Shown piece by piece: positions 1-64,000 of a DNA stretch of 64,000 nucleotides (position 1 is its first letter; every line of letters begins with the position of its first letter). The stretch is from Opitutales bacterium (GTDB taxonomy: Bacteria; Verrucomicrobiota; Verrucomicrobiia; Opitutales; UBA953), in assembly GCA_009691685.1 (NCBI GenBank), contig SIAU01000001.1:1-64000 (forward strand). Direction: 5' to 3'. Below the pieces are notes generated by a model, which had not been told where the DNA came from, searched no databases, and saw nothing but the letters and a program-made list of their open reading frames with translations. Both the position numbers and the translations under genes were made by a program.

Positions 1-1471
1 CCTTCATCGGTGTGGCGCCCGCAATATCCTGTTCGGACATACCAATCGTATAAAGTTCTTTCGCCGTGGGTTTGTAAGGTTGCGCGCAGGCCTGACAAAC
101 GCGACGAACAAGACGTTGAGCGAGCGCTCCACGTAGCGCGGCTGAAACTAAGAAAGGTTTCACGCCGATATCGACGAGACGAGTCACCGCACTGACGGAA
201 TCATTAGTGTGCAAAGTTGAGAACACCATGTGACCAGTAAGCGCGGCGTTAATCGAAATTTCAGCGGTTTCTAAATCTCGAATTTCACCGATCATCACAA
301 TGTTTGGTGCCTGACGTAACATCGCACGAAGCGCGGCCGCAAAAGTCATTCCCACATCACGTTTTACTTGGACCTGATTGATACCAGCCATCTGATACTC
401 AACGGGATCTTCAACGGTAATAATTTTACGATCAGGTTTATTAATATAATTCAGCGCTGAATAAAGGGTGGTCGATTTACCCGAACCGGTTGGACCCGTC
501 ACGAGGAACACACCATCGGAACCGGAAATAAGACCTTGGAATTTCGCTTGGTCATCCGCGAAGAATCCTAATTCAGGAAGACCTAATTTCAGTCCTTCTT
601 TATCGAGAATACGCATGACGATTGATTCGCCATAAACGGTTGGTAAAACGGATACACGTAAGTCGATATCACGTCCGCCGGTCCGAGCCTGAATACGTCC
701 ATCTTGGGGAATACGTTTTTCTGCGAGTGACACTTCAGCCATTAATTTAAGGCGCGATATGACGGAAGCTTGTAAGCGCTTAGGTGGGCCTTTCATTTCT
801 TGGAGCACACCATCGATCCGGAAACGAACACGGAATCTTTTTTCTAAAGGTTCTAAGTGAATATCTGAAGCCTTCCGACGAATCGCATCCACAATCAGGG
901 AATTCACATAGCGAATAATCGGAGCGTCATCTTCTTTAACTTCGCCTCCTTGAGGAAGATCGACCGACATACCATCTTCACTCTTACCAAAAACATCCTC
1001 GTACGATACATTCACCGCGCCTCCACCATAACAGCGATTGATCGCGGCCTTCAGTTCATCAGGCGGTGCGAGTTTGGGATTTAAAGTAAGTTTTAAGACA
1101 CGCGAAAGTGAATCGAGCGTTTCGGTATCGAGCGGATCCGAAATCGCAACGAGCAGCTCAACCCCATCCATCTGCAGTGGTAAAATATTGTGACGCTCAG
1201 CCTGTTCGCGACTAATCAGTTTGAGCAATTCTTCCGCCGGTGAAACCTGGGCCAAGTCGACAACTTCCATGTCGAATTCCTTACCCAGCGCTTTGGAGAT
1301 AACCGTCCAAGTGATCTTACCCGTCTCCACTAATTTCGCGATCGCTTGGGTATCAGGATTCTGGCCATCGGGGATAGCACCAAGGGCCTCGCGGGCCTCG
1401 GATACTTGAGCAGAGGACACCAGTCCCTTGTCTTGTATGAATTGAATGACGAAATCGTCGGCGGTCGTCAC
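1..1471 (-). CDS. pilB: Type IV pilus / type II secretion assembly ATPase (GspE/PilB family), C-terminus truncated by the window edge
   Basis: Not in the ORF track because it runs off the edge. Translating the minus strand from a GTG at 1471 gives [26 protein letters not shown]...; Walker [37 protein letters not shown], and [10 protein letters not shown] near the edge. Confidence 0.9.
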
Positions 1472-1601
1472 AGGGTAGGGATTCCTAAATGGGGTTGGGG
1501 GGTATTGAACCTAGTTCTCAGTAACAAGAAATAGGGGAAATCGAAAAGTAAATCTACCCACCCTCTCGGCAATCGCAAACTATCCAGAAATCAGCCAATT
1601 C

Positions 1602-2174
1602 TTAGCCTTTTAATATCTGCACACATTTATCCACTTCGGCTTTCAGAAAGTCTAAGCTGCCATCATTCCAAATCACGAATTTTGATTTCTTAACCTTCTC
1701 ACTGATAGGCATTTGCGAATTTATACGCTTCTGGGCCTCAGCTCGACTTAACCCCCGGGATTCCAAGCGATGCAATCTGACTTCATCTGAAGACGCGACG
1801 CACACCGTAGCGACCAATCCTTGAGTGAGGCCGAACTCGAATAAAAGAGGGATTTCCAAAATGTACGACTTGGATGAATCGGCCATCGCCTCTTGGCGCA
1901 GGGCGGCAATGCGCGGGTGGATGATGGATTCCAAAAAGGTTTTCTCCGTCGAATCAGAAAATACTTTTTTACCAATCCACTCTCGGTCAGCTGTACCATC
2001 ATTCTGAATACAGGCCGAACCCCAACGTGATTTCAATTGAGCGAGCGTTGGAGATTCGTTCAGCGCTTGGTGCGCTAAGACATCGGAATCAATCACGACA
2101 AAACCATGAGACTTAAAAAAGCCAGCGGCCGTGGATTTTCCACAACCAATGCCGCCAGTGAGTCCGATGACCAT
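1602..2174 (-). CDS. coaE: Dephospho-CoA kinase
   Basis: MVIGLTGGIGCGKSTAAGFFKSHGFVVIDSDVLAHQ; P-loop and DSD motif, 190 aa. Confidence 0.95.
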   Translation of the reverse strand: MVIGLTGGIGCGKSTAAGFFKSHGFVVIDSDVLAHQALNESPTLAQLKSRWGSACIQNDGTADREWIGKKVFSDSTEKTFLESIIHPRIAALRQEAMADSSKSYILEIPLLFEFGLTQGLVATVCVASSDEVRLHRLESRGLSRAEAQKRINSQMPISEKVKKSKFVIWNDGSLDFLKAEVDKCVQILKG

Positions 2175-2212
2175 AGCAGATTTCTAAACCTTAAAACCTT
2201 CGAGGGCAAACC

Positions 2213-4183
2213 TCAAGCAGGGGTCGGCGTGGCTTGTGAACCTGGCTCTGGTGGGGGACCATCAGGGCTCGGCTCACGAACTAAGTTTGGCACAGGTGAT
2301 CCCACAATCGGGGTCTGCATCGATCCCGTCTTGAGAATTTCCATCACATGAACGCCGTCTAAAGTCTCATGCTCGAGTAAAGCTTCGGCAATCTTGCGGT
2401 GGGCATCAGCATGCTCGGCAATGATTTTTTCGGCGCGGGCATATTGCTCACTCACGATTTTAGCAACAGCATCGTCGATGCGACGAGCCGTCTCATCGCT
2501 GTGCGATTGGGTGCGAGAAATTTCGCGACCCAAGAAAACGGTGTCAGAATTTTCGTTATAAGAAATAGGGCCGAGCTCACTCATACCCCAATCGCAGACC
2601 ATTTGACGGGCCATGCGGGTGGCTTGTTTGATATCCGAGGAGGCACCATTGGATACATCGCCAGTGACTACTTTTTCTCCCACGCGACCAGCCATCGCCG
2701 TGCAAATGTAAGTCAGCAAACGAGCTTTAGAATATCCGAGAATATCTTTCTTTGGAAGGAACATGGCCATACCCAAGGCGCGACCACGAGGAAGAATCGT
2801 TACTTTGTGAATGGGCATCATGCCATCATCGACGACGGCCTGAACAATTGCGTGGCCCGCTTCGTGGTAGGCAGTGCTGCGACGATCTTCTTCATCCATC
2901 GCGCGACGACGCTCACGACCATAGGCAATTTTATCGCGGGCTTCTTCGATGTCAGACATCTCAACCTTATCGCGATTACGACGACCGGCATGCAGAGCAC
3001 CTTCGTTTAATAAATTCGCTAAATCAGCACCCGACATTCCGGTGGTGATGCGAGCGATACGATTTAGATCAACCGAGGGAGCTAATTGGAAACGTTTAGC
3101 GTGAACGGCGAGCACGGCTTCACGGCCTCGCAAGTCTGGTAAATCAACGAAGACTTGGCGATCAAAGCGACCTGGACGTAAGAGAGCTTGGTCGAGCACA
3201 TCAGCACGATTGGTTGCGCCGATAACGATGACGCCTGCCTGACCATCAAAGCCATCCATCTCCACGAGTAAGGAGTTGAGCGTTTGTTCGCGTTCATCAT
3301 TTCCACCACCGACGCCGGCACCACGCTGACGACCGACTGCATCAATTTCATCAATAAATACAATACAAGGAGCGAGCTTGCGGGCTTGCTCAAAGGTGTC
3401 GCGAACGCGAGCGGCACCGACGCCGACAAACATTTCAACGAAATCAGAACCACTGATACTTAAGAAAGGAACTTTCGCTTCTCCGGCGACGGCCCGAGCG
3501 AGCAGCGTCTTACCTGTTCCGGGAGGTCCGACCATTAAAATTCCCTTGGGAATAGACGCACCTATTTTAGTGAAGCGTTTGGGATCACGGAGAAAATCGA
3601 CAATCTCTTTCACTTCTTCTTTGGCTTCATCACATCCGGCCACATCTTTAAAAGTAGTACCTTCATTTTCGTTCGCATTTAAACGAGCGCGTGATTTGGC
3701 AAACTGCATCGCACCCTTGTTCGCATTACGTAAAAAGCGAAACATCATATACAAGACCAAGCCCGAAATCAGTAAGGTCGGCAGAACATTATAAAGGAAC
3801 ATTGTTAACCCCGTCTGTTCGGGAACTTCCTTAAACGCGTCTTTGGCTACCGCACTACGTAGACCTTCAAATTCTTTTTCGGTTAAACGACCTTTAGCCT
3901 GGAACTTGGTCTTATCATCCGCGGCCGCGCCTTTAACTTCTAATTCTCCAGTGACTTCGTACCAGCTATTAGAACCAGCAGTGGAGTCCGATTTAATCGA
4001 AAGATTTTTCACCTTCTTCTCTTGGGCGAGAGAGAGGACTTCGGTCACGCTCAGTTTCTGGACGCTATTGGCGGGAGGTGCACTGTAGTTAACTAGCAGT
4101 GCAACTAGACCAATTAAAATGATCCATACGATTAAAGGCTTAGCTTTAATCCGGTTGTTATCCTCGTTGTTGTCTTGGCTCAT
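2213..4183 (-). CDS. ftsH: ATP-dependent zinc metalloprotease FtsH
   Basis: N-terminal [23 protein letters not shown] region, HEAGH zinc motif. Confidence 0.98.
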
Positions 4184-4194
4184 CGGGGGAAGGT

Positions 4195-5598
4195 TTAGAT
4201 TAAGCAGGGGTTAAGCCAAGTCAATCGGAGAGCCCCTTTAACGGGTCCATTTAACCTGTATAATTCCGCCGGCGGATTAGAAGGAACCCAGATAATTTCT
4301 TGATTTAAAAGAACAACGGGAAGGTTTTCGCGTAACTCTGACGGCACTTTCCTATTAATTAAAAGATCGGAGACCTTGGCCGTGCCACTCGAACCAAGAG
4401 GCTGATAGCGGTCCCCTTCCATTCTCCCCCTCCAAAAAACGGGGCCGACCGCCGCGGGCGACAAATAGACTTCTTTGGTGGGCGGAATGTCTCCCCGTGA
4501 CAATTTTGCCCACAGGTTTTCATCCACGGTCACGATTTCTGCCAATAAACCCGTTTCGCTATCGAGCACACCTAAGGTCAAACTTCGCATTTGCGTTCCC
4601 AAAGGCGCCAAGGCTTCAGGCGTCAAAAAACATTTTCCGTTTTTAATTTTAACTAATTTTGAAAGCACCGACATCTGCACATCGGTACCCGCGCACAAGT
4701 GTTTTACTAAAAGTTCCAAGGAGGCGCCTTGCACGGCACCCAATCCACACTCCTGGAGAAATTCATGGATGACGACATAAGCCAATGCCACCGGTCGATT
4801 TTTTAGAGCACTCACATCCAAAACGCCGTCCGCATTTTTTACGCATCCCAGATCCTTCGCCCAAGTTAATAAGGCCGTGCGCGCCTGTTCAATAATGTCG
4901 GCCGATTGAGCAAAGCCCTTCGTGTAATCAGGTCCTAAGGCTTCTTCAGCATTTTGATTTAACCAACGACGAATCCGATTCCGCTTAACGATAGGCAATT
5001 GGTTAGTGGCATCCTCACGCCAGGGGATATCTACGCGTTGCAGACCTTCTAAAATATCTTTTTTACCCAAGCGGGCAGCAATCAACGGGCGATAACGTAA
5101 ATGCCCATCACGAAAATTCTGTAACACGCGGGGTGCCGAAAGACCTGTTAATCCGGCCCCACGAGCCAATCTCATTAATAACGTTTCAGCGACGTCATCG
5201 AGATGATGCGCCGTACAAATAATATTAAAGTCGTGAAGTTTTCTCTGTTCGGCAAAAAAAGTATTTCGGGCTTCACGCAATGTCGCTTCGGAGGCCGGAC
5301 CTTCTTCCGTTCGGCGACCAAGGTAACACGGAACGCCCAAGAACTGACAAACCTCCTTCACGAATAAGGCATCATGAGTAGACTCGATACCACGTGCCGC
5401 GTGATCAAAGTGTAAGACCAATAAATTTGGGCGAATCGCGGGATTCACCGAGAGTGCACATAATAAATAAATCGAGTCGGCACCACCCGAGACTGCCACC
5501 GCAACTTTTTTACCTAAGAGCGAACTAGGCAGTGACAATTCCGGTAATTGTGACGCTGCGATTTTGATTTTTTGTAATGAGGCAGGAGCTGAAAACAC
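4195..5598 (-). CDS. tilS: tRNA(Ile)-lysidine synthetase; start probably the GTG at 5598 rather than the track start 5664
   Basis: PP-loop SGGADS, TAHHLDDVAET; GTG begins just after the serS stop, whereas the track start overlaps serS by 65 nt. Confidence 0.9.
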   Translation of the reverse strand: MFSAPASLQKIKIAASQLPELSLPSSLLGKKVAVAVSGGADSIYLLCALSVNPAIRPNLLVLHFDHAARGIESTHDALFVKEVCQFLGVPCYLGRRTEEGPASEATLREARNTFFAEQRKLHDFNIICTAHHLDDVAETLLMRLARGAGLTGLSAPRVLQNFRDGHLRYRPLIAARLGKKDILEGLQRVDIPWREDATNQLPIVKRNRIRRWLNQNAEEALGPDYTKGFAQSADIIEQARTALLTWAKDLGCVKNADGVLDVSALKNRPVALAYVVIHEFLQECGLGAVQGASLELLVKHLCAGTDVQMSVLSKLVKIKNGKCFLTPEALAPLGTQMRSLTLGVLDSETGLLAEIVTVDENLWAKLSRGDIPPTKEVYLSPAAVGPVFWRGRMEGDRYQPLGSSGTAKVSDLLINRKVPSELRENLPVVLLNQEIIWVPSNPPAELYRLNGPVKGALRLTWLNPCLI

Positions 5599-5599
5599 T

Positions 5600-6868
5600 T
5601 TAGAATTTGATAGTTTCCTTGCCGTACCATCTCCGCAGGGCTTCCGGAACAACGACACTACCATCGGGCTGTAGATTATTTTCGAGAATCGCCGCTAACA
5701 CCCGAGGTAGGCCCAGAGCTGAACCGTTTAAGGTGTGAACGTATTCTACTTTTCCATCTTTGGGACGATAGCGAATACCCGCCCGACGTGCTTGGAAATC
5801 CGTGAAGTTAGAACAGCTGGAAACTTCTAACCAGCGCTTCTGACCGCCCGCCCAAACTTCGAGATCGTATTGTTTGCTATGCGAGAAACCAATGTCGCCC
5901 GCACAAATCAATAATACGCGATAAGGTAAATTGAGTTTCTGTAAAATGCGCTCAGCGTCCCCGCGTAGTTTTTCTAATTCATTAAACGATTCACTGGGAT
6001 GCGTCCATTTAACCAATTCCACTTTATCGAATTGGTGCAGGCGATTCAGACCACGCACGTGCGCACCCCAACTGCCCGCTTCACGACGGAAACAAGGCGT
6101 GTAACCGACCCGTTTTACGGGCAACGAGGCTTCGTCTAAAATCTCGTCACGGAAAAAATTCGTCACGGGAACTTCGGCAGTCGGAATTAAATAAAAATCA
6201 TCCGTTTGCGCGTGATACATTTGTCCTTCTTTGTCAGGCAACTGACCGGTCGCCGTCGCACTCGCCGCATTCACCAATAAGGGAGCGTGCACTTCGGTGT
6301 ATCCAGCGGCATTAGCTTCCTCTAAAAAGAATTGAATCAGCGCACGCACTAAACGTGCCATATCACCGATATAAAAAGGGAAACCTGCGCCGGCGACTTT
6401 GACGCCGCGCTCGAAATCAATCGCTTTGGAAAACCAAGCGATATCCCAGTGGGGCTTAGCGGCTGGAGAAATTAATTGATCTACATTACCCCAAGTTGAG
6501 TGAACTTTATTGTCATTTTCGGTGCGACCTTCGGGCACCGAGTCATGGGGAATATTGGGAACCGTTAAGCTGACCTGTTTCCAAACTTCTTCCGCTTCAC
6601 TGACTTTCTTTTCTAATTCTTTAACGCGAGCCGAAGCCTCTTTCATCTCCGCCAACTTCGCTTGAAATTCAGGCGAGCCCTTAGGCATCGTGGCCATCTC
6701 TTTATTCGCTGCGTTTTGTGAAGCCCGGGCGTTTTCAAATTCGGCAACGGCGTGACGACGAACTTCGTCGGCCGCTAAGACGGCCTCGAGATCCACTTGA
6801 AATTTTTTACGAGCAATGCCTTTGCGGACAGTGTCGATTTGCTCACGAAATAACTTAGGGTCTAGCAT
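5600..6868 (-). CDS. serS: Seryl-tRNA synthetase
   Basis: MLDPKLFREQIDTVRKGIARK; class II motifs FRREAGSWG, SSCSNFTDFQARR, NGSALGLPRVL. Confidence 0.98.
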   Translation of the reverse strand: MLDPKLFREQIDTVRKGIARKKFQVDLEAVLAADEVRRHAVAEFENARASQNAANKEMATMPKGSPEFQAKLAEMKEASARVKELEKKVSEAEEVWKQVSLTVPNIPHDSVPEGRTENDNKVHSTWGNVDQLISPAAKPHWDIAWFSKAIDFERGVKVAGAGFPFYIGDMARLVRALIQFFLEEANAAGYTEVHAPLLVNAASATATGQLPDKEGQMYHAQTDDFYLIPTAEVPVTNFFRDEILDEASLPVKRVGYTPCFRREAGSWGAHVRGLNRLHQFDKVELVKWTHPSESFNELEKLRGDAERILQKLNLPYRVLLICAGDIGFSHSKQYDLEVWAGGQKRWLEVSSCSNFTDFQARRAGIRYRPKDGKVEYVHTLNGSALGLPRVLAAILENNLQPDGSVVVPEALRRWYGKETIKF

Positions 6869-7035
6869 GATTAGACTTTGCTTAATTTACCCGCCCAAGG
6901 GCAACGGGGAAGTCACAAAAAAGCTCGAAAAAGTTACCCCGATGGGGGTTAAGCGCCCTTTTAATGGCGACTTCGCTTCGGTGAACTCGCATCGCCACCC
7001 TTTTACAACCACGAGAAATTTAGAGAGTAACAGAC

Positions 7036-7449
7036 TTAGAAAACTTCGGTCGCGCTGAAAAAACGTTTGATTTCAGCAGCAGCAGCTTCCGGGCTGTCCG
7101 AGGCGTGACAAACATTGCGCATCATCTCCGTTCCAAAATCTCCGCGAATGGTCCCTTTGGGAGCGACTTTTGAATTCGTGGGCCCGAGCAATTCACGCAC
7201 GTGTGCGATGACATTTTTACCGCTTAAAACTGCGATGATTACCGGACGAGAAGACATGAAAGTTTCGATCTCAGGATAAAAAGGTTTTTCCGCAACGTGC
7301 GAGTAGTGTTCGCGTAATTGACCAGGCGTGAGGCGGGTTAATTTGCAGGCTTGAATATCAAATCCAGCAGCTTCAAAGCGCGCCAAAACGGTGCCATAAA
7401 GGCGGCGCTCCATACAATCGGGTTTTAAAATAATAAGGGTCTGCTCCAT
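7036..7449 (-). CDS. ndk: Nucleoside diphosphate kinase
   Basis: MEQTLIILKPDCMERRL; NVCHASDSPEAAAAEI active-site His motif. Confidence 0.97.
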   Translation of the reverse strand: MEQTLIILKPDCMERRLYGTVLARFEAAGFDIQACKLTRLTPGQLREHYSHVAEKPFYPEIETFMSSRPVIIAVLSGKNVIAHVRELLGPTNSKVAPKGTIRGDFGTEMMRNVCHASDSPEAAAAEIKRFFSATEVF

Positions 7450-7513
7450 AGATTTAATTGGAGAGAGTTTGTTTAGACCGATTTGACAAGACGGAAAGGA
7501 CTAAACCCTCTAT

Positions 7514-8005
7514 TTAGGCTTTCAAAAGCATGCAAATAGCCTGAACCGCAATGGCCCGGCCCTGGCCAATCGAGTCCATCCCTTCATTCGTCGTCGCCTT
7601 TACCCCGACTTGGTCGTCGCCCACTTCTAAAAGTTCTGAAATGGATTTTTTGATTTCGGCAATGTGTTCAGAAATTTTAGGACGCTCTGCGATGACGACC
7701 ACATCGATATTCCCCACTATCCATCCCAACTTTTTTATCTCCTCGAGGGCTTTTTTAACAATCAGGCCCGATTTGATATTTTTGATATTTGGATCGGTGT
7801 TCGGAAAATAATATCCAATATCGCGAAGTCCAGCTGCACCCAAAAGAGCGTCGGCAACCGCGTGCAGTAAAACATCGGCGTCGGAATGCCCATCGGGGCC
7901 CATCGTTGAGGGAATCGTGACCCCTCCCAGAATACAGGGACGGCCAGAGACGAGCGGATGAATGTCGTAACCGAGTCCAATACGATAGGGAGGTTGGGCT
8001 GACAT
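7514..8005 (-). CDS. ispF: 2-C-methyl-D-erythritol 2,4-cyclodiphosphate synthase
   Basis: RIGLGYDIHPLVSGRPCILGGV, GPDGHSDADVLLHAVADALLGAAGLRDIG. Confidence 0.97.
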   Translation of the reverse strand: MSAQPPYRIGLGYDIHPLVSGRPCILGGVTIPSTMGPDGHSDADVLLHAVADALLGAAGLRDIGYYFPNTDPNIKNIKSGLIVKKALEEIKKLGWIVGNIDVVVIAERPKISEHIAEIKKSISELLEVGDDQVGVKATTNEGMDSIGQGRAIAVQAICMLLKA

Positions 8006-8101
8006 TACCCTGTTTTAATGGATAATTTGAGAAAGGAAAGCCATTGCATAAAACCCTTGAAAGAAAGTTAACAAGTGGCAGAGTACGCCCTGTAAGTGTT
8101 A

Positions 8102-8176
8102 GGCGCGGTAGCCAAGTGGTAAGGCCGGGCTCTGCAAAAGCCCCATGCGTCGGTTCAATTCCGACCCGCGCCTCCA
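8102..8176 (+). tRNA. tRNA-Cys (GCA)
   Basis: Acceptor GGCGCGG (8102-8108) pairs CCGCGCC (8166-8172); anticodon loop CTGCAAA; T-arm TTCAATT; encoded CCA 8174-8176. Confidence 0.95.
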
Positions 8177-8189
8177 ATTTAAAGTAACA

Positions 8190-8217
8190 AAAAAGGCGTC
8201 CACTGGACGCCTTTTTT
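8190..8217. terminator. Hairpin terminator between tRNA-Cys (+) and argG (-), likely bidirectional
   Basis: aaaaaaGGCGTCCactGGACGCCtttttta. Confidence 0.85.
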
Positions 8218-8235
8218 AATCGGTGTATCTTTGTG

Positions 8236-9492
8236 TTATCGAACCGTCTTACTTAAGTTCTGCACGCCATTGACCTTTGAGTTCACGCGTAAGCGTAAAC
8301 CATTGAGGCGAATGAATCCCGTAGCGTCGTCTTGGTTGTAAGCCTTCGTTGGATCCGCTTCCATCGTCGCAATATGTGGATTGTACAACGAGCGAGGACT
8401 CTTTCGACCTGCGACATAAGTACCACCTTTATAGAGTTTCACACGGACGGTGCCGGTGACATTGCGCTGCGATTCGGTAATGAGTGCCTGTAATGCTAAG
8501 CGCTCCGGAGCATACCAGAAACCATTGTAAACTAAGGTCGCGTAACGAGGAACCAAAGAGTCGCGTAAGTGCATCACTTCGCGATCCATGGTTAAGGATT
8601 CAATCTGACGGTGAGCGAAATGTAAAATCGTACCGCCTGGTGTTTCATAAACGCCACGACTCTTCATGCCGACGAAACGATTTTCGACCATATCGACTCG
8701 GCCAACGCCATGACGCCCACCGATTTTATTCAGTGTGCGCATCACTCCGAGAGGATTCATCTTCTTGCCGTTAACGGCGATACAATCGCCTTGGCGAAAT
8801 TCGAGTTCAACATACTCCGATTTATTTGGAGCATCTTCCGGTGAAACGGAAAGCTTGAACATGGCTTTGTTTGCAGGCGCAAAAGCATCCATCCAAGGAT
8901 CCTCTAAAATGCCAGCTTCATAAGAAATGTGAAGGAGGTTTCGATCAGAAGAATAGGGCTTTTTCGCACTCGCTTCGACCGGGATTTTATTCTTCGCACA
9001 ATAGGCGATCATTTCAGCACGACCGGGAAAATCAGCACGGAATTCCTCATTACGCCAAGGCGCGATGATTTCTAAGTCAGGTGCTAAAGCCGCACAGGTT
9101 AATTCAAAACGCACTTGGTCATTACCCTTACCCGTCGCACCGTGAGCAATGGCGGTCGCACCTTCTTTACGAGCGATCTCAACCATGCGTTTGGCGATGA
9201 GTGGACGGGCAATCGATGTACCGAGGTAGTATTGACCTTCGTAAATCGCACCCGCTTGCATCATTGGGAAAATAAAGTCGCGGGCGAATTCCTCTTGGAG
9301 GTCATCAATATAAAGTTTGGACGCACCAGTCTTGAGCGCTTTTTGCTTCAAGCCCTTCAACTCATCTTCTTGGCCGATGTCGGCGCAGAATGCGATCATC
9401 TCGGCATGATGCTTATCCTTAATCCAAGATAGGAGGACGGAGGTGTCGAGTCCGCCCGAATAGGCGAGGACGATTTTCTTTTTCTTACTCAT
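8236..9492 (-). CDS. argG: Argininosuccinate synthase
   Basis: [46 protein letters not shown]. Confidence 0.98.
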
Positions 9493-9510
9493 GGTATATT
9501 AAATAATAAA

Positions 9511-10455
9511 TTAGCGGTGGCGGGTTAAATGGGCGAGAATCGCTTTTTGCACGTGGAGTCTGTTTTCCGCTTGATCAAAAATAATGCTTTGTGGACTCGC
9601 TAAAACTTCGGCGGTTACTTCTTCACCTGGGTGAGCAGGCAAGCAGTGCATGAAGTAAGCGTCGGGTTTAGCCAGAGCCATCAGCTTAGAATTCACTTGG
9701 TAAGGCTGCATAGTTTTAAGTCTTTCGGCCTTTTCAGCCTCCATACCCATGCTCACCCAAACATCGGTATAAACCATGTCTGCACCCTTAACCGCAGCAG
9801 CGGCGTCAGTCGTGAAAGTAAAGGTTTCCTTCAGTCCATCTTTTTTGAGCTGCTGTTTGATTTCTGCAGTGGGCTCGTAACCCGCAGGACCCGCCAACGC
9901 AATTTCCACACCGAGAGCGGCTCCGCCTAAAATAAATGAGTTCGCCATGTTGCAGGCCGTGTCACCCAAGAAAGCAACCTTCCGTCCTTTTAAGGAACTC
10001 TCAAAATTTTCGGGTTTCCCCTTCGACCAACGCTCCGCGAGCGTAAACATATCGGTCATAAACTGACAGGGATGCAGGAAGTCGGATAACGCATTTACCA
10101 CGGGCATCGTTCCGCTTTGAGCAAAGTCCTCTAAGAGTTTGTGTTCATGACACCGGATAACCATGCCATGCAAATAACGTGATAAAACTTTTGCGGTATC
10201 GGCTACCGTTTCACCACGCGAGATTTGCATGTCATCCGCATTCAGCATGACGGGCTGTCCGCCAAGTTCGTGAACGCCGACCTGAAAAGAAACCCGCGTC
10301 CGGGTGCTCTTCTTGAAAAAAAGTAGGCCCCAGGACTGCTGAGCGAGATCCTGAGATTTAGTCTGACCCCTTTGCGATTTCAACAAAGCAGCCTGGGCAA
10401 AAATCGATTGGATTTCAGCCAAACTTAAATCGGTCTCTTTGAGGAAGTGACGCAT
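9511..10455 (-). CDS. argF: Ornithine carbamoyltransferase
   Basis: KKSTRTRVSFQVGVHELGG; HPCQFMTDMFT; MHCLPAHPGEEVTAEV. Confidence 0.95.
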   Translation of the reverse strand: MRHFLKETDLSLAEIQSIFAQAALLKSQRGQTKSQDLAQQSWGLLFFKKSTRTRVSFQVGVHELGGQPVMLNADDMQISRGETVADTAKVLSRYLHGMVIRCHEHKLLEDFAQSGTMPVVNALSDFLHPCQFMTDMFTLAERWSKGKPENFESSLKGRKVAFLGDTACNMANSFILGGAALGVEIALAGPAGYEPTAEIKQQLKKDGLKETFTFTTDAAAAVKGADMVYTDVWVSMGMEAEKAERLKTMQPYQVNSKLMALAKPDAYFMHCLPAHPGEEVTAEVLASPQSIIFDQAENRLHVQKAILAHLTRHR

Positions 10456-10524
10456 GAGAGAAGGTGTTTAAAACTATCTAGCGAAACGATTTTGGACAGG
10501 CGAAAATGTGCTGGAATAGTGATT

Positions 10525-11754
10525 TTAAGCGACTTTCCACGCACTTAACACCCGATCAAAAATTTCGATAGCCTCATTTAACTCGGCGACTGTCGCATTT
10601 AATGGCGGCAACAACCGTATCGCAATTCCACTCGCCGGTACGGTCAACAATCCTGCTTCACGTAGAGCAGCAACGACGGGAAGCGGATCAATATTCATCC
10701 CAACACCGACCATGTATCCGGCACCCCGAATTTCTTTGATAATCGCAGGATACTTTTGCGCTAATTTTTTCAGAGATTCATGCCAAGCCGGAGATTGGGT
10801 AGCTACCCGAGCAACGAGATTTTCACTTTCAATAATTTCGATAACGGAGAGGGCGGCGGCCGCTGCTAAAGCACCACCACCAAACGTGGTACCGTGCGAA
10901 CCAGGCTGAAAAAGTTCATCATACGGTGGAGCCATCCAAATCGCACCAATGGGAAATCCGCCACCGAGGCCTTTGGCCATCGCAATCGCGTCAGGTTTAA
11001 TTCCCGAGAATTCATAGGCAAAGAATTTACCCGTCCGACCAATACCGCACTGAATTTCATCAATGAGTAATAAGACATTTCTTTCCTGACAGATTTTTTG
11101 CAGTTGTTGTAAAAAAACGGGATCAGCTGGAAAGATACCACCCTCCCCTTGAATGGTTTCTAATAAAACCGCAGCAGTGTCGGTGGCACTGATAGCCTTA
11201 TCCCAAGCAGCGATGTCATTCAGCGGAGCCGAGGAAAAGCCGGTCAATAAGGGTCTAAAGCCTGATTGGATTTTCTCCTGAGGAGTGGCAGACATACCCC
11301 CAAAGGTCCGCCCGTGAAAGGCTTTTTCGGCAACCACGACTCCGATGCACTTGCCTTCAACCCCCGACTTTTTCTTACCGTGAAGCCGGGCGAGTTTTAA
11401 AAGCGCTTCATTAGCTTCGGCGCCGCTGTTACAAAATAAAAATCTTCCGGAGCCACAATATTTTGAAAGTGATTCAACCAACTTAGCTTGAGGCTCATTC
11501 CGGTAGAGATTGCTGACGTGAATTAATTTTTCAGCCTGCTCACTGATTCTTTTAACCATTACAGGATGAGCATGACCGACTGAGTTGACGGCAATGCCTG
11601 AAGCAAAATCTAAATAGGCTTTTCCGTGGGCATCCCAAACCCGCGTACCCTTACCCTTCACTAAGGTAATGGCTTGAGTCGAATAATTTTTAGCCAAAAA
11701 TTGGCTATAGAGTTTAGCAGACTCGTCGGAAGAATGGACAGAGTCGTGTAACAT
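10525..11754 (-). CDS. argD: Acetylornithine aminotransferase
   Basis: Class III aminotransferase; LLIDEIQCGIGRTGKFFAYE, AMAKGLGGGFPIGA; in arg cluster. Confidence 0.95.
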   Translation of the reverse strand: MLHDSVHSSDESAKLYSQFLAKNYSTQAITLVKGKGTRVWDAHGKAYLDFASGIAVNSVGHAHPVMVKRISEQAEKLIHVSNLYRNEPQAKLVESLSKYCGSGRFLFCNSGAEANEALLKLARLHGKKKSGVEGKCIGVVVAEKAFHGRTFGGMSATPQEKIQSGFRPLLTGFSSAPLNDIAAWDKAISATDTAAVLLETIQGEGGIFPADPVFLQQLQKICQERNVLLLIDEIQCGIGRTGKFFAYEFSGIKPDAIAMAKGLGGGFPIGAIWMAPPYDELFQPGSHGTTFGGGALAAAAALSVIEIIESENLVARVATQSPAWHESLKKLAQKYPAIIKEIRGAGYMVGVGMNIDPLPVVAALREAGLLTVPASGIAIRLLPPLNATVAELNEAIEIFDRVLSAWKVA

Positions 11755-12635
11755 TATCCGTGAACAATCTCCGTGCCGATACCCTTATCGGTAAAGACTT
11801 CTAAGAGCAGTGAATGAGGGACCCGACCATCAATAAAGTGCACTCTCCGTACTCCTTCTTTTAATGCCTTAACCGCGCTATCCACTTTAGGAATCATTCC
11901 TCCCGCGATCACACCCTTCTTTTTGAGCTCATCCACTTCGCCCACCTTTAAGGTAGTAATTAACGTCGATGGATCTTTCGGATCAGCCAACAAACCCGGC
12001 ACATCGCTCATGAAAATGAGCCTTCTGGCCCGCAGGGAATTGGCAATGGCAGCAGCGGCAACATCCGCGTTGGTGTTATAGGGTTGGTCATCTCCATCCA
12101 ACGCCATCGGTGAAACGACTGGGAGAAACCCATCCGCTAAAGCTTTCTTAATTAATTTTGCTTTCACAAATTTAATATCACCCACGAAACCGATATCGAT
12201 GGGATTACCAGCTTCATCAGTACCTAAAAGTTTTTCGCACAAGTTGACGTGGTTCCCTGGCATGCCGAGTGGATTAGCACCCCGCGCCCGAAGTGAATCG
12301 CAGATCTGTCCGTTGATTTCTTTGTTCAAAGTATCTTCGACAATTTTTACAGTGGCCGCATCGGTCACCCGCATCCCGCCACGGAACTCAGATTTAATTC
12401 CAGCAGTTTCCATGGCCCGAGTAATCGCTTTGCCTCCGCCGTGAACGACGACGACTTGAATGCCGACGGCGGCTAAAAATGCAATGTCGGTAGCGACCCG
12501 GTCTCTACCTTCAGGACTAGGGTCATCCATAAAACTTCCGCCGTATTTGACTACGAAGGTGGAGCCACGGAATTTTTGGATATAAGGAAGTGCTTCAAGA
12601 AGAACTTCAGCTTTATGGACAGCAGGCGTACTCAT
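11754..12635 (-). CDS. argB: Acetylglutamate kinase, with N-terminal helix typical of arginine-sensitive forms
   Basis: [43 protein letters not shown]. Confidence 0.97.
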
Positions 12636-12688
12636 CAGACAGATTTAAAAGTGAGGGTGGAAAGCCAACGGGCAATTGGAAAATAATC

Positions 12689-13918
12689 TTACTCGCTCTT
12701 GTTGTAGTTCACGTATCCGTCGGTGAGATCTGACGCGAGTAAACGGAAATGGGCCGAACCAAGGTTCAGGTTGATTCTAACCTTAAACTGCCGAGCTTTA
12801 ACCACTTCCTTCCACTGAGGCTTATTTTCAGGAATCGGACGTCCACCCACCACGGCGGGCACGTCGTTATAGTGGATGTCTAATTTAGCTTCATCTAAAC
12901 CCGTCCGGGCGTAGCCAGCCGCATCCGCTAAACGTCCCCAGTTAGGGTCTTCACCAAACCAAGAGGATTTGACGAGTAACGAATTGCCAATGGCCCGAGC
13001 AATTTTTTCGGCGTCTGCACGCGTCCGCGCACCGTGAACTTCGACCGAGACAACTTTCGTGATTTTTTCACCATCGCCGACAATTTTTTCCGCTAACGCA
13101 AAACAGATTTTATCTAAAGTGGCTTGGAAAAGTTTTTGCAAATCTGGATTAGCCTTTTCATCAACGACTACTTTAGAAACGCCTGAGGCCATCAAGATGA
13201 CTGTGTCGTTGGTCGACATATCACCATCGACGCTCACGCAATTGAACGATTGTTGAGTCGCGGATAATAAAGATTTTTTGAGGGTGAGGGCGTTCACATC
13301 GGCATCGGTAGCCACCAAGGCCAACATCGTCGCCATGTTCGGCTCAATCATACCAGCACCTTTAGCAAAGCCCGCTACCGTTACCTTTTTACCCTGCCAG
13401 GTAAAGTAAGCCGTCGCTGTTTTAGGTCTAGTATCAGAGGTTAAAATAGATTCAGCCGCCCTCCGACCTTCGGTCGCTTTATTCGATAAATTTTGGCTAG
13501 CGGTGGTTATACCTTGAGCGACCTTCGCCATGGGCAGTAACTCGCCAATTCTTCCGGTTGAACAAACCAGAAAAGCTTCGGTAGGCGTACCCACGGCTTT
13601 GGCCGAAAGTTCCGCCATGAGTTGAGCATCAATATCACCTTGTTGGGAAGTACAGGCGTTTGCGTTGCCACTGTTGGCGACGACGCCCCGGATTTTTCCT
13701 TTGGAAAGTAATAAAATATTTTGTGAATACCGGACGGGTGCGGCTTTGACGTCGTTCGTCGTAAATACGCCCGCAGCATTGCAGGGTTGGTCGGCGACGA
13801 TCAAAGAGAGATCGAGCCGAGCCAAATTCTTATTTCTAATATCGCACCCCGCGGCGCCGACCCGAAAACCGGGGACGTCGGACAGACCTGCTGAGTCATC
13901 AATAAAATCAATATCCAT
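12689..13918 (-). CDS. argJ: Bifunctional glutamate N-acetyltransferase / amino-acid acetyltransferase
   Basis: KGAGMIEPNMATMLALVATDA autocleavage region; C-terminal SDLTDGYVNYNKSE. Confidence 0.96.
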   Translation of the reverse strand: MDIDFIDDSAGLSDVPGFRVGAAGCDIRNKNLARLDLSLIVADQPCNAAGVFTTNDVKAAPVRYSQNILLLSKGKIRGVVANSGNANACTSQQGDIDAQLMAELSAKAVGTPTEAFLVCSTGRIGELLPMAKVAQGITTASQNLSNKATEGRRAAESILTSDTRPKTATAYFTWQGKKVTVAGFAKGAGMIEPNMATMLALVATDADVNALTLKKSLLSATQQSFNCVSVDGDMSTNDTVILMASGVSKVVVDEKANPDLQKLFQATLDKICFALAEKIVGDGEKITKVVSVEVHGARTRADAEKIARAIGNSLLVKSSWFGEDPNWGRLADAAGYARTGLDEAKLDIHYNDVPAVVGGRPIPENKPQWKEVVKARQFKVRINLNLGSAHFRLLASDLTDGYVNYNKSE

Positions 13919-13932
13919 AGAGGTGTTATAAA

Positions 13933-14982
13933 TTAACGTAATCCGGTGGTTTCCTTCCAGCCCATCATCAGATTAAGAATTTGCACGGCCTGACCACCCG
14001 CGCCTTTCAATAAGTTATCAATGACTGAAGTGATAATTAAATTTCCGGTCCGTTCATCGGCAACCACCGAAATCTCGATTTGATTTGAGTACGCTACGTG
14101 GGCGGTATCGGGAAAATCGCCTGATTTTAAAATCGAAACGAAAGGCTTATCGGCAAAAGCTTTTTGCCAGCAGTTTTCAATTTGGGCGGCCGTGGCTCCA
14201 TTGGCCGGAACCACAATCGTGGTCGAAATACCCCGATGCATCGGGGCGAGGTGTGGATTAAATTGGACGACGATAGCTTTACCGGCAGCTCCGCTCAGTT
14301 GTTCTTCGATTTCCGCGATGTGTCTGTGATTCGGAATACCATAGGCTTTCATGGATCCGTCCCGCTCACAGAAAAGGTAATTTACATCGGCTTTCTTACC
14401 TGCTCCCGATACGCCGCTGTAGGAATTAATAACACACCGACCAGGTTCGGGCTTAATTAAGCCAGCCCGTAATAAAGGGATGATGGGGATTTGAATGCTG
14501 GTCGGGTAGCAACCGGGGCAAGCGACGAGCGAAATTTTCTTCCAACTATCATCGAGTTGTAATTCCGGAATTACATACTTTGCCTGCGAAGTAAGTTGCG
14601 GCGCGGGATGATCGTGGCCGTAATATTTTTTATAAATCTGTAAATCCTTCAGCCGAAAATCGGCCGACAGATCCAAAACCTTTTTCCCTGCAGCCACGAG
14701 AGGCTGGGCGTATTCAGCGGCGACGCCATGAGGGAGAGCTAAAAACCAAACTCCCACGGAGGAAGCGGCACACTCTTGAGGTGAGGATGCGGAAAAAACT
14801 AAATTTGAATTCACCTTACCCCGGAGTCTGGGCAATTCATCCACCACTTTTTTTCCAGCGAGGGACCGCGAGCAAACCATCGCGAGTTCGACGTGGGGGT
14901 GTTGGGCGAGGATACCAACGAGCTCTTCGCCTGTGTAGCCAGAGGCGCCAACGATGCCGACTTGGATCAGTGATTGAGACAT
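13933..14982 (-). CDS. argC: N-acetyl-gamma-glutamyl-phosphate reductase
   Basis: GIVGASGYTGEELV; VACPGCYPTSIQIPIIPLL; SGVSGAGKK. Confidence 0.97.
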   Translation of the reverse strand: MSQSLIQVGIVGASGYTGEELVGILAQHPHVELAMVCSRSLAGKKVVDELPRLRGKVNSNLVFSASSPQECAASSVGVWFLALPHGVAAEYAQPLVAAGKKVLDLSADFRLKDLQIYKKYYGHDHPAPQLTSQAKYVIPELQLDDSWKKISLVACPGCYPTSIQIPIIPLLRAGLIKPEPGRCVINSYSGVSGAGKKADVNYLFCERDGSMKAYGIPNHRHIAEIEEQLSGAAGKAIVVQFNPHLAPMHRGISTTIVVPANGATAAQIENCWQKAFADKPFVSILKSGDFPDTAHVAYSNQIEISVVADERTGNLIITSVIDNLLKGAGGQAVQILNLMMGWKETTGLR

Positions 14983-15043
14983 GGTGTGATTGATAAAAAG
15001 TTAAGGGAGGAATGGTCGTTTGGACATAGAAAAACTCGCCAAC

Positions 15044-15074
15044 AAAAAGGCCCCGGGGTGCCGGGGCCTTTTTT
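15044..15074 (-). terminator. Rho-independent terminator downstream of rpsI
   Basis: aaaaaGGCCCCGGggtgCCGGGGCCtttttt. Confidence 0.9.
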
Positions 15075-15093
15075 CTTCCTTTTCCGAGGCGGT

Positions 15094-15495
15094 TTAGCGC
15101 TTCGAGAACTGGAAGCGCTTGCGGGCGCCTGGCTGACCGGGCTTCTTACGTTCGCGCATACGACCATCGCGGGTAAGGAGGCCTTCTTTCTTAAGTGGAG
15201 CACGAAGAGTCGCATCCATCTTTTGGAGGGCGCGAGCTAATCCGTGGGAAATGGCACCAGCTTGGCCGTTAGGACCACCGCCGATAACATTAACCGAAAC
15301 GTCTACTTGGCCTTCGAGACCCGCTGTTCGCAATGGAGCAGTGGCCGCTTTAACGAGGGCTTCAGTGTAAAGATATTCTTCTACAGGTTTTCCATTGACG
15401 GAAATAACTCCCGTTCCGCGGGAAAGGCGGATACGAGCCGAAGCGGTCTTGCGACGGCCGACGGCAGTGATGGCGGATGACTTAGTGGCGCTCAT
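15094..15495 (-). CDS. rpsI: 30S ribosomal protein S9
   Basis: GRRKTASARIRLSRGTGVISVNGKP; C-terminal ARKRFQFSKR. Confidence 0.98.
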   Translation of the reverse strand: MSATKSSAITAVGRRKTASARIRLSRGTGVISVNGKPVEEYLYTEALVKAATAPLRTAGLEGQVDVSVNVIGGGPNGQAGAISHGLARALQKMDATLRAPLKKEGLLTRDGRMRERKKPGQPGARKRFQFSKR

Positions 15496-15511
15496 TGAGT
15501 AATATTAAAAA

Positions 15512-15955
15512 TTAGACCTTAGGAAAGGCAGGGAATGGAACGGGGTTAGAAGCAGCTTGATCGTGCTTTTCACCAGCGTAGACGCGAAGCTTAAGGAGCA
15601 TGTCATTCGCTAAACGGTTTTTAGGAAGCATACCTTTGACCGCGTGCTTCACGATAAATTCAGGACGGCGTTCACGCATAGCAGAAACTGTGCGGCGGTA
15701 AGCAGTACCTACCCAACCGGTGTAGAACATGTAAGTTTTGTCGGTTTCTTTGGTGCCGGTTAAGCGCACTTTGTCTGCGTTGATCACGATGACGTAATCA
15801 CCCGTGTCTACGTGTGGAGTGTAGGTGGGTTTGTGACGTCCGCGGAGGACGTTGGAAATTTTGACTGCGAGGCGTCCGAGGACTTGGTCCTTGGCATCAA
15901 TAATGTACCAAGTTTTGTCTTTGAGCTGCACATTCTTAGCTAGCGTGGTCTTCAT
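15512..15955 (-). CDS. rplM: 50S ribosomal protein L13
   Basis: WYIIDAKDQVLGRLAVKISNVLRGRHKPTYTPHVDTGDYVIVINADKV. Confidence 0.98.
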   Translation of the reverse strand: MKTTLAKNVQLKDKTWYIIDAKDQVLGRLAVKISNVLRGRHKPTYTPHVDTGDYVIVINADKVRLTGTKETDKTYMFYTGWVGTAYRRTVSAMRERRPEFIVKHAVKGMLPKNRLANDMLLKLRVYAGEKHDQAASNPVPFPAFPKV

Positions 15956-16089
15956 AAAAAGAGGGAAAGTCGGAAAATGAGGCTTGAGACCCCTCCGTCA
16001 ACACCCGAATGGGCAAATCATACGGTGAGAGTGCTTTTAATTAGAGAGAGGATGTTTAGGCGATTTAGCCAAAAACCCTACTTTGCCCC

Positions 16090-16857
16090 TTAAAAGCGGA
16101 AATTAGCAAAAAAACGGTACCAGAAGACTCCACCCTTAGTGTCTGCCGCATTGTCATTATTATACGCGAAATTAAGCCCGGTGCCCACGCTAGCGCTGGG
16201 ACTGATGGCATAAATGAAATCCGCCGAGGCTCCTGCATACAGGTAAGAGTTCGCCGTATCCCAATTCGAGTCCGATGCGTAGATCGAACCGGCATAGAGC
16301 TTGGTCACAATATTGATCGCGGATAATCCAATATCACTTCCGTCGAAATCCTTACGGGCCGAAACGACGAAGTTATACTGTCTTAACTCATCGCTATAAA
16401 ATAGGTAAGCCGAGGGACGGAGAAAAACATCCTTCGATAAAACGAGGCCAATGTAATATTCATTGTCAGACGGTGCCAAAGTATAACCCGCAACACCATT
16501 CGTGTTCACGAAGTGATTATTAGCCTTAGTGTGCTGGTAGCCAATATCAAGCGTGCCGCATTCCATACTGCGACGAACACCGGCGCCGTAAACTTTTTCA
16601 AAACTATCTGCACTATAGCCACTGAAATAAACAGAGGTGCCGATGATTGTGGGGACGGCGTACTCTAAAGTTAATTGAGATTGAAATAAACCTTCATCGC
16701 TGGAGCGCTCTTTACCACGGGCGACATTTTTTGAAGCCCACGAAAAATTAGCACGAACCGAAAGGTCGGAACCTAAGGGGCTACTCGGGGTGTTTTGAGC
16801 TTGGGCGACGCCCAGTGTAAATACGGTTAAAGCCAGTGCACGCAGCGAGTTTTTCAT
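16090..16857 (-). CDS. Predicted outer-membrane beta-barrel protein of unknown function
   Basis: Signal peptide MKNSLRALALTVFTLGVAQAQ; alternating strand pattern; C-terminal aromatic ...FFANFRF. Confidence 0.7.
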   Translation of the reverse strand: MKNSLRALALTVFTLGVAQAQNTPSSPLGSDLSVRANFSWASKNVARGKERSSDEGLFQSQLTLEYAVPTIIGTSVYFSGYSADSFEKVYGAGVRRSMECGTLDIGYQHTKANNHFVNTNGVAGYTLAPSDNEYYIGLVLSKDVFLRPSAYLFYSDELRQYNFVVSARKDFDGSDIGLSAINIVTKLYAGSIYASDSNWDTANSYLYAGASADFIYAISPSASVGTGLNFAYNNDNAADTKGGVFWYRFFANFRF

Positions 16858-16883
16858 GAAGAGAAATTTGTCTTATTAAAAAT

Positions 16884-16917
16884 AACAGGGCAAGCCTCAA
16901 GAAGGCCTGCCCTGTTC
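16884..16917 (-). terminator. Terminator downstream of icd
   Basis: AACAGGGCAaGCCTcaagaAGGCcTGCCCTGTT with T-rich tract on the minus strand. Confidence 0.8.
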
Positions 16918-16945
16918 GAATTTAGCTAATAAAATAAAGGATGAA

Positions 16946-18205
16946 CTACATTTTTGCGATAATCGCATCCCCGAACTCCGAACACTTAATTTCCTTCGCA
17001 CCTTCCATTTGTCGGGCGAAATCGTAAGTCACTCGACCACCACCAATCGCACCATTCAAACCTTTAAGAATGAGATCAGCTGCTTCAGTCCAACCCAGGT
17101 AGCGCAACATCATTTCGCCACTGAGAACGACGGAGCCAGGATTCACGACATCCTTATCGGCATACTTCGGCGCAGTACCGTGGGTCGCTTCAAAGATCGC
17201 ATGTCCGGTTAGATAATTAATATTTCCACCGGGAGCGATACCGATACCGCCCACTTGCGCAGCAAGGGCGTCGGAAAGATAATCGCCATTAAGATTCAGC
17301 GTCGCGATGACGTCGAAGTCGGTCGGACGTGTCAGAATTTGTTGTAGGGTGATGTCCGCAATCGCGTCTTTAATCACGAGGCCAGCACCGGGCTTACCTT
17401 CGGGAATTTTGCACCAAGGTCCGCCCTCAATTTCTACAGCACCAAATTCATTTTTCGCCAAATCATAACCCCATTTCATGAAAGCCCCTTCGGTGTATTT
17501 CATGATATTTCCTTTATGAACTAAGGTCAGAGATTGACGCTTATTCTCGATGGCGTACTGAATCGCCGAACGGATTAAACGTTCAGAACCAGGCTTAGAA
17601 ACGGGCTTAATCCCAAGGCCGACGGTCGCGGGTTGCTCTTCACCAAAGCGGATTTTCTTAAACTCTTTGGGGAAGTTCGTCTTGATAAACTCCAAAGTTT
17701 TGAGCGCGACTTCCGAGCCCGCTTCAAAATCAATTCCCGCATAAATATCTTCGGTGTTCTCGCGGAAAATTACCATATTTACTTTACCGGGATTTTTTAC
17801 AGGTGAAGGCACGCCGATGAACCATTGCACCGGACGGAGACAAACGTAGAGATCCAATTGTTGGCGGAGCGCGACATTAAGCGAACGAATGCCACCACCG
17901 GTCGGAGTGGTGAGTGGTCCTTTGATTCCGACGAGATAATCTCGAAAAGCCGTGAGGGTGGCTTCGGGTAACCAGTCGTTCGTTTTCTTGAAAGATTTTT
18001 CGCCCGCTAAAACTTCGAGCCATTCAATTTTACGTTTTCCGTGATAAGCTTTGGCTACGGCAGCGTCGAATACCCGAACCGAGGCACGCCAGATATCTGG
18101 GCCCGTACCGTCACCTTCGATAAAAGGAATGATGGGGTGATCGGGTACATTCAGTGTGCCGTTCGTGATAGTGATACGACCAGCGCTGGCGGAGGAAGGT
18201 GTCAT
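16946..18205 (-). CDS. icd: NADP-dependent isocitrate dehydrogenase
   Basis: [72 protein letters not shown]. Confidence 0.97.
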
Positions 18206-18252
18206 GGATGGGGAGACTCAAACTTCCCTCTCGCCGCTTTTCAAGCCAACAG

Positions 18253-18283
18253 AAAAGGACCCCCTTACGAGGGTCCTTGTTTT
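18253..18283. terminator. Hairpin with T tract between icd and the RHH-K gene; both genes are on the minus strand
   Basis: aaaaGGACCCCCttacgaGGGTCCttgtttt. Confidence 0.65.
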
Positions 18284-18337
18284 AGCTGGTAATGAAACCA
18301 GTGCCATCCGCCTTAGCGACGGAGAGTCCGAGAAGAA

Positions 18338-18724
18338 TTATTTCTTCTTGGATTTGGCTTTTTTAGCTACTGATTTCTTAGCAGCTTTTTTCTTTTTTGC
18401 CATAGTTGTGATGTTCGTTGTTGGGTTAGAGGGCAGCGACTGAAGCGCCACCCTGACGATGCGCCCTACACTCACCCGGGCCTGACGAGCCTGACGGGTA
18501 ATACGAGTGCGGAGCTCCGAGGGGACTCGGAAAGACACTTGGCGGGAGTTGGTTGGTTCAACGTTCAAACGATTCTCAGGACAACTCTCTAAGGCATGCC
18601 TGATTACTTCGCTCAAATTAGACAAGCCGGCGCGTTGCTGAAAAGCGATTGCTTCAATGTGTAACTTCACAGGAAGGGACACGGTGATAAGACTTTCGCT
18701 GATGGTTTCGGTTCGGTTAGTCAC
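18338..18724 (-). CDS. Tandem ribbon-helix-helix-like DNA-binding protein with Lys-rich C-terminal tail
   Basis: Two RHH-like segments: ESLITVSLPVKLHIEAIAFQQRAGLSNLSEVIRHALES and RQVSFRVPSELRTRITRQARQARVSVGRIVRVALQSL; tail MAKKKKAAKKSVAKKAKSKKK. Confidence 0.65.
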   Translation of the reverse strand: MTNRTETISESLITVSLPVKLHIEAIAFQQRAGLSNLSEVIRHALESCPENRLNVEPTNSRQVSFRVPSELRTRITRQARQARVSVGRIVRVALQSLPSNPTTNITTMAKKKKAAKKSVAKKAKSKKK

Positions 18725-18740
18725 GTTGCGGTTAACTCTT

Positions 18741-18760
18741 AATGACGATTGATAGTCATT
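18741..18760. promoter_or_regulatory. Inverted repeat AATGAC-N8-GTCATT 16 bp upstream of the RHH-K start codon; candidate operator
   Basis: aatgac gattgata gtcatt read directly. Confidence 0.45.
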
Positions 18761-18926
18761 TATCCGCAGAGCGCAAGAGGAAATTCACTCAGTGATGTTG
18801 GTGAAAAATTCCTCACTCGTTTTTAGAAAAAATTCTGTCCAAAAAACGAATCACCTGAGCAGAAATTTTCTCTGCGGACACCCCAATGGTTGACCAATAT
18901 TATTTTTAGAGTTAAATCATATAAAT

Positions 18927-20822
18927 ATGAGTGATGAACATCACGATGAGTGGAAAAAACTCGCGGTATTCGCTGTGATAAGTGGTTTATTCGGACTTCT
19001 CGCGCTTCTCGTCAGTCATTCCTATCCACCCGGAAATTCCCTGCACTGGATCTCTACATTATTACTCGCCCTCTCGTGTCTGGCTGGTGGATGGGATGCA
19101 CTCATCGACGGTTGGGCATCGCTGCGCGAAAAACGTGTCGATGTGCACACTTTGATGATCCTTGTTGCAGGGGGTTCATGGATTATTGGTCACCCCGAAG
19201 AAGGTGCACTGCTGCTCTTTCTATTCTCCACGGCAGGGGCGATTGAACACTATGCAATGTTCCGCACCAGAGGGGCCATCGATGCCCTCTTAGATCGCGC
19301 TCCTAAGCAGGCCCGCTTGATTGAAAATGATGGCAAAGAAAGTATTATTTCCGTCAGTGCACTAAAACCTGGGCATCAAATAATCGTCCTCCCTGGCGAG
19401 TTAGTTCCTGCCGATGGTCAGGTTGTATCGGGAGAAAGTTCGGTGGATGAAAGCACTCTAACGGGTGAAGCAAAACCCGTTGATAAAAAAACCGGCAGCT
19501 TTGTTTCCAGTGGTACCTTAAATAGTTGGGGACGGCTGGTTGTTTTAGTCACCAAGGCTGAAAAAGATAGTTCTCTCCAACGGATCGTTACGCTGATCCG
19601 CGAAGCCCAAGAAAGCAAAGCCCCGGCCCAGCGCGCCATTGATCGGTGGGGCGACATTTATGCCATCTTTACGCTCTCCGCCTCTCTCATTTTCTTTCTC
19701 TACCACTATTACGTCCTCCATAATCCCATGATGGGCGGAGAGACGTCGGCACTCTATCGTGCAATGACTCTCATGGTGGTTCTCAGCCCCTGCGCGCTCG
19801 TCCTCTCCGTTCCCTCGGCTATCTTAGCCGCCATCGCTGCGGGTGCTCGCCAAGGAATCTTATTTCGAGGTGGCGCTGCGGTTGAACGACTTTCCGGAGT
19901 GAACACCATCTGCTTTGATAAAACAGGAACGTTAACTTCGGGTGAACCTGTCGTCGCATCGCTCGAAGTTTATCCACCCGAAAATCGCCAAAAAACATTG
20001 TCCGCATTGCTTTCTGTTGAGTCTAATTCGACTCACCCTTTTGCGGCTGGAATCCTTAAAGCGTGTCGGGCTGAGGGCGCACAATGTCTTTCAGTCAAAG
20101 GTCTCGCTAACTTCCCAGGCAAAGGAATTTCTGGAGAGATTGATGGAGTGACCTGGAAAATCGGCGGACGTGACTTCGTCGGCTGTGCCGCACTCCCTTC
20201 CACCAATACAGACAGCGGTGCCATTATCAGTGAAGTTTGGGCATCGGATGGTACATCCATCGCTCGCGTTACCTTGGTCGACGAAGTTCGCGAACAAAGC
20301 GCCGCCACCCTTTCCGCTCTCCACCAGTTAGGCATTCACACCATCATGCTTACCGGCGATCGCGAAGAAGCGGCTGCCGTCGCTGCAAAAAAAGTAGGGG
20401 TAGAAAAATTTGCAGCAGCGCTCTCGCCCGAAGCAAAAATGCAAATGGTTCGAAAGATTTCATCGGAAGGACACCTCGTCGCCATGGTCGGTGATGGCGT
20501 GAATGACGCCCCTAGCTTAGTCGCCGCCGATATCGCCATCGCGATGGGTAGCCGAGGAAGCGATGCCGCGCTCGAGTCCAGTGATGTTGTTCTCATGGAT
20601 GATAAGATTGAGAAACTTCTTAATGCCATCGAACTGAGTAAAGCTGCGCGTACCGCCATTCGTATTAATATTATAATCTCGGTCGGCGCCGCATTAACGA
20701 TGGCCACCATTGTCATCTTCCAAGGAGCCACCTTATCTCTCGGCGTGATGGTTCATGAAGGCAGTACCGTCATCGTATGCTTAAACGGACTACGCTTATT
20801 GGCCCACCGCCCGAAGGCTTAG
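18927..20822 (+). CDS. Heavy-metal P1B-type ATPase, P1B-4-like (SPC...HEGST), no N-terminal HMA domain
   Basis: DKTGTLTSGEPV phosphorylation motif; TGEAKPV; LSPCALVLSVPSA in TM; MVGDGVNDAPSL; MVHEGSTVIVCLNGLRLL. Confidence 0.92.
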   Translation: MSDEHHDEWKKLAVFAVISGLFGLLALLVSHSYPPGNSLHWISTLLLALSCLAGGWDALIDGWASLREKRVDVHTLMILVAGGSWIIGHPEEGALLLFLFSTAGAIEHYAMFRTRGAIDALLDRAPKQARLIENDGKESIISVSALKPGHQIIVLPGELVPADGQVVSGESSVDESTLTGEAKPVDKKTGSFVSSGTLNSWGRLVVLVTKAEKDSSLQRIVTLIREAQESKAPAQRAIDRWGDIYAIFTLSASLIFFLYHYYVLHNPMMGGETSALYRAMTLMVVLSPCALVLSVPSAILAAIAAGARQGILFRGGAAVERLSGVNTICFDKTGTLTSGEPVVASLEVYPPENRQKTLSALLSVESNSTHPFAAGILKACRAEGAQCLSVKGLANFPGKGISGEIDGVTWKIGGRDFVGCAALPSTNTDSGAIISEVWASDGTSIARVTLVDEVREQSAATLSALHQLGIHTIMLTGDREEAAAVAAKKVGVEKFAAALSPEAKMQMVRKISSEGHLVAMVGDGVNDAPSLVAADIAIAMGSRGSDAALESSDVVLMDDKIEKLLNAIELSKAARTAIRINIIISVGAALTMATIVIFQGATLSLGVMVHEGSTVIVCLNGLRLLAHRPKA

Positions 20823-20823
20823 A

Positions 20824-21318
20824 CTAAGCTAATTTCTTTTCTAAGAAAAGCGCGGAGCCCGTGGCAGGATCGAGTTGATACGAAGCAAAACCTACTGACG
20901 CATAAAGTTTCCGGGCGTGTTGATTATGCTCCAAGACTTCGAGCGTGAGCTTACAACACCCACGCCGCTGCGCCTCCGCCTCGACCGCAGCCATTAACGC
21001 TTTACCCACGCCGCGACATTGAAACTTGGGCAACACCGCCAAATCGTGGACATTAATTAAGGGGCGACAGGCAAAAGTGGAGAATCCTTCAAAGGCGATG
21101 ACCAACCCGACCGCTTGGCCGCCTAACCACGCTAACAGAACCAGGGCCTGCGGACGTTTGGCGAGTTCAGCACTGAGATTGGCTTGTACCACGGATGACA
21201 AGGGCACACCGCCACCGACGGTGTGTGCGGCGTAGGAATTTAAAACTTCAACGACCGCCTGAGACTCGTCCGACTTCAACCAATCGACCGGACGAATCTC
21301 TAGGGCTGTCGCCGACAT
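20824..21318 (-). CDS. GNAT-family N-acetyltransferase
   Basis: VHDLAVLPKFQCRGVGKALMAAVEAEAQRRGCCKLTLEVLEHNQHARKLYASVGF. Confidence 0.9.
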   Translation of the reverse strand: MSATALEIRPVDWLKSDESQAVVEVLNSYAAHTVGGGVPLSSVVQANLSAELAKRPQALVLLAWLGGQAVGLVIAFEGFSTFACRPLINVHDLAVLPKFQCRGVGKALMAAVEAEAQRRGCCKLTLEVLEHNQHARKLYASVGFASYQLDPATGSALFLEKKLA

Positions 21319-21321
21319 CGC

Positions 21322-23046
21322 TTAGCGCAATTCTTTGCCCGCACCGTCGAATAATTTAAACGTTTCAATGCTGTAAGTAGCGTCAGGCTTAGTGCCCAGA
21401 CGAACCTTACATGACTTCATTAAATCGCGGAAATATTCCCGGTCTTCTTTCACGATGCGATCCAAGTTAATCGGGTGAAGCAGAATATTAATTTCTAATT
21501 CTTTATCCGGACCCACTTGTTCGCGCAAACGACGGATCACGCTTAAAAGCTTACGCTGAATTTCTACCGAGACGGTTCGAGGATTTTTAACGATACCGCG
21601 ACCCTGACAATGCGGACAATCCATGTACATCGAAGTCGTATTCGATTCGGTGTGACGCTGACGTGTCATCTGCAGCACGCCTAATTGGGAAATCGGTAAA
21701 ATCTGGTGCTTGGCTCGATCGTCTTCCATCGCCTCGCGCAAAGTATCGTAAACGGTTTTACGATCTTTGGGGTTTTTCATATCGATCGTATCAATCATGA
21801 TTAAGCCCCCTAAATTGCGGAGCTTGATTTGGCGGGCCCCTTCGGTCACGGCCTCGATATTGGCCTGTAAAATATAGTCTTTACCATCTTTGGTCGTACC
21901 GCGGTGCGAGCCCGTGTTAACGTCAATCGCGGTCAGCGCTTCGGTTTCATCAATCACAATTTCGCCACCGCTGGGCAGTGGAACGCGACGTTGGAAAAGT
22001 TGTTCAATCTGACGTTCGATATTATAGCGTTCGAAAACGGGAATCGGGTCTTTATAAAGTTCGACTCGTGATTTTGAACGAGGAGAAATCTCGGCGACTA
22101 ATTCTTGGACGATTTTAAAGTCCTCGGGATTATCGACCAAAATACGGTCCACTTCTTCGGTGAGAAAATCGCGAACGGTTCGTTCGATTAAACCTGGCTC
22201 AGTGTAGAGTAGAATCGCCTTTTGTTCCGACTTGTTAATCTTCTCAACAATCGATTGCCAGCGGCGCAGTAACATATGGAGATCGCGCACAAACCAACGC
22301 GCTTGCTTACCTTCACCCGCCGTGCGGATGATTACACCCATCCCTTCAGGAATTGTGAGTGAGCGTAAAATATCCTTCAAACGTTCACGCTCGGGAGCTT
22401 CTTCAATTTTTCGGGAAACACCGCAAGCGCCACTGAAGGGCATTAAAACTAAAAATCTTCCAGGCAGGGCGATGTTGGTTGTCGAACGTGGACCCTTGGT
22501 TCCGATGGTGTCTTTAACGACCTGAATGACGATATCAGACCCCGCAGGAAACAGCGTCGGAATGTCTTTCGCTTGGTAGCGCGCTTTACGTTGTTTTTGT
22601 TCAGCCGATTCATTGTCGCGGATGAATTCAACCTGCGAGTCATTCGCGGCGGGTAACATATCCCAGTAATGCAGGAAGGCATTTTTAGACTGACCGATAT
22701 CGACGAAGGCGGCTTTTAATCCGGCTTCGAGATTTTGTACGCGACCTTTAAAGATTGAACCGACCATGCGGTTTTCGCCTTTGTGTTCGATTTCAAATTT
22801 ATCGAGCACGCCGTTCGTGAGTAGGGCGACGCGCTTTTCGAGCGTCTCGGCATTAATGACGAGTTCGTGATAATTAGCACGGTCTTTGGAGAAGTGCTTC
22901 ACGATGCGTTGTAAGAGCGGTAACTCTTTGCGACGCTGCGCGGCTTCTTCAGCGAGTTGCTTAGGATCAACCCCAGAGGAAGTCGGCGGTGTGCTTTCTT
23001 CAGGGAGGTCGTTTAGGTTATCGTCGGAATTATTTGGGTCGGTCAT
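21322..23046 (-). CDS. rng: Ribonuclease E/G family protein, catalytic region only with no long C-terminal scaffold
   Basis: S1 region NRMVGSIFKGRVQNLEAGLKAAFVDIGQSKNAFLHYWD; GGEIVIDETEALTAIDVNTG; GGLIMIDTIDMKNPKDR; CPHCQGRG. Confidence 0.93.
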   Translation of the reverse strand: MTDPNNSDDNLNDLPEESTPPTSSGVDPKQLAEEAAQRRKELPLLQRIVKHFSKDRANYHELVINAETLEKRVALLTNGVLDKFEIEHKGENRMVGSIFKGRVQNLEAGLKAAFVDIGQSKNAFLHYWDMLPAANDSQVEFIRDNESAEQKQRKARYQAKDIPTLFPAGSDIVIQVVKDTIGTKGPRSTTNIALPGRFLVLMPFSGACGVSRKIEEAPERERLKDILRSLTIPEGMGVIIRTAGEGKQARWFVRDLHMLLRRWQSIVEKINKSEQKAILLYTEPGLIERTVRDFLTEEVDRILVDNPEDFKIVQELVAEISPRSKSRVELYKDPIPVFERYNIERQIEQLFQRRVPLPSGGEIVIDETEALTAIDVNTGSHRGTTKDGKDYILQANIEAVTEGARQIKLRNLGGLIMIDTIDMKNPKDRKTVYDTLREAMEDDRAKHQILPISQLGVLQMTRQRHTESNTTSMYMDCPHCQGRGIVKNPRTVSVEIQRKLLSVIRRLREQVGPDKELEINILLHPINLDRIVKEDREYFRDLMKSCKVRLGTKPDATYSIETFKLFDGAGKELR

Positions 23047-23061
23047 CGCAGTAGTATGGCG

Positions 23062-24390
23062 TTAAATGCCAGTTACCGGAGTCCCCCTATTCTCACCGCC
23101 ATCCACCGAATGTCGGTGAACGCTCTGGACTAATCCGAGAAGCAAAAAGCAGCTGAGAATAAAGGACCCCCCGTAACTGAGGAAAGGTAGTGGAACGCCC
23201 GTGACGGGCATTAAATCGATATTCATGCCGATATTAATAACGACATGGGTGCCGATAATCACCGCGGCACCAATTGCTAACAAAGATCCAAAGCGGTCGA
23301 TGGCCAATAATGCGGTTCGCACAACGCGCCAGAGCAACAACGCAAAAGCGACAACGACAAAGACTCCGCCGCGGAAACCAATTTCTTCAGCCATTCCCGA
23401 AAATAGAAAATCATTATGCGCCGCGGCTTCGGGAAGGTAACCATACTTCGCTTGCGTGCCCTTGCCGATGCCCTGTCCTTCTAATCCACCACGACCGACG
23501 GCGATGACAGCCTGTTTCACATTCCACGTCGCCCCGCGTCCACGCGGATCAATGATGGAAGGTGCCACAAAGGAAAGTAAACGTTCGCGTTGATAATCCT
23601 TCAAAAGAAAAAACCAGGCCGTTTCTTCATGTTTTCCGCGGATCGCTTTGGCGGGATTTAAATCATCGGCATGCGCTTTAGCGTACGCTGTCACTTTGGA
23701 AGCGTAAGAAACTAAATCGACGGCGACCACGGCTCCCAATAAGACGGCACTCAATCCCGCCACCATGAAAAACCTGGAACTCAGGCCGGCAACAAACAAT
23801 AAGGCAAATGACAGTGGAAGGTAGATGAGGGCTGAGCCTAAGTCAGGCTGTACAAAAATCAAGACAAAGGGTAGGCCGGCCGCGGCTAAAACCTTGACCA
23901 CCGTGGGCCACGACTTACGCCACGATCCAATCGGATTTAAGACCAAGACCGCCGCGATAAAAATGAGGACGGAAACTTTGGCGAACTCGGAAGGCTGAAT
24001 GGAAAAAGGACCGAAATCCATCCAGCGGCGCGCCCCGTTAATACTGCGAATAAATGAACCAATATTTATTTTAAAAATTGCACACAAAGATATCGGTACC
24101 AGCAGGAGTGCCCCGATTAAATAAATGCGGCGGGCGTGGACACGCAGCTTGCGATAGTCCAATGAGGAAATCATCCAATAAGCCACCCAACCAATACCCA
24201 AATAAATCATCTGCGGCGTTTCAAAATTGGTCTGTCGGTACGAGCCTGCTGATTGAATGGCGACGACGCCTAAGGTACTTAAAAATAAAATAATGACCAC
24301 CTGCGTCCAGTCCGTCCGCCAAGAAAAATTGGCAAATTTATCCCACCAGGCGGACACCTGAGCTCCTTCACTCTCAAAAAGACGGGACAT
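23062..24390 (-). CDS. rodA: RodA/FtsW/SpoVE family cell-shape glycosyltransferase
   Basis: Polytopic; FGPFSIQPSEFAKVSVLIF, GKGTQAKYGYLPEAAAHNDFLFSGMAEEIGF, VTGVPLPFLSYGGSF; ATG at 24390 preferred to upstream TTG. Confidence 0.93.
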   Translation of the reverse strand: MSRLFESEGAQVSAWWDKFANFSWRTDWTQVVIILFLSTLGVVAIQSAGSYRQTNFETPQMIYLGIGWVAYWMISSLDYRKLRVHARRIYLIGALLLVPISLCAIFKINIGSFIRSINGARRWMDFGPFSIQPSEFAKVSVLIFIAAVLVLNPIGSWRKSWPTVVKVLAAAGLPFVLIFVQPDLGSALIYLPLSFALLFVAGLSSRFFMVAGLSAVLLGAVVAVDLVSYASKVTAYAKAHADDLNPAKAIRGKHEETAWFFLLKDYQRERLLSFVAPSIIDPRGRGATWNVKQAVIAVGRGGLEGQGIGKGTQAKYGYLPEAAAHNDFLFSGMAEEIGFRGGVFVVVAFALLLWRVVRTALLAIDRFGSLLAIGAAVIIGTHVVINIGMNIDLMPVTGVPLPFLSYGGSFILSCFLLLGLVQSVHRHSVDGGENRGTPVTGI

Positions 24391-24499
24391 CTCTAAAATC
24401 AAACATCTAAAAGACAATGTGCAAGGCGAACCTCCCGAAAGGGCTTGCGGACTGGGCGGAGCTGGTAACTTTTAAAGCCGACCACACCGCTTCAACTGC

Positions 24500-25936
24500 A
24501 TGGCATTTGCCACCGATCAAAGTACAATTTCCGTAGTCATCTTTTTTGCAGGGATGGTGGTCGCTTACGTTTTCTTGAAAAGGCGAGCGTCCGCCGTGCA
24601 GACCATGTTCGAGCAGCGTTTAAAAAATGAAATCGAGCTAGCGAAACGGGAGGCCTCGCTGGAAACCTCTGAACTACAAGTTAAAGTGGGAGCCTCCCAA
24701 CGGGAGGCCGGTCGACTCCTGGCGCTTGCTCAATCCGAGGCCGAAGCCGTCGACGCCTTAAAAACCGCCAATGAAAAAGAGCGTGAGTTTTTACAAAAAG
24801 AAATATTACGACTCTCGGGCTTAAAAGCCGATGAAGCTAAACGTCTCGCGTTTGAATCATTACAAAAAAAATATGAGGGTGAAGCACGACGCTTGCGTGA
24901 AGAAACCCTCAACCGTCCCGAACAAGAAACCGAAGAAGAAGCTCGGCGGATTTTAATCACGGCGATGCAAAGGTTGACGACGACGACGACGCAAGATGCC
25001 ACCGCTGTTTCCGTTTCTATACCCGGTGAAGATATGAAGGGACGTTTAATTGGTCGTGAGGGTCGCAACATTCGTACCTTCGAACAAAGCACGGGGGCCA
25101 CCCTGCTCGTCGATGAAACTCCGGGCATGGTTTTAATTTCTTGTTTCGATCCCGTCCGTCGCGAAGTCGCTCGTATCGCCCTAGAAAGAATGGTTAAGGA
25201 TGGTCGCATCACCCCCACTTTAATTGAGGATTTTGTCCTGACGGCAGAAAATGAAGTCACGCGACACGCCCAACATCTCGGCCACGAAGCGGTAAGAGAT
25301 TTAGGTCTTCCACCAATGGATGTGAAGGTCGAAGAATTATTGGGCCGACTGCACTTCCGTTTATCCTCCAATCAAAATACTTTAGCTCACTCCGTCGAAG
25401 TCGCCCAAGTCTGCGCCGTACTCGCGGCTGAAATTGGTATCGACCCCGTGCTCGCGAAACGCGCGGGATTATTACACGATTTAGGAAAAGCGATTGATGC
25501 GGATAATGGATTAACTCATGCCGCCGCCGGAGCGAATCTCCTTCGTCGCGTCGGCGAAGACCCACGCGTCGTCAACGCCGTCGCCGCTCACCACCGCGAA
25601 GTAGAAGCGGAAAGTTTATTCGCACCGCTCGTGATGATTGCGGATAGCGTTTCCGGCTCACGCCCGGGCGCTCGTTCATCGACTTTAGAAAGTTACGCTC
25701 AACGCGTGAAGAATCTTGAAGAGTTAGTGCTCACCTTTGAAGGCGTCAAAGAAGCCTACGCCTTTCAATCGGGCCGCGAACTTCGCGTAATCGTCGATCC
25801 CGTGAAAGTGGACGACTTTGCCGCGAGCGAATTACTTCGCCGACTCCGTTCCGCGATTGAGGAAAAACTCTCCTACCAGGGTAACATCAAAATTACCCTG
25901 ATCCGAGAGCAGCGCTTTACCGACGAGGCTCGCTAG
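24500..25936 (+). CDS. rny: Ribonuclease Y
   Basis: N-terminal TM then coiled coil; KH domain GRLIGREGRNIRTFEQSTGATLLVDETPG; HD domain AGLLHDLGKAID. Confidence 0.97.
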   Translation: MAFATDQSTISVVIFFAGMVVAYVFLKRRASAVQTMFEQRLKNEIELAKREASLETSELQVKVGASQREAGRLLALAQSEAEAVDALKTANEKEREFLQKEILRLSGLKADEAKRLAFESLQKKYEGEARRLREETLNRPEQETEEEARRILITAMQRLTTTTTQDATAVSVSIPGEDMKGRLIGREGRNIRTFEQSTGATLLVDETPGMVLISCFDPVRREVARIALERMVKDGRITPTLIEDFVLTAENEVTRHAQHLGHEAVRDLGLPPMDVKVEELLGRLHFRLSSNQNTLAHSVEVAQVCAVLAAEIGIDPVLAKRAGLLHDLGKAIDADNGLTHAAAGANLLRRVGEDPRVVNAVAAHHREVEAESLFAPLVMIADSVSGSRPGARSSTLESYAQRVKNLEELVLTFEGVKEAYAFQSGRELRVIVDPVKVDDFAASELLRRLRSAIEEKLSYQGNIKITLIREQRFTDEAR

Positions 25937-26066
25937 ACCCTGGGTTAGCCCACCTCAATTAAAGGCCTAAAAGGCCGAATTATGAACAAATTTTCACCAT
26001 TTTGGCGGAATGGGGACTTTCTTATTGTTAAAGTAGGGGGAGACACTTATTCACAGGGGTTCTAAG

Positions 26067-26189
26067 ATGAAAATCTTAGCACCTTCGGTACCTCTCTTAT
26101 TCAACATAAGTCAAAAGCAGGAAACCGAAAATACCGACCCATCAGCCACAACGGCCGAGACGGTCATCACCCAGCGACCTATTAAATAA
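26067..26189 (+). CDS. Possible 40-aa small ORF
   Basis: ATG...TAA encodes MKILAPSVPLLFNISQKQETENTDPSATTAETVITQRPIK; below the track cutoff; start codon lies in a perfect hairpin. Confidence 0.25.
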   Translation: MKILAPSVPLLFNISQKQETENTDPSATTAETVITQRPIK

Positions 26190-26209
26190 GTCGCCACATC
26201 CAAGAGAAC

Positions 26210-26998
26210 ATGAACCCAGAAGAAAATAAAGGTCAGGAAAATACTTCCTCACCGTCCGTTGCCCCCGTGGCAACAAACCCAGCACCACGCATTACCGAAT
26301 CTAAGTTGGAAGTCGCTCACGCGACCCTCCCCCCTATGTCAGTAATCGGTGCTTCCACCGAACCCGCCGTCAAACCCGGAACTATCTCAACACCTAAGCA
26401 ATTTGGTCGTCGTGGTACTCCTTCAAACGTCGCCCCCAGTGGCAAAACCGCAAACTCACGCCCTTCCATCGGCGTGATCGAAAATCCCGCTCAAGTCACC
26501 GAATCACTTTCGGGTGAATTGGCCAAACAGCCTCGTCCAACTCAAGCCGCTCCTGCATCTTACCAAGCTCCTCGCGAGCCTCGCCAAGAACAGCCGCGTC
26601 ATGAGCAGCCGCGTCATGAGCAACAACGTTTTGAACGTGACGCTCGCCCTCCACAATATCGTGCCCCACGTGAACCACAACATGAGCGCCAAGAAAACGC
26701 CTATGCTGCGCCACAAGCTCGTCGTGAACCGCGCCCTGAACGTCAAAAGCTGCACATCGATCCCGTCGTGATTCCTGAACAATCACCGATTGGTTTTTGG
26801 GCTAACTTAAAACGCAAAATTGCTTCTCTTTTCGGTATTTCCGTAAAGTCGACAGCAACGGCATCACTAAATCGAAACCCTCAGCGCAGTCGCGGTCCTC
26901 GTGATTATCGCGACGGTCCTCGCCCTCATGGCGGCCAAGGTGGTCCGCGTCGCGGAAGTCGACCAAACTTCCGTCGACAAGGTCCTCGCCAAGGATAA
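26210..26998 (+). CDS. Intrinsically disordered Pro/Arg/Gln-rich protein with amphipathic segment and RG-rich C-terminus
   Basis: EQPRHEQPRHEQQRFERDARPPQYRAPREP; SPIGFWANLKRKIASLFGISVKS; C-term RNPQRSRGPRDYRDGPRPHGGQGGPRRGSRPNFRRQGPRQG. Confidence 0.75.
   Translation: MNPEENKGQENTSSPSVAPVATNPAPRITESKLEVAHATLPPMSVIGASTEPAVKPGTISTPKQFGRRGTPSNVAPSGKTANSRPSIGVIENPAQVTESLSGELAKQPRPTQAAPASYQAPREPRQEQPRHEQPRHEQQRFERDARPPQYRAPREPQHERQENAYAAPQARREPRPERQKLHIDPVVIPEQSPIGFWANLKRKIASLFGISVKSTATASLNRNPQRSRGPRDYRDGPRPHGGQGGPRRGSRPNFRRQGPRQG
26591..26620 (+). repeat. Two perfect tandem copies of a 15-bp unit encoding QPRHE
   Basis: cagccgcgtcatgag x2, followed by a degenerate copy. Confidence 0.9.
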
Positions 26999-27004
26999 AA
27001 AATT

Positions 27005-27033
27005 AGGGGGTGCAATTTGCACCCCCTTTTTTT
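27005..27033 (+). terminator. Rho-independent terminator after the disordered-protein gene
   Basis: aGGGGGTGCAatTTGCACCCCCttttttt. Confidence 0.92.
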
Positions 27034-27049
27034 ATATAAAAATTAAATC

Positions 27050-28342
27050 ATGCTCGAAGTCGCACGCATTCGTGGAGGCAATCCCATCAAAGGTTCACTG
27101 CGTGCGTCGGGTTCAAAAAATTCCGCTCTCCCTATTTTAGCGGCCGCCCTCCTCACCCACGAAACCGTCACGCTGCACAACGTTCCGAATTTGAGTGACG
27201 TGCGCTTCATGGTTGAAATTTTAAAACACCAAGGAGCAAAAATAGAGAATCCAAAAAAAGGCACTTGGACAATCACGGCGGAAGAAATCACCCATCGCAC
27301 TCCTTATGATTTAGTACGAAAGATGAGAGCTTCGGTCTGTCTACTCGGCGCCTTAGTCGGACGACTCCGCCAAGCCGAGATGGCGCTTCCTGGTGGCTGT
27401 ATCATCGGCATTCGTCCGATTGATTTACACTTAAAAGGTTTAGAAACTTTAAACTGCATCGTCGAAGTAGAAAGCGGCGTGATCAAAGTAAACGCCGAGC
27501 AAGCTCGAGGTGAAAATGTTTTTATGGGCGGTCCGATGGGCAGCACCGTCACTGGCACAGCCAATATCATTATGGCGGCGACACTAACTCCCGGCCTTAC
27601 GAGAATTGAATCTGCGGCCCTCGAACCCGAAATCAGTGACCTTTGTAGTTTACTCAATAAAATGGGCGCGAAAATCAGTGGTCACGGTACACCCTTAATC
27701 ACGATTGAAGGAGTCGAAAAATTACACGGCTGCGAACATACGATTATTTCGGATCGCATTGAAACGGGAACTTATCTCGTCGCGGCAGCGATTACGGGCG
27801 GAGATTTAACGGTGACCCATTGCAACCCTCAACACCTCACCGCGTTTCTCGAAAAACTTAAAGAGGTCGGCGTTAACATCGAAACGAGTGAAGATACGAT
27901 TCGGGCGTTCGGACAACCGACCCAAGCGGTGGAAATTATTACTGAACCTTACCCAGGATTTCCCACCGACCTCCAAGCGCAATTCATGGCCCTGCAATTA
28001 AAAGTACCCGGACGCAGCACCTTTACCGAAAAAATTTATCCGTCACGATTCATGCACGCCGCAGAGTTACAACGGATGGGTGCAGAAATTGCCATCGAAG
28101 GATCCACCGCTGCCGTCTACGGCGATCGCCCACTTTCCGGCGCACCCGTGATGGCCTCCGACTTACGTGCCTCCGCCGCACTGATATTGGCCGCACTCGC
28201 CGCCACGGGCGAAACCTGGGTCCAAAGACTTTATCACTTGGACCGAGGATACGAACAATTCGAAGAAAGACTTCGCAACCTAGGTGCCGACATCGAGCGA
28301 CTGCCCTCCTCCGCCATGCCCAAGGGTTTTGCCGAGGAGTGA
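27050..28342 (+). CDS. murA: UDP-N-acetylglucosamine 1-carboxyvinyltransferase
   Basis: GSLRASGSKNSALPILAAALL; catalytic Cys in LPGGCIIGIRPIDLHLKGLE; GYEQFEERLRNLGADIERL. Confidence 0.97.
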   Translation: MLEVARIRGGNPIKGSLRASGSKNSALPILAAALLTHETVTLHNVPNLSDVRFMVEILKHQGAKIENPKKGTWTITAEEITHRTPYDLVRKMRASVCLLGALVGRLRQAEMALPGGCIIGIRPIDLHLKGLETLNCIVEVESGVIKVNAEQARGENVFMGGPMGSTVTGTANIIMAATLTPGLTRIESAALEPEISDLCSLLNKMGAKISGHGTPLITIEGVEKLHGCEHTIISDRIETGTYLVAAAITGGDLTVTHCNPQHLTAFLEKLKEVGVNIETSEDTIRAFGQPTQAVEIITEPYPGFPTDLQAQFMALQLKVPGRSTFTEKIYPSRFMHAAELQRMGAEIAIEGSTAAVYGDRPLSGAPVMASDLRASAALILAALAATGETWVQRLYHLDRGYEQFEERLRNLGADIERLPSSAMPKGFAEE

Positions 28343-28379
28343 TGATTGCTTAAATAATTTTTCTTCCTAATTTAAACTT

Positions 28380-29426
28380 ATGGCCGCTGGCAAAAATCCT
28401 TCTGACTCTCCCAAAAAAACTTTGGGCAAAGGCGAAGCGGCTTCGCCCGATCGTCACTTAGACCAAGCTTTACGACCCGAAAAATTCGATAGCTTCGTCG
28501 GCCAAGCACGCACCGTGGAACGCTTAAAAGTCATGGTCGGCGCGGCTCGTCGTGAAAGTCGCACCCTCGATCACATTCTCATTCACGGCCCACCTGGCCT
28601 CGGCAAAACCACCCTCGCCATGATTTTAGCGGGCGAGATGAATAAAACCATTCGCATCACTTCCGGACCAGTCATTGAAAAAGCTTCCGACCTTGCTGGT
28701 CTGCTCACGAGTTTACAAGAAGGCGAAATTTTATTCATCGATGAAATCCATCGCATTCCCAAAACGGTAGAAGAATTCTTATATTCAGCGATGGAAGATT
28801 TCCGTATCGATATCATGATCGATCAAGGTCCCAACGCACGGAGCGTTCGTCTCGAATTACCTAAATTTACTCTGATCGGTGCAACCACGCGGACCGGATT
28901 ACTCACCGCGCCACTACGCAGTCGATTCACCTTACAGACTCGCCTCGATTATTATAATCAGGAACAACTCCTCTCGATTGTACAACGCAACGCGCAGTTA
29001 TTAAATCTCACACTCGATTTAGGTGGCGCCGAAGAAGTTTCCCGTCGCGCTAGAGGCACTCCTCGTATCGTGAATAATTTATTACGCTTCACACGCGACT
29101 ACGCACTCGAGCGCGCTGAAGGTAAAGCGGACGCTAAAATTACGGCAGCGGCTTTAGAATTACTTGAAATCGATCAGAATGGTTTAGATGAAATGGATCA
29201 CCGATTCCTCCGAGCGATGGCCGAAAAACACAACGGTGGGCCCGTGGGTTTAAATAGTATCGGTGCTGCCATCGGCGAAGATGCCCATACACTCGAAGAA
29301 GTTCATGAACCCTTTTTAGTGCTCGAAGGCTACATCTCCCGCACGCCCCAAGGTCGCGTTCTTAGCCCAAAAGGCTGGCGAGCAATTGGCCTAGTGCCTC
29401 CCAGCCAAGAAGGTTCGTCACTCTGA
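28380..29426 (+). CDS. ruvB: Holliday junction branch migration helicase RuvB
   Basis: LRPEKFDSFVGQ, HGPPGLGKTTLAMILAGEM, LFIDEIHRIPKTVEEFLYSAMEDF, GATTRTGLLTAPLRSRF. Confidence 0.98.
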   Translation: MAAGKNPSDSPKKTLGKGEAASPDRHLDQALRPEKFDSFVGQARTVERLKVMVGAARRESRTLDHILIHGPPGLGKTTLAMILAGEMNKTIRITSGPVIEKASDLAGLLTSLQEGEILFIDEIHRIPKTVEEFLYSAMEDFRIDIMIDQGPNARSVRLELPKFTLIGATTRTGLLTAPLRSRFTLQTRLDYYNQEQLLSIVQRNAQLLNLTLDLGGAEEVSRRARGTPRIVNNLLRFTRDYALERAEGKADAKITAAALELLEIDQNGLDEMDHRFLRAMAEKHNGGPVGLNSIGAAIGEDAHTLEEVHEPFLVLEGYISRTPQGRVLSPKGWRAIGLVPPSQEGSSL

Positions 29427-29472
29427 CGCTGGACATTGACGCCAGTCATCGGCTAACTTGTCTGCCATAACC

Positions 29473-30237
29473 ATGCCAAAACGTTGGGTCATTAAATTAG
29501 GTTCCGGCCTGCTCACACGCGCAGACGGCAAAGTCGATAGCGCCCAAATCGGACGTATCTGCGACCAGGTAGCCGTACTCATGAAGCGCGGCATCGAAGT
29601 CGTTATCGTCACCTCCGGTGCCGTCGCCTCCGGTATGACTGCCATGAAATTAGTGAAGCGTCCTAAAGATGCCCGCGAACTCCAAGCCTGCGCAACGGTC
29701 GGACAGCCTGAATTAATGTCGGTGTATCGAAAACATTTCGCCCGGCATAATCTACTCGGTGCTCAAATGCTTCTCACTTATTGGGATTTAGATAGTCGCA
29801 CCTGCACCAATAACGCCCGAGCTACTCTGGATTTATTGTTAGCCCGAAAAAAATTCGTTCCGATTATCAATGAGAATGATGCCATCGCGGATGAAGAAAT
29901 TCGCGTCGGCGACAACGATCGTCTCTCCGCTCACGTCGCAGCACTCGTTCAGGCCGATTTATTAATTATTCTCTCCGGCATTGATGGCCTGATGACCAAG
30001 TCTGATGGCACCGGAGAACTGATTCCTCACGTCAAAAAGATTGATGCTAAATTACGCAGCCTCGCCGGGGGCGCGGGTTCCGAACGCAATGTCGGCGGGA
30101 TGATTACTAAATTACAAGCGGCCGAAATTGCTGCTCTTGGAAAAGTAAAAACGCAAATCGCTAATGGCCGTCGGAAAAATGTTCTCCTCGAGATAGCCTC
30201 TCATAAAAAATTAGGAACGCTTTTTGATTTACGATGA
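29473..30237 (+). CDS. proB: Glutamate 5-kinase, short form without a PUA domain
   Basis: RWVIKLGSGLLTRADGKVD, VIVTSGAVASGM, PIINENDAIADEEIRVGDNDRLSAHVAAL; ends after the kinase domain. Confidence 0.94.
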   Translation: MPKRWVIKLGSGLLTRADGKVDSAQIGRICDQVAVLMKRGIEVVIVTSGAVASGMTAMKLVKRPKDARELQACATVGQPELMSVYRKHFARHNLLGAQMLLTYWDLDSRTCTNNARATLDLLLARKKFVPIINENDAIADEEIRVGDNDRLSAHVAALVQADLLIILSGIDGLMTKSDGTGELIPHVKKIDAKLRSLAGGAGSERNVGGMITKLQAAEIAALGKVKTQIANGRRKNVLLEIASHKKLGTLFDLR

Positions 30238-31490
30238 GCGAACTGCTTCAACGCGTCACCGCACTCGCTACCCTCGCGAAACAATCAGCCCGGGTGGTTG
30301 CTTTGTCGTCTACGGCCACTCGCACCGCTGCACTCATCGCTGCCGCCAAAGCAGTCAGATCCAACGCCGCGAAAATCCTTTCTGCTAATCAGCAAGACCT
30401 CGCCCAAGCGAAAGTGAAAGGACTGACCGAGGCGATGACTGATCGTCTGCGCCTAGATACGAGTCGGCTTGAAGATATCGCTGCGGCGTGCGAAGCGGTT
30501 GCAAAATTACCTGATCCTGTGGGCGAAGTCGTGGAGAGTTGGGACAGACCTAACGGATTAAAAATTGTTCGTCGCCGAGTTCCTCTGGGTCTCGTAGCTA
30601 TTATTTTTGAATCGCGGCCTAATGTGACGGTCGATGCTGCCGCCCTGTGTTTAAAATCAGGTAACGCCTGTATCTTACGTGGCGGTAGCGAAGCCGTGCA
30701 CACGAACATCGCCTTAGCAGAATCTTTTGCTGAAGGATTAAAAGCGGTCGGCCTACCTACCGCAGCGGTAACGCTCTTGCCTTTCACGGAGCGCGAAGCC
30801 GTACCGGCACTCGGTTCACTTCGTGGAATCGTCGACATCATTGTTCCTCGCGGTGGCCCTGGCTTAATCGAAGCCGTGGTTAATTCCGCCAAAGTACCGG
30901 TGATTAAACACGACGCTGGTATCTGCCACGTCTATGTTCACGCTAAGGCCGATTTAAAAATGGCCGAACGCATTATCATTAATGCCAAGTGTCAAAGACC
31001 GAGCGCCTGCAACGCCGCCGAAACAGTTTTAGTAGATAAAAGTATCGCCGCAGAATTTCTGCCTGCGCTCGGTGCCGCTTTGAGTGCTCATAAAACTGAA
31101 GTCAGAGGTTGTGAGCAGACCCAGAAATTTATTTCGGCGGCGAAACGAGCCACCGATCAAGATTACCGCACGGAGCACCTCGAACTTATTATAAATATCA
31201 AAGTGGTCGACGGCCTAGAGGCTGCGGTCAGCCATATCGAAACCTTGGGCTCTCATCACTCCGACGCTATTATTACGGCGGACGAGGCTGTAGCTCGCCA
31301 ATTTCTTGCCCAAATCGACAGTGCCTGTGTCTACTGGAACGCCAGCACGCGCTTTACGGATGGCGGAGAGTTCGGCTTTGGGGCCGAAGTAGGCATTAGT
31401 ACCGACCGCCTTCACGCCCGGGGACCTATGGGCTTACGCGAATTAACCACTTGGAAGTTCGAAGTTACTGGAACTGGTCAGATTAGATAA
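30234..31490 (+). CDS. proA: Gamma-glutamyl phosphate reductase; 4-nt overlap with proB
   Basis: VPLGLVAIIFESRPNVTVDAAALCLKSGNACILRGGSEA; NAKCQRPSACNAAETVLV. Confidence 0.97.
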   Translation: MSELLQRVTALATLAKQSARVVALSSTATRTAALIAAAKAVRSNAAKILSANQQDLAQAKVKGLTEAMTDRLRLDTSRLEDIAAACEAVAKLPDPVGEVVESWDRPNGLKIVRRRVPLGLVAIIFESRPNVTVDAAALCLKSGNACILRGGSEAVHTNIALAESFAEGLKAVGLPTAAVTLLPFTEREAVPALGSLRGIVDIIVPRGGPGLIEAVVNSAKVPVIKHDAGICHVYVHAKADLKMAERIIINAKCQRPSACNAAETVLVDKSIAAEFLPALGAALSAHKTEVRGCEQTQKFISAAKRATDQDYRTEHLELIINIKVVDGLEAAVSHIETLGSHHSDAIITADEAVARQFLAQIDSACVYWNASTRFTDGGEFGFGAEVGISTDRLHARGPMGLRELTTWKFEVTGTGQIR

Positions 31491-31559
31491 CCTTTTTAGC
31501 GGTTTTCCGTTTGACAGAGTGGGTCCTGGAAACCTTTCTTACCCTTCCTTTTGGCTACT

Positions 31560-31636
31560 GGGGTGGTAGCTCAGTTGGTTAGAGCGCCGCACTGTCACTG
31601 CGGAGGTCGCGGGTTCGAGTCCCGTCCATCCCGCCA
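31560..31636 (+). tRNA. tRNA-Asp (GTC)
   Basis: Acceptor GGGGTGG pairs CCATCCC with one G.U; anticodon loop CTGTCAC; T-loop TTCGAGT; encoded CCA. Confidence 0.95.
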
Positions 31637-31758
31637 GCCAAAAGGGCGACTTTCCTAGACCTTCCAAAGCGTCTAAGGGGTCACCCGTGCTAAGTCTCTC
31701 ACTGTGTATCCTTTTTTCTTTCCCCTCTCGCAGATGATGACAGAAATTAAGGTATCCT

Positions 31759-32961
31759 ATGAGCAAAAAAGTTCTGATTATTGGAGCGGGTGGCGTTGGT
31801 AACGTCGTCGCCCATAAATGTGCGATGCATCCCGAAGCGTTTTCGGAAATCATGCTGGCCTCGCGTAATGAAAATAAATGCAAAGCCATTGCAGCCGATG
31901 TGAAAGCCTCCACGGGTCGCACAATAAAAACGGCCGCCATCGATGCCGACAACGTGCAAGCCACTGTCGCCCTGATTAAATCTTTCGGTGCCGAGTTGCT
32001 CATCAACGTTGCCCTACCCTATCAAGATCTTCCGTTGATGGACGCCTGCTTACATGCTGGCATTCACTACGTCGACACTGCAAACTACGAGCCCCCTCAC
32101 TTAGCGAAGTTTGAATATTCCTGGCAGTGGAATTATCGCGAGCGTTTTGAAAAAGCAGGTTTGATGGCATTACTCGGTTCGGGCTTCGACCCAGGTGTGA
32201 CCAATGTATTCTGCGCTTACGCCCAGAAGCACCTGTTCGATACCATTGATACTATTGATATCATGGATGCGAATGCCGGTGATCACGGTTACGCCTTCGC
32301 TACTAATTTTAATCCCGAAATTAATATCCGCGAAATCACCCAGCGTGGACGCTACTGGGAAAACGGTGAATGGATAGAAACCGAACCCCTCGACCCCAAA
32401 CTACGCGTGGATTACAACTATCCCGTACTCGGACCTAAACCCAGCTACCTCCTCTTCCACGAGGAATTAGAATCCTTAGCCAAGAACATCAAAGGCCTGA
32501 AGCGTATTCGTTTCTTCATGACCTTCTCGGACAACTACCTCAACCACCTCAAAGTTTTAGAAAATGTCGGGATGACTCGGATCGACCCCATTGAATTCCA
32601 AGGTCACTCGATTGTTCCGATTCAATTCCTTAAAGCCTTATTGCCCGACCCTGCTTCACTCGGTCCACGCACCAAGGGTAAGACCTGTATCGGTTGCGAA
32701 ATTACGGGCACCAAAAACGGCAAGCCCCGCAAAGTATTTATCTACAACGTTTGCGACCACCAAGAGTGCTACGCCGAAGTTAAGTCCCAAGCGATTAGCT
32801 ATACCACGGGCGTTCCTGCAGCCATTGGCGGCGCGATGGTTGCCACAGGTAAATGGCTCAAACCAGGCGTTTGGAATATGGAAGAGTGCGACCCCGATCC
32901 ATTCATGGAAGAATTAAATAAACGCGGCCTCCCTTGGCAGATTCAAGAACTGCCCGTTTAA
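31759..32961 (+). CDS. Carboxynorspermidine dehydrogenase (saccharopine dehydrogenase family)
   Basis: MSKKVLIIGAGGVGNVVAHKCAMHPEAFSEIMLASR; GLMALLGSGFDPGVTNVFCAYA; adjacent to nspC. Confidence 0.92.
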   Translation: MSKKVLIIGAGGVGNVVAHKCAMHPEAFSEIMLASRNENKCKAIAADVKASTGRTIKTAAIDADNVQATVALIKSFGAELLINVALPYQDLPLMDACLHAGIHYVDTANYEPPHLAKFEYSWQWNYRERFEKAGLMALLGSGFDPGVTNVFCAYAQKHLFDTIDTIDIMDANAGDHGYAFATNFNPEINIREITQRGRYWENGEWIETEPLDPKLRVDYNYPVLGPKPSYLLFHEELESLAKNIKGLKRIRFFMTFSDNYLNHLKVLENVGMTRIDPIEFQGHSIVPIQFLKALLPDPASLGPRTKGKTCIGCEITGTKNGKPRKVFIYNVCDHQECYAEVKSQAISYTTGVPAAIGGAMVATGKWLKPGVWNMEECDPDPFMEELNKRGLPWQIQELPV

Positions 32962-32979
32962 TTAAAATCTTCATAACCT

Positions 32980-33009
32980 AAAAAAGCCCGCAGCAATGCG
33001 GGCTTTTTA
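32980..33009 (+). terminator. Terminator-like hairpin between the dehydrogenase and nspC
   Basis: aaaaaaGCCCGCagcaatGCGGGCttttta. Confidence 0.85.
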
Positions 33010-33039
33010 TTTGCGACTTAAGAAATCTCCCCTCACTTA

Positions 33040-34221
33040 TTGGCTGTGTCCGATCCCCTTTCAGAAGCCTTTAAGAAAATCGACCTCTCGCAGGTGCCCA
33101 GCCCCTGTCACGTCCTCCACCGCGGCTTACTGGAAAATAATTTAAAGATTCTTCGCGGAGTGATGGACCGTTCGGGCGCTAAAATTATTTTAGCACTCAA
33201 AGGTTTTGCCCAATTCAGCGAAGCCAAACTCATTCGCCAATACCTCGCTGGCACCACCGCGAGTGGAATTAACGAAGCGCTCTTAGGTCGAGAAGAATTC
33301 GACGGTGAAGTGCATGCCTATTCACCAGCCTTCAAGGATGATGAGTTTGTCCATCTCCTCAGGGTCGCTGACCATATTTCCTTTAATTCTATCAATCAGT
33401 GGAAGCGCCATCAGGCTGTAGCTAAATCAGCAACCCGCAAAGTGTCGTTTGGTCTGAGAGTTAATCCCGAGCATGCTGAAGTTGAGGTCGATATTTATAA
33501 TCCCTGTGCCTCTGGCTCACGTCTCGGCGCACTCCGCTCCGAGATTAAATCAGCGAGTGATTTAGAAGGCTTGGAAGGCCTTCACTTTCATACCATGTGT
33601 CAGCAAGGGGCTGATGTCTTAGAACGCACTGTGGCAGCCTTTGAGAAAAGATTCGGAGAGTTTATTCCTAAGATGAAATGGGTGAACTTCGGGGGTGGAC
33701 ATCACATCACGCGTCCGGGTTACGACATCGAACTACTCGTTAAAATTATCAAAGACTTTAAAGCTAAATGGGGACAACATATTCAAGTCTATCTCGAACC
33801 CGGTGAAGCGGTCGGTATTGGCACCGGTGTTCTCGTTGGAACCGTCTTAGACTTAGTTCATAATGGCGTCGATATCGCCATTATCGATGTGTCGGCGACC
33901 AACCATATGCCTGACACTCTAGAGATGCCCTACCGGGCTGATATCCTTGGGGCTGATATGCCAGGCGCACTACCTCATACTTACCGCCTCGGGAGCGTTA
34001 CCTGCTTAGCCGGTGATGTGATTGGCGACTACTCTTTTGCAGAGCCCTTAAAGATCGGACAGCGCATCCTATTTATGGACATGTCGCATTATACTTTTGT
34101 TAAGAATACGACCTTTAACGGCATCCCACTGCCAGCGATTGCCACTTATGATCCACAAGCAGGCAAGGTACAGGTGGTGAGAAAGTTCAGTTACGCAGAT
34201 TATAAAAATCGCCTGTCGTAA
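33040..34221 (+). CDS. nspC: Carboxynorspermidine decarboxylase
   Basis: SPCHVLHRGLLENNLKIL; ALKGFAQFSEAKLIRQYLAGTTASGINEALLG; FHTMCQQGADVLERTV; GSVTCLAGDVIGDYSF. Confidence 0.94.
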   Translation: MAVSDPLSEAFKKIDLSQVPSPCHVLHRGLLENNLKILRGVMDRSGAKIILALKGFAQFSEAKLIRQYLAGTTASGINEALLGREEFDGEVHAYSPAFKDDEFVHLLRVADHISFNSINQWKRHQAVAKSATRKVSFGLRVNPEHAEVEVDIYNPCASGSRLGALRSEIKSASDLEGLEGLHFHTMCQQGADVLERTVAAFEKRFGEFIPKMKWVNFGGGHHITRPGYDIELLVKIIKDFKAKWGQHIQVYLEPGEAVGIGTGVLVGTVLDLVHNGVDIAIIDVSATNHMPDTLEMPYRADILGADMPGALPHTYRLGSVTCLAGDVIGDYSFAEPLKIGQRILFMDMSHYTFVKNTTFNGIPLPAIATYDPQAGKVQVVRKFSYADYKNRLS

Positions 34222-34278
34222 GTAGTGTTAATGAGTGCGGCCTAGTTGGCCGACGCGTCATTAATTTATGAAATAAAA

Positions 34279-34301
34279 AGGGCCGACTTTCGTCGGCCCT
34301 C
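34279..34301. terminator. Hairpin between convergent nspC and porin gene
   Basis: aaGGGCCGACtttcGTCGGCCCt. Confidence 0.8.
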
Positions 34302-34327
34302 GGTTGCTATGAAACTAAATCTAAACT

Positions 34328-35650
34328 TTAGAAGAGAACTTGCGCTTGGAGGCGGAAGATATCGGCATCAGCTTTACCTGTACCAACGATACCACCAGGG
34401 GCCGAAGTTCCAGTTGCACTAGAAGTAGATCCGAGACGCTCAGATGCTTTGGCATTCTCATAGCCAAGCATGATCTTTGCATTGTGATCTACGAAGTAGT
34501 AGTTCACGCCGACATAGATACTATCGAATTTGTTATAATACACTGATGAACTGAACGCAGCAGCATCGCGGTAGAGACCACTGAAGTTTGAACCCTGTCC
34601 GTCGGTATCGAGCTTGGAGTAACGGATTACGCCTTCGACTTGATCCGTGAACTTATAAGCGGCGAGAGCCGTGAAGCCTTCAGGCTTACGCTCGATAGTA
34701 GTAGCAGTTGCACCGCGAGCCTCATTAGTAGTGGAGATCATTTCCGCTTGGACAACGAGGTTACCATACTGGGATTTGATGTAAGGGTTGATACCAAACA
34801 TTTTGGCATCGTTTCCTGCTATGCCACCACCAGAAGCTGTTCCGGTAGCGTCGCGTGTATCGCGAACCGAACCCCAATTAAGACCAACGGAGTGCTTATT
34901 GGTATCGCTGATTTTATTAGTGTAGATTAAATTAGCCCAGGTTCCGATGTCATTGTTTCCGGTTGAGCTTGCTTGACCTTGGAGGGCATTGGCAACTGAG
35001 ACACCGTATTCAATTGTCTGTGCGGCATCAACGGCGTACTTATTGGAGTAATGGAGACCGGTGTGACGGGCACCAAAACCGAGACGGTGGGAGGAACCTT
35101 GCGATTCATTCCAGAAGCGATTCGATGCCGAACGCTCAACAGTGAGCAACTTGGATGAAGATGTGTTCTCTTCGAGACCCCACTGAACTTTTTGGTAACC
35201 TAAAACGAAGCTACCGTAAGTGGTTTCAGCAGTAAAGATCGCCTTGTCCAAAGTGTTATCAGCGAAATTGTTGACGATTTCAGCAGAGATGCCTTCGCCC
35301 ATATCGGCCTTAAAGCCGAGGTAAAGACGACGCATAAAAGCGGTGCTTACATCAGTAACTTTACTATTTGCACCTGTGCTGGTAGTGACGTCGCCACCAA
35401 TGGACTCATACTGAGTCTGTACGCGACCCGAGAAGGTTAAGCGCTTGGTAGCGTCTTCCTTAACGAAGATTTTGTTAAGACCGGCAGCAGCACGAGACTC
35501 TGAAGCACTTTGCAATGCGACAGCGCGTTCTTCAGCGGTAATAATGCCCTTCTTCACGAGAAGATCGAGCGTGGATTTATCTTGCGCAAACGAAGATGCG
35601 GCAGTGAGTGCTGCAGCTGCGATGAGCATGGATTTGATGGTGGTATTCAT
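34328..35650 (-). CDS. Outer-membrane porin, Porin_O_P (OprO/OprP)-like; start reassigned to 35650
   Basis: Signal peptide MNTTIKSMLIAAAALTAASSFAQ; FSGRVQTQYES, RRLYLGFKADMGEGISAEIVNNFADN, YVGVNYYFVDHNAKIMLGYE; terminal LQAQVLF. Confidence 0.85.
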   Translation of the reverse strand: MNTTIKSMLIAAAALTAASSFAQDKSTLDLLVKKGIITAEERAVALQSASESRAAAGLNKIFVKEDATKRLTFSGRVQTQYESIGGDVTTSTGANSKVTDVSTAFMRRLYLGFKADMGEGISAEIVNNFADNTLDKAIFTAETTYGSFVLGYQKVQWGLEENTSSSKLLTVERSASNRFWNESQGSSHRLGFGARHTGLHYSNKYAVDAAQTIEYGVSVANALQGQASSTGNNDIGTWANLIYTNKISDTNKHSVGLNWGSVRDTRDATGTASGGGIAGNDAKMFGINPYIKSQYGNLVVQAEMISTTNEARGATATTIERKPEGFTALAAYKFTDQVEGVIRYSKLDTDGQGSNFSGLYRDAAAFSSSVYYNKFDSIYVGVNYYFVDHNAKIMLGYENAKASERLGSTSSATGTSAPGGIVGTGKADADIFRLQAQVLF

Positions 35651-35703
35651 AGGATAGTATGTGTGAAAGCACCCACACCTTACCATTTTCACATTTCAAA
35701 CCT

Positions 35704-35732
35704 ATGACTATAGTGTGACAAATAGGTGACTA
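35704..35732 (-). promoter_or_regulatory. Three Pho-box-like half-sites at 11-bp spacing upstream of the porin
   Basis: Minus strand TAGTCAC-CTAT-TTGTCAC-ACTA-TAGTCAT; TGAC on plus strand at 35705, 35716, 35727. Confidence 0.6.
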
Positions 35733-35786
35733 TGGGACTGGGTCTACTTAACTTTTTCCTGTAAATATTTGTTAAAATTACTGAAA

Positions 35787-36662
35787 TCAGCCCATTAAAT
35801 CAATGATTTCAGTTAAGCCCTCTAAGATAGAAGAGAACCGGGGCCTCCAATTAAGTTCATGTAAGGCCCTACTGTTTTCAATAAATCGACTGGGCTGCGT
35901 TCGACCACCCCGTTGCATCCGAGGTCCAGCCGGCGCATTAATATCAAAAACCGGTTCACCCTTACCAAGTTTTTTGGCAGTCCACTGAATGAGTTCATCT
36001 TTTCGTATAGGATGACCATCGGTGATATTATAAATGCGCGGACCCGTTGGACCACCCAAGCAAGCTGCTAGAATCGCACTCGCTGCGTCATCGCGATGCA
36101 GGTAATTAATTAAGTGATCCGTGCGTCCACCAAAAACGAGTTCACCACGCATGAGTTGATTAAGTAGGTGGTGACGGCCTGGACCATAAAGCCCGCCGAG
36201 TCGCAGCACCCGAGTATTTTGAATCTTGGAATTTAATACGGATTTTTCTCCAGCCAAAATAATATCCGCAATCGTTTCGCCGCCCGCCATACTTTCCTCC
36301 GTGACGCGTCCCCCATCGTCCTGACGATACACACCGGTTGAACTAGTAAAAATAAAGCAGCTCACCTTGGATTGCTCAGCCCAACGAATCGCATTCTTAA
36401 CCCCTAAATCATAGGCTAAAGTATACGCGTCGGGACCACCTCCACCCGTACTCGCCGCATAAACCACCGCATCAAAATCATTGGGCAGTCCCGACCAATC
36501 AGAACTAGAAATATCAAAAGCCAAACTCGATATGCCTACGGACTCTAATTGTTGTTTTGATTTATCGGATCGAACCACGCCGACAACCTCATGGCCTTGA
36601 GATTTTGCTAAGTGAGCCAAAGCTGTCCCGATATAACCGCATCCCAAAATAATTATTTTCAT
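35787..36662 (-). CDS. NAD-dependent epimerase/dehydratase (extended SDR family)
   Basis: MKIIILGCGYIGTALAHLAKSQGHEVVGVVRS; 4-nt overlap with lpxB. Confidence 0.85.
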   Translation of the reverse strand: MKIIILGCGYIGTALAHLAKSQGHEVVGVVRSDKSKQQLESVGISSLAFDISSSDWSGLPNDFDAVVYAASTGGGGPDAYTLAYDLGVKNAIRWAEQSKVSCFIFTSSTGVYRQDDGGRVTEESMAGGETIADIILAGEKSVLNSKIQNTRVLRLGGLYGPGRHHLLNQLMRGELVFGGRTDHLINYLHRDDAASAILAACLGGPTGPRIYNITDGHPIRKDELIQWTAKKLGKGEPVFDINAPAGPRMQRGGRTQPSRFIENSRALHELNWRPRFSSILEGLTEIIDLMG

Positions 36663-37855
36663 GAGAGCTTAGGAGTTATAAAACCAGAAATCCATTCAAC
36701 AGGCGTGGATCCAGCCCGAGCGGAGAGAAGGGTGAAAAGTTCTTGGGCGTCGGACTGCGCCAATTGACGGACCGAAGAATCTTCGACACAGACCTTCAAT
36801 CTTTCAGCAAGCGACTCGGGTTCACATTCCGTCTGCAAATACTCGGGCCAGGCTTGACGCTTTAATAAAATATTCGCGATGCCCAGGTTATCAATTCTCC
36901 CAGCGATTAATCGACGTCCCACCCACCAAGTGAGCGGGTTAGCCCGATAAACCACCGCCCCAGGAATACCCGCTAATGCTACGGTTAATGACATCGTTCC
37001 AGAACTGACGAGTGCTGCACTCGCGGAGATATTTGTTTCACCGACAGGAAGTAAATCAATCCCCTTCGCCTGATTTCCATATTCCGCACAGAGTCGATAG
37101 AGTTCCGCATGCACTGCACCGCCGGTGTGTAAAACCACCGCTCTTTTCTTGGGATAGTTTTCCCTGAACAGCGCGAAAGCTTCAATCAACGCGGGAAATA
37201 TTTTCTTAACCGGCTTGGGGCGACTTCCAGGTAAAAGTAAAATGGGACCATCAGGGTCGTAAGATAAATTAGAATGATGAGCAGGCTCAGCAAAAGGATG
37301 TCCCACAAAGCGAGCATCTAATTTCGTATCCTTATAAACAGCGGGCTCAAAAGGAAAAATCGTTCCGAGCGCATCGAGGTCACGCGCCATCGAAAATCGA
37401 CGATTAGGTTTCCAGGCCCATAATTGGGGGCTTACGTACTGAATCACTTGGGTCTTACCTCCGCCCTTCACCGAAATCCCGGCCTCGCGTAATTCATTCG
37501 CAAATCTTAAATTCAGTCCAGGGTAGTCGACTAAAATGACCAAACCTGGCTTCCATACTTTCGTCCAATCTACCATCCGCGAAAAAAGTTTTTTGTAAAA
37601 AGGGTACGCCGCTAAAACTTCGACAATCCCTACGGCAGAAAATCCCGTCATATCAAAAAGTAATTGTGCGCCAGCCTCACGGAGACTTGGTCCACCAAAC
37701 GCCGCGATTTTTAACTGAGGATTTTTCGTTAAAAGCTCCTTCACGATTTTCGCAGCGTGCTGATCGCCGGAATGCTCTCCAGCCAAAATCAATACATCAA
37801 CCCCACCCGCTCGTGGACGCTCAAATTTTACTGGGATGGAGGGAAAATGACTCAT
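36659..37855 (-). CDS. lpxB: Lipid-A-disaccharide synthase
   Basis: VLILAGEHSGDQHAAKIVKEL, YVSPQLWAWKPNRR, LLLPGSRPKPVKKIFPALIEAF. Confidence 0.95.
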   Translation of the reverse strand: MSHFPSIPVKFERPRAGGVDVLILAGEHSGDQHAAKIVKELLTKNPQLKIAAFGGPSLREAGAQLLFDMTGFSAVGIVEVLAAYPFYKKLFSRMVDWTKVWKPGLVILVDYPGLNLRFANELREAGISVKGGGKTQVIQYVSPQLWAWKPNRRFSMARDLDALGTIFPFEPAVYKDTKLDARFVGHPFAEPAHHSNLSYDPDGPILLLPGSRPKPVKKIFPALIEAFALFRENYPKKRAVVLHTGGAVHAELYRLCAEYGNQAKGIDLLPVGETNISASAALVSSGTMSLTVALAGIPGAVVYRANPLTWWVGRRLIAGRIDNLGIANILLKRQAWPEYLQTECEPESLAERLKVCVEDSSVRQLAQSDAQELFTLLSARAGSTPVEWISGFITPKLS

Positions 37856-38796
37856 GCCCGCTGCATTCCCGCCCGAATCTGTTCCGTGATTTTAATCGCT
37901 ACATCTAAAGCATTACGTCCCAGCTCTCCGGAAACTTTCGGACTTTTTCTTTCGCGAACACAGCTCACGAATGAGTTTAATTCCACCGCGAGAGGCTCGG
38001 CCTTCTCAATCGGAATCTCTTCTTTAATGACTCCACCCGGCACGGTGGGATCAATGCGCACGGTGTGTCCCTTCTGCTCCATAAAATCAATCGAGAGATA
38101 ACTGCCATTTTGGAACACCCGAATCTCACGATTCTTCTTCAGCGAAACCCGACTGGCATTTAAATTAGCCACACAGCCGTTCTTGAAAAGTATTCGCGCG
38201 TTAGCGATGTCTTCGGTTTTGGTGACGACGGAGACGCCGACCGCATCAATCCGCTCCACCGGCGAATTGGCTAATTGTAAAACGATTCCAATATCGTGAA
38301 TCATTAAATCTAGCACTACACCTACTTCAGTACCACGTGGGGTGAATGGGGCTAATCGTTCGGCGGTGATGTAGCGTGGATTGGTAGCGGTTTTTTCCAA
38401 AGAGGACATCACGGGATTATAATGCTCAATATGACCCACTTGCACAATACGTTGAGACTCATGAGCCGCATTCAAAATCTGCGAAGCTTCTTCCAGGGTT
38501 ACACAGAGAGGCTTCTCAATGAGAAGGTGACATCCTTTTTTCAGGAGTGGAATAGCAACCTCGGCGTGTAAATTGGTCGGGACGACAACACTCACCGCAT
38601 CACACGCGGCCGCCATTTCATCTAACGATAAAAATCTTTTGCACTTGTGCTTGGCACAAATTTCTTGGGCCCGCTCATCGTTAGGCTCATAAATACCAGC
38701 GAGCTCCGCATCCGGTAAGGTGGAGTAAATACGGGCATGATGTTGACCGAGTGAACCGGTCCCCACTACCCCACAACGAATTCGCGCAGCAGCCAT
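37852..38796 (-). CDS. Gfo/Idh/MocA-family oxidoreductase, GnnA-like
   Basis: CGVVGTGSLGQHHARIYSTLP, IEKPLCVTLEEA, QVGHIEHYNPV, VVLDLMIHDIGIVLQLANSPVERIDAVGV; 4-nt overlap with lpxB. Confidence 0.88.
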   Translation of the reverse strand: MAAARIRCGVVGTGSLGQHHARIYSTLPDAELAGIYEPNDERAQEICAKHKCKRFLSLDEMAAACDAVSVVVPTNLHAEVAIPLLKKGCHLLIEKPLCVTLEEASQILNAAHESQRIVQVGHIEHYNPVMSSLEKTATNPRYITAERLAPFTPRGTEVGVVLDLMIHDIGIVLQLANSPVERIDAVGVSVVTKTEDIANARILFKNGCVANLNASRVSLKKNREIRVFQNGSYLSIDFMEQKGHTVRIDPTVPGGVIKEEIPIEKAEPLAVELNSFVSCVRERKSPKVSGELGRNALDVAIKITEQIRAGMQRA

Positions 38797-38827
38797 AAGG
38801 CGAAGATTTACGGACTACGGCCAACCT

Positions 38828-41428
38828 TCAATCCGAAAACCCACCGACTTTAGATTCAAAGGCCACATGAGCATCTTTCAGTGTCACTTTGACCGATGAG
38901 CCATCCAAAATCTGCCCCGCTAAAATTTCTTTAGCCAGTGGGGTTTCAATTTCACGTTGGATAAATCGCCGTAACGGGCGAGCCCCATACACGGGATCCA
39001 ATCCACGATCAGCTAACCATTGCAGAACCTTTTTATCCAAGACTAATCGAATCCGTTTCGCTGCTAAACGAGCGTTGAGATCCTTAATTAACAATCCCGC
39101 AATGGCGGCGACCTCTTCAATACCTAACGAATGGAAGAGGACGACGTCATCGACGCGATTAAGAAATTCGGGGCGGAAGTGCTGACGCAAGTCAGTCATC
39201 ACCGACTCCCTCACATTCTCTGACATTTCGCCCATCCCGGCCGAAGCCGCGATGTGACGACTGCCAATATTCGAAGTCATAATAAAAATTGCATTTCGAC
39301 AATCGACCGTGCGGCCTTGCGAGTCCGTCAAGCGGCCATCATCTAAAACCTGTAATAAAATATTGAATACATCAGGGTGCGCTTTTTCAACTTCATCGAG
39401 TAAGACAACGCAGTAAGGGTGACGACGAATCGCTTCCGTGAGTTGTCCTCCATCTTCGTGACCCACATAACCGGGAGGTGCTCCCACTAAACGAGATACC
39501 GCATGCTTCTCCATGTACTCCGACATATCGATGCGAATCATCGACTTTTCGTTGTCGAAGAGTTCGACCGCTAAGGCCTTAGCTAATTCTGTTTTACCCA
39601 CACCCGTGGGCCCAAGAAATATGAATGATCCCACGGGGCGGCGCGGGTCTTGCACACCCGCACGTGAACGTTGCACCGCATCTGCGACCGCTAAAACAGC
39701 TTCTTTTTGTCCAACGACCCGCTCTTGAAGATGGGCAGTGAGTTGCAAAAGTTTCTCGCGTTCGGAGGCCAGTAGTCGAGTGATTGGTACGCCCGTCCAC
39801 CGCGCTACGACTTCAGCAATTTCTTCTGGCGTTACAACTTCCCTAAACAGACCCGTGCCGGTTTTGGCAGACTGCTCAAGCGTCGCGACATCTTTTTCTA
39901 ATTGAGGAATACGGCCGTGGCGGAGTGCCGCCATCGTATTAAGATCATTTTTTCTTTCTGCATCAGTCATCTCACGACGGGCAATATCCAGTTGTTCGCG
40001 AGCGGCCCGTACCTTGGTCACTGCAGCTTTATCGGACTCCCAGCGATTACGCATCAGCCGTTGAGACTCACCCGCTTCAGCTAATTCTTTTTTCAGTCCA
40101 CCTAAGCGAGCTTTTGAGGCGTCGTCTTTTTCATTTTTTAGCGCCGATTCTTCAACCTCTAGTCTTAAGACATTTCGATTTATAACATCTAATTCAGCGG
40201 GTACGCTGTCGATTTCCGTACGAATCTGGGCACAGGCTTCATCAACTAAATCAATCGCTTTATCCGGTAAAAATCGCGATGTAATGTAGCGATCGGATAA
40301 GACGGCCGCTTCGACCAAAGCAGCGTCTTCGATTTTCACACCGTGGTGAACTTCAAAGCGTTCTTTTAATCCACGTAAAATTGAAACCGTATCGGGCACA
40401 CTCGGAGGCTCGACCATGACTTGTTGGAAGCGACGTTCCAGAGCCGCATCTTTTTCCACGTGCTGACGAAACTCATCCAGCGTCGTCGCTCCGATACAGT
40501 GCAATTCTCCGCGAGCCAACATCGGCTTAAGCAAGTTCGCCGCATCCATCGCACCATCCGCTTTTCCGGCGCCTACTAACGTATGCATTTCGTCGATAAA
40601 AAGAAGAATGCCTCCTTCGGCTGATTTCACTTCTGCTAAAACAGCTTTGAGGCGCTCTTCAAATTCACCGCGATATTTAGCACCCGCCAGAAGCGATCCC
40701 ATGTCTAAAGAAAATATCACTTTGTTTTTTAAGCCCTCGGGGACATCGCCACTAATAATACGTTGAGCCAGGCCTTCGACCACGGCGGTTTTACCGACGC
40801 CAGGTTCACCAATTAAAACGGGATTATTTTTGGTGCGACGAGAAAGAATGCGGATGACGCGACGGATTTCTTCATCTCGACCAATGACGGGATCCATTTT
40901 GCCTGAACTGGCCCGTTCGGTTAGATTAATACCGTATTTACAGAGTGCTTCGTAGGTGGCTTCGGGATTCGCGGTGGTCACGCGCTGCGATCCACGGACG
41001 GCTTTTAGAGCAGTCATGATGGCAGCTTTGCCAAAATTAATTTCTTTGAAAATCGGACTCAAAGATGATGATTCGGCCAAAGCCAACAGGACGTGTTCAG
41101 CGGAAACATAATCATCTTTCATCGTCGCAGCCTCTTCTTTGGCTTTTAATAAAACCGATTGGGATTCCGTAGATAATCCAGGCTGAGCATTGGGCTGAGC
41201 CAATTTGGGCTGACGGGCTAAAATCCCAGCCAAGGCCGAGAGGATGGTCTTTTCTTCTTTATTGGCGCGACGTAAGAGAGCCGAGACAACCCCACCCTCT
41301 TGAGCCATGAGACTAAAAAGGATGTGGGCGGGTTCGATGGCAGCGTGTCGACGTTGGACGACATCACTCTGTGAGAGTTGTAAAGCTTCCGTAGTTTTAT
41401 CCGTCAAATTTCCGTAGGGTGTGCTCAT
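38828..41428 (-). CDS. clpB: ATP-dependent disaggregase ClpB; start reassigned to 41428
   Basis: Clp_N repeats; [37 protein letters not shown]; central coiled coil. Confidence 0.97.
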
Positions 41429-41536
41429 ATAAATAAAACTATGCACTAATTAGACCAATCAACTGACTATCAGTTTGTCCTTAATTTTTTGGGTGTAAAC
41501 GCATATAATTGATTAATTAAGAATCCGCTGTGTCAA

Positions 41537-41563
41537 ACGAGGGTGACAGCCCGTCACCCTCGT
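41537..41563. promoter_or_regulatory. Perfect 11-bp-arm inverted repeat with 5-nt loop in the clpB / SirB1-family divergent region
   Basis: ACGAGGGTGAC agccc GTCACCCTCGT. Confidence 0.7.
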
Positions 41564-41634
41564 GACGAGTTGTCGCAAACCTGCCCAAGAGTCGTGTATT
41601 GCGAAATCGCTCACGCTTTGATACATTAAATCGA

Positions 41635-42471
41635 ATGAAGCCGACGAAGCAACTTGCTGTCCTTGAAAGGTTGCTCGACGACCCTTCACCCGTGGTGCGT
41701 GAAGCGGTGATTAATGAAATTAAAGCCGCGGGCGATGAAGGGTTACTCTGGCTCGAAGTTCTTACTAAAAATAAAAATTTAGCGAGTCACGCCAAGTCAC
41801 TCCTCTCCAATTTACGTACATCGGAATTAGCTACGCGTAACTTCATCGAACATATTAAAGGCGGCATCCAAGATCTAGAAGAAGCCTGTTTACTTTTCGA
41901 ACGCGTTATTCACCCCACCCTGGCCGACAAAGCTTACGACGAGGAACTGGATCATTTGGCCGACCGGACTAGACAACTCATTACCGAGCCCGTCACGGTG
42001 CAGGATAAGTGTCGCATACTCTGTCGTGTGATTTTCGGAGAAGAAGGCTATCGCGGTGCCCAAGAATCTTTCTCTAAGCCCGACTCATCACTTCTTTCGA
42101 CCGTCATTAAATCGCACCGCGGTATTCCGATTTCACTTTGTCTCATCTTCTTACTCGTCGCCCAGCGCCTCGGTCTCCCCGTCCAACCGGTTGGCCTACC
42201 TGGACGATTCATGGTCGGCATTTTTAAAAATAATAATCCTGTTTTTATCGATTGCTATGAAGGCGGAACCTTTCGAACTCGTTCGGAAATTCAGTTAATG
42301 TTGCTCAATAATCATCTGCCCGCCGACGATGCCTTCTTGAAGCCCATTAGCGCCGAACAAACGATTGCTCGCTGTTGTCGAAACCTAGTCTCACAGTTTG
42401 AGGCCAACGGGGATGATAAAAACAGTCGTCTCTTCCTGAGCTTTGTAAATATTATCGAAAGTCGCACTTAA
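41635..42471 (+). CDS. SirB1-family / transglutaminase-like protein
   Basis: LLSTVIKSHRGIPISLCLIFLLVAQRLGLPVQPVGLPGRFMVG; FIDCYEGGTF. Confidence 0.88.
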   Translation: MKPTKQLAVLERLLDDPSPVVREAVINEIKAAGDEGLLWLEVLTKNKNLASHAKSLLSNLRTSELATRNFIEHIKGGIQDLEEACLLFERVIHPTLADKAYDEELDHLADRTRQLITEPVTVQDKCRILCRVIFGEEGYRGAQESFSKPDSSLLSTVIKSHRGIPISLCLIFLLVAQRLGLPVQPVGLPGRFMVGIFKNNNPVFIDCYEGGTFRTRSEIQLMLLNNHLPADDAFLKPISAEQTIARCCRNLVSQFEANGDDKNSRLFLSFVNIIESRT

Positions 42472-42480
42472 TTTATCCAC

Positions 42481-43359
42481 GTGGAAAATAGCATTACATT
42501 AAAAGAAATTTTGAGCAGGGACTTTCCACATCCCTGCTTAGCGGTGCTCGGCGATCCCATCAGCCATTCGCTGAGTCCAGCGATGCACCATGCCGCACTC
42601 CAAGCGCTGGCCCCCCATCATCCTCAACTCTCACTAGTTAAATATTTAAGACTGCATATTAAATCTGAAGAACTCGCTCAAGCACTCACAGTGCTGCGGT
42701 CGAAAAATTTTATCGGACTCAACTTAACTGTTCCGCATAAAATTGCGGCGTTGGGTTTAGTGAAGAGCTTATCACCCGAAGCCAAAAAAGCTGAATCGGT
42801 TAACACCTTAGTGCCCACGCCAGACGGCTGGGCTGGACATACCACTGATGGACAAGGTTTTCTCGAAGCGCTGAAGGAATACTCTGGCAGTGGCGTAGAA
42901 AAAAAAGAAGTCATGATTCTTGGAGCCGGTGGAGCGTCCCGCGCGATTGCAGCGGCGTGTGTTCAGGCTAACTGTCGTAGCTTGACGATTGCCAACCGCG
43001 ATATCACCAAAGCTGAAAACTTAGTTAAGGCTTTAAACGACCCCAGAGTTTCTGCGGTTGGCCTAAAAGAAATCGGCACCATTCAATCAGGTACGATTAT
43101 CGTAAACTGCACCACCCTGGGTCTTAAGCCCGACGATGAATTACCTTTAGCCGAATCATTTTTAAAGAATGCCGGATTTATTTTTGATACTACTTACGGT
43201 GCTCATAAAACATCCTTAATCAAAACAGCCAATAAACTGGGGGTTAAATCTTGTGATGGCCGATCGATGCTACGCTGGCAGGGCGCACTCGCGTTTAAAC
43301 TTTGGACGGGTATTACTCCGCCCCACGAACCCATGCGCATTGCGCTCGGAGAAAAATAA
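42481..43359 (+). CDS. aroE: Shikimate dehydrogenase
   Basis: AVLGDPISHSLSPAMHHAAL; GLNLTVPHKIAAL; MILGAGGASRAIAAACVQ. Confidence 0.96.
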   Translation: MENSITLKEILSRDFPHPCLAVLGDPISHSLSPAMHHAALQALAPHHPQLSLVKYLRLHIKSEELAQALTVLRSKNFIGLNLTVPHKIAALGLVKSLSPEAKKAESVNTLVPTPDGWAGHTTDGQGFLEALKEYSGSGVEKKEVMILGAGGASRAIAAACVQANCRSLTIANRDITKAENLVKALNDPRVSAVGLKEIGTIQSGTIIVNCTTLGLKPDDELPLAESFLKNAGFIFDTTYGAHKTSLIKTANKLGVKSCDGRSMLRWQGALAFKLWTGITPPHEPMRIALGEK

Positions 43360-43360
43360 T

Positions 43361-44215
43361 ATGAACCTCATTGATTTCCAAATTTTTATGGCCCTCCATC
43401 CGAACATCACTGCCGTTTTTATCGGAGCCATCGGCGCCTGTGTCGGAAGTTTTTTAAATGTCTGCATTCATCGTCTGCCCAAAGGTGAATCGATTATCAG
43501 TCCACCCTCGCATTGTGCCTGCGGACAAAGAATACCTGTCTGGTTTAATGTACCATTGTTCGGTTGGCTGCTGCTCCGAGGTTGGGCCAAATGCTGCGGA
43601 GCAACGATTTCAGTACAGTATCCTCTCGTTGAATTAATCACCGCCCTACTTTTTGTAACGGCTTTTCTGATTCTTTCTCCAGTAAAAGCCGCCATCGGTT
43701 GCGTCTTTCTTTCTCTGTTAATTATTTTAGCGGGATGCGACATGCAGGACATGCTTGTGCCCGACGCGCCTAATTTTTTATTAGTGGGACTCGGACTATT
43801 CTTTTCCGTTGTCGCTCCATCACTCCACGGCGAAACTACTTCCGGACTTGAAATCATAAATCGGATAAATTCGGTGACCGACTCACTCGTCGGGATTGCG
43901 GTCGGCACGGCACTCGTTTGGTGGATTCGAACCATCGCCAGCGTTATCATGGGTCAAGAGGCCATGGGAGAAGCAGACATCATTCTCTGTGCTGGTGTGG
44001 GTGCCTTCTGCGGATGGGAAGGCGCACTATTTTGTTTGTTCGGTGGATCAGTCATCGGCGTTATCATTAAATTGCCGTCTGTTTTAGCCCTCTTTGGGCC
44101 CAAAAAAGAGTCCGAAAGCGTCCCATTTGTGCCGAGTATGGCTATTGCGGCAGCACTTTGGTTCTTTCGGGGTCCTGAATTAATCACCGCTTGGCATTTG
44201 TGGGTAAATTCTTGA
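43361..44215 (+). CDS. pilD: Prepilin peptidase (A24); start reassigned to 43361
   Basis: GACVGSFLNVCIHRLPKGESIISPPSHCACGQRIPVWFNVPLFGWLLLRGWAKCCGA; MGEADIILCAGVGAFCGWEGA. Confidence 0.93.
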   Translation: MNLIDFQIFMALHPNITAVFIGAIGACVGSFLNVCIHRLPKGESIISPPSHCACGQRIPVWFNVPLFGWLLLRGWAKCCGATISVQYPLVELITALLFVTAFLILSPVKAAIGCVFLSLLIILAGCDMQDMLVPDAPNFLLVGLGLFFSVVAPSLHGETTSGLEIINRINSVTDSLVGIAVGTALVWWIRTIASVIMGQEAMGEADIILCAGVGAFCGWEGALFCLFGGSVIGVIIKLPSVLALFGPKKESESVPFVPSMAIAAALWFFRGPELITAWHLWVNS

Positions 44216-44267
44216 GGTTTCTGGCTTGTCTACCCGCCCAAGGTTACCCCAAATAAGACACACCCCT

Positions 44268-44531
44268 ATGAAGCAAATCGCTCTTTTAACTCTCGTCGCC
44301 TCTGCCGCTATGGTTGGTTGCAGTAGCTATGATACTCCTAACCACGGAAAAAACGTGTCCATGGAACCCGCTCATAATTTCCTCGGCATTGTTAAAGTAG
44401 AACCCGGCTCGTACTCAGCCATCCATAGTTCTACCGTTCGTTTAAAAACGGATGACTTCTACTCTCGTCGGGCCAATTCGGGCGACCGCGTCACACTTCT
44501 TTGGGGTGCCATCACCCTGACCGATTACTAA
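44268..44531 (+). CDS. Small predicted lipoprotein of unknown function
   Basis: Lipobox MKQIALLTLVASAAMVGC|SSYD; 87 aa; start reassigned to 44268. Confidence 0.75.
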   Translation: MKQIALLTLVASAAMVGCSSYDTPNHGKNVSMEPAHNFLGIVKVEPGSYSAIHSSTVRLKTDDFYSRRANSGDRVTLLWGAITLTDY

Positions 44532-44553
44532 ATCGGCAAAGTGTCCTCTTGCA

Positions 44554-44575
44554 GAAGCCCCGATTTCGGGGCTTC
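44554..44575 (+). terminator. Strong hairpin downstream of the small lipoprotein gene; weak T tract
   Basis: GAAGCCCCGatttCGGGGCTTC. Confidence 0.7.
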
Positions 44576-44590
44576 TTCATTGATAGGAAA

Positions 44591-46258
44591 ATGAACGACC
44601 CGAGCAGCAATGTCGCCAGACACCTTCGCCATGCCGCGCTGAACAACCCCCAGGCGATTGCGACGCTATCACCTCTCTCCGTTAACGAAGATGGCCGAGT
44701 GATTCACGACTGGTGTTCGTTTTTAAAACTCGATCAAGAAAGCGATGCAGCGGCACGAATTTTTCACGCGGAAGGTATCACCGCAGGCACCCGCACGTTA
44801 CTCGCCGTGCGCCCAGGACATGACCTTATCGTGTGCATGTTTGGACTTCTAAAATTGGGAGCCATTCCCATCGCTATCGATCCCGGTATGGGCTGGAAAA
44901 AAATGTTACCGTGCATCGAGAACACCACTCCCACCGCACTCGTTGCGCAGTCTAAACCTTTTTATTTAAGCTATCTTCCATTCAAAGCATTTAAGTCACT
45001 CCACTGCCGCATTAAAGTGGGCGGACGTTCCTGGAATAAATTACTGAGCGACTGTTCAACCTCCACGGTCCGAACCCTCGAACCAGTCACCGCCTCCAGC
45101 CTCGCCGCGATTGTTTTTACTTCTGGTTCAACGGGAACACCTAAAGGTGTGCGTTACACGCATGGCATGTTCGATGCACAAATTTCCCTGATTCGTAAAA
45201 CCTATCAAATTCAACCCGGTGAAGTCGATATGGCGATGCTTCCCGTGTTTGGATTATTTAATCCTGCTCTCGGCGTCACCACCGTCACCCCACTGCTCGA
45301 TCCCTCTCGTCCGGCCGATGCTAATCCCGCACTGCTTGTCTCCGCATTGCTCTCCGAAAAAGTAACTTCATCGTTCGGATCGCCCGCCATTTGGGGAAAA
45401 ATCTCCCAGTACTGCGAAACCCAAAAAATTAGCCTGCCATTATTAAAACGACTTTTAATTGCCGGTGCACCGGTGCCGATTCCGCTCTTAAAACAACTGA
45501 AAAAAATCGCGCCGCATTGCCAAATTCACACTCCCTACGGCGCCACCGAATGCCTGCCGGTGTCGAGCATCGAGTCGAACGAAATTCTTAACGAAACTTT
45601 TGCCGAAACATTACGCGGACAAGGAACCTGCGTCGGCAAACCCGTGGCGTCGGTAAAAGTTAAAATTATACAAGAGACGAGCGACGTCATTCGGAATCTT
45701 AGCGATGCTACCGTTTACGCGCCTAATACAATCGGAGAAATCATGGTCACTGGGCCGAGCGTCACGCATGCCTACGATCATAATCCTGAAGCCACGTTGC
45801 GGACAAAAATAAACGGTGAGGCCGAGCTCTGGCATCGCATGGGTGATTTAGGAAGATTGGATTACGACGGACGACTCTGGTTCCATGGTCGCTGCATCGA
45901 AAAAGTAATCACCGCGAAAAGTATTCTGACCACTGAATCGGTTGAGCCTGCATTCCAACAACATCGTGACGTGGCGCGTTGCGCTCTCATTGGCATTGGC
46001 AATGCCTCTAATCAAATCCCGGTTTTAGTCGTCGAACCCAAGCCCGATTGTTTTCCTGAGTCTCGTGGTGAAATCATAAAATTCACCGAAAGCCTCCGGG
46101 AAATCACTCGCCTACATCCCATCGCCAAACAGGTTAAAAGAATCGTGTTTCAAGAAAAACTTCCGGTCGACGTCAGACATAACGCCAAGATTCATCGACT
46201 ACAACTGACCCGTGAATGGAATCAAAAACTTCGCCGGGAAATCAAAAAACTTTCATGA
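44591..46258 (+). CDS. oleC: OleC-like AMP-dependent synthetase (putative beta-lactone synthetase)
   Basis: FTSGSTGTPKGVRYTHGMFDAQISLIRKTYQIQPGEVDMAMLPVFGLFNPALGVTTVTPLLDPSRPADANP; LIAGAPVPIPLLKQL; IHTPYGATECLPVSSIES. Confidence 0.85.
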   Translation: MNDPSSNVARHLRHAALNNPQAIATLSPLSVNEDGRVIHDWCSFLKLDQESDAAARIFHAEGITAGTRTLLAVRPGHDLIVCMFGLLKLGAIPIAIDPGMGWKKMLPCIENTTPTALVAQSKPFYLSYLPFKAFKSLHCRIKVGGRSWNKLLSDCSTSTVRTLEPVTASSLAAIVFTSGSTGTPKGVRYTHGMFDAQISLIRKTYQIQPGEVDMAMLPVFGLFNPALGVTTVTPLLDPSRPADANPALLVSALLSEKVTSSFGSPAIWGKISQYCETQKISLPLLKRLLIAGAPVPIPLLKQLKKIAPHCQIHTPYGATECLPVSSIESNEILNETFAETLRGQGTCVGKPVASVKVKIIQETSDVIRNLSDATVYAPNTIGEIMVTGPSVTHAYDHNPEATLRTKINGEAELWHRMGDLGRLDYDGRLWFHGRCIEKVITAKSILTTESVEPAFQQHRDVARCALIGIGNASNQIPVLVVEPKPDCFPESRGEIIKFTESLREITRLHPIAKQVKRIVFQEKLPVDVRHNAKIHRLQLTREWNQKLRREIKKLS

Positions 46259-47253
46259 AAAAAACCTGCGTACTAGTCACCGGCGGCGGCGGTTTCTTGG
46301 GCCAAGCCATCGTTGAGCGCTGTCTCTTGCGCGGTTACGAGGTGCGCGTCATTGGACGTCAACCCCTGCCGAAGTCCATCGCCGACCAAGTCGATTTTCG
46401 TCAAGGGAATCTGGCTGACCAGAAATTCGTGCAAGCTTCCGTTACCGGTTGTGATTATATTTTTCACGTCGCAGCCAAAGCGGGCATCTGGGGAAAATGG
46501 GAAGACTATGTCGAATCCAATATCACGGGCACGCATCATTTAATCACGGCGGCCCGAGTGCTTGAAGTTAAAGCCTTTGTTTACACGAGCACTCCGAGCG
46601 TCGTTTTTACGGGCGGATCTTTCAACGGTGCGAACGAGGAACTTCCCTATGGTAAGAATTGGCTCTGTGCTTATGCGGAAACCAAAGCCGCCGCCGAAAA
46701 AATAGTGTTAAAGGCGGCCTCACCCCATTTACGGGTCTGCGCATTGCGACCCCATTTAATCTGGGGCCCAGGCGATCATCATTTATTTCCAAGAATCATC
46801 GCGAGTGCACGCCGTGGAAAACTTAAAATCGTCGGCGATGGAAATAACAAAGTAGACGTGACGCACGTCGACACTGCAGCCAATGTTCACCTGCAAGCAC
46901 TTGATGCGCTGCTCGACGGAAATGCTAATGGTAAGGCTTATTTTATTTCACAAGGTACTCCCGTAAAACTTTGGGAATTTGTGAATCGTCTGCTCGTCGG
47001 TGCCGATATCCAACCCGTTACCCAAAGAATTTCGCTACGCAAAGCCTACTTCGTGGGTGCAGTTTTGGAAACAATCTGGTCGCTGTTTAAACTTAAAGGC
47101 GAGCCACCCATGACCCGATTTGTCGCAGTAGAATTAGCCAAGGATCATTGGTTCGATGTTTCGGCAGCACAAAAAGACTTAGGCTTAAAACCCTCACACA
47201 ATACCTGGACGGCTTTAGACGCCCTCGCCCTGACCTACCGTAAATCAAAATAA
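46255..47253 (+). CDS. oleD: OleD-like NAD(P)-dependent reductase (3-beta-HSD type extended SDR)
   Basis: LVTGGGGFLGQAIVERCLLRGYEVRVIGR; FHVAAKAGIWGKWEDYVESNITGT; start overlaps oleC stop by 4 nt. Confidence 0.85.
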   Translation: MKKTCVLVTGGGGFLGQAIVERCLLRGYEVRVIGRQPLPKSIADQVDFRQGNLADQKFVQASVTGCDYIFHVAAKAGIWGKWEDYVESNITGTHHLITAARVLEVKAFVYTSTPSVVFTGGSFNGANEELPYGKNWLCAYAETKAAAEKIVLKAASPHLRVCALRPHLIWGPGDHHLFPRIIASARRGKLKIVGDGNNKVDVTHVDTAANVHLQALDALLDGNANGKAYFISQGTPVKLWEFVNRLLVGADIQPVTQRISLRKAYFVGAVLETIWSLFKLKGEPPMTRFVAVELAKDHWFDVSAAQKDLGLKPSHNTWTALDALALTYRKSK

Positions 47254-47296
47254 GTCTAAGGCTTGCCCTTCTCGATAAATCACTCACCTCTCTCTC

Positions 47297-47737
47297 ATGA
47301 CTTTGACCGGACTTCAATCTGACAAAACCTTTGTAGTCTTGATGAAGACTTGGTTCGATCAAACGGATGGCCTCGGTATCTTGCACCACTCTCATTATGT
47401 TCTGCTGATGGAACGGGCTCAGAAAATCTTCTTCGTGAGTTTAATGGGCAAAGACACGATCGACCCCGCGGTCGCGCCCGATGTTTACGTAGTCGTCCGC
47501 GATTTACAGATTCAATACCTGCAACCGATTAAGCCTGAATGCGAAGTAAAAATCATTCAACGGGTTAAGAAAGTTCGCGCCGCTGGACTGACGGTTGATT
47601 TCGAATTTCGTAATACTGATTCAACGATTCTCTACGCCAAAGCTTCACGTACCGTTTGTCGCATGGACGGGCAGACGCATCAGCCAGCTGAATGGAGCGA
47701 CGAATTTAGGGCCAAGCACGAAGCCCTACTCGGTTAG
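47297..47737 (+). CDS. Acyl-CoA thioesterase, hotdog fold (4HBT/YbgC-like)
   Basis: WFDQTDGLGILHHSHYVLLMERAQKIFF; AGLTVDFEFRN. Confidence 0.85.
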   Translation: MTLTGLQSDKTFVVLMKTWFDQTDGLGILHHSHYVLLMERAQKIFFVSLMGKDTIDPAVAPDVYVVVRDLQIQYLQPIKPECEVKIIQRVKKVRAAGLTVDFEFRNTDSTILYAKASRTVCRMDGQTHQPAEWSDEFRAKHEALLG

Positions 47738-48357
47738 TTTTTTCTGAGTTCCAAACAGATTGGACAAGTTTTCCCATCGCAGCCGCGAGCGGTACAATAT
47801 TCTCTGCCGTAAAAAATGATTCTTAAGTGTAGTTTATTCCAATCTTTTTCCGGAAAAACTTTTTTGAGGTCACGTTCGACCTGTTCGACCGATTTACCGA
47901 CACTCAATTTCCATCTTTTGGCTAGACGGTGGATGTGCGTATCTACGGGGAAAGCGGGAACGCCGAAAGCCTGAGCCATCACGACGGAGGCAGTTTTATG
48001 TCCGACGCCTGGCAATTCCTCTAACTCTTCAAAAGTCTGCGGCACCTGCCCTTGATGCTTTTCGACAATCAATTTAGCCAGACCCACAAGTGCTTTCGAT
48101 TTCTGCGGGGCCAGGCCCAACTGACGGATGACTTGGTGGACCTGTTCAATCTTAAGGGTGGCCATTTTTTGAGGGTTGGAAGCCAAGCGGAAAAGGGCCG
48201 GCGTTACTTCGTTCACCTTTTTGTCGGTACACTGGGCGGATAAGACTACCGCAACTAGCAAAGTAAAGGCGTCGGTGTGATCCAACGGGATGGGGGTTTC
48301 CGGATAGAGTTTAGCCAGGTTTTTGGCCACATAGTTGGCTCGCTCTAAACGGGTCAT
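47734..48357 (-). CDS. nth: Endonuclease III
   Basis: VVLSAQCTDKKVNEVTPALF; LEELPGVGHKTASVVMAQAFGVPAFPVDTHIHRLAKRW; C-terminal Fe-S cysteines CTARGCDGKTCPIC. Confidence 0.95.
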   Translation of the reverse strand: MTRLERANYVAKNLAKLYPETPIPLDHTDAFTLLVAVVLSAQCTDKKVNEVTPALFRLASNPQKMATLKIEQVHQVIRQLGLAPQKSKALVGLAKLIVEKHQGQVPQTFEELEELPGVGHKTASVVMAQAFGVPAFPVDTHIHRLAKRWKLSVGKSVEQVERDLKKVFPEKDWNKLHLRIIFYGREYCTARGCDGKTCPICLELRKN

Positions 48358-48502
48358 AATTAAGCCGTAATCCAAAATTACCCCAAAAGCAAACCAGGTG
48401 TTGAGGACCCCCGATACTTATGACCACCCCAGACTTATCTTATAATAAAAAATAATTGAACTGTATATTTGCCGAGCAGGCGGTTCGTTTACACTTTCAG
48501 TC

Positions 48503-51487
48503 ATGGTTCAGCTCCCGTTTAATCCAGAAAAAATAAATCGGGAACTTTCACGTCATTATATACCAGCGAGCGAAAGCGATATTCGTTCCATGTTTAATGC
48601 CATTGGCTTGAAAGAATTTACTGACCTGTATGCCCATATTCCCGCTACGGTAAAATTTAGTAAACCTTTGGCGCTACCCGACGAATTAGAATACCATGAA
48701 TTAGCACAGCGGATGTCCGATCTCTCGAAAAAGAATCAGCTTAAAAAAAGTTTCCTAGGTGACGGATTACAAGTTTATCGGACACACGAAATCGTCCAAC
48801 ACGTTTGTTCGATTCGCAATCTCACCACCTCCTACACCCCGTATCAGCCCGAACGTTCACAAGGTACGCTGATTACGCATTGGCTTTATCAATCAACCTT
48901 AGCGCAACTGACCGGATTTGAAGCGGTCAATTCTTCACTCTACGAGCGGGCGAGCGCCCTCTTCGAAGCTGCCGTCTGTGCCACCCGTCTTTCTGAAGCG
49001 GAAGCCAACGTCATCCTCGTCGCCGACAATCTACTGGCATCGGATATCGAAGTCTTAAAAACCCACTGCGCTGGCACTTCTGTCCAATTAGATTTCGTCG
49101 CCCGCGATGACGACACGGGTTGTGTTAGTATCACCCATCTGAAAGCAAAAATTTCGCAGCACCAAGGAAAAGTGGCGGCGTTTATCTTCCCACAAATTAA
49201 TCATCTCGGACTCATTGAAGACGTCGACACCGTCACTGACCACTGTGCCGAACTTAAAGTACGTTCGATTGCAGTGATTGATCCGATGCTTTTAGCGACG
49301 GGCGGATTGAAGCCGCCCAGTCATTACGGGAAACAAGGTGCAGATATTATTATCGGAGAAGGCCAACACCTGGCCATCGGTGCTAATTTTGGTGGACCAG
49401 GCTTAGGAATATTTGCGGTGCGTCATAATGCTGAACACAAAAACGAAGTACGCGAAACACCGGGACGATTCGTCGGCAAAGCCAAAGACAATGCCGGCCG
49501 AGATTGTATCGTCATGGTGATGGCGACCCGCGAACAACACATCCGCAAAGACAAAGCTACTTCAAACATCTGTTCTAATCAGGCCTTTATCGCAACCATC
49601 GCGGGGGCGGCTATCCTCGCGCGAGGCGAAAATGGCATGGCCCAAAGTTGCGCCCAAGGATTCAAGCTCGCCCACCGCGTCGCCAAAAAACTGGGCGGAA
49701 TTGCAGGATTAAAAATTTGTTACGCCAAACAAGCGTTTTGGAATGAATTTAGTTTAATGCTGCCCGAGCCAGCCAAGGAGGTGATTCAAAAAGGTCGCCA
49801 AGCTGGATTGCATGTCGGTGTAGATATTACCGGACGGACGCCCTGTAATTGTTCGCTACTAAAAATCTCCTTCAGCGATATTCAAACAGAAGCTGAGGCC
49901 GATGAGTTGGTAACCTTCTTTGAAAAACTTTATGGTAATTCCAAGTCGGAGGCAACACTAGCCGATGTACCTGCTCATTTACTCCGTCAACAAGCTGTCG
50001 GACTTCCTTCCTTCAGTTTAACGGAATTAAAAGATTACTACACCCGTCTCGGGGAATTAAATGTTTCGCCAGATACCGGCTGCTTCCCTCTCGGATCCTG
50101 TACAATGAAGTACAATCCGCACATTAACGATTGGGCAGCTAATTTACCAGGGTTCACTCAACTCCATCCGCAAGCTCCGCACGAAGACAGTCAAGGTAGC
50201 CTCGAATTGTTATGGCAAATTCAAGAATGGTTTAAGGCCATCACCGGCCTACCTGGTATCACCACCCAACCTGTCGCTGGTGCCCAAGGCGAACTCGTTG
50301 GAATTAAACTTTTTCAGGCTTACCACCAAAAACGCGGAGAGAGTCATCGTGATATTTTACTGATACCTTCGAGTGCGCATGGTACGAATTTTGCGACGGC
50401 GACCACGGCCGGATTTATAAATAAAAAACGGGCGGATGGTGCTCCCTCGGGAATGGTTATTTTGAAATCCTCACCCGATGGTCGCGTGGATCAAAACGAT
50501 TTTGATTCGAAGATTCGTGAACTCGGTCCGCGTATTGCAGGGATGATGGTCACGAATCCGAATACCTCAGGTGTTTTTGAAACAGACTTCAAAAGAATGG
50601 CTGATGCGATTCACGCAGCGGGCGGGCTGGTTTATATGGATGGAGCCAATATGAATGCCATTGCAGGCTGGATAAATCTCGAAGCTCTGGGCGTCGACGC
50701 CGTCCATAATAATTTACACAAAACTTGGACTGTGCCGCATGGCGGAGGCGGACCAGGCGATGGCATTGTTGGAGTGTCCTCACGACTCGTCGAGTTCCTA
50801 CCCGGATTCCAAATCGAGAAACAAGGAACCCAATTTGTTCCGGTAAAACCTAAATACAGCATCGGATCTTTCCACCGTCACTGGGGCAACTTCGCTCACA
50901 AAGTTCGGGTGTATACCTATCTCCAACGTCTCGGACGCGAGGGCGTCACACGGATGTCTGCAATGTCAGTTCTATCCAGCCGATACCTCCATTCAAAACT
51001 CTTGGGGCACTACCCTTCATTACCGACCGCAGCGGAATCGATTCCCCGCATGCATGAATTTATTATCACACTTTCGGCCGATGATTTTAAATTAATCGAA
51101 GCTTCGGGCATTCCTAAACCGAATATTATTAGTCGGGTCGGAAAACTTTTCCTCGATTACGGTTTTCACGCACCCACCGTAGCCTTCCCCGAAGTTTTTG
51201 GTTTAATGATTGAGCCGACGGAGTCCTACACCAAGGACGAACTTGATCGCTTTGCGGAAACAGTGATTGAGATTGGTAAACTCATCCGCTCGCATCCACA
51301 AGTTCTACAATCTACTCCACGCTTTACCCCCGTGGATCGCGTTGATGAAGTCGCCGCCAATCGCGGACTTATTCTGAGTGAACACATCACAGCATTACCG
51401 CAGATTAATCCGAATCGCCTCTCTCCGATCTTGCTCAATCAACTTCCGATTAAAGAAATTAGTGAGAAGATTCTCGCGACTATTTAG
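48503..51487 (+). CDS. gcvP: Glycine dehydrogenase (decarboxylating), single-chain P-protein
   Basis: HYIPASESDIRSMFNAIGLKEFTDLYAHIP; C-terminal half PLGSCTMKYNPHIND, NLHKTWTVPHGGGGPGDGIVGVSS. Confidence 0.96.
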   Translation: MVQLPFNPEKINRELSRHYIPASESDIRSMFNAIGLKEFTDLYAHIPATVKFSKPLALPDELEYHELAQRMSDLSKKNQLKKSFLGDGLQVYRTHEIVQHVCSIRNLTTSYTPYQPERSQGTLITHWLYQSTLAQLTGFEAVNSSLYERASALFEAAVCATRLSEAEANVILVADNLLASDIEVLKTHCAGTSVQLDFVARDDDTGCVSITHLKAKISQHQGKVAAFIFPQINHLGLIEDVDTVTDHCAELKVRSIAVIDPMLLATGGLKPPSHYGKQGADIIIGEGQHLAIGANFGGPGLGIFAVRHNAEHKNEVRETPGRFVGKAKDNAGRDCIVMVMATREQHIRKDKATSNICSNQAFIATIAGAAILARGENGMAQSCAQGFKLAHRVAKKLGGIAGLKICYAKQAFWNEFSLMLPEPAKEVIQKGRQAGLHVGVDITGRTPCNCSLLKISFSDIQTEAEADELVTFFEKLYGNSKSEATLADVPAHLLRQQAVGLPSFSLTELKDYYTRLGELNVSPDTGCFPLGSCTMKYNPHINDWAANLPGFTQLHPQAPHEDSQGSLELLWQIQEWFKAITGLPGITTQPVAGAQGELVGIKLFQAYHQKRGESHRDILLIPSSAHGTNFATATTAGFINKKRADGAPSGMVILKSSPDGRVDQNDFDSKIRELGPRIAGMMVTNPNTSGVFETDFKRMADAIHAAGGLVYMDGANMNAIAGWINLEALGVDAVHNNLHKTWTVPHGGGGPGDGIVGVSSRLVEFLPGFQIEKQGTQFVPVKPKYSIGSFHRHWGNFAHKVRVYTYLQRLGREGVTRMSAMSVLSSRYLHSKLLGHYPSLPTAAESIPRMHEFIITLSADDFKLIEASGIPKPNIISRVGKLFLDYGFHAPTVAFPEVFGLMIEPTESYTKDELDRFAETVIEIGKLIRSHPQVLQSTPRFTPVDRVDEVAANRGLILSEHITALPQINPNRLSPILLNQLPIKEISEKILATI

Positions 51488-52766
51488 CCTGATTCACGCG
51501 GTGGGAGTGAGTGAGTAAAATAAGTCCCAAAATAAAGAGTAAGGCGAAAGACGCGAAGCCGATGCGCTCGGCGGAGGTTCCATCGGTTGGACTAGCAAAA
51601 GCCCATCCGGCCAATGCACCCAACAAAGGCCCCATGAATGCAGCGAACTTACCCATCATACTATAAAAGCCAAAGTAGACGACTTCCCTGCCTTGAGGCA
51701 CGAGTTCAGCGAAGTAGGATCGACTCAAGGCCTGCACTCCACCCTGGACCAAGCCCACACCCGCGGCAATCAACCAAACCGATGGGAAGCTGAAATCTAA
51801 TAGGGTTAAATTACCTGGTTGAATTTGTGAGCCGAACACCGTGAGAAAAATGTAACCCACTAAAGCCATCGCAATCATACGGACCGCCCCCCAACGATTT
51901 CCCAACCAACCAAAAATGAGGGCGGCCGGAACGCCGATAACTTGGACGACTAAGAAAGCTTTGATTAAATCCATCTCCCCGAAACCTAAGACTGCTCCAA
52001 AGTGAGCAGCTGAAGTTTTCACCGCGTGGAGACCATCAATATATAAAATATAAGCTAATAAAAACCAACGGACTTTGACATCGGCCCAAAGTTCTTTGCT
52101 CGTTTGCACGGTGGCATAAAACACTTGGCGGAGTGACAAACTAGGCACATGCGCAGAACGCTCGTCGGGGTAAAATAAAAGGGGGAGTGAGAAAATAAGC
52201 CACCAAAGACCCGCCGCTAAATAAATCCAACGTAAAGAGTCGCCCGCAAAGAAACCTAAAGCGAGACAGACTAAAATAATTAAGCCCGCCACGAAGCCCA
52301 ATGAATAGGCCACTCCGCTAATGAAATGGCGCTGGCCCGGCGGAGCAAAATCCACAATCATGGAATCGTAAAACGTACTCGCACAAAAAAAAGCGATGGC
52401 GCCTAGTGTATAAAGTAAAGCCGAGTAAAACCACTCGCTGGCCGGGACAAAGGAAAGTCCGCAGGTGAAAATAACGCCGAGGACGACCGACCAACGGAGT
52501 GCCCGAAGGCGAAAGTGACCAGTCTCTGCTAACTGACCCAAGAACGGTGCCACTAAGAATATTAAAAGACAGGGAGTGGCCTGACTTAACTTAAAAGTAA
52601 TGGATTCAGTTTGATGATCCAGGCCCTGGCCCCAATAGCGGTGAAACATCTGCGGCCAGATTAAGGCCAGCACGACCATCGCAAAACCCGTATTCGCAAA
52701 ATCATAGAACGCCCATGTTCCTGCTCGTCGCCAAGAAAAAGGTTTATGGGATGACAATTCCGGCAC
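51480..52766 (-). CDS. MFS transporter, UMF1/Atg22-like
   Basis: 12-TM pattern; RRAGTWAFYDFANTGFAMVVLALIWPQMF; GLVQGGVQALSRSYFAELVPQGREVVYFGFYSMMGKFAAFMGP. Confidence 0.9.
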   Translation of the reverse strand: MPELSSHKPFSWRRAGTWAFYDFANTGFAMVVLALIWPQMFHRYWGQGLDHQTESITFKLSQATPCLLIFLVAPFLGQLAETGHFRLRALRWSVVLGVIFTCGLSFVPASEWFYSALLYTLGAIAFFCASTFYDSMIVDFAPPGQRHFISGVAYSLGFVAGLIILVCLALGFFAGDSLRWIYLAAGLWWLIFSLPLLFYPDERSAHVPSLSLRQVFYATVQTSKELWADVKVRWFLLAYILYIDGLHAVKTSAAHFGAVLGFGEMDLIKAFLVVQVIGVPAALIFGWLGNRWGAVRMIAMALVGYIFLTVFGSQIQPGNLTLLDFSFPSVWLIAAGVGLVQGGVQALSRSYFAELVPQGREVVYFGFYSMMGKFAAFMGPLLGALAGWAFASPTDGTSAERIGFASFALLFILGLILLTHSHRVNQAK

Positions 52767-52804
52767 GGCTTGAATCTGGCACGCGCAACAAAATCTACAA
52801 ACAG

Positions 52805-53695
52805 TTATTTAGCTTCTAATTGCTTAAATAATTCTACCGCCGACTGTGCACGGTTCAGAATATAAACGTGATAGCCAGGTGCACCGCGACTGAGCAGACC
52901 CTTGATTTGTCGCACTGCCCAAGAAACACCCACCTGGCGTTGCGCTTCTTCGTCCTCCCCGCAGGATTCTAATTCCTTTACCAATAAATCAGGGATTTTA
53001 GCCTTACAAAATCCACAGAATCGACGGGCCTGCTTCAAAGATAATACCGGCATAATCCCTGGTAAAATCGGGACGGCAACTCCCGCCGCACGAGCCCGAT
53101 TCACGAAATTAAAATAGTCTTCGTTATCTAAGAAAAGTTGGGTGGTGATAAAATCTGCGCCTGCGGAAACTTTTCCGGCTAAATAACGAATATCCGATAA
53201 GTCGTCGGGCGACGAAGGATGTCTTTCGGGGAAACCGGCGACTCCTAAGGCAAAACGATTCGGAAAACTTTCTTTAATCAATTCAACCAGGCCCGAAGCA
53301 TAGGCAAAACCTTTAGGGTGGGCGGTGAATTCGTTTTGGCCCTTGGGTGGATCGCCACGCAACGCGAGAATTCCCGCAAAGCCGGCAGCATCATATTTGC
53401 TGATAATTTCTTTTAGCTCTTCCCGACTGTGCCCCACACAAGTTAAGTGGGCAATGAGTGGGTAACCGGCTTTAACCAATTGGCTGCCATATTCTAAAAC
53501 CGTCGAGCGGTCCGAACCACCCGCACCATAAGTTATCGAGGCAAAATCTACGCCTAGAGGTTTTAGAATTTTTGCCGTTTCCAACATAGCTGCACCATCC
53601 GACGATGTTTTGGGTGGGAAAAACTCCACCGAAACAGTCGGCCGATGCTTGGCCCGCAAACGGTTAATAAATTCTGCCTTAGGCATATGTATCAT
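52805..53695 (-). CDS. metF: Methylenetetrahydrofolate reductase
   Basis: TVSVEFFPPKTSSDGAAML; ITYGAGGSDRSTVLE; LALRGDPPKGQ; GADFITTQLFLDNEDYF; PGIMPV. Confidence 0.96.
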   Translation of the reverse strand: MIHMPKAEFINRLRAKHRPTVSVEFFPPKTSSDGAAMLETAKILKPLGVDFASITYGAGGSDRSTVLEYGSQLVKAGYPLIAHLTCVGHSREELKEIISKYDAAGFAGILALRGDPPKGQNEFTAHPKGFAYASGLVELIKESFPNRFALGVAGFPERHPSSPDDLSDIRYLAGKVSAGADFITTQLFLDNEDYFNFVNRARAAGVAVPILPGIMPVLSLKQARRFCGFCKAKIPDLLVKELESCGEDEEAQRQVGVSWAVRQIKGLLSRGAPGYHVYILNRAQSAVELFKQLEAK

Positions 53696-53730
53696 CGTAT
53701 CAGGATATGTAGATAGATGTCAATATCAGC

Positions 53731-54132
53731 CTATTTATTGAGATTACCATCACTATTGGCGGGTAATTCTCCAGGCAGAGCGACGTGATAGACCATCACC
53801 ATCCAGCAAAGCATCAAAGGGTAAATAAGGATAATAAAACTCATACTGCCAAAAATTGAGAGTAAAATACCCGCGCGCACGGAGAGGGTTTGATTGATTA
53901 CTAAAAATATAACGGGAAGAATAATGAAGATAATTGAGGCGACATAACCGATGGAAGTAGTACCTGAATAAAATCCAGCCGAGCGTGTTAAATCCATCTG
54001 ACACTCACTACAGGCTTTTCGCAAATGAAACCAAGATTGGAGCAGTCCATATTCACCGCAGTTAGGACAACGACACACTAACCCCCGTGAAATAATTTCA
54101 CCTCGATTAATTTTTAATTCAGGCTCTTCCAT
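53731..54132 (-). CDS. DUF983-family membrane protein with zinc-ribbon N-terminus
   Basis: RGLVCRCPNCGEYGLLQSWFHLRKACSECQMDLTRSAGFYSGTTSIGYVASI. Confidence 0.8.
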   Translation of the reverse strand: MEEPELKINRGEIISRGLVCRCPNCGEYGLLQSWFHLRKACSECQMDLTRSAGFYSGTTSIGYVASIIFIILPVIFLVINQTLSVRAGILLSIFGSMSFIILIYPLMLCWMVMVYHVALPGELPANSDGNLNK

Positions 54133-54134
54133 AA

Positions 54135-55919
54135 TTACATGCGCTCCACGGGTTCAATCGCTAATAAACGTAAACCCGTTTCTAAAATCGAACAAGTGCG
54201 AGCACAGAGCATTAAGCGGCGAGCTTTAGTCGCCGCAGGCAAAGTTGGATCATTCACTGAATTTGCAGCATAGAAAGTCCCGTAAGCTGCGGCTAGCTCA
54301 TGCAAGTAAGTGCATAAGTGGTGCGGACGTAAGTCCTCGAGGGCGGAATCTAAAGCGGCCGTAAAACCTAAAAGTTTTCGGGCGAGTGCGATTTCCTCGG
54401 GGGTTTCTAAATCGGAGGCACCCTCTTCACCTTGACCTAAAGCGATACCGCTCTTCCTAAAAATGGAACGAACGCGAACCGCAGCATACATCAGATAAGG
54501 GGCGGTATTACCTTCAAAAGCTAATAATTTAGACCACGAGAACGAATAGTCCATCGTGCGATTCGACGCCAAATCGACATAGCGCAGTGCGGCGACTCCA
54601 ACCCTTTGGGCAATCATACGACGTTCGGGCTCCGGAATCTCTGGACTTTTTTCGGTGACGGCGGCGTACGCACGCTCGGTGGCCTCATCTATCAACGACT
54701 GCAATCGAACAGGGTCGCCTGATTTTGTTTTAATCGCTTTACCGTCTTCACCCAAGATGGTTCCAAACCAAACGTGCCGGAGTCGAGGAAGCTTTCTTTG
54801 GCTTAAATTAAACCAGCGAGTTCCCGTTCGGAAAAGTTGGTGGAAGTGATCTTGCTGACGTCCGTCGGTCACGTAGACAATTTCTTCGGCTTTAAAATGT
54901 TCAGCTCGATAAAGAAGCGTAGCTAAATCAGTCGATGCGTAATTCGAAGAGCCATCTTTCTTTCTCACGATAAAAGGCATCTTCGTTTCGGCGTGACGAG
55001 AGAAGCGCGGTTCTTCGTCGTCCCAAACGACTAAGGCGCCTTCACTCTCTTCGGCCAGTCCGCATTTCTGCAGCTCGGTGTAAACTTGATTCACCTTATC
55101 GCGGTAAAATGATTCACCGAGAATGACGTCACTCTTTAATCCAAATTGATCGTAGATACGCTGACAGGCCGCATTGGAAACTTGCACGATTTCCTCCCAT
55201 AATTTCAGGTTTTCAGCGTCCCCTGTTTGTAATTTAGCAAGTTCGGCGCGAGCTGCATCCATTGCCGCAGGATCCGCCTTGGTTTGTACACTGCCCTCTT
55301 TATATAATCGCTCAAGGTCTTCGAGCGCGGTTGGACTTTTAGCATCGAGTTTAAATCCGGAACGACGAATCGCCAGAATAAGAATTCCAAAATTCGTGCC
55401 CCAGTCTCCAATATGATTATCGCGAATTAATTCCGCTCCACAAAATTCAATTAAACGTGCGACCGCTTCTCCGATAACAATCGGACGTAAGTGTCCGACG
55501 TGCATTTGCTTGGCGGTATTGGGCGAGGGGTAATCAATCACTACTTTTTTACCGCCCATAATTTTAGCGGCACCCGCACGCCACTTAGATTCGTCGCGAT
55601 ATTCTTTTAGCCAAGCGCCGAGAGCAACTGGCGTAAGTTTGAAATTAATAAAGCCTGGGCCAGCGACTTCAGCCACAATGAGACTTTCATCTAACTCTCC
55701 GGATGCACGCACCGCTTCAAGTAATGAAGTAGCGAGGGCACGAGGGTTTTGCTTCGCTCTTTTAGCGGCGGCCAAAACTCCGTTGGCCTGGAAGTCGGCG
55801 TGCCGGGGATCGGAGGGGCGCAATTCGGGGTCGAAATCAGAATCGAGACCAGCGACCTGCGGTGCTACCTTACGAAGCAAAGCATCAAGTTCACGTGCTG
55901 GATTAAACCAAACTGGCAT
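54135..55919 (-). CDS. argS: Arginyl-tRNA synthetase
   Basis: VVIDYPSPNTAKQMHVGHLRPIVIGEAVAR; DGRQQDHFHQLFRTGTRW; DYSFSWSKLLAFEGNTAPYLMYAAVRVRSIFRKSG. Confidence 0.96.
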   Translation of the reverse strand: MPVWFNPARELDALLRKVAPQVAGLDSDFDPELRPSDPRHADFQANGVLAAAKRAKQNPRALATSLLEAVRASGELDESLIVAEVAGPGFINFKLTPVALGAWLKEYRDESKWRAGAAKIMGGKKVVIDYPSPNTAKQMHVGHLRPIVIGEAVARLIEFCGAELIRDNHIGDWGTNFGILILAIRRSGFKLDAKSPTALEDLERLYKEGSVQTKADPAAMDAARAELAKLQTGDAENLKLWEEIVQVSNAACQRIYDQFGLKSDVILGESFYRDKVNQVYTELQKCGLAEESEGALVVWDDEEPRFSRHAETKMPFIVRKKDGSSNYASTDLATLLYRAEHFKAEEIVYVTDGRQQDHFHQLFRTGTRWFNLSQRKLPRLRHVWFGTILGEDGKAIKTKSGDPVRLQSLIDEATERAYAAVTEKSPEIPEPERRMIAQRVGVAALRYVDLASNRTMDYSFSWSKLLAFEGNTAPYLMYAAVRVRSIFRKSGIALGQGEEGASDLETPEEIALARKLLGFTAALDSALEDLRPHHLCTYLHELAAAYGTFYAANSVNDPTLPAATKARRLMLCARTCSILETGLRLLAIEPVERM

Positions 55920-56016
55920 ATAAATAGGGGTAGTCTACCACCCGAGTTCGGCAAGCGAAGAAGCAATCTTATGCGGACACGCTTGCCTCCTTGCCACGAA
56001 CCTCAAGTTTGTGGCT

Positions 56017-56562
56017 ATGTCCACAAGTTTTACCCTCGTCAAAGACTGCACCACCACCCTGATTCCCGCAGGTGATACTGTGATTCTCGAGAAAGGCACC
56101 ACGGTGACGGTCACCCAAGCGCTGGGTAATTCGATTACCGTTCGGACCAACCTCGGACTCTTTCGAATTAATGAAAATGATATTTCAGCGTTAGGCCCGG
56201 AAGGAAAAAACTTATTAAAATCAGATTCTCAAAAATCTGCCGAAGGTCCGCTGAATGATGAAATGATTTGGACAGCTTTACGCGGATGCTTTGATCCAGA
56301 AATTCCGATTAACATTGTCGACCTTGGACTCATTTATGACCTCGATATAGCCGACGGAACTCAGGGTGGAAAAATAGTGAATGTTAAAATGACTTTAACC
56401 GCACAAGGTTGTGGCATGGGTCCGGTCATCGCTGCTGACGCCAAAGCAAAAATTGAATTACTGGCTGGCGTCGAATCCGCCGAAGTGTCGATTGTGTGGG
56501 AGCCCATTTGGAATCCGCGAATGATTTCCGAAGCGGGACGTAAAGAATTAGGCTTAGAATGA
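56017..56562 (+). CDS. sufT: SufT-like Fe-S cluster assembly protein (DUF59/MIP18 family)
   Basis: IPAGDTVILEKGTTVTVTQALGNSITVRTNLGLFRI; LRGCFDPEIPINIVDLGLIYDLDI; LTAQGCGMGPVIAADA. Confidence 0.88.
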   Translation: MSTSFTLVKDCTTTLIPAGDTVILEKGTTVTVTQALGNSITVRTNLGLFRINENDISALGPEGKNLLKSDSQKSAEGPLNDEMIWTALRGCFDPEIPINIVDLGLIYDLDIADGTQGGKIVNVKMTLTAQGCGMGPVIAADAKAKIELLAGVESAEVSIVWEPIWNPRMISEAGRKELGLE

Positions 56563-57698
56563 TCGAGGCCAACAAAGTAGGTAAGGGAATTTATTTTCAC
56601 GTACCCTTCTGTGCGTCGACCTGTGATTTTTGTGCGTTCTATCAAGAGCAACCCAAACGTGGCGACATCGACCGCTATCTGGATGCGATGGAGCAAGAGT
56701 GTGAGTTGATGCCGAGTGGCCCCGTAAATACAGCCTTTTGGGGCGGAGGCACCCCGGGTTTACTTCCCGCCGAAGATTTATTTCTGCTCGGAAGAACCAT
56801 GGTTCGCGCGGGTGGCAAACCGAAGGAATGGTCAGTGGAACTAGCTCCTTCATCAGTCCGTGCGGATAAATTAGCGGCGCTCAAAGAAGCAGGCGTCACT
56901 CGTGTATCCTTAGGCGTACAAAGTTTTGATGATGTCACACTCGATACACTAGGAAGACGCCATTCTCCTAAACAAATCATGGAGGCCTGGAACTTGATCG
57001 AGGACGCAAAATTTCAGAGTCGCAATCTTGATCTTATTTTCGGAATTCCCGGACAGGACGATCAACGATGGCTGGAAGACTTAACGCGAGTGATTGAGTT
57101 AAAGCCTGATCATATTTCTACTTACTGTTTAACGTTCGAAGAAGACACGGCGATGTTTGTTAAGTTAAGTCAGGGCAAAGTAAAAATCGATAAAGACTTA
57201 GAGTCCTTTCTCTATCGAAAAACTTGGGAAAAATTAGAGAGCGAAGGATACGCTCAATATGAAATTTCTAATTTCGCGAAACCCGGACATCAATGTGAAC
57301 ACAACCTGATTACTTGGCACATGGGTGATTGGCTCGGCTACGGACCATCGGCCTCCTCTCAGTGGAACCAGCAGCGATGGACCAACCCAGCAAACCTTGA
57401 AGGCTGGCTTAAAGGCATCGAAAACAAGCAGCCCGTGCGCGAGCAAACCAAGGACCTAAAAAATCACGATTTATTAGCCGATTCACTTATTTTTGGACTG
57501 CGACTGAATTCCGGAATTTCGCCTTTTGCCTTGGCTCAACGTTTTCAAACCGAACTACCTAAAAGTATTTCCATTCTATTTGCCGATCTCGTTGAAGAAG
57601 GGCTCATGGAACTACGTGGCGAGTTTTTCAAACTCACCGGTGAAGGCAGACTTCGGGCCGATGCAATCGGCGTCGCGGTATTAGAGAAATTTGATTAA
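56559..57698 (+). CDS. hemW: HemW-like radical SAM protein
   Basis: IYFHVPFCASTCDFCAFYQ (CxxxCxxC); FWGGGTPGLL; RVSLGVQSFDDVTLDTLGRRH; CEHNLITWHMGDWLGYGPSA. Confidence 0.9.
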   Translation: MIEANKVGKGIYFHVPFCASTCDFCAFYQEQPKRGDIDRYLDAMEQECELMPSGPVNTAFWGGGTPGLLPAEDLFLLGRTMVRAGGKPKEWSVELAPSSVRADKLAALKEAGVTRVSLGVQSFDDVTLDTLGRRHSPKQIMEAWNLIEDAKFQSRNLDLIFGIPGQDDQRWLEDLTRVIELKPDHISTYCLTFEEDTAMFVKLSQGKVKIDKDLESFLYRKTWEKLESEGYAQYEISNFAKPGHQCEHNLITWHMGDWLGYGPSASSQWNQQRWTNPANLEGWLKGIENKQPVREQTKDLKNHDLLADSLIFGLRLNSGISPFALAQRFQTELPKSISILFADLVEEGLMELRGEFFKLTGEGRLRADAIGVAVLEKFD

Positions 57699-58465
57699 AC
57701 CTTATTCTGAGAGGCCACAATAGCGTCCCATAATTTAATGCGGGACTCAATAGCCGCTAAAGCAGCCGCTCCGGCTTCATCCCATTTAGTTTCGTCATTG
57801 CCGCAAACCAACTCAACCATGCGCAGGGAGATGGCACCGTGATGACCGCCGTCGACTTCGATATGGCGCTCTAAATAATACTTAAACGTATCCAATTTAC
57901 CGGCGTGCTCCTGACTGAGCTTAACGACTAGTTCATGAAACATATCGGGGATTAAATCTTCGCGGCCAAAAGTAAAAGCGGAGGCCACTTCATGTAATTT
58001 TCCTTGGGTCGCTAAATTAAAAGTGTGAGCAGAAAACTCAGCAGCTCCTGCAGGGACGCCAGATAATTTTAGGGCCGCAGCGGTGGTAGATTTACGTTTT
58101 ACACTTTCGAGCGCCGCGAGGATTGACTGCGTAGATGAGCCTGCCTGATTCATGGCCCGTAAATAAAGTTCGAAGTGGCTAATGCGGGTGCCACTGGGAT
58201 CCACGTCGGATTCCTCCCCGCAGACAATTTCGTTAATTAAAAATCGCACTTCGGGATCGCCCACGGGAACCCAAGGTAAGTCTATGCAGGTTAAATCACG
58301 CTGCAGTCGCTTTAGTAAGGACATAAAATCCCACACGGCGAAGGCGTGAAATTGCATGAAGTTTTGGATATCACTCAACGTACCCATGCGTGCATACAGC
58401 GCATGCTTTAGTAAACGTTCGCGAGCGGGGGCAATGCGTTGACGGATATCAGCAAGACTCTTCAT
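57695..58465 (-). CDS. DUF3050-like, heme-oxygenase-like-fold protein
   Basis: All-helical 256 aa; FMQFHAFAVWDFMSLLKRLQRDLT; FLINEIVCGEESD; YYLERHIEVDGGHHG. Confidence 0.75.
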   Translation of the reverse strand: MKSLADIRQRIAPARERLLKHALYARMGTLSDIQNFMQFHAFAVWDFMSLLKRLQRDLTCIDLPWVPVGDPEVRFLINEIVCGEESDVDPSGTRISHFELYLRAMNQAGSSTQSILAALESVKRKSTTAAALKLSGVPAGAAEFSAHTFNLATQGKLHEVASAFTFGREDLIPDMFHELVVKLSQEHAGKLDTFKYYLERHIEVDGGHHGAISLRMVELVCGNDETKWDEAGAAALAAIESRIKLWDAIVASQNKV

Positions 58466-58513
58466 ACTTCAGCAAACTACGAAAAGTAATTAAGAGGCAA
58501 CTATCGGCCTCAG

Positions 58514-58984
58514 TTATTTTAACTTTATTTGTCGAAGGGCCTCGTAAGTCGCGATTCCACAGGCCGTTGATAAATTCAGTGACCTTAGAGATTCATTTAA
58601 ATGAGGTATTTTGGTGGAGCGTTCGGGACCAAACCAAGCGTGGACCTCGGCGGGCGCACCTGATCCTTCATTTCCAAAAACTAAACCATCACCTAACTCA
58701 AATTTCACATCCCAGATTCCTTGTTTAGCTTTAGTCGTAAAAAGCCATAGGCGTTCAGGACGGTCAGGCGAGGCGAGAAACGCCGCCCAGTTATCATGAT
58801 GTCGTACATCGAGCTCGTGCCAATAATCCATACCTGCACGGCGCAGCTGTTTATCTTCTAGAGAAAAACCCAGCGGATGAATTAAGTGCAAACGACAATC
58901 CGTGACAGCGCAGAGGCGTCCGATGTTGCCAGTATTCGGAGGAATTTCTGGACAGATTAAAACGATGTGTAAGGGAGGCTTCAC
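58514..58984 (-). CDS. trmL: tRNA (cytidine(34)-2'-O)-methyltransferase
   Basis: HIVLICPEIPPNTGNIGRLCAVTDCRLHLIHPLGF; GLVFGNEGSGAPAEV; SLNLSTACGIATYEALRQ. Confidence 0.93.
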   Translation of the reverse strand: MKPPLHIVLICPEIPPNTGNIGRLCAVTDCRLHLIHPLGFSLEDKQLRRAGMDYWHELDVRHHDNWAAFLASPDRPERLWLFTTKAKQGIWDVKFELGDGLVFGNEGSGAPAEVHAWFGPERSTKIPHLNESLRSLNLSTACGIATYEALRQIKLK

Positions 58985-59448
58985 CGGCGGCTGCGCATGG
59001 CGCGTGAGATCTCACGCTTCGCATCTCTTTCTTTAATATCTTGGCGGCGGTCGTGTTGTTTTTTACCTTTGCCAATCGCGATTAAACATTTCGCCAAGCC
59101 GTGTTTAAAATAAATTTTTAGTGGAATGATAGTCGAGCCGCCGGAACGAACCTCTTCCGTAATACGGGCCACTTCGACGGCCTTTAATAAAAGTTTTCGG
59201 GTGCGATAAGGATCGTGATTGTTATGATTACCAAAATCGTACTCCGCGATGTGAGCGTGAAAAAGTACGGGGCCCTTCGGAGTGAGGCGGACAAAAGAGT
59301 CGGCGATGTTGGCACGACCCAAGCGCAGAGATTTTACTTCGGTGCCCAGCAAGACCAGACCCGCTTCAAAAGTCTGTCCAATGAAGTAGTCACGTCCCGC
59401 CTTGGGGTTATTAACCTCGGGCAACGACTGTTCTTTTCGGGCGGACAT
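58981..59448 (-). CDS. smpB: SsrA-binding protein SmpB
   Basis: GLVLLGTEVKSLRLGRANIADSFVRL; YFKHGLAKCLIAIGKGKKQHDRRQDIKERDAKREISRAMRSRR. Confidence 0.97.
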   Translation of the reverse strand: MSARKEQSLPEVNNPKAGRDYFIGQTFEAGLVLLGTEVKSLRLGRANIADSFVRLTPKGPVLFHAHIAEYDFGNHNNHDPYRTRKLLLKAVEVARITEEVRSGGSTIIPLKIYFKHGLAKCLIAIGKGKKQHDRRQDIKERDAKREISRAMRSRR

Positions 59449-59500
59449 AGGTTAGTGGATAAAATAACCGCTCAACCCCGTCCTCCCTAAGCAAAGAAGA

Positions 59501-59752
59501 TTAGGACTGAACTTGATCTTCAGGAGCGAAGTTCCAAGTAATCTTATCTTCGATAATTTCACGAAGGGCGATATCTTCAGGCGAAAGGGTTTCATAGAGA
59601 TCGCCCCCTAATAAATGCTTATACTTGGCAGGTGCACCCTGTTGGCGCTCGGCAGTGGCACGGAGCTGTTTCACACGGCGTGAGACAACATTAATTAAAA
59701 TATTGGGATCGGTAATCTTCTTTTTAGCTTCCATCAAATAGTCGTCGCGCAT
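59501..59752 (-). CDS. rpoZ: RNA polymerase omega subunit
   Basis: NILINVVSRRVKQLRA...; EDIALREIIEDKITW; 83 aa. Confidence 0.85.
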   Translation of the reverse strand: MRDDYLMEAKKKITDPNILINVVSRRVKQLRATAERQQGAPAKYKHLLGGDLYETLSPEDIALREIIEDKITWNFAPEDQVQS

Positions 59753-59872
59753 GGTATGTTTTCTGTTGAGAGAACCCCGAAACCTAGGGCTACACCCCCC
59801 TCTGGCAAGCGTTTTAAGGGATAAATTGGCTTTGCCCTATTCAGATTTCTCTAAATAACTTAAATAAACCCT

Positions 59873-60289
59873 ATGCAACCGCCTAAAAACTACGGTGAAT
59901 CGATGAAATCCAAAGGTGGCTTCGGTCGATTAATCAACGCACTCGTCTACACTTGGGATGGACTGAAGGCCGCCGCTCAACACGAAGAAGCTTTCAAACA
60001 GGAACTCATCGTCGTCATTCCTCTTTCCATTGTTGCTTGGTTCATTCCCGTACCGGCAGTCGAACGCGCCCTTCTCTTTTCGGTTCTGCAAATGATTCTC
60101 ATCGTAGAATTAATTAACTCAGCGATTGAGGCGAACACCGACCACATTTCTCTCGATCGTCACCCTTTGGCGAAACGCGCGAAGGACATGGGCAGTGCTG
60201 CGGTCTTCCTGACCATTCTTTCTGCGATAGCCATTTGGGTCGGAGTGCTCTGGCGCAACGACCTCATTCAAAATTTGTTTTCGAAATAA
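59873..60289 (+). CDS. dgkA: Diacylglycerol kinase (DgkA family)
   Basis: NALVYTWDGLKAAAQHEEAFKQELIV; LIVELINSAIEANTDHISLDRHPLAKRAKDMGSAAVFLTI. Confidence 0.95.
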   Translation: MQPPKNYGESMKSKGGFGRLINALVYTWDGLKAAAQHEEAFKQELIVVIPLSIVAWFIPVPAVERALLFSVLQMILIVELINSAIEANTDHISLDRHPLAKRAKDMGSAAVFLTILSAIAIWVGVLWRNDLIQNLFSK

Positions 60290-60312
60290 TGAACGTGGCT
60301 GAGACGCCCAAT

Positions 60313-60341
60313 AAAAAACCCCGCGAGTGACGGGGTTTTTT
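60313..60341. terminator. Bidirectional hairpin between dgkA (+) and rpmB (-)
   Basis: aaaaaaCCCCGcgagtgaCGGGGtttttt. Confidence 0.9.
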
Positions 60342-60360
60342 GTTAAGCTAATTTCTGAAA

Positions 60361-60591
60361 TTAGGCTTTGGTTACTAAACCAGCTTTGATGGCCTTAACC
60401 GAAACCCATTGGCGTTTTACCGAACCGTTAGGTTGGAGAACGCGAATGCGTTGAACATTGGGGCGAAAGACGCGCTTCGTTTGTTTAACGAGCTGGAAGC
60501 CGATACCACCACTCTTCTTGGATTGACCACGGTGAATGATTCGACGGCCTTTGACGGGGCGCTTGCCGGTGACGCTGCAGATACGGGACAT
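60361..60591 (-). CDS. rpmB: 50S ribosomal protein L28; start reassigned to 60591
   Basis: MSRICSVTGKRPVKGRRIIHRGQSKKSGGIG; RRVRVLQPNG-type core. Confidence 0.93.
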   Translation of the reverse strand: MSRICSVTGKRPVKGRRIIHRGQSKKSGGIGFQLVKQTKRVFRPNVQRIRVLQPNGSVKRQWVSVKAIKAGLVTKA

Positions 60592-60654
60592 AGTAGTTTT
60601 GTTCTCCTTGGAAGGTCGTAGCAAATAAGTGAGGTGCCGATTGGCAAGCGGTAA

Positions 60655-61824
60655 TTAAGTCCGTCGCAAAGCACGATCTAAACCACTTAAACCTTCTGAA
60701 AACTCACTAGATTTGGGTAAAAGGCTCAGAATTACCGAGGGTGAATTAGAGGACAGACCATAAAAATAACCTGGGTGAGCCCAAACTCCTTCATCTAAGG
60801 CATTAAGTAGTAGGCGTTCTTCCGACACCCCTGGAGGCAAACCGAGAATAGCCATCCATCCAGCCGGACGAGGTAAAACAGTGCAAGCATGGCCCGATGA
60901 GACGACCCAGTCTTTTAGAATTTGTTGGTTCTCACTCACGCGTGTTCGGATGGCCGCACGAATCGGTTCGGCTCGACGAAGTAAATCGGGCAGAGCTAAT
61001 TGTGCTGGAGTATTTACTGAAAGAAAAGCATCAGCGATGTGTTCGAGGCGACGGCAAGATTCTTGGACGGTATCGGTCGGACCCGAGACAATAATCCAAC
61101 CTACTTTTAATTGAGGAGCGACGGCGACTTTTGAAAGTCCACTTAACACATAAAGAGCCACTTGAGTTTCTCCCACCCAAGTGCCCGGCGAACTCACGCC
61201 TTCGGCTGGATAATCTAAAAAGACTTCATCACAAAGAACGGCTAAACTATTTTTTAAAGCGAAGTTGCGAAGGATATCACGATCACGTCGACTCACAAAA
61301 GCCCCGGTGGGATTAGAGGGATTGATACAAACAATCGCCCGTGTTTGTCGGCTCGCCGTCAGACTCGCCAAATCAATCACCCACTCACCGGCGAGTTGTA
61401 CTAATCGATACGGCCTCAGTGTAACGCCCTCCAATGCGGCAATCACTTCTAATAATGGATAGGCAGGCTCGGGTACTAAAATTTCATCACCCGGATTACA
61501 TAATAATTTAAATAACCAACTATAACCTTCACTGGTACTGGCAGATAAAAATATGCGGTCGGGCGTGAGGCGTGTTCCGCGAGCGAGATAATAATCTGCA
61601 ATCGCCGTGCGAGCGACCGTCAGCCCACGCGCATCGGGATCTTGTCGCTGGATTCCATCGCGGCGAAGCAAGGTGCCTAATTCTAAGACGGACCAACCAA
61701 ATCCTGCCGTAGCGGGATTTGCATCAGCCAAATCGAGTGTCGGCAAACCAGCGGTTCGGCGACGTTCCCGCGCCTTGCTTAAGGCGTTTGAATCATCTGC
61801 AAAAGAGAGTCGGGAACTGAACAT
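60655..61824 (-). CDS. PLP-dependent aminotransferase class I/II; start reassigned to 61824
   Basis: LADANPATAGFGW; FLSASTSEGYSWLFKLLCNPGDEILVPEPAYPL; CINPSNPTGAFVSRRD; LSGLSKVAVAPQLKVGW. Confidence 0.9.
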   Translation of the reverse strand: MFSSRLSFADDSNALSKARERRRTAGLPTLDLADANPATAGFGWSVLELGTLLRRDGIQRQDPDARGLTVARTAIADYYLARGTRLTPDRIFLSASTSEGYSWLFKLLCNPGDEILVPEPAYPLLEVIAALEGVTLRPYRLVQLAGEWVIDLASLTASRQTRAIVCINPSNPTGAFVSRRDRDILRNFALKNSLAVLCDEVFLDYPAEGVSSPGTWVGETQVALYVLSGLSKVAVAPQLKVGWIIVSGPTDTVQESCRRLEHIADAFLSVNTPAQLALPDLLRRAEPIRAAIRTRVSENQQILKDWVVSSGHACTVLPRPAGWMAILGLPPGVSEERLLLNALDEGVWAHPGYFYGLSSNSPSVILSLLPKSSEFSEGLSGLDRALRRT

Positions 61825-61909
61825 GGCCCATCCAACCCTAAGTTTGCCACCGGAGCAAGTGGAAGAAAATCGGGTTGAAGTTAAGCCCCGACGGTTCAAT
61901 CCTCTCACT

Positions 61910-63112
61910 ATGTCCCAGCAAGTCCTCAAGCCCCGTGTCCGTGGATTTATTTGCATCACCTCACACCCCGAAGGTTGTGCCGCTCATGTGCGCGAGCAAA
62001 TCAGCTACGTAAAATCACGTAAGCCGCTCCAAGGCGGACCCAAGTCAGTCCTCGTGATCGGCTCTTCGACTGGCTACGGCTTATCTTCACGTATCGCAGC
62101 CGCTTTCGGTTCAGGCGCCGCCACCCTCGGAGTATTTTTTGAACGCAATGGCGAAGGCGATAAACCTGGCAGCCCCGGTTGGTATAACACCGCAGGTTTT
62201 CACGCCGAAGCCAAAAAGGCCGGACTCAAAGCATTCTCGATTAATGGTGATGCGTTTTCGGCGGAAATAAAAAATCAGGTTATCGAGACGATTAAAAAGA
62301 AAATGCCGAACGGGAAAATCGATTTGGTGATTTATTCTTTAGCTTCACCTCGGCGCACGGCCCCTGATGGCGTGACTTACAAATCGACCCTCAAGCCAAC
62401 GGGGGCGCCCTTCCACGCCAAGAATTTAGATACCGACCGTAAAGTGGTAAACGAGGTCACACTCGAAACCGCGAACGCTGAAGAAATTTTAAATACCGTT
62501 AAAGTCATGGGCGGAGAAGACTGGGAAATCTGGATGCATCAACTCGACCAAGCTGGGGTGATCGCCGAGGGTTGCCAATCCGTTGCCTATTCATATATTG
62601 GACCACAAGTCACTTGGCCGATTTACAAGGACGGAACCATTGGCAAAGCCAAAGAAGACCTGGAACGTGCTGGCGAAAAAATTGATAACCTGATGAAGCT
62701 CCATCGCGGGCGGGCCTTTGTTTCGGTCAACAAAGCCGTCGTCACTCAAGCGAGTTCCGCTATTCCGGTGGTCCCCCTTTATGTTTCTCTGCTTTTCAAA
62801 ATTATGAAGGCCAAGGGAAATCATGAAGGTTGTATTGAACAAATTCAGCGGCTCTACGAAAAACAAATGTATAACGGTGAGTGCTTGAACTTTGATGAAA
62901 AAGGTCGCGTACGTATTGATGACCTGGAAATGCTGCCCGAGATTCAAAAAGCGGTCTTTGATATTTGGCCTAAGGTTACCACCGAAACCTTTGATCAATA
63001 CGGTGACTTTGCTGGCTACCAATCTGACTTCCTCAAAAACTTTGGCTTCGGACTCACCGGAGTTGATTACGATACTCCCACCGAAGTAGAACGCCCGATT
63101 GAGGATGCCTAA
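61910..63112 (+). CDS. fabV: Trans-2-enoyl-ACP/CoA reductase FabV; start reassigned to 61910
   Basis: KPRVRGFICITSHPEGCAAHV; VLVIGSSTGYGLSSRIAAAFGSGAATLGVFFERNG; VIYSLASPRRTAPDG; 400 aa from 61910. Confidence 0.95.
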   Translation: MSQQVLKPRVRGFICITSHPEGCAAHVREQISYVKSRKPLQGGPKSVLVIGSSTGYGLSSRIAAAFGSGAATLGVFFERNGEGDKPGSPGWYNTAGFHAEAKKAGLKAFSINGDAFSAEIKNQVIETIKKKMPNGKIDLVIYSLASPRRTAPDGVTYKSTLKPTGAPFHAKNLDTDRKVVNEVTLETANAEEILNTVKVMGGEDWEIWMHQLDQAGVIAEGCQSVAYSYIGPQVTWPIYKDGTIGKAKEDLERAGEKIDNLMKLHRGRAFVSVNKAVVTQASSAIPVVPLYVSLLFKIMKAKGNHEGCIEQIQRLYEKQMYNGECLNFDEKGRVRIDDLEMLPEIQKAVFDIWPKVTTETFDQYGDFAGYQSDFLKNFGFGLTGVDYDTPTEVERPIEDA

Positions 63113-63889
63113 GTGACTAAAATTTTCTCCATCGCGAATCAAAAAGGCGGCGTCGGCAAAACTACGACCGCGGTTAATCTGGCTGCCGGTCTTGCCAAAA
63201 CCGGTATCCCCACCCTGCTCATCGATCTTGATGCTCAAGCTAATGCCACGAGTGCACTAGGTATTGAAAAAATTGAGGGTCGTTCCCTTTACAAAGTGCT
63301 GCACGGCGAAGCCAAAGCGGAAGACATGATTGTTAACACCTCGACCGAGAAGCTGGATTTAATTCCTTCAGAAGTAGATTTAGCTGCCATCGAATCGGAG
63401 CTGGCTCAGTCAGAAAATTATTTATCGCGATTATCCAGCGCCCTGCAGCCGATTATCGATTCCAAAAAATACGCTGTCATTATTATCGATTGTCCACCAG
63501 CCCTGGGAATGCTCTCGATGAATGCCCTCCGCGCGTCGGACCATCTTCTTGTTGCCCTGCAAACTGAATATTTAGCGATGGAAGGTCTCGGGCAAATTCT
63601 CGGCGTGGTTGATCAACTCAAACAAGCCGATGCGACCTCGAAACTCACGGTGGGCGGCATCTTGCTCACGATGTATGATGTGCGTACCAATCTTTCACGC
63701 CAAGTGGTCGAAGAAGTTAAAACTCATTTCCCTCAGTTACTTTTGAAAACGATGATTCCTCGGACGATTCGACTCTCCGAGTGCCCCAGCCACGGTAAAA
63801 CCATTTTCCAGTACGATGCCCATTCACCGGGAGCAGTCGCTTATGCAGCCTTGGCGAAGGAATTCATTGCTCGGTTTAACTTAAAGTAA
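63113..63889 (+). CDS. parA: ParA/Soj chromosome-partitioning ATPase (GTG start)
   Basis: IFSIANQKGGVGKTTTAVNLAAGLA; IIDCPPALGMLSMNAL; AMEGLGQILGVVDQL. Confidence 0.97.
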   Translation: MTKIFSIANQKGGVGKTTTAVNLAAGLAKTGIPTLLIDLDAQANATSALGIEKIEGRSLYKVLHGEAKAEDMIVNTSTEKLDLIPSEVDLAAIESELAQSENYLSRLSSALQPIIDSKKYAVIIIDCPPALGMLSMNALRASDHLLVALQTEYLAMEGLGQILGVVDQLKQADATSKLTVGGILLTMYDVRTNLSRQVVEEVKTHFPQLLLKTMIPRTIRLSECPSHGKTIFQYDAHSPGAVAYAALAKEFIARFNLK

Positions 63890-64000
63890 AACAATCAGCA
63901 GTTCGGTTTGACCTACCTTCGCGGTCACTCTGGATAGAACCATGAAAGTGGCGTCACACCGAGCCTTTACGGGCGTACCTTCGTACGCTTGGCCGGCTTG
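63881..64000 (-). CDS. Possible C-terminal fragment of an unidentified protein running off the window
   Basis: Open minus frame to the edge: QAGQAYEGTPVKARCDATFMVLSRVTAKVGQTELLIVLL*; overlaps parA 3' end by 9 nt. Confidence 0.3.
   Translation of the reverse strand, partial: QAGQAYEGTPVKARCDATFMVLSRVTAKVGQTELLIVLL

Follow-up and report, generated by a model that had tools for sequence, protein, structure and literature searches.

An Arg-rich disordered protein with a single amphipathic helix, encoded beside murA in the order Opitutales

Gene X (26210..26998, + strand, of the window, i.e., the whole 64,000-nucleotide stretch of DNA that was analysed) encodes a 262-aa disordered, Arg-rich protein with one conserved amphipathic helix and basic arms, which is retained order-wide and linked to murA. 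We propose, with a probability of roughly 0.42, that X is a stand-alone disordered scaffold at the membrane surface that binds polyanions (probably RNA) and has an anatomy like that of the RNase E C-terminal domain (CTD), while not being part of RNase E. The single helix, with its aromatic/aliphatic face and K/R edges, would lie in the cytoplasmic membrane surface, and the long Arg-rich arms would bind polyanions, most likely RNA or ribosomes. Short conserved motifs (the N-terminal block and GhhE.P..E.LSG) would probably recruit proteins, so that X may organise condensates or serve as a scaffold on the membrane; most families presumably express it from one transcription unit with murA. We infer membrane binding from sequence and structure prediction and, more tentatively, RNA binding and scaffolding. 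The membrane part of the model is the better supported one because it draws on helix statistics and a resemblance to FtsA_C, against composition and analogy only for the RNA part.

X has no match above the cut-offs in Pfam, NCBIfam or PDB, and this lack of a homolog of known function counts against the scaffold model. Nor was an account of the family found in the literature searched; judged by these libraries and papers, it appears not to have been described before. Sequence searches miss X because almost everything but its architecture changes. X looks like a cell component that nearly the whole order shares and that has gone undescribed; even genomes of about 1 Mb (families f7 and f26) retain it. 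If X binds membrane and RNA, an RNase E-type degradosome scaffold can exist as a separate protein, and a route opens to studying how RNA is organised in Verrucomicrobia. An action on MurA would make X a new kind of wall-synthesis regulator.

Gene and protein architecture

The open reading frame lies exactly where the original prediction had placed it. It is a real gene, kept by purifying selection, because the substitutions relative to its nearest ortholog (G006, identity about 92-95%) run 7/8/33 over codon positions 1/2/3, with 30 synonymous and 13 non-synonymous codons. A suspected 40-aa frame upstream contains stops and was ruled out, a match to X in G053 proved to be spurious (the ORF resembles glycoside hydrolases and has an RGRGG tail) and, apart from one tRNA, no Rfam element was found near the gene.

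The protein is rich in proline (14.5%) and arginine (12.2%), with 42 K+R against 24 D+E residues, and its conservation across an alignment of 27 genus orthologs is modular. The N-terminal block (residues 33-71; 26306..26422, +) reads LE..HA.LPP.SVIGA..EP...PGTI..PKQFGRRG.P with many invariant columns, and its first half is retained in all five genera of the family. A second short block (residues 85-105, PSIGVIENPAQVTESLSGELA; 26462..26524, +) takes the form IGV.ENP...E.LSG.LA in the genus and GhhE.P...E.LSG in the family, and a motif of the latter type is recognisable in families f10, f11, f17 and f20. Both N-terminal blocks are absent from the original prediction, which had pointed to a low-complexity region and an isolated amphipathic stretch (SPIGFWANLKRKIASLFGISVKS), the latter located at residues 192-214. 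The R/P/Q/E low-complexity spacer (26534..26743, +) varies in length and shows RREPREPRPEG and REDRP repeats in orthologs. It is followed by an LHIDPVVIPEQ lead-in and the amphipathic helix (residues 181-213; 26750..26848, +), nearly invariant in the genus as VVIP.Q.PIGFWA.LKRK.A.LFGI and with its pattern kept in the family. The chain closes with a basic R/G/P-rich tail (26852..26995, +) that ends in GPREG in most of the 27 orthologs. This tail had been described as RG-rich: it is indeed basic, with 12 R and 9 G in 48 residues, but it contains two RG dipeptides only and no RGG, unlike many orthologs, which carry true RGG tails.

A survey of 38 representatives from 18 families extends this picture. 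The segment after the helix is composed of R+K for 20-45% in 36 of them, the chain stops at the helix in two f2 members, and the net charge of the whole protein reaches +48. Long Arg runs (RRRRRRSG, RRRRRRRRSSGGG) occur near the C-terminus of some f20 and f19 members (L205, L244, L246, L267), and they recall the cyanobacterial PNPase-binding motif RRRRRRSSA (PMC11964227).

Checks of disorder and amphipathicity, which the original prediction had suggested, return disorder with one conserved helix. AlphaFold2 (X with 24 relatives; mean pLDDT 52, pTM 0.18) places the sole helix of at least four residues at residues 196-207 (12 residues; 26795-26830, +), with disorder elsewhere; pLDDT is 76-86 in the 10-residue blocks around the helix and mostly <57 in the remainder. 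The same picture is obtained for a remote member of 398 aa from another family, with one helix at residues 306-317. Amphipathicity was scored over 18-residue windows as D = 0.944 muH + 0.33 z, with levels of 0.68 and 1.34. For X, the best 18-mer has D = 1.51, and the amphipathicity of the helix exceeds that of all 300 shuffles of the protein (p<1/300). The helix stands out against shuffles of the same protein (p<=0.02) in 37 of the 38 representatives, and the best window is a single K/R-edged aromatic/aliphatic helix (e.g., GLFGKVKKVFGSLF, SIFARIAQFFGSIF, SFWQKFKAKVLAIF). D is above 0.68 in 30 of the 38 and above 1.34 in 19, while the best window of eight falls under the lipid-binding threshold, which speaks against the scaffold model. 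With a fixed 18-residue threshold, exactly one segment is found in 28 representatives, none in ten and two in none. In two genomes, the best sub-threshold matches of FtsA_C (PF11983), a profile of the membrane-anchor end of FtsA, fall exactly on the X helix (17.1 and 20.7 bits in one, 13 bits in the other); no FtsA_C match exceeds the cut-off of 27.4. X is thus disordered and has one amphipathic helix of the membrane-targeting type, by which it would bind the membrane. A search with the helix block in 14 genomes yielded, beyond X, a single useful match (L205), which turned out to be an X-like protein itself.

The abundance of Arg, Lys and Gly and the disorder would also suit a nucleoid- or ribosome-associated basic protein, in which the helix serves as a protein-binding motif rather than as a membrane anchor. 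Arg/Gly-rich disorder also occurs in DNA-binding and other proteins, which counts against the RNA-scaffold reading. Such a role is quite unlikely, though, as the amphipathic pattern is kept while the helix sequence varies, and therefore lipid binding is expected over a specific protein contact.

Linkage to murA across the order

Orthologs of X are present in 72 of the 79 genomes of the same GTDB family, covering all five genera. Identity to the X of the window drops to 27-40% in the other genera of the family, and the LSG motif and the helix pattern persist. Beyond the family, a gene for an Arg/Lys-rich disordered single-helix protein lies directly upstream of murA, on the same strand, in 18 of the 23 families examined (f1, f2, f4, f5, f7, f8, f10, f11, f12, f13, f14, f17, f19, f20, f21, f22, f24 and f26), with f27 as a possible case; these family counts depend on the genomes sampled, which include several draft MAGs. 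The X of the window, followed by murA at 27050..28342 (+), belongs to this family, defined here as disordered basic single-helix proteins encoded directly upstream of murA. The gap usually measures 2-45 bp; a few families have 97-350 bp. Among the genomes examined, none of f9, f23, f25 and f28 showed an X before murA, nor did one f21 genome, and X is separated from murA in some f17 genomes. In 20 genomes from other orders of the class, no X-type gene was recognised before murA by eye (3 of the 20 stretches were unreadable in this way); a PrmC-like methyltransferase, likewise identified by eye from sequence, often takes this position. A PF08761 (dUTPase_2) gene lies divergently upstream of X in many families (L230, L233, L252 and others).

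Within the GTDB family of the window, homology of X is clear by sequence. Between families it is likely, not proven, resting on weak profile matches, the position before murA, an MP-x-F-E start, a G-[EVIL]-h...E-x-LSG motif (f10, f11, f17, f20) and the helix; gene starts of remote members were picked by eye. Close orthologs also occur in MAG records titled Akkermansia muciniphila and Polynucleobacter meluiroseus (L147, L174), which are probably mis-named bins or contamination. In f14 (L274, L299, L300), X precedes a MurA of a different type, with 36-38% identity to the MurA of the window compared to about 54-63% in most other families, which suggests that murA was replaced in place beside a retained X.

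The gap between X and murA holds a strong hairpin followed by a T-run in the window (27005..27027, +; -21.6 kcal/mol, z -3.6), and a hairpin of the GGGGGCGC/GCGCCCCC type is found in all 27 intact loci of the genus (L001-L030). It may be a terminator, an attenuator or a processing site; in the first two cases it may let X be made in excess of MurA. No significant structure was found in the region directly after rny. Neither this hairpin nor the murA linkage featured in the original prediction.

The main rival to the scaffold reading starts from this linkage. X could be an envelope factor, i.e., an adaptor at the membrane surface that positions MurA (or some other cytoplasmic enzyme of peptidoglycan-precursor synthesis), controls it or couples it to the division or elongation machinery; the arms would then bind anionic lipids or proteins instead of RNA. 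The tight spacing in most families, the persistence of X before the divergent MurA of f14 and the sub-threshold similarity of the helix to FtsA_C all argue for it. Nonetheless, X lies away from murA in g22, g56 and g57, all genera of the GTDB family of the window, and in the f17 genomes mentioned, several families lack an X seen before murA, the hairpin parts the two genes in genus g1, and a simple adaptor would not usually carry a net charge as high as +48. On balance we regard this role as doubtful, if worth serious attention.

Neighbouring RNase genes

RNase Y is encoded directly upstream of X in the window (rny, 24500..25936, +; Pfam HD, KH and RNase_Y_N), on the same strand, as had been predicted. 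Within genus g1, the proposed synteny rny - X - murA holds throughout: rny is present in 27/27 and murA in 28/28 loci with enough flank, and the order does not vary on contigs of sufficient length. The same order is found in g23, and these are the only two genera with rny as the upstream neighbour. X sits elsewhere among unrelated neighbours in g22, g56 and g57, and the neighbours in g22 and g56 share no theme (ATP synthase gamma, S49 peptidase, 5'-3' exonuclease, M16 peptidase, aminotransferase, phosphoribosyltransferase). Synteny with rny is hence not a conserved property of X, and the special link to RNase Y that had been put forward gives way to the deeper one with murA. Since rny adjoins X in one branch only (in G055, for instance, rodA and rny form a pair some 180 kb away from X-murA), gene order points to X-murA as the old linkage, which rny joined later. 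Likewise, the X-rny neighbourhood reads as a local accident because most families checked in the order place an X-type gene directly before murA.

Neither is X restricted to genomes with rny. Eleven X-bearing genomes in six families gave no rny match at E<=1e-30 (f2: G037, G081, G116; f5: G040, G067, G083; f7: G042; f10: G045; f19: G054; f26: G062, G093), among which G040 is a single contig. Because of these genomes, X does not appear to be an accessory of RNase Y or to depend on it.

The RNase E/G gene of the window (21322..23046, -) encodes 574 aa with PF10150 at residues 194-464 and lacks a C-terminal scaffold, in agreement with the original prediction. Its product is extended by about 55 residues N-terminal to the usual start, possibly with an amphipathic stretch (KELPLLQRIVKHFSKDRA) in this part. 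RNase E/G was found in 27 of the 29 order genomes tested, mostly as frames of 559-619 aa that have no long C-terminal scaffold. These observations, the adjacency to rny in two genera and the RNase E CTD-like anatomy favour the idea that X is a degradosome scaffold supplied in trans to RNase Y and/or RNase E/G. This idea is weakened, however, by the genomes without an rny match, by two draft genomes with X and no PF10150 match (G048, G062) and by the mostly short RNase E/G found elsewhere in the class as well, also in orders that showed no X before murA; for the Chlamydiae/Verrucomicrobia group, a survey gives lengths of 510-554 aa (PMC3071783). Given this class-wide shortness, nothing in the genomes suggests that a scaffold was transferred from cis to trans, and we consider this role unlikely. 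The short RNase E/G of relatives that showed no X before murA also tells against our own scaffold model, as does the operon partner being murA and not an RNA gene. There is only a small chance that the broadest version of that model applies, in which an independent protein, anchored in the membrane and binding RNA, is maintained throughout the order as a condensate scaffold, is co-transcribed with the first enzyme of peptidoglycan synthesis, and so organises RNA or translation at the membrane and couples it to wall synthesis.

Comparison with known systems

RNase Y is itself membrane-anchored, and its membrane complex comes to mind through the neighbourhood of rny and X in two genera. Unlike a part of that complex, X persists where rny is undetected, and it has no domain similarity to RNase Y. 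The C-terminal membrane-targeting helix of FtsA (PF11983) is, like the X helix, short and amphipathic, with the HMM similarity seen in two members. X, however, lacks the FtsA fold, and its helix sits within a disordered chain or close to the C-terminal end of one.

The closest likeness is to the C-terminal scaffold of RNase E. In Escherichia coli, an amphipathic MTS tethers the RNase E complex to the membrane, and in Pseudomonas aeruginosa a scaffold with REER repeats and AR motifs binds RNA and assembles into foci; the motifs that bind PNPase, helicase or enolase differ so much from one species to another that sequence does not predict them (PMC11964227). X differs in being a separate gene (a stand-alone 262-aa ORF, without fusion to the RNase E/G catalytic domain or any Pfam match) that is linked to murA rather than to an RNase, and it has no recognised PNPase, RhlB or enolase site. 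The predicted scaffold anatomy itself stands, in a protein of its own: like the RNase E scaffolds of E. coli (MTS/AR1/AR2) and P. aeruginosa (REER/AR1/AR4), X is disordered with one amphipathic helix and Arg-rich arms, carries Arg-rich repeats (RREPRE/RREDRP versus RE[ED]R) and combines short conserved motifs with a repeat length that varies between species, and its composition fits that of the Arg-rich RNA-binding segments of RNase E.
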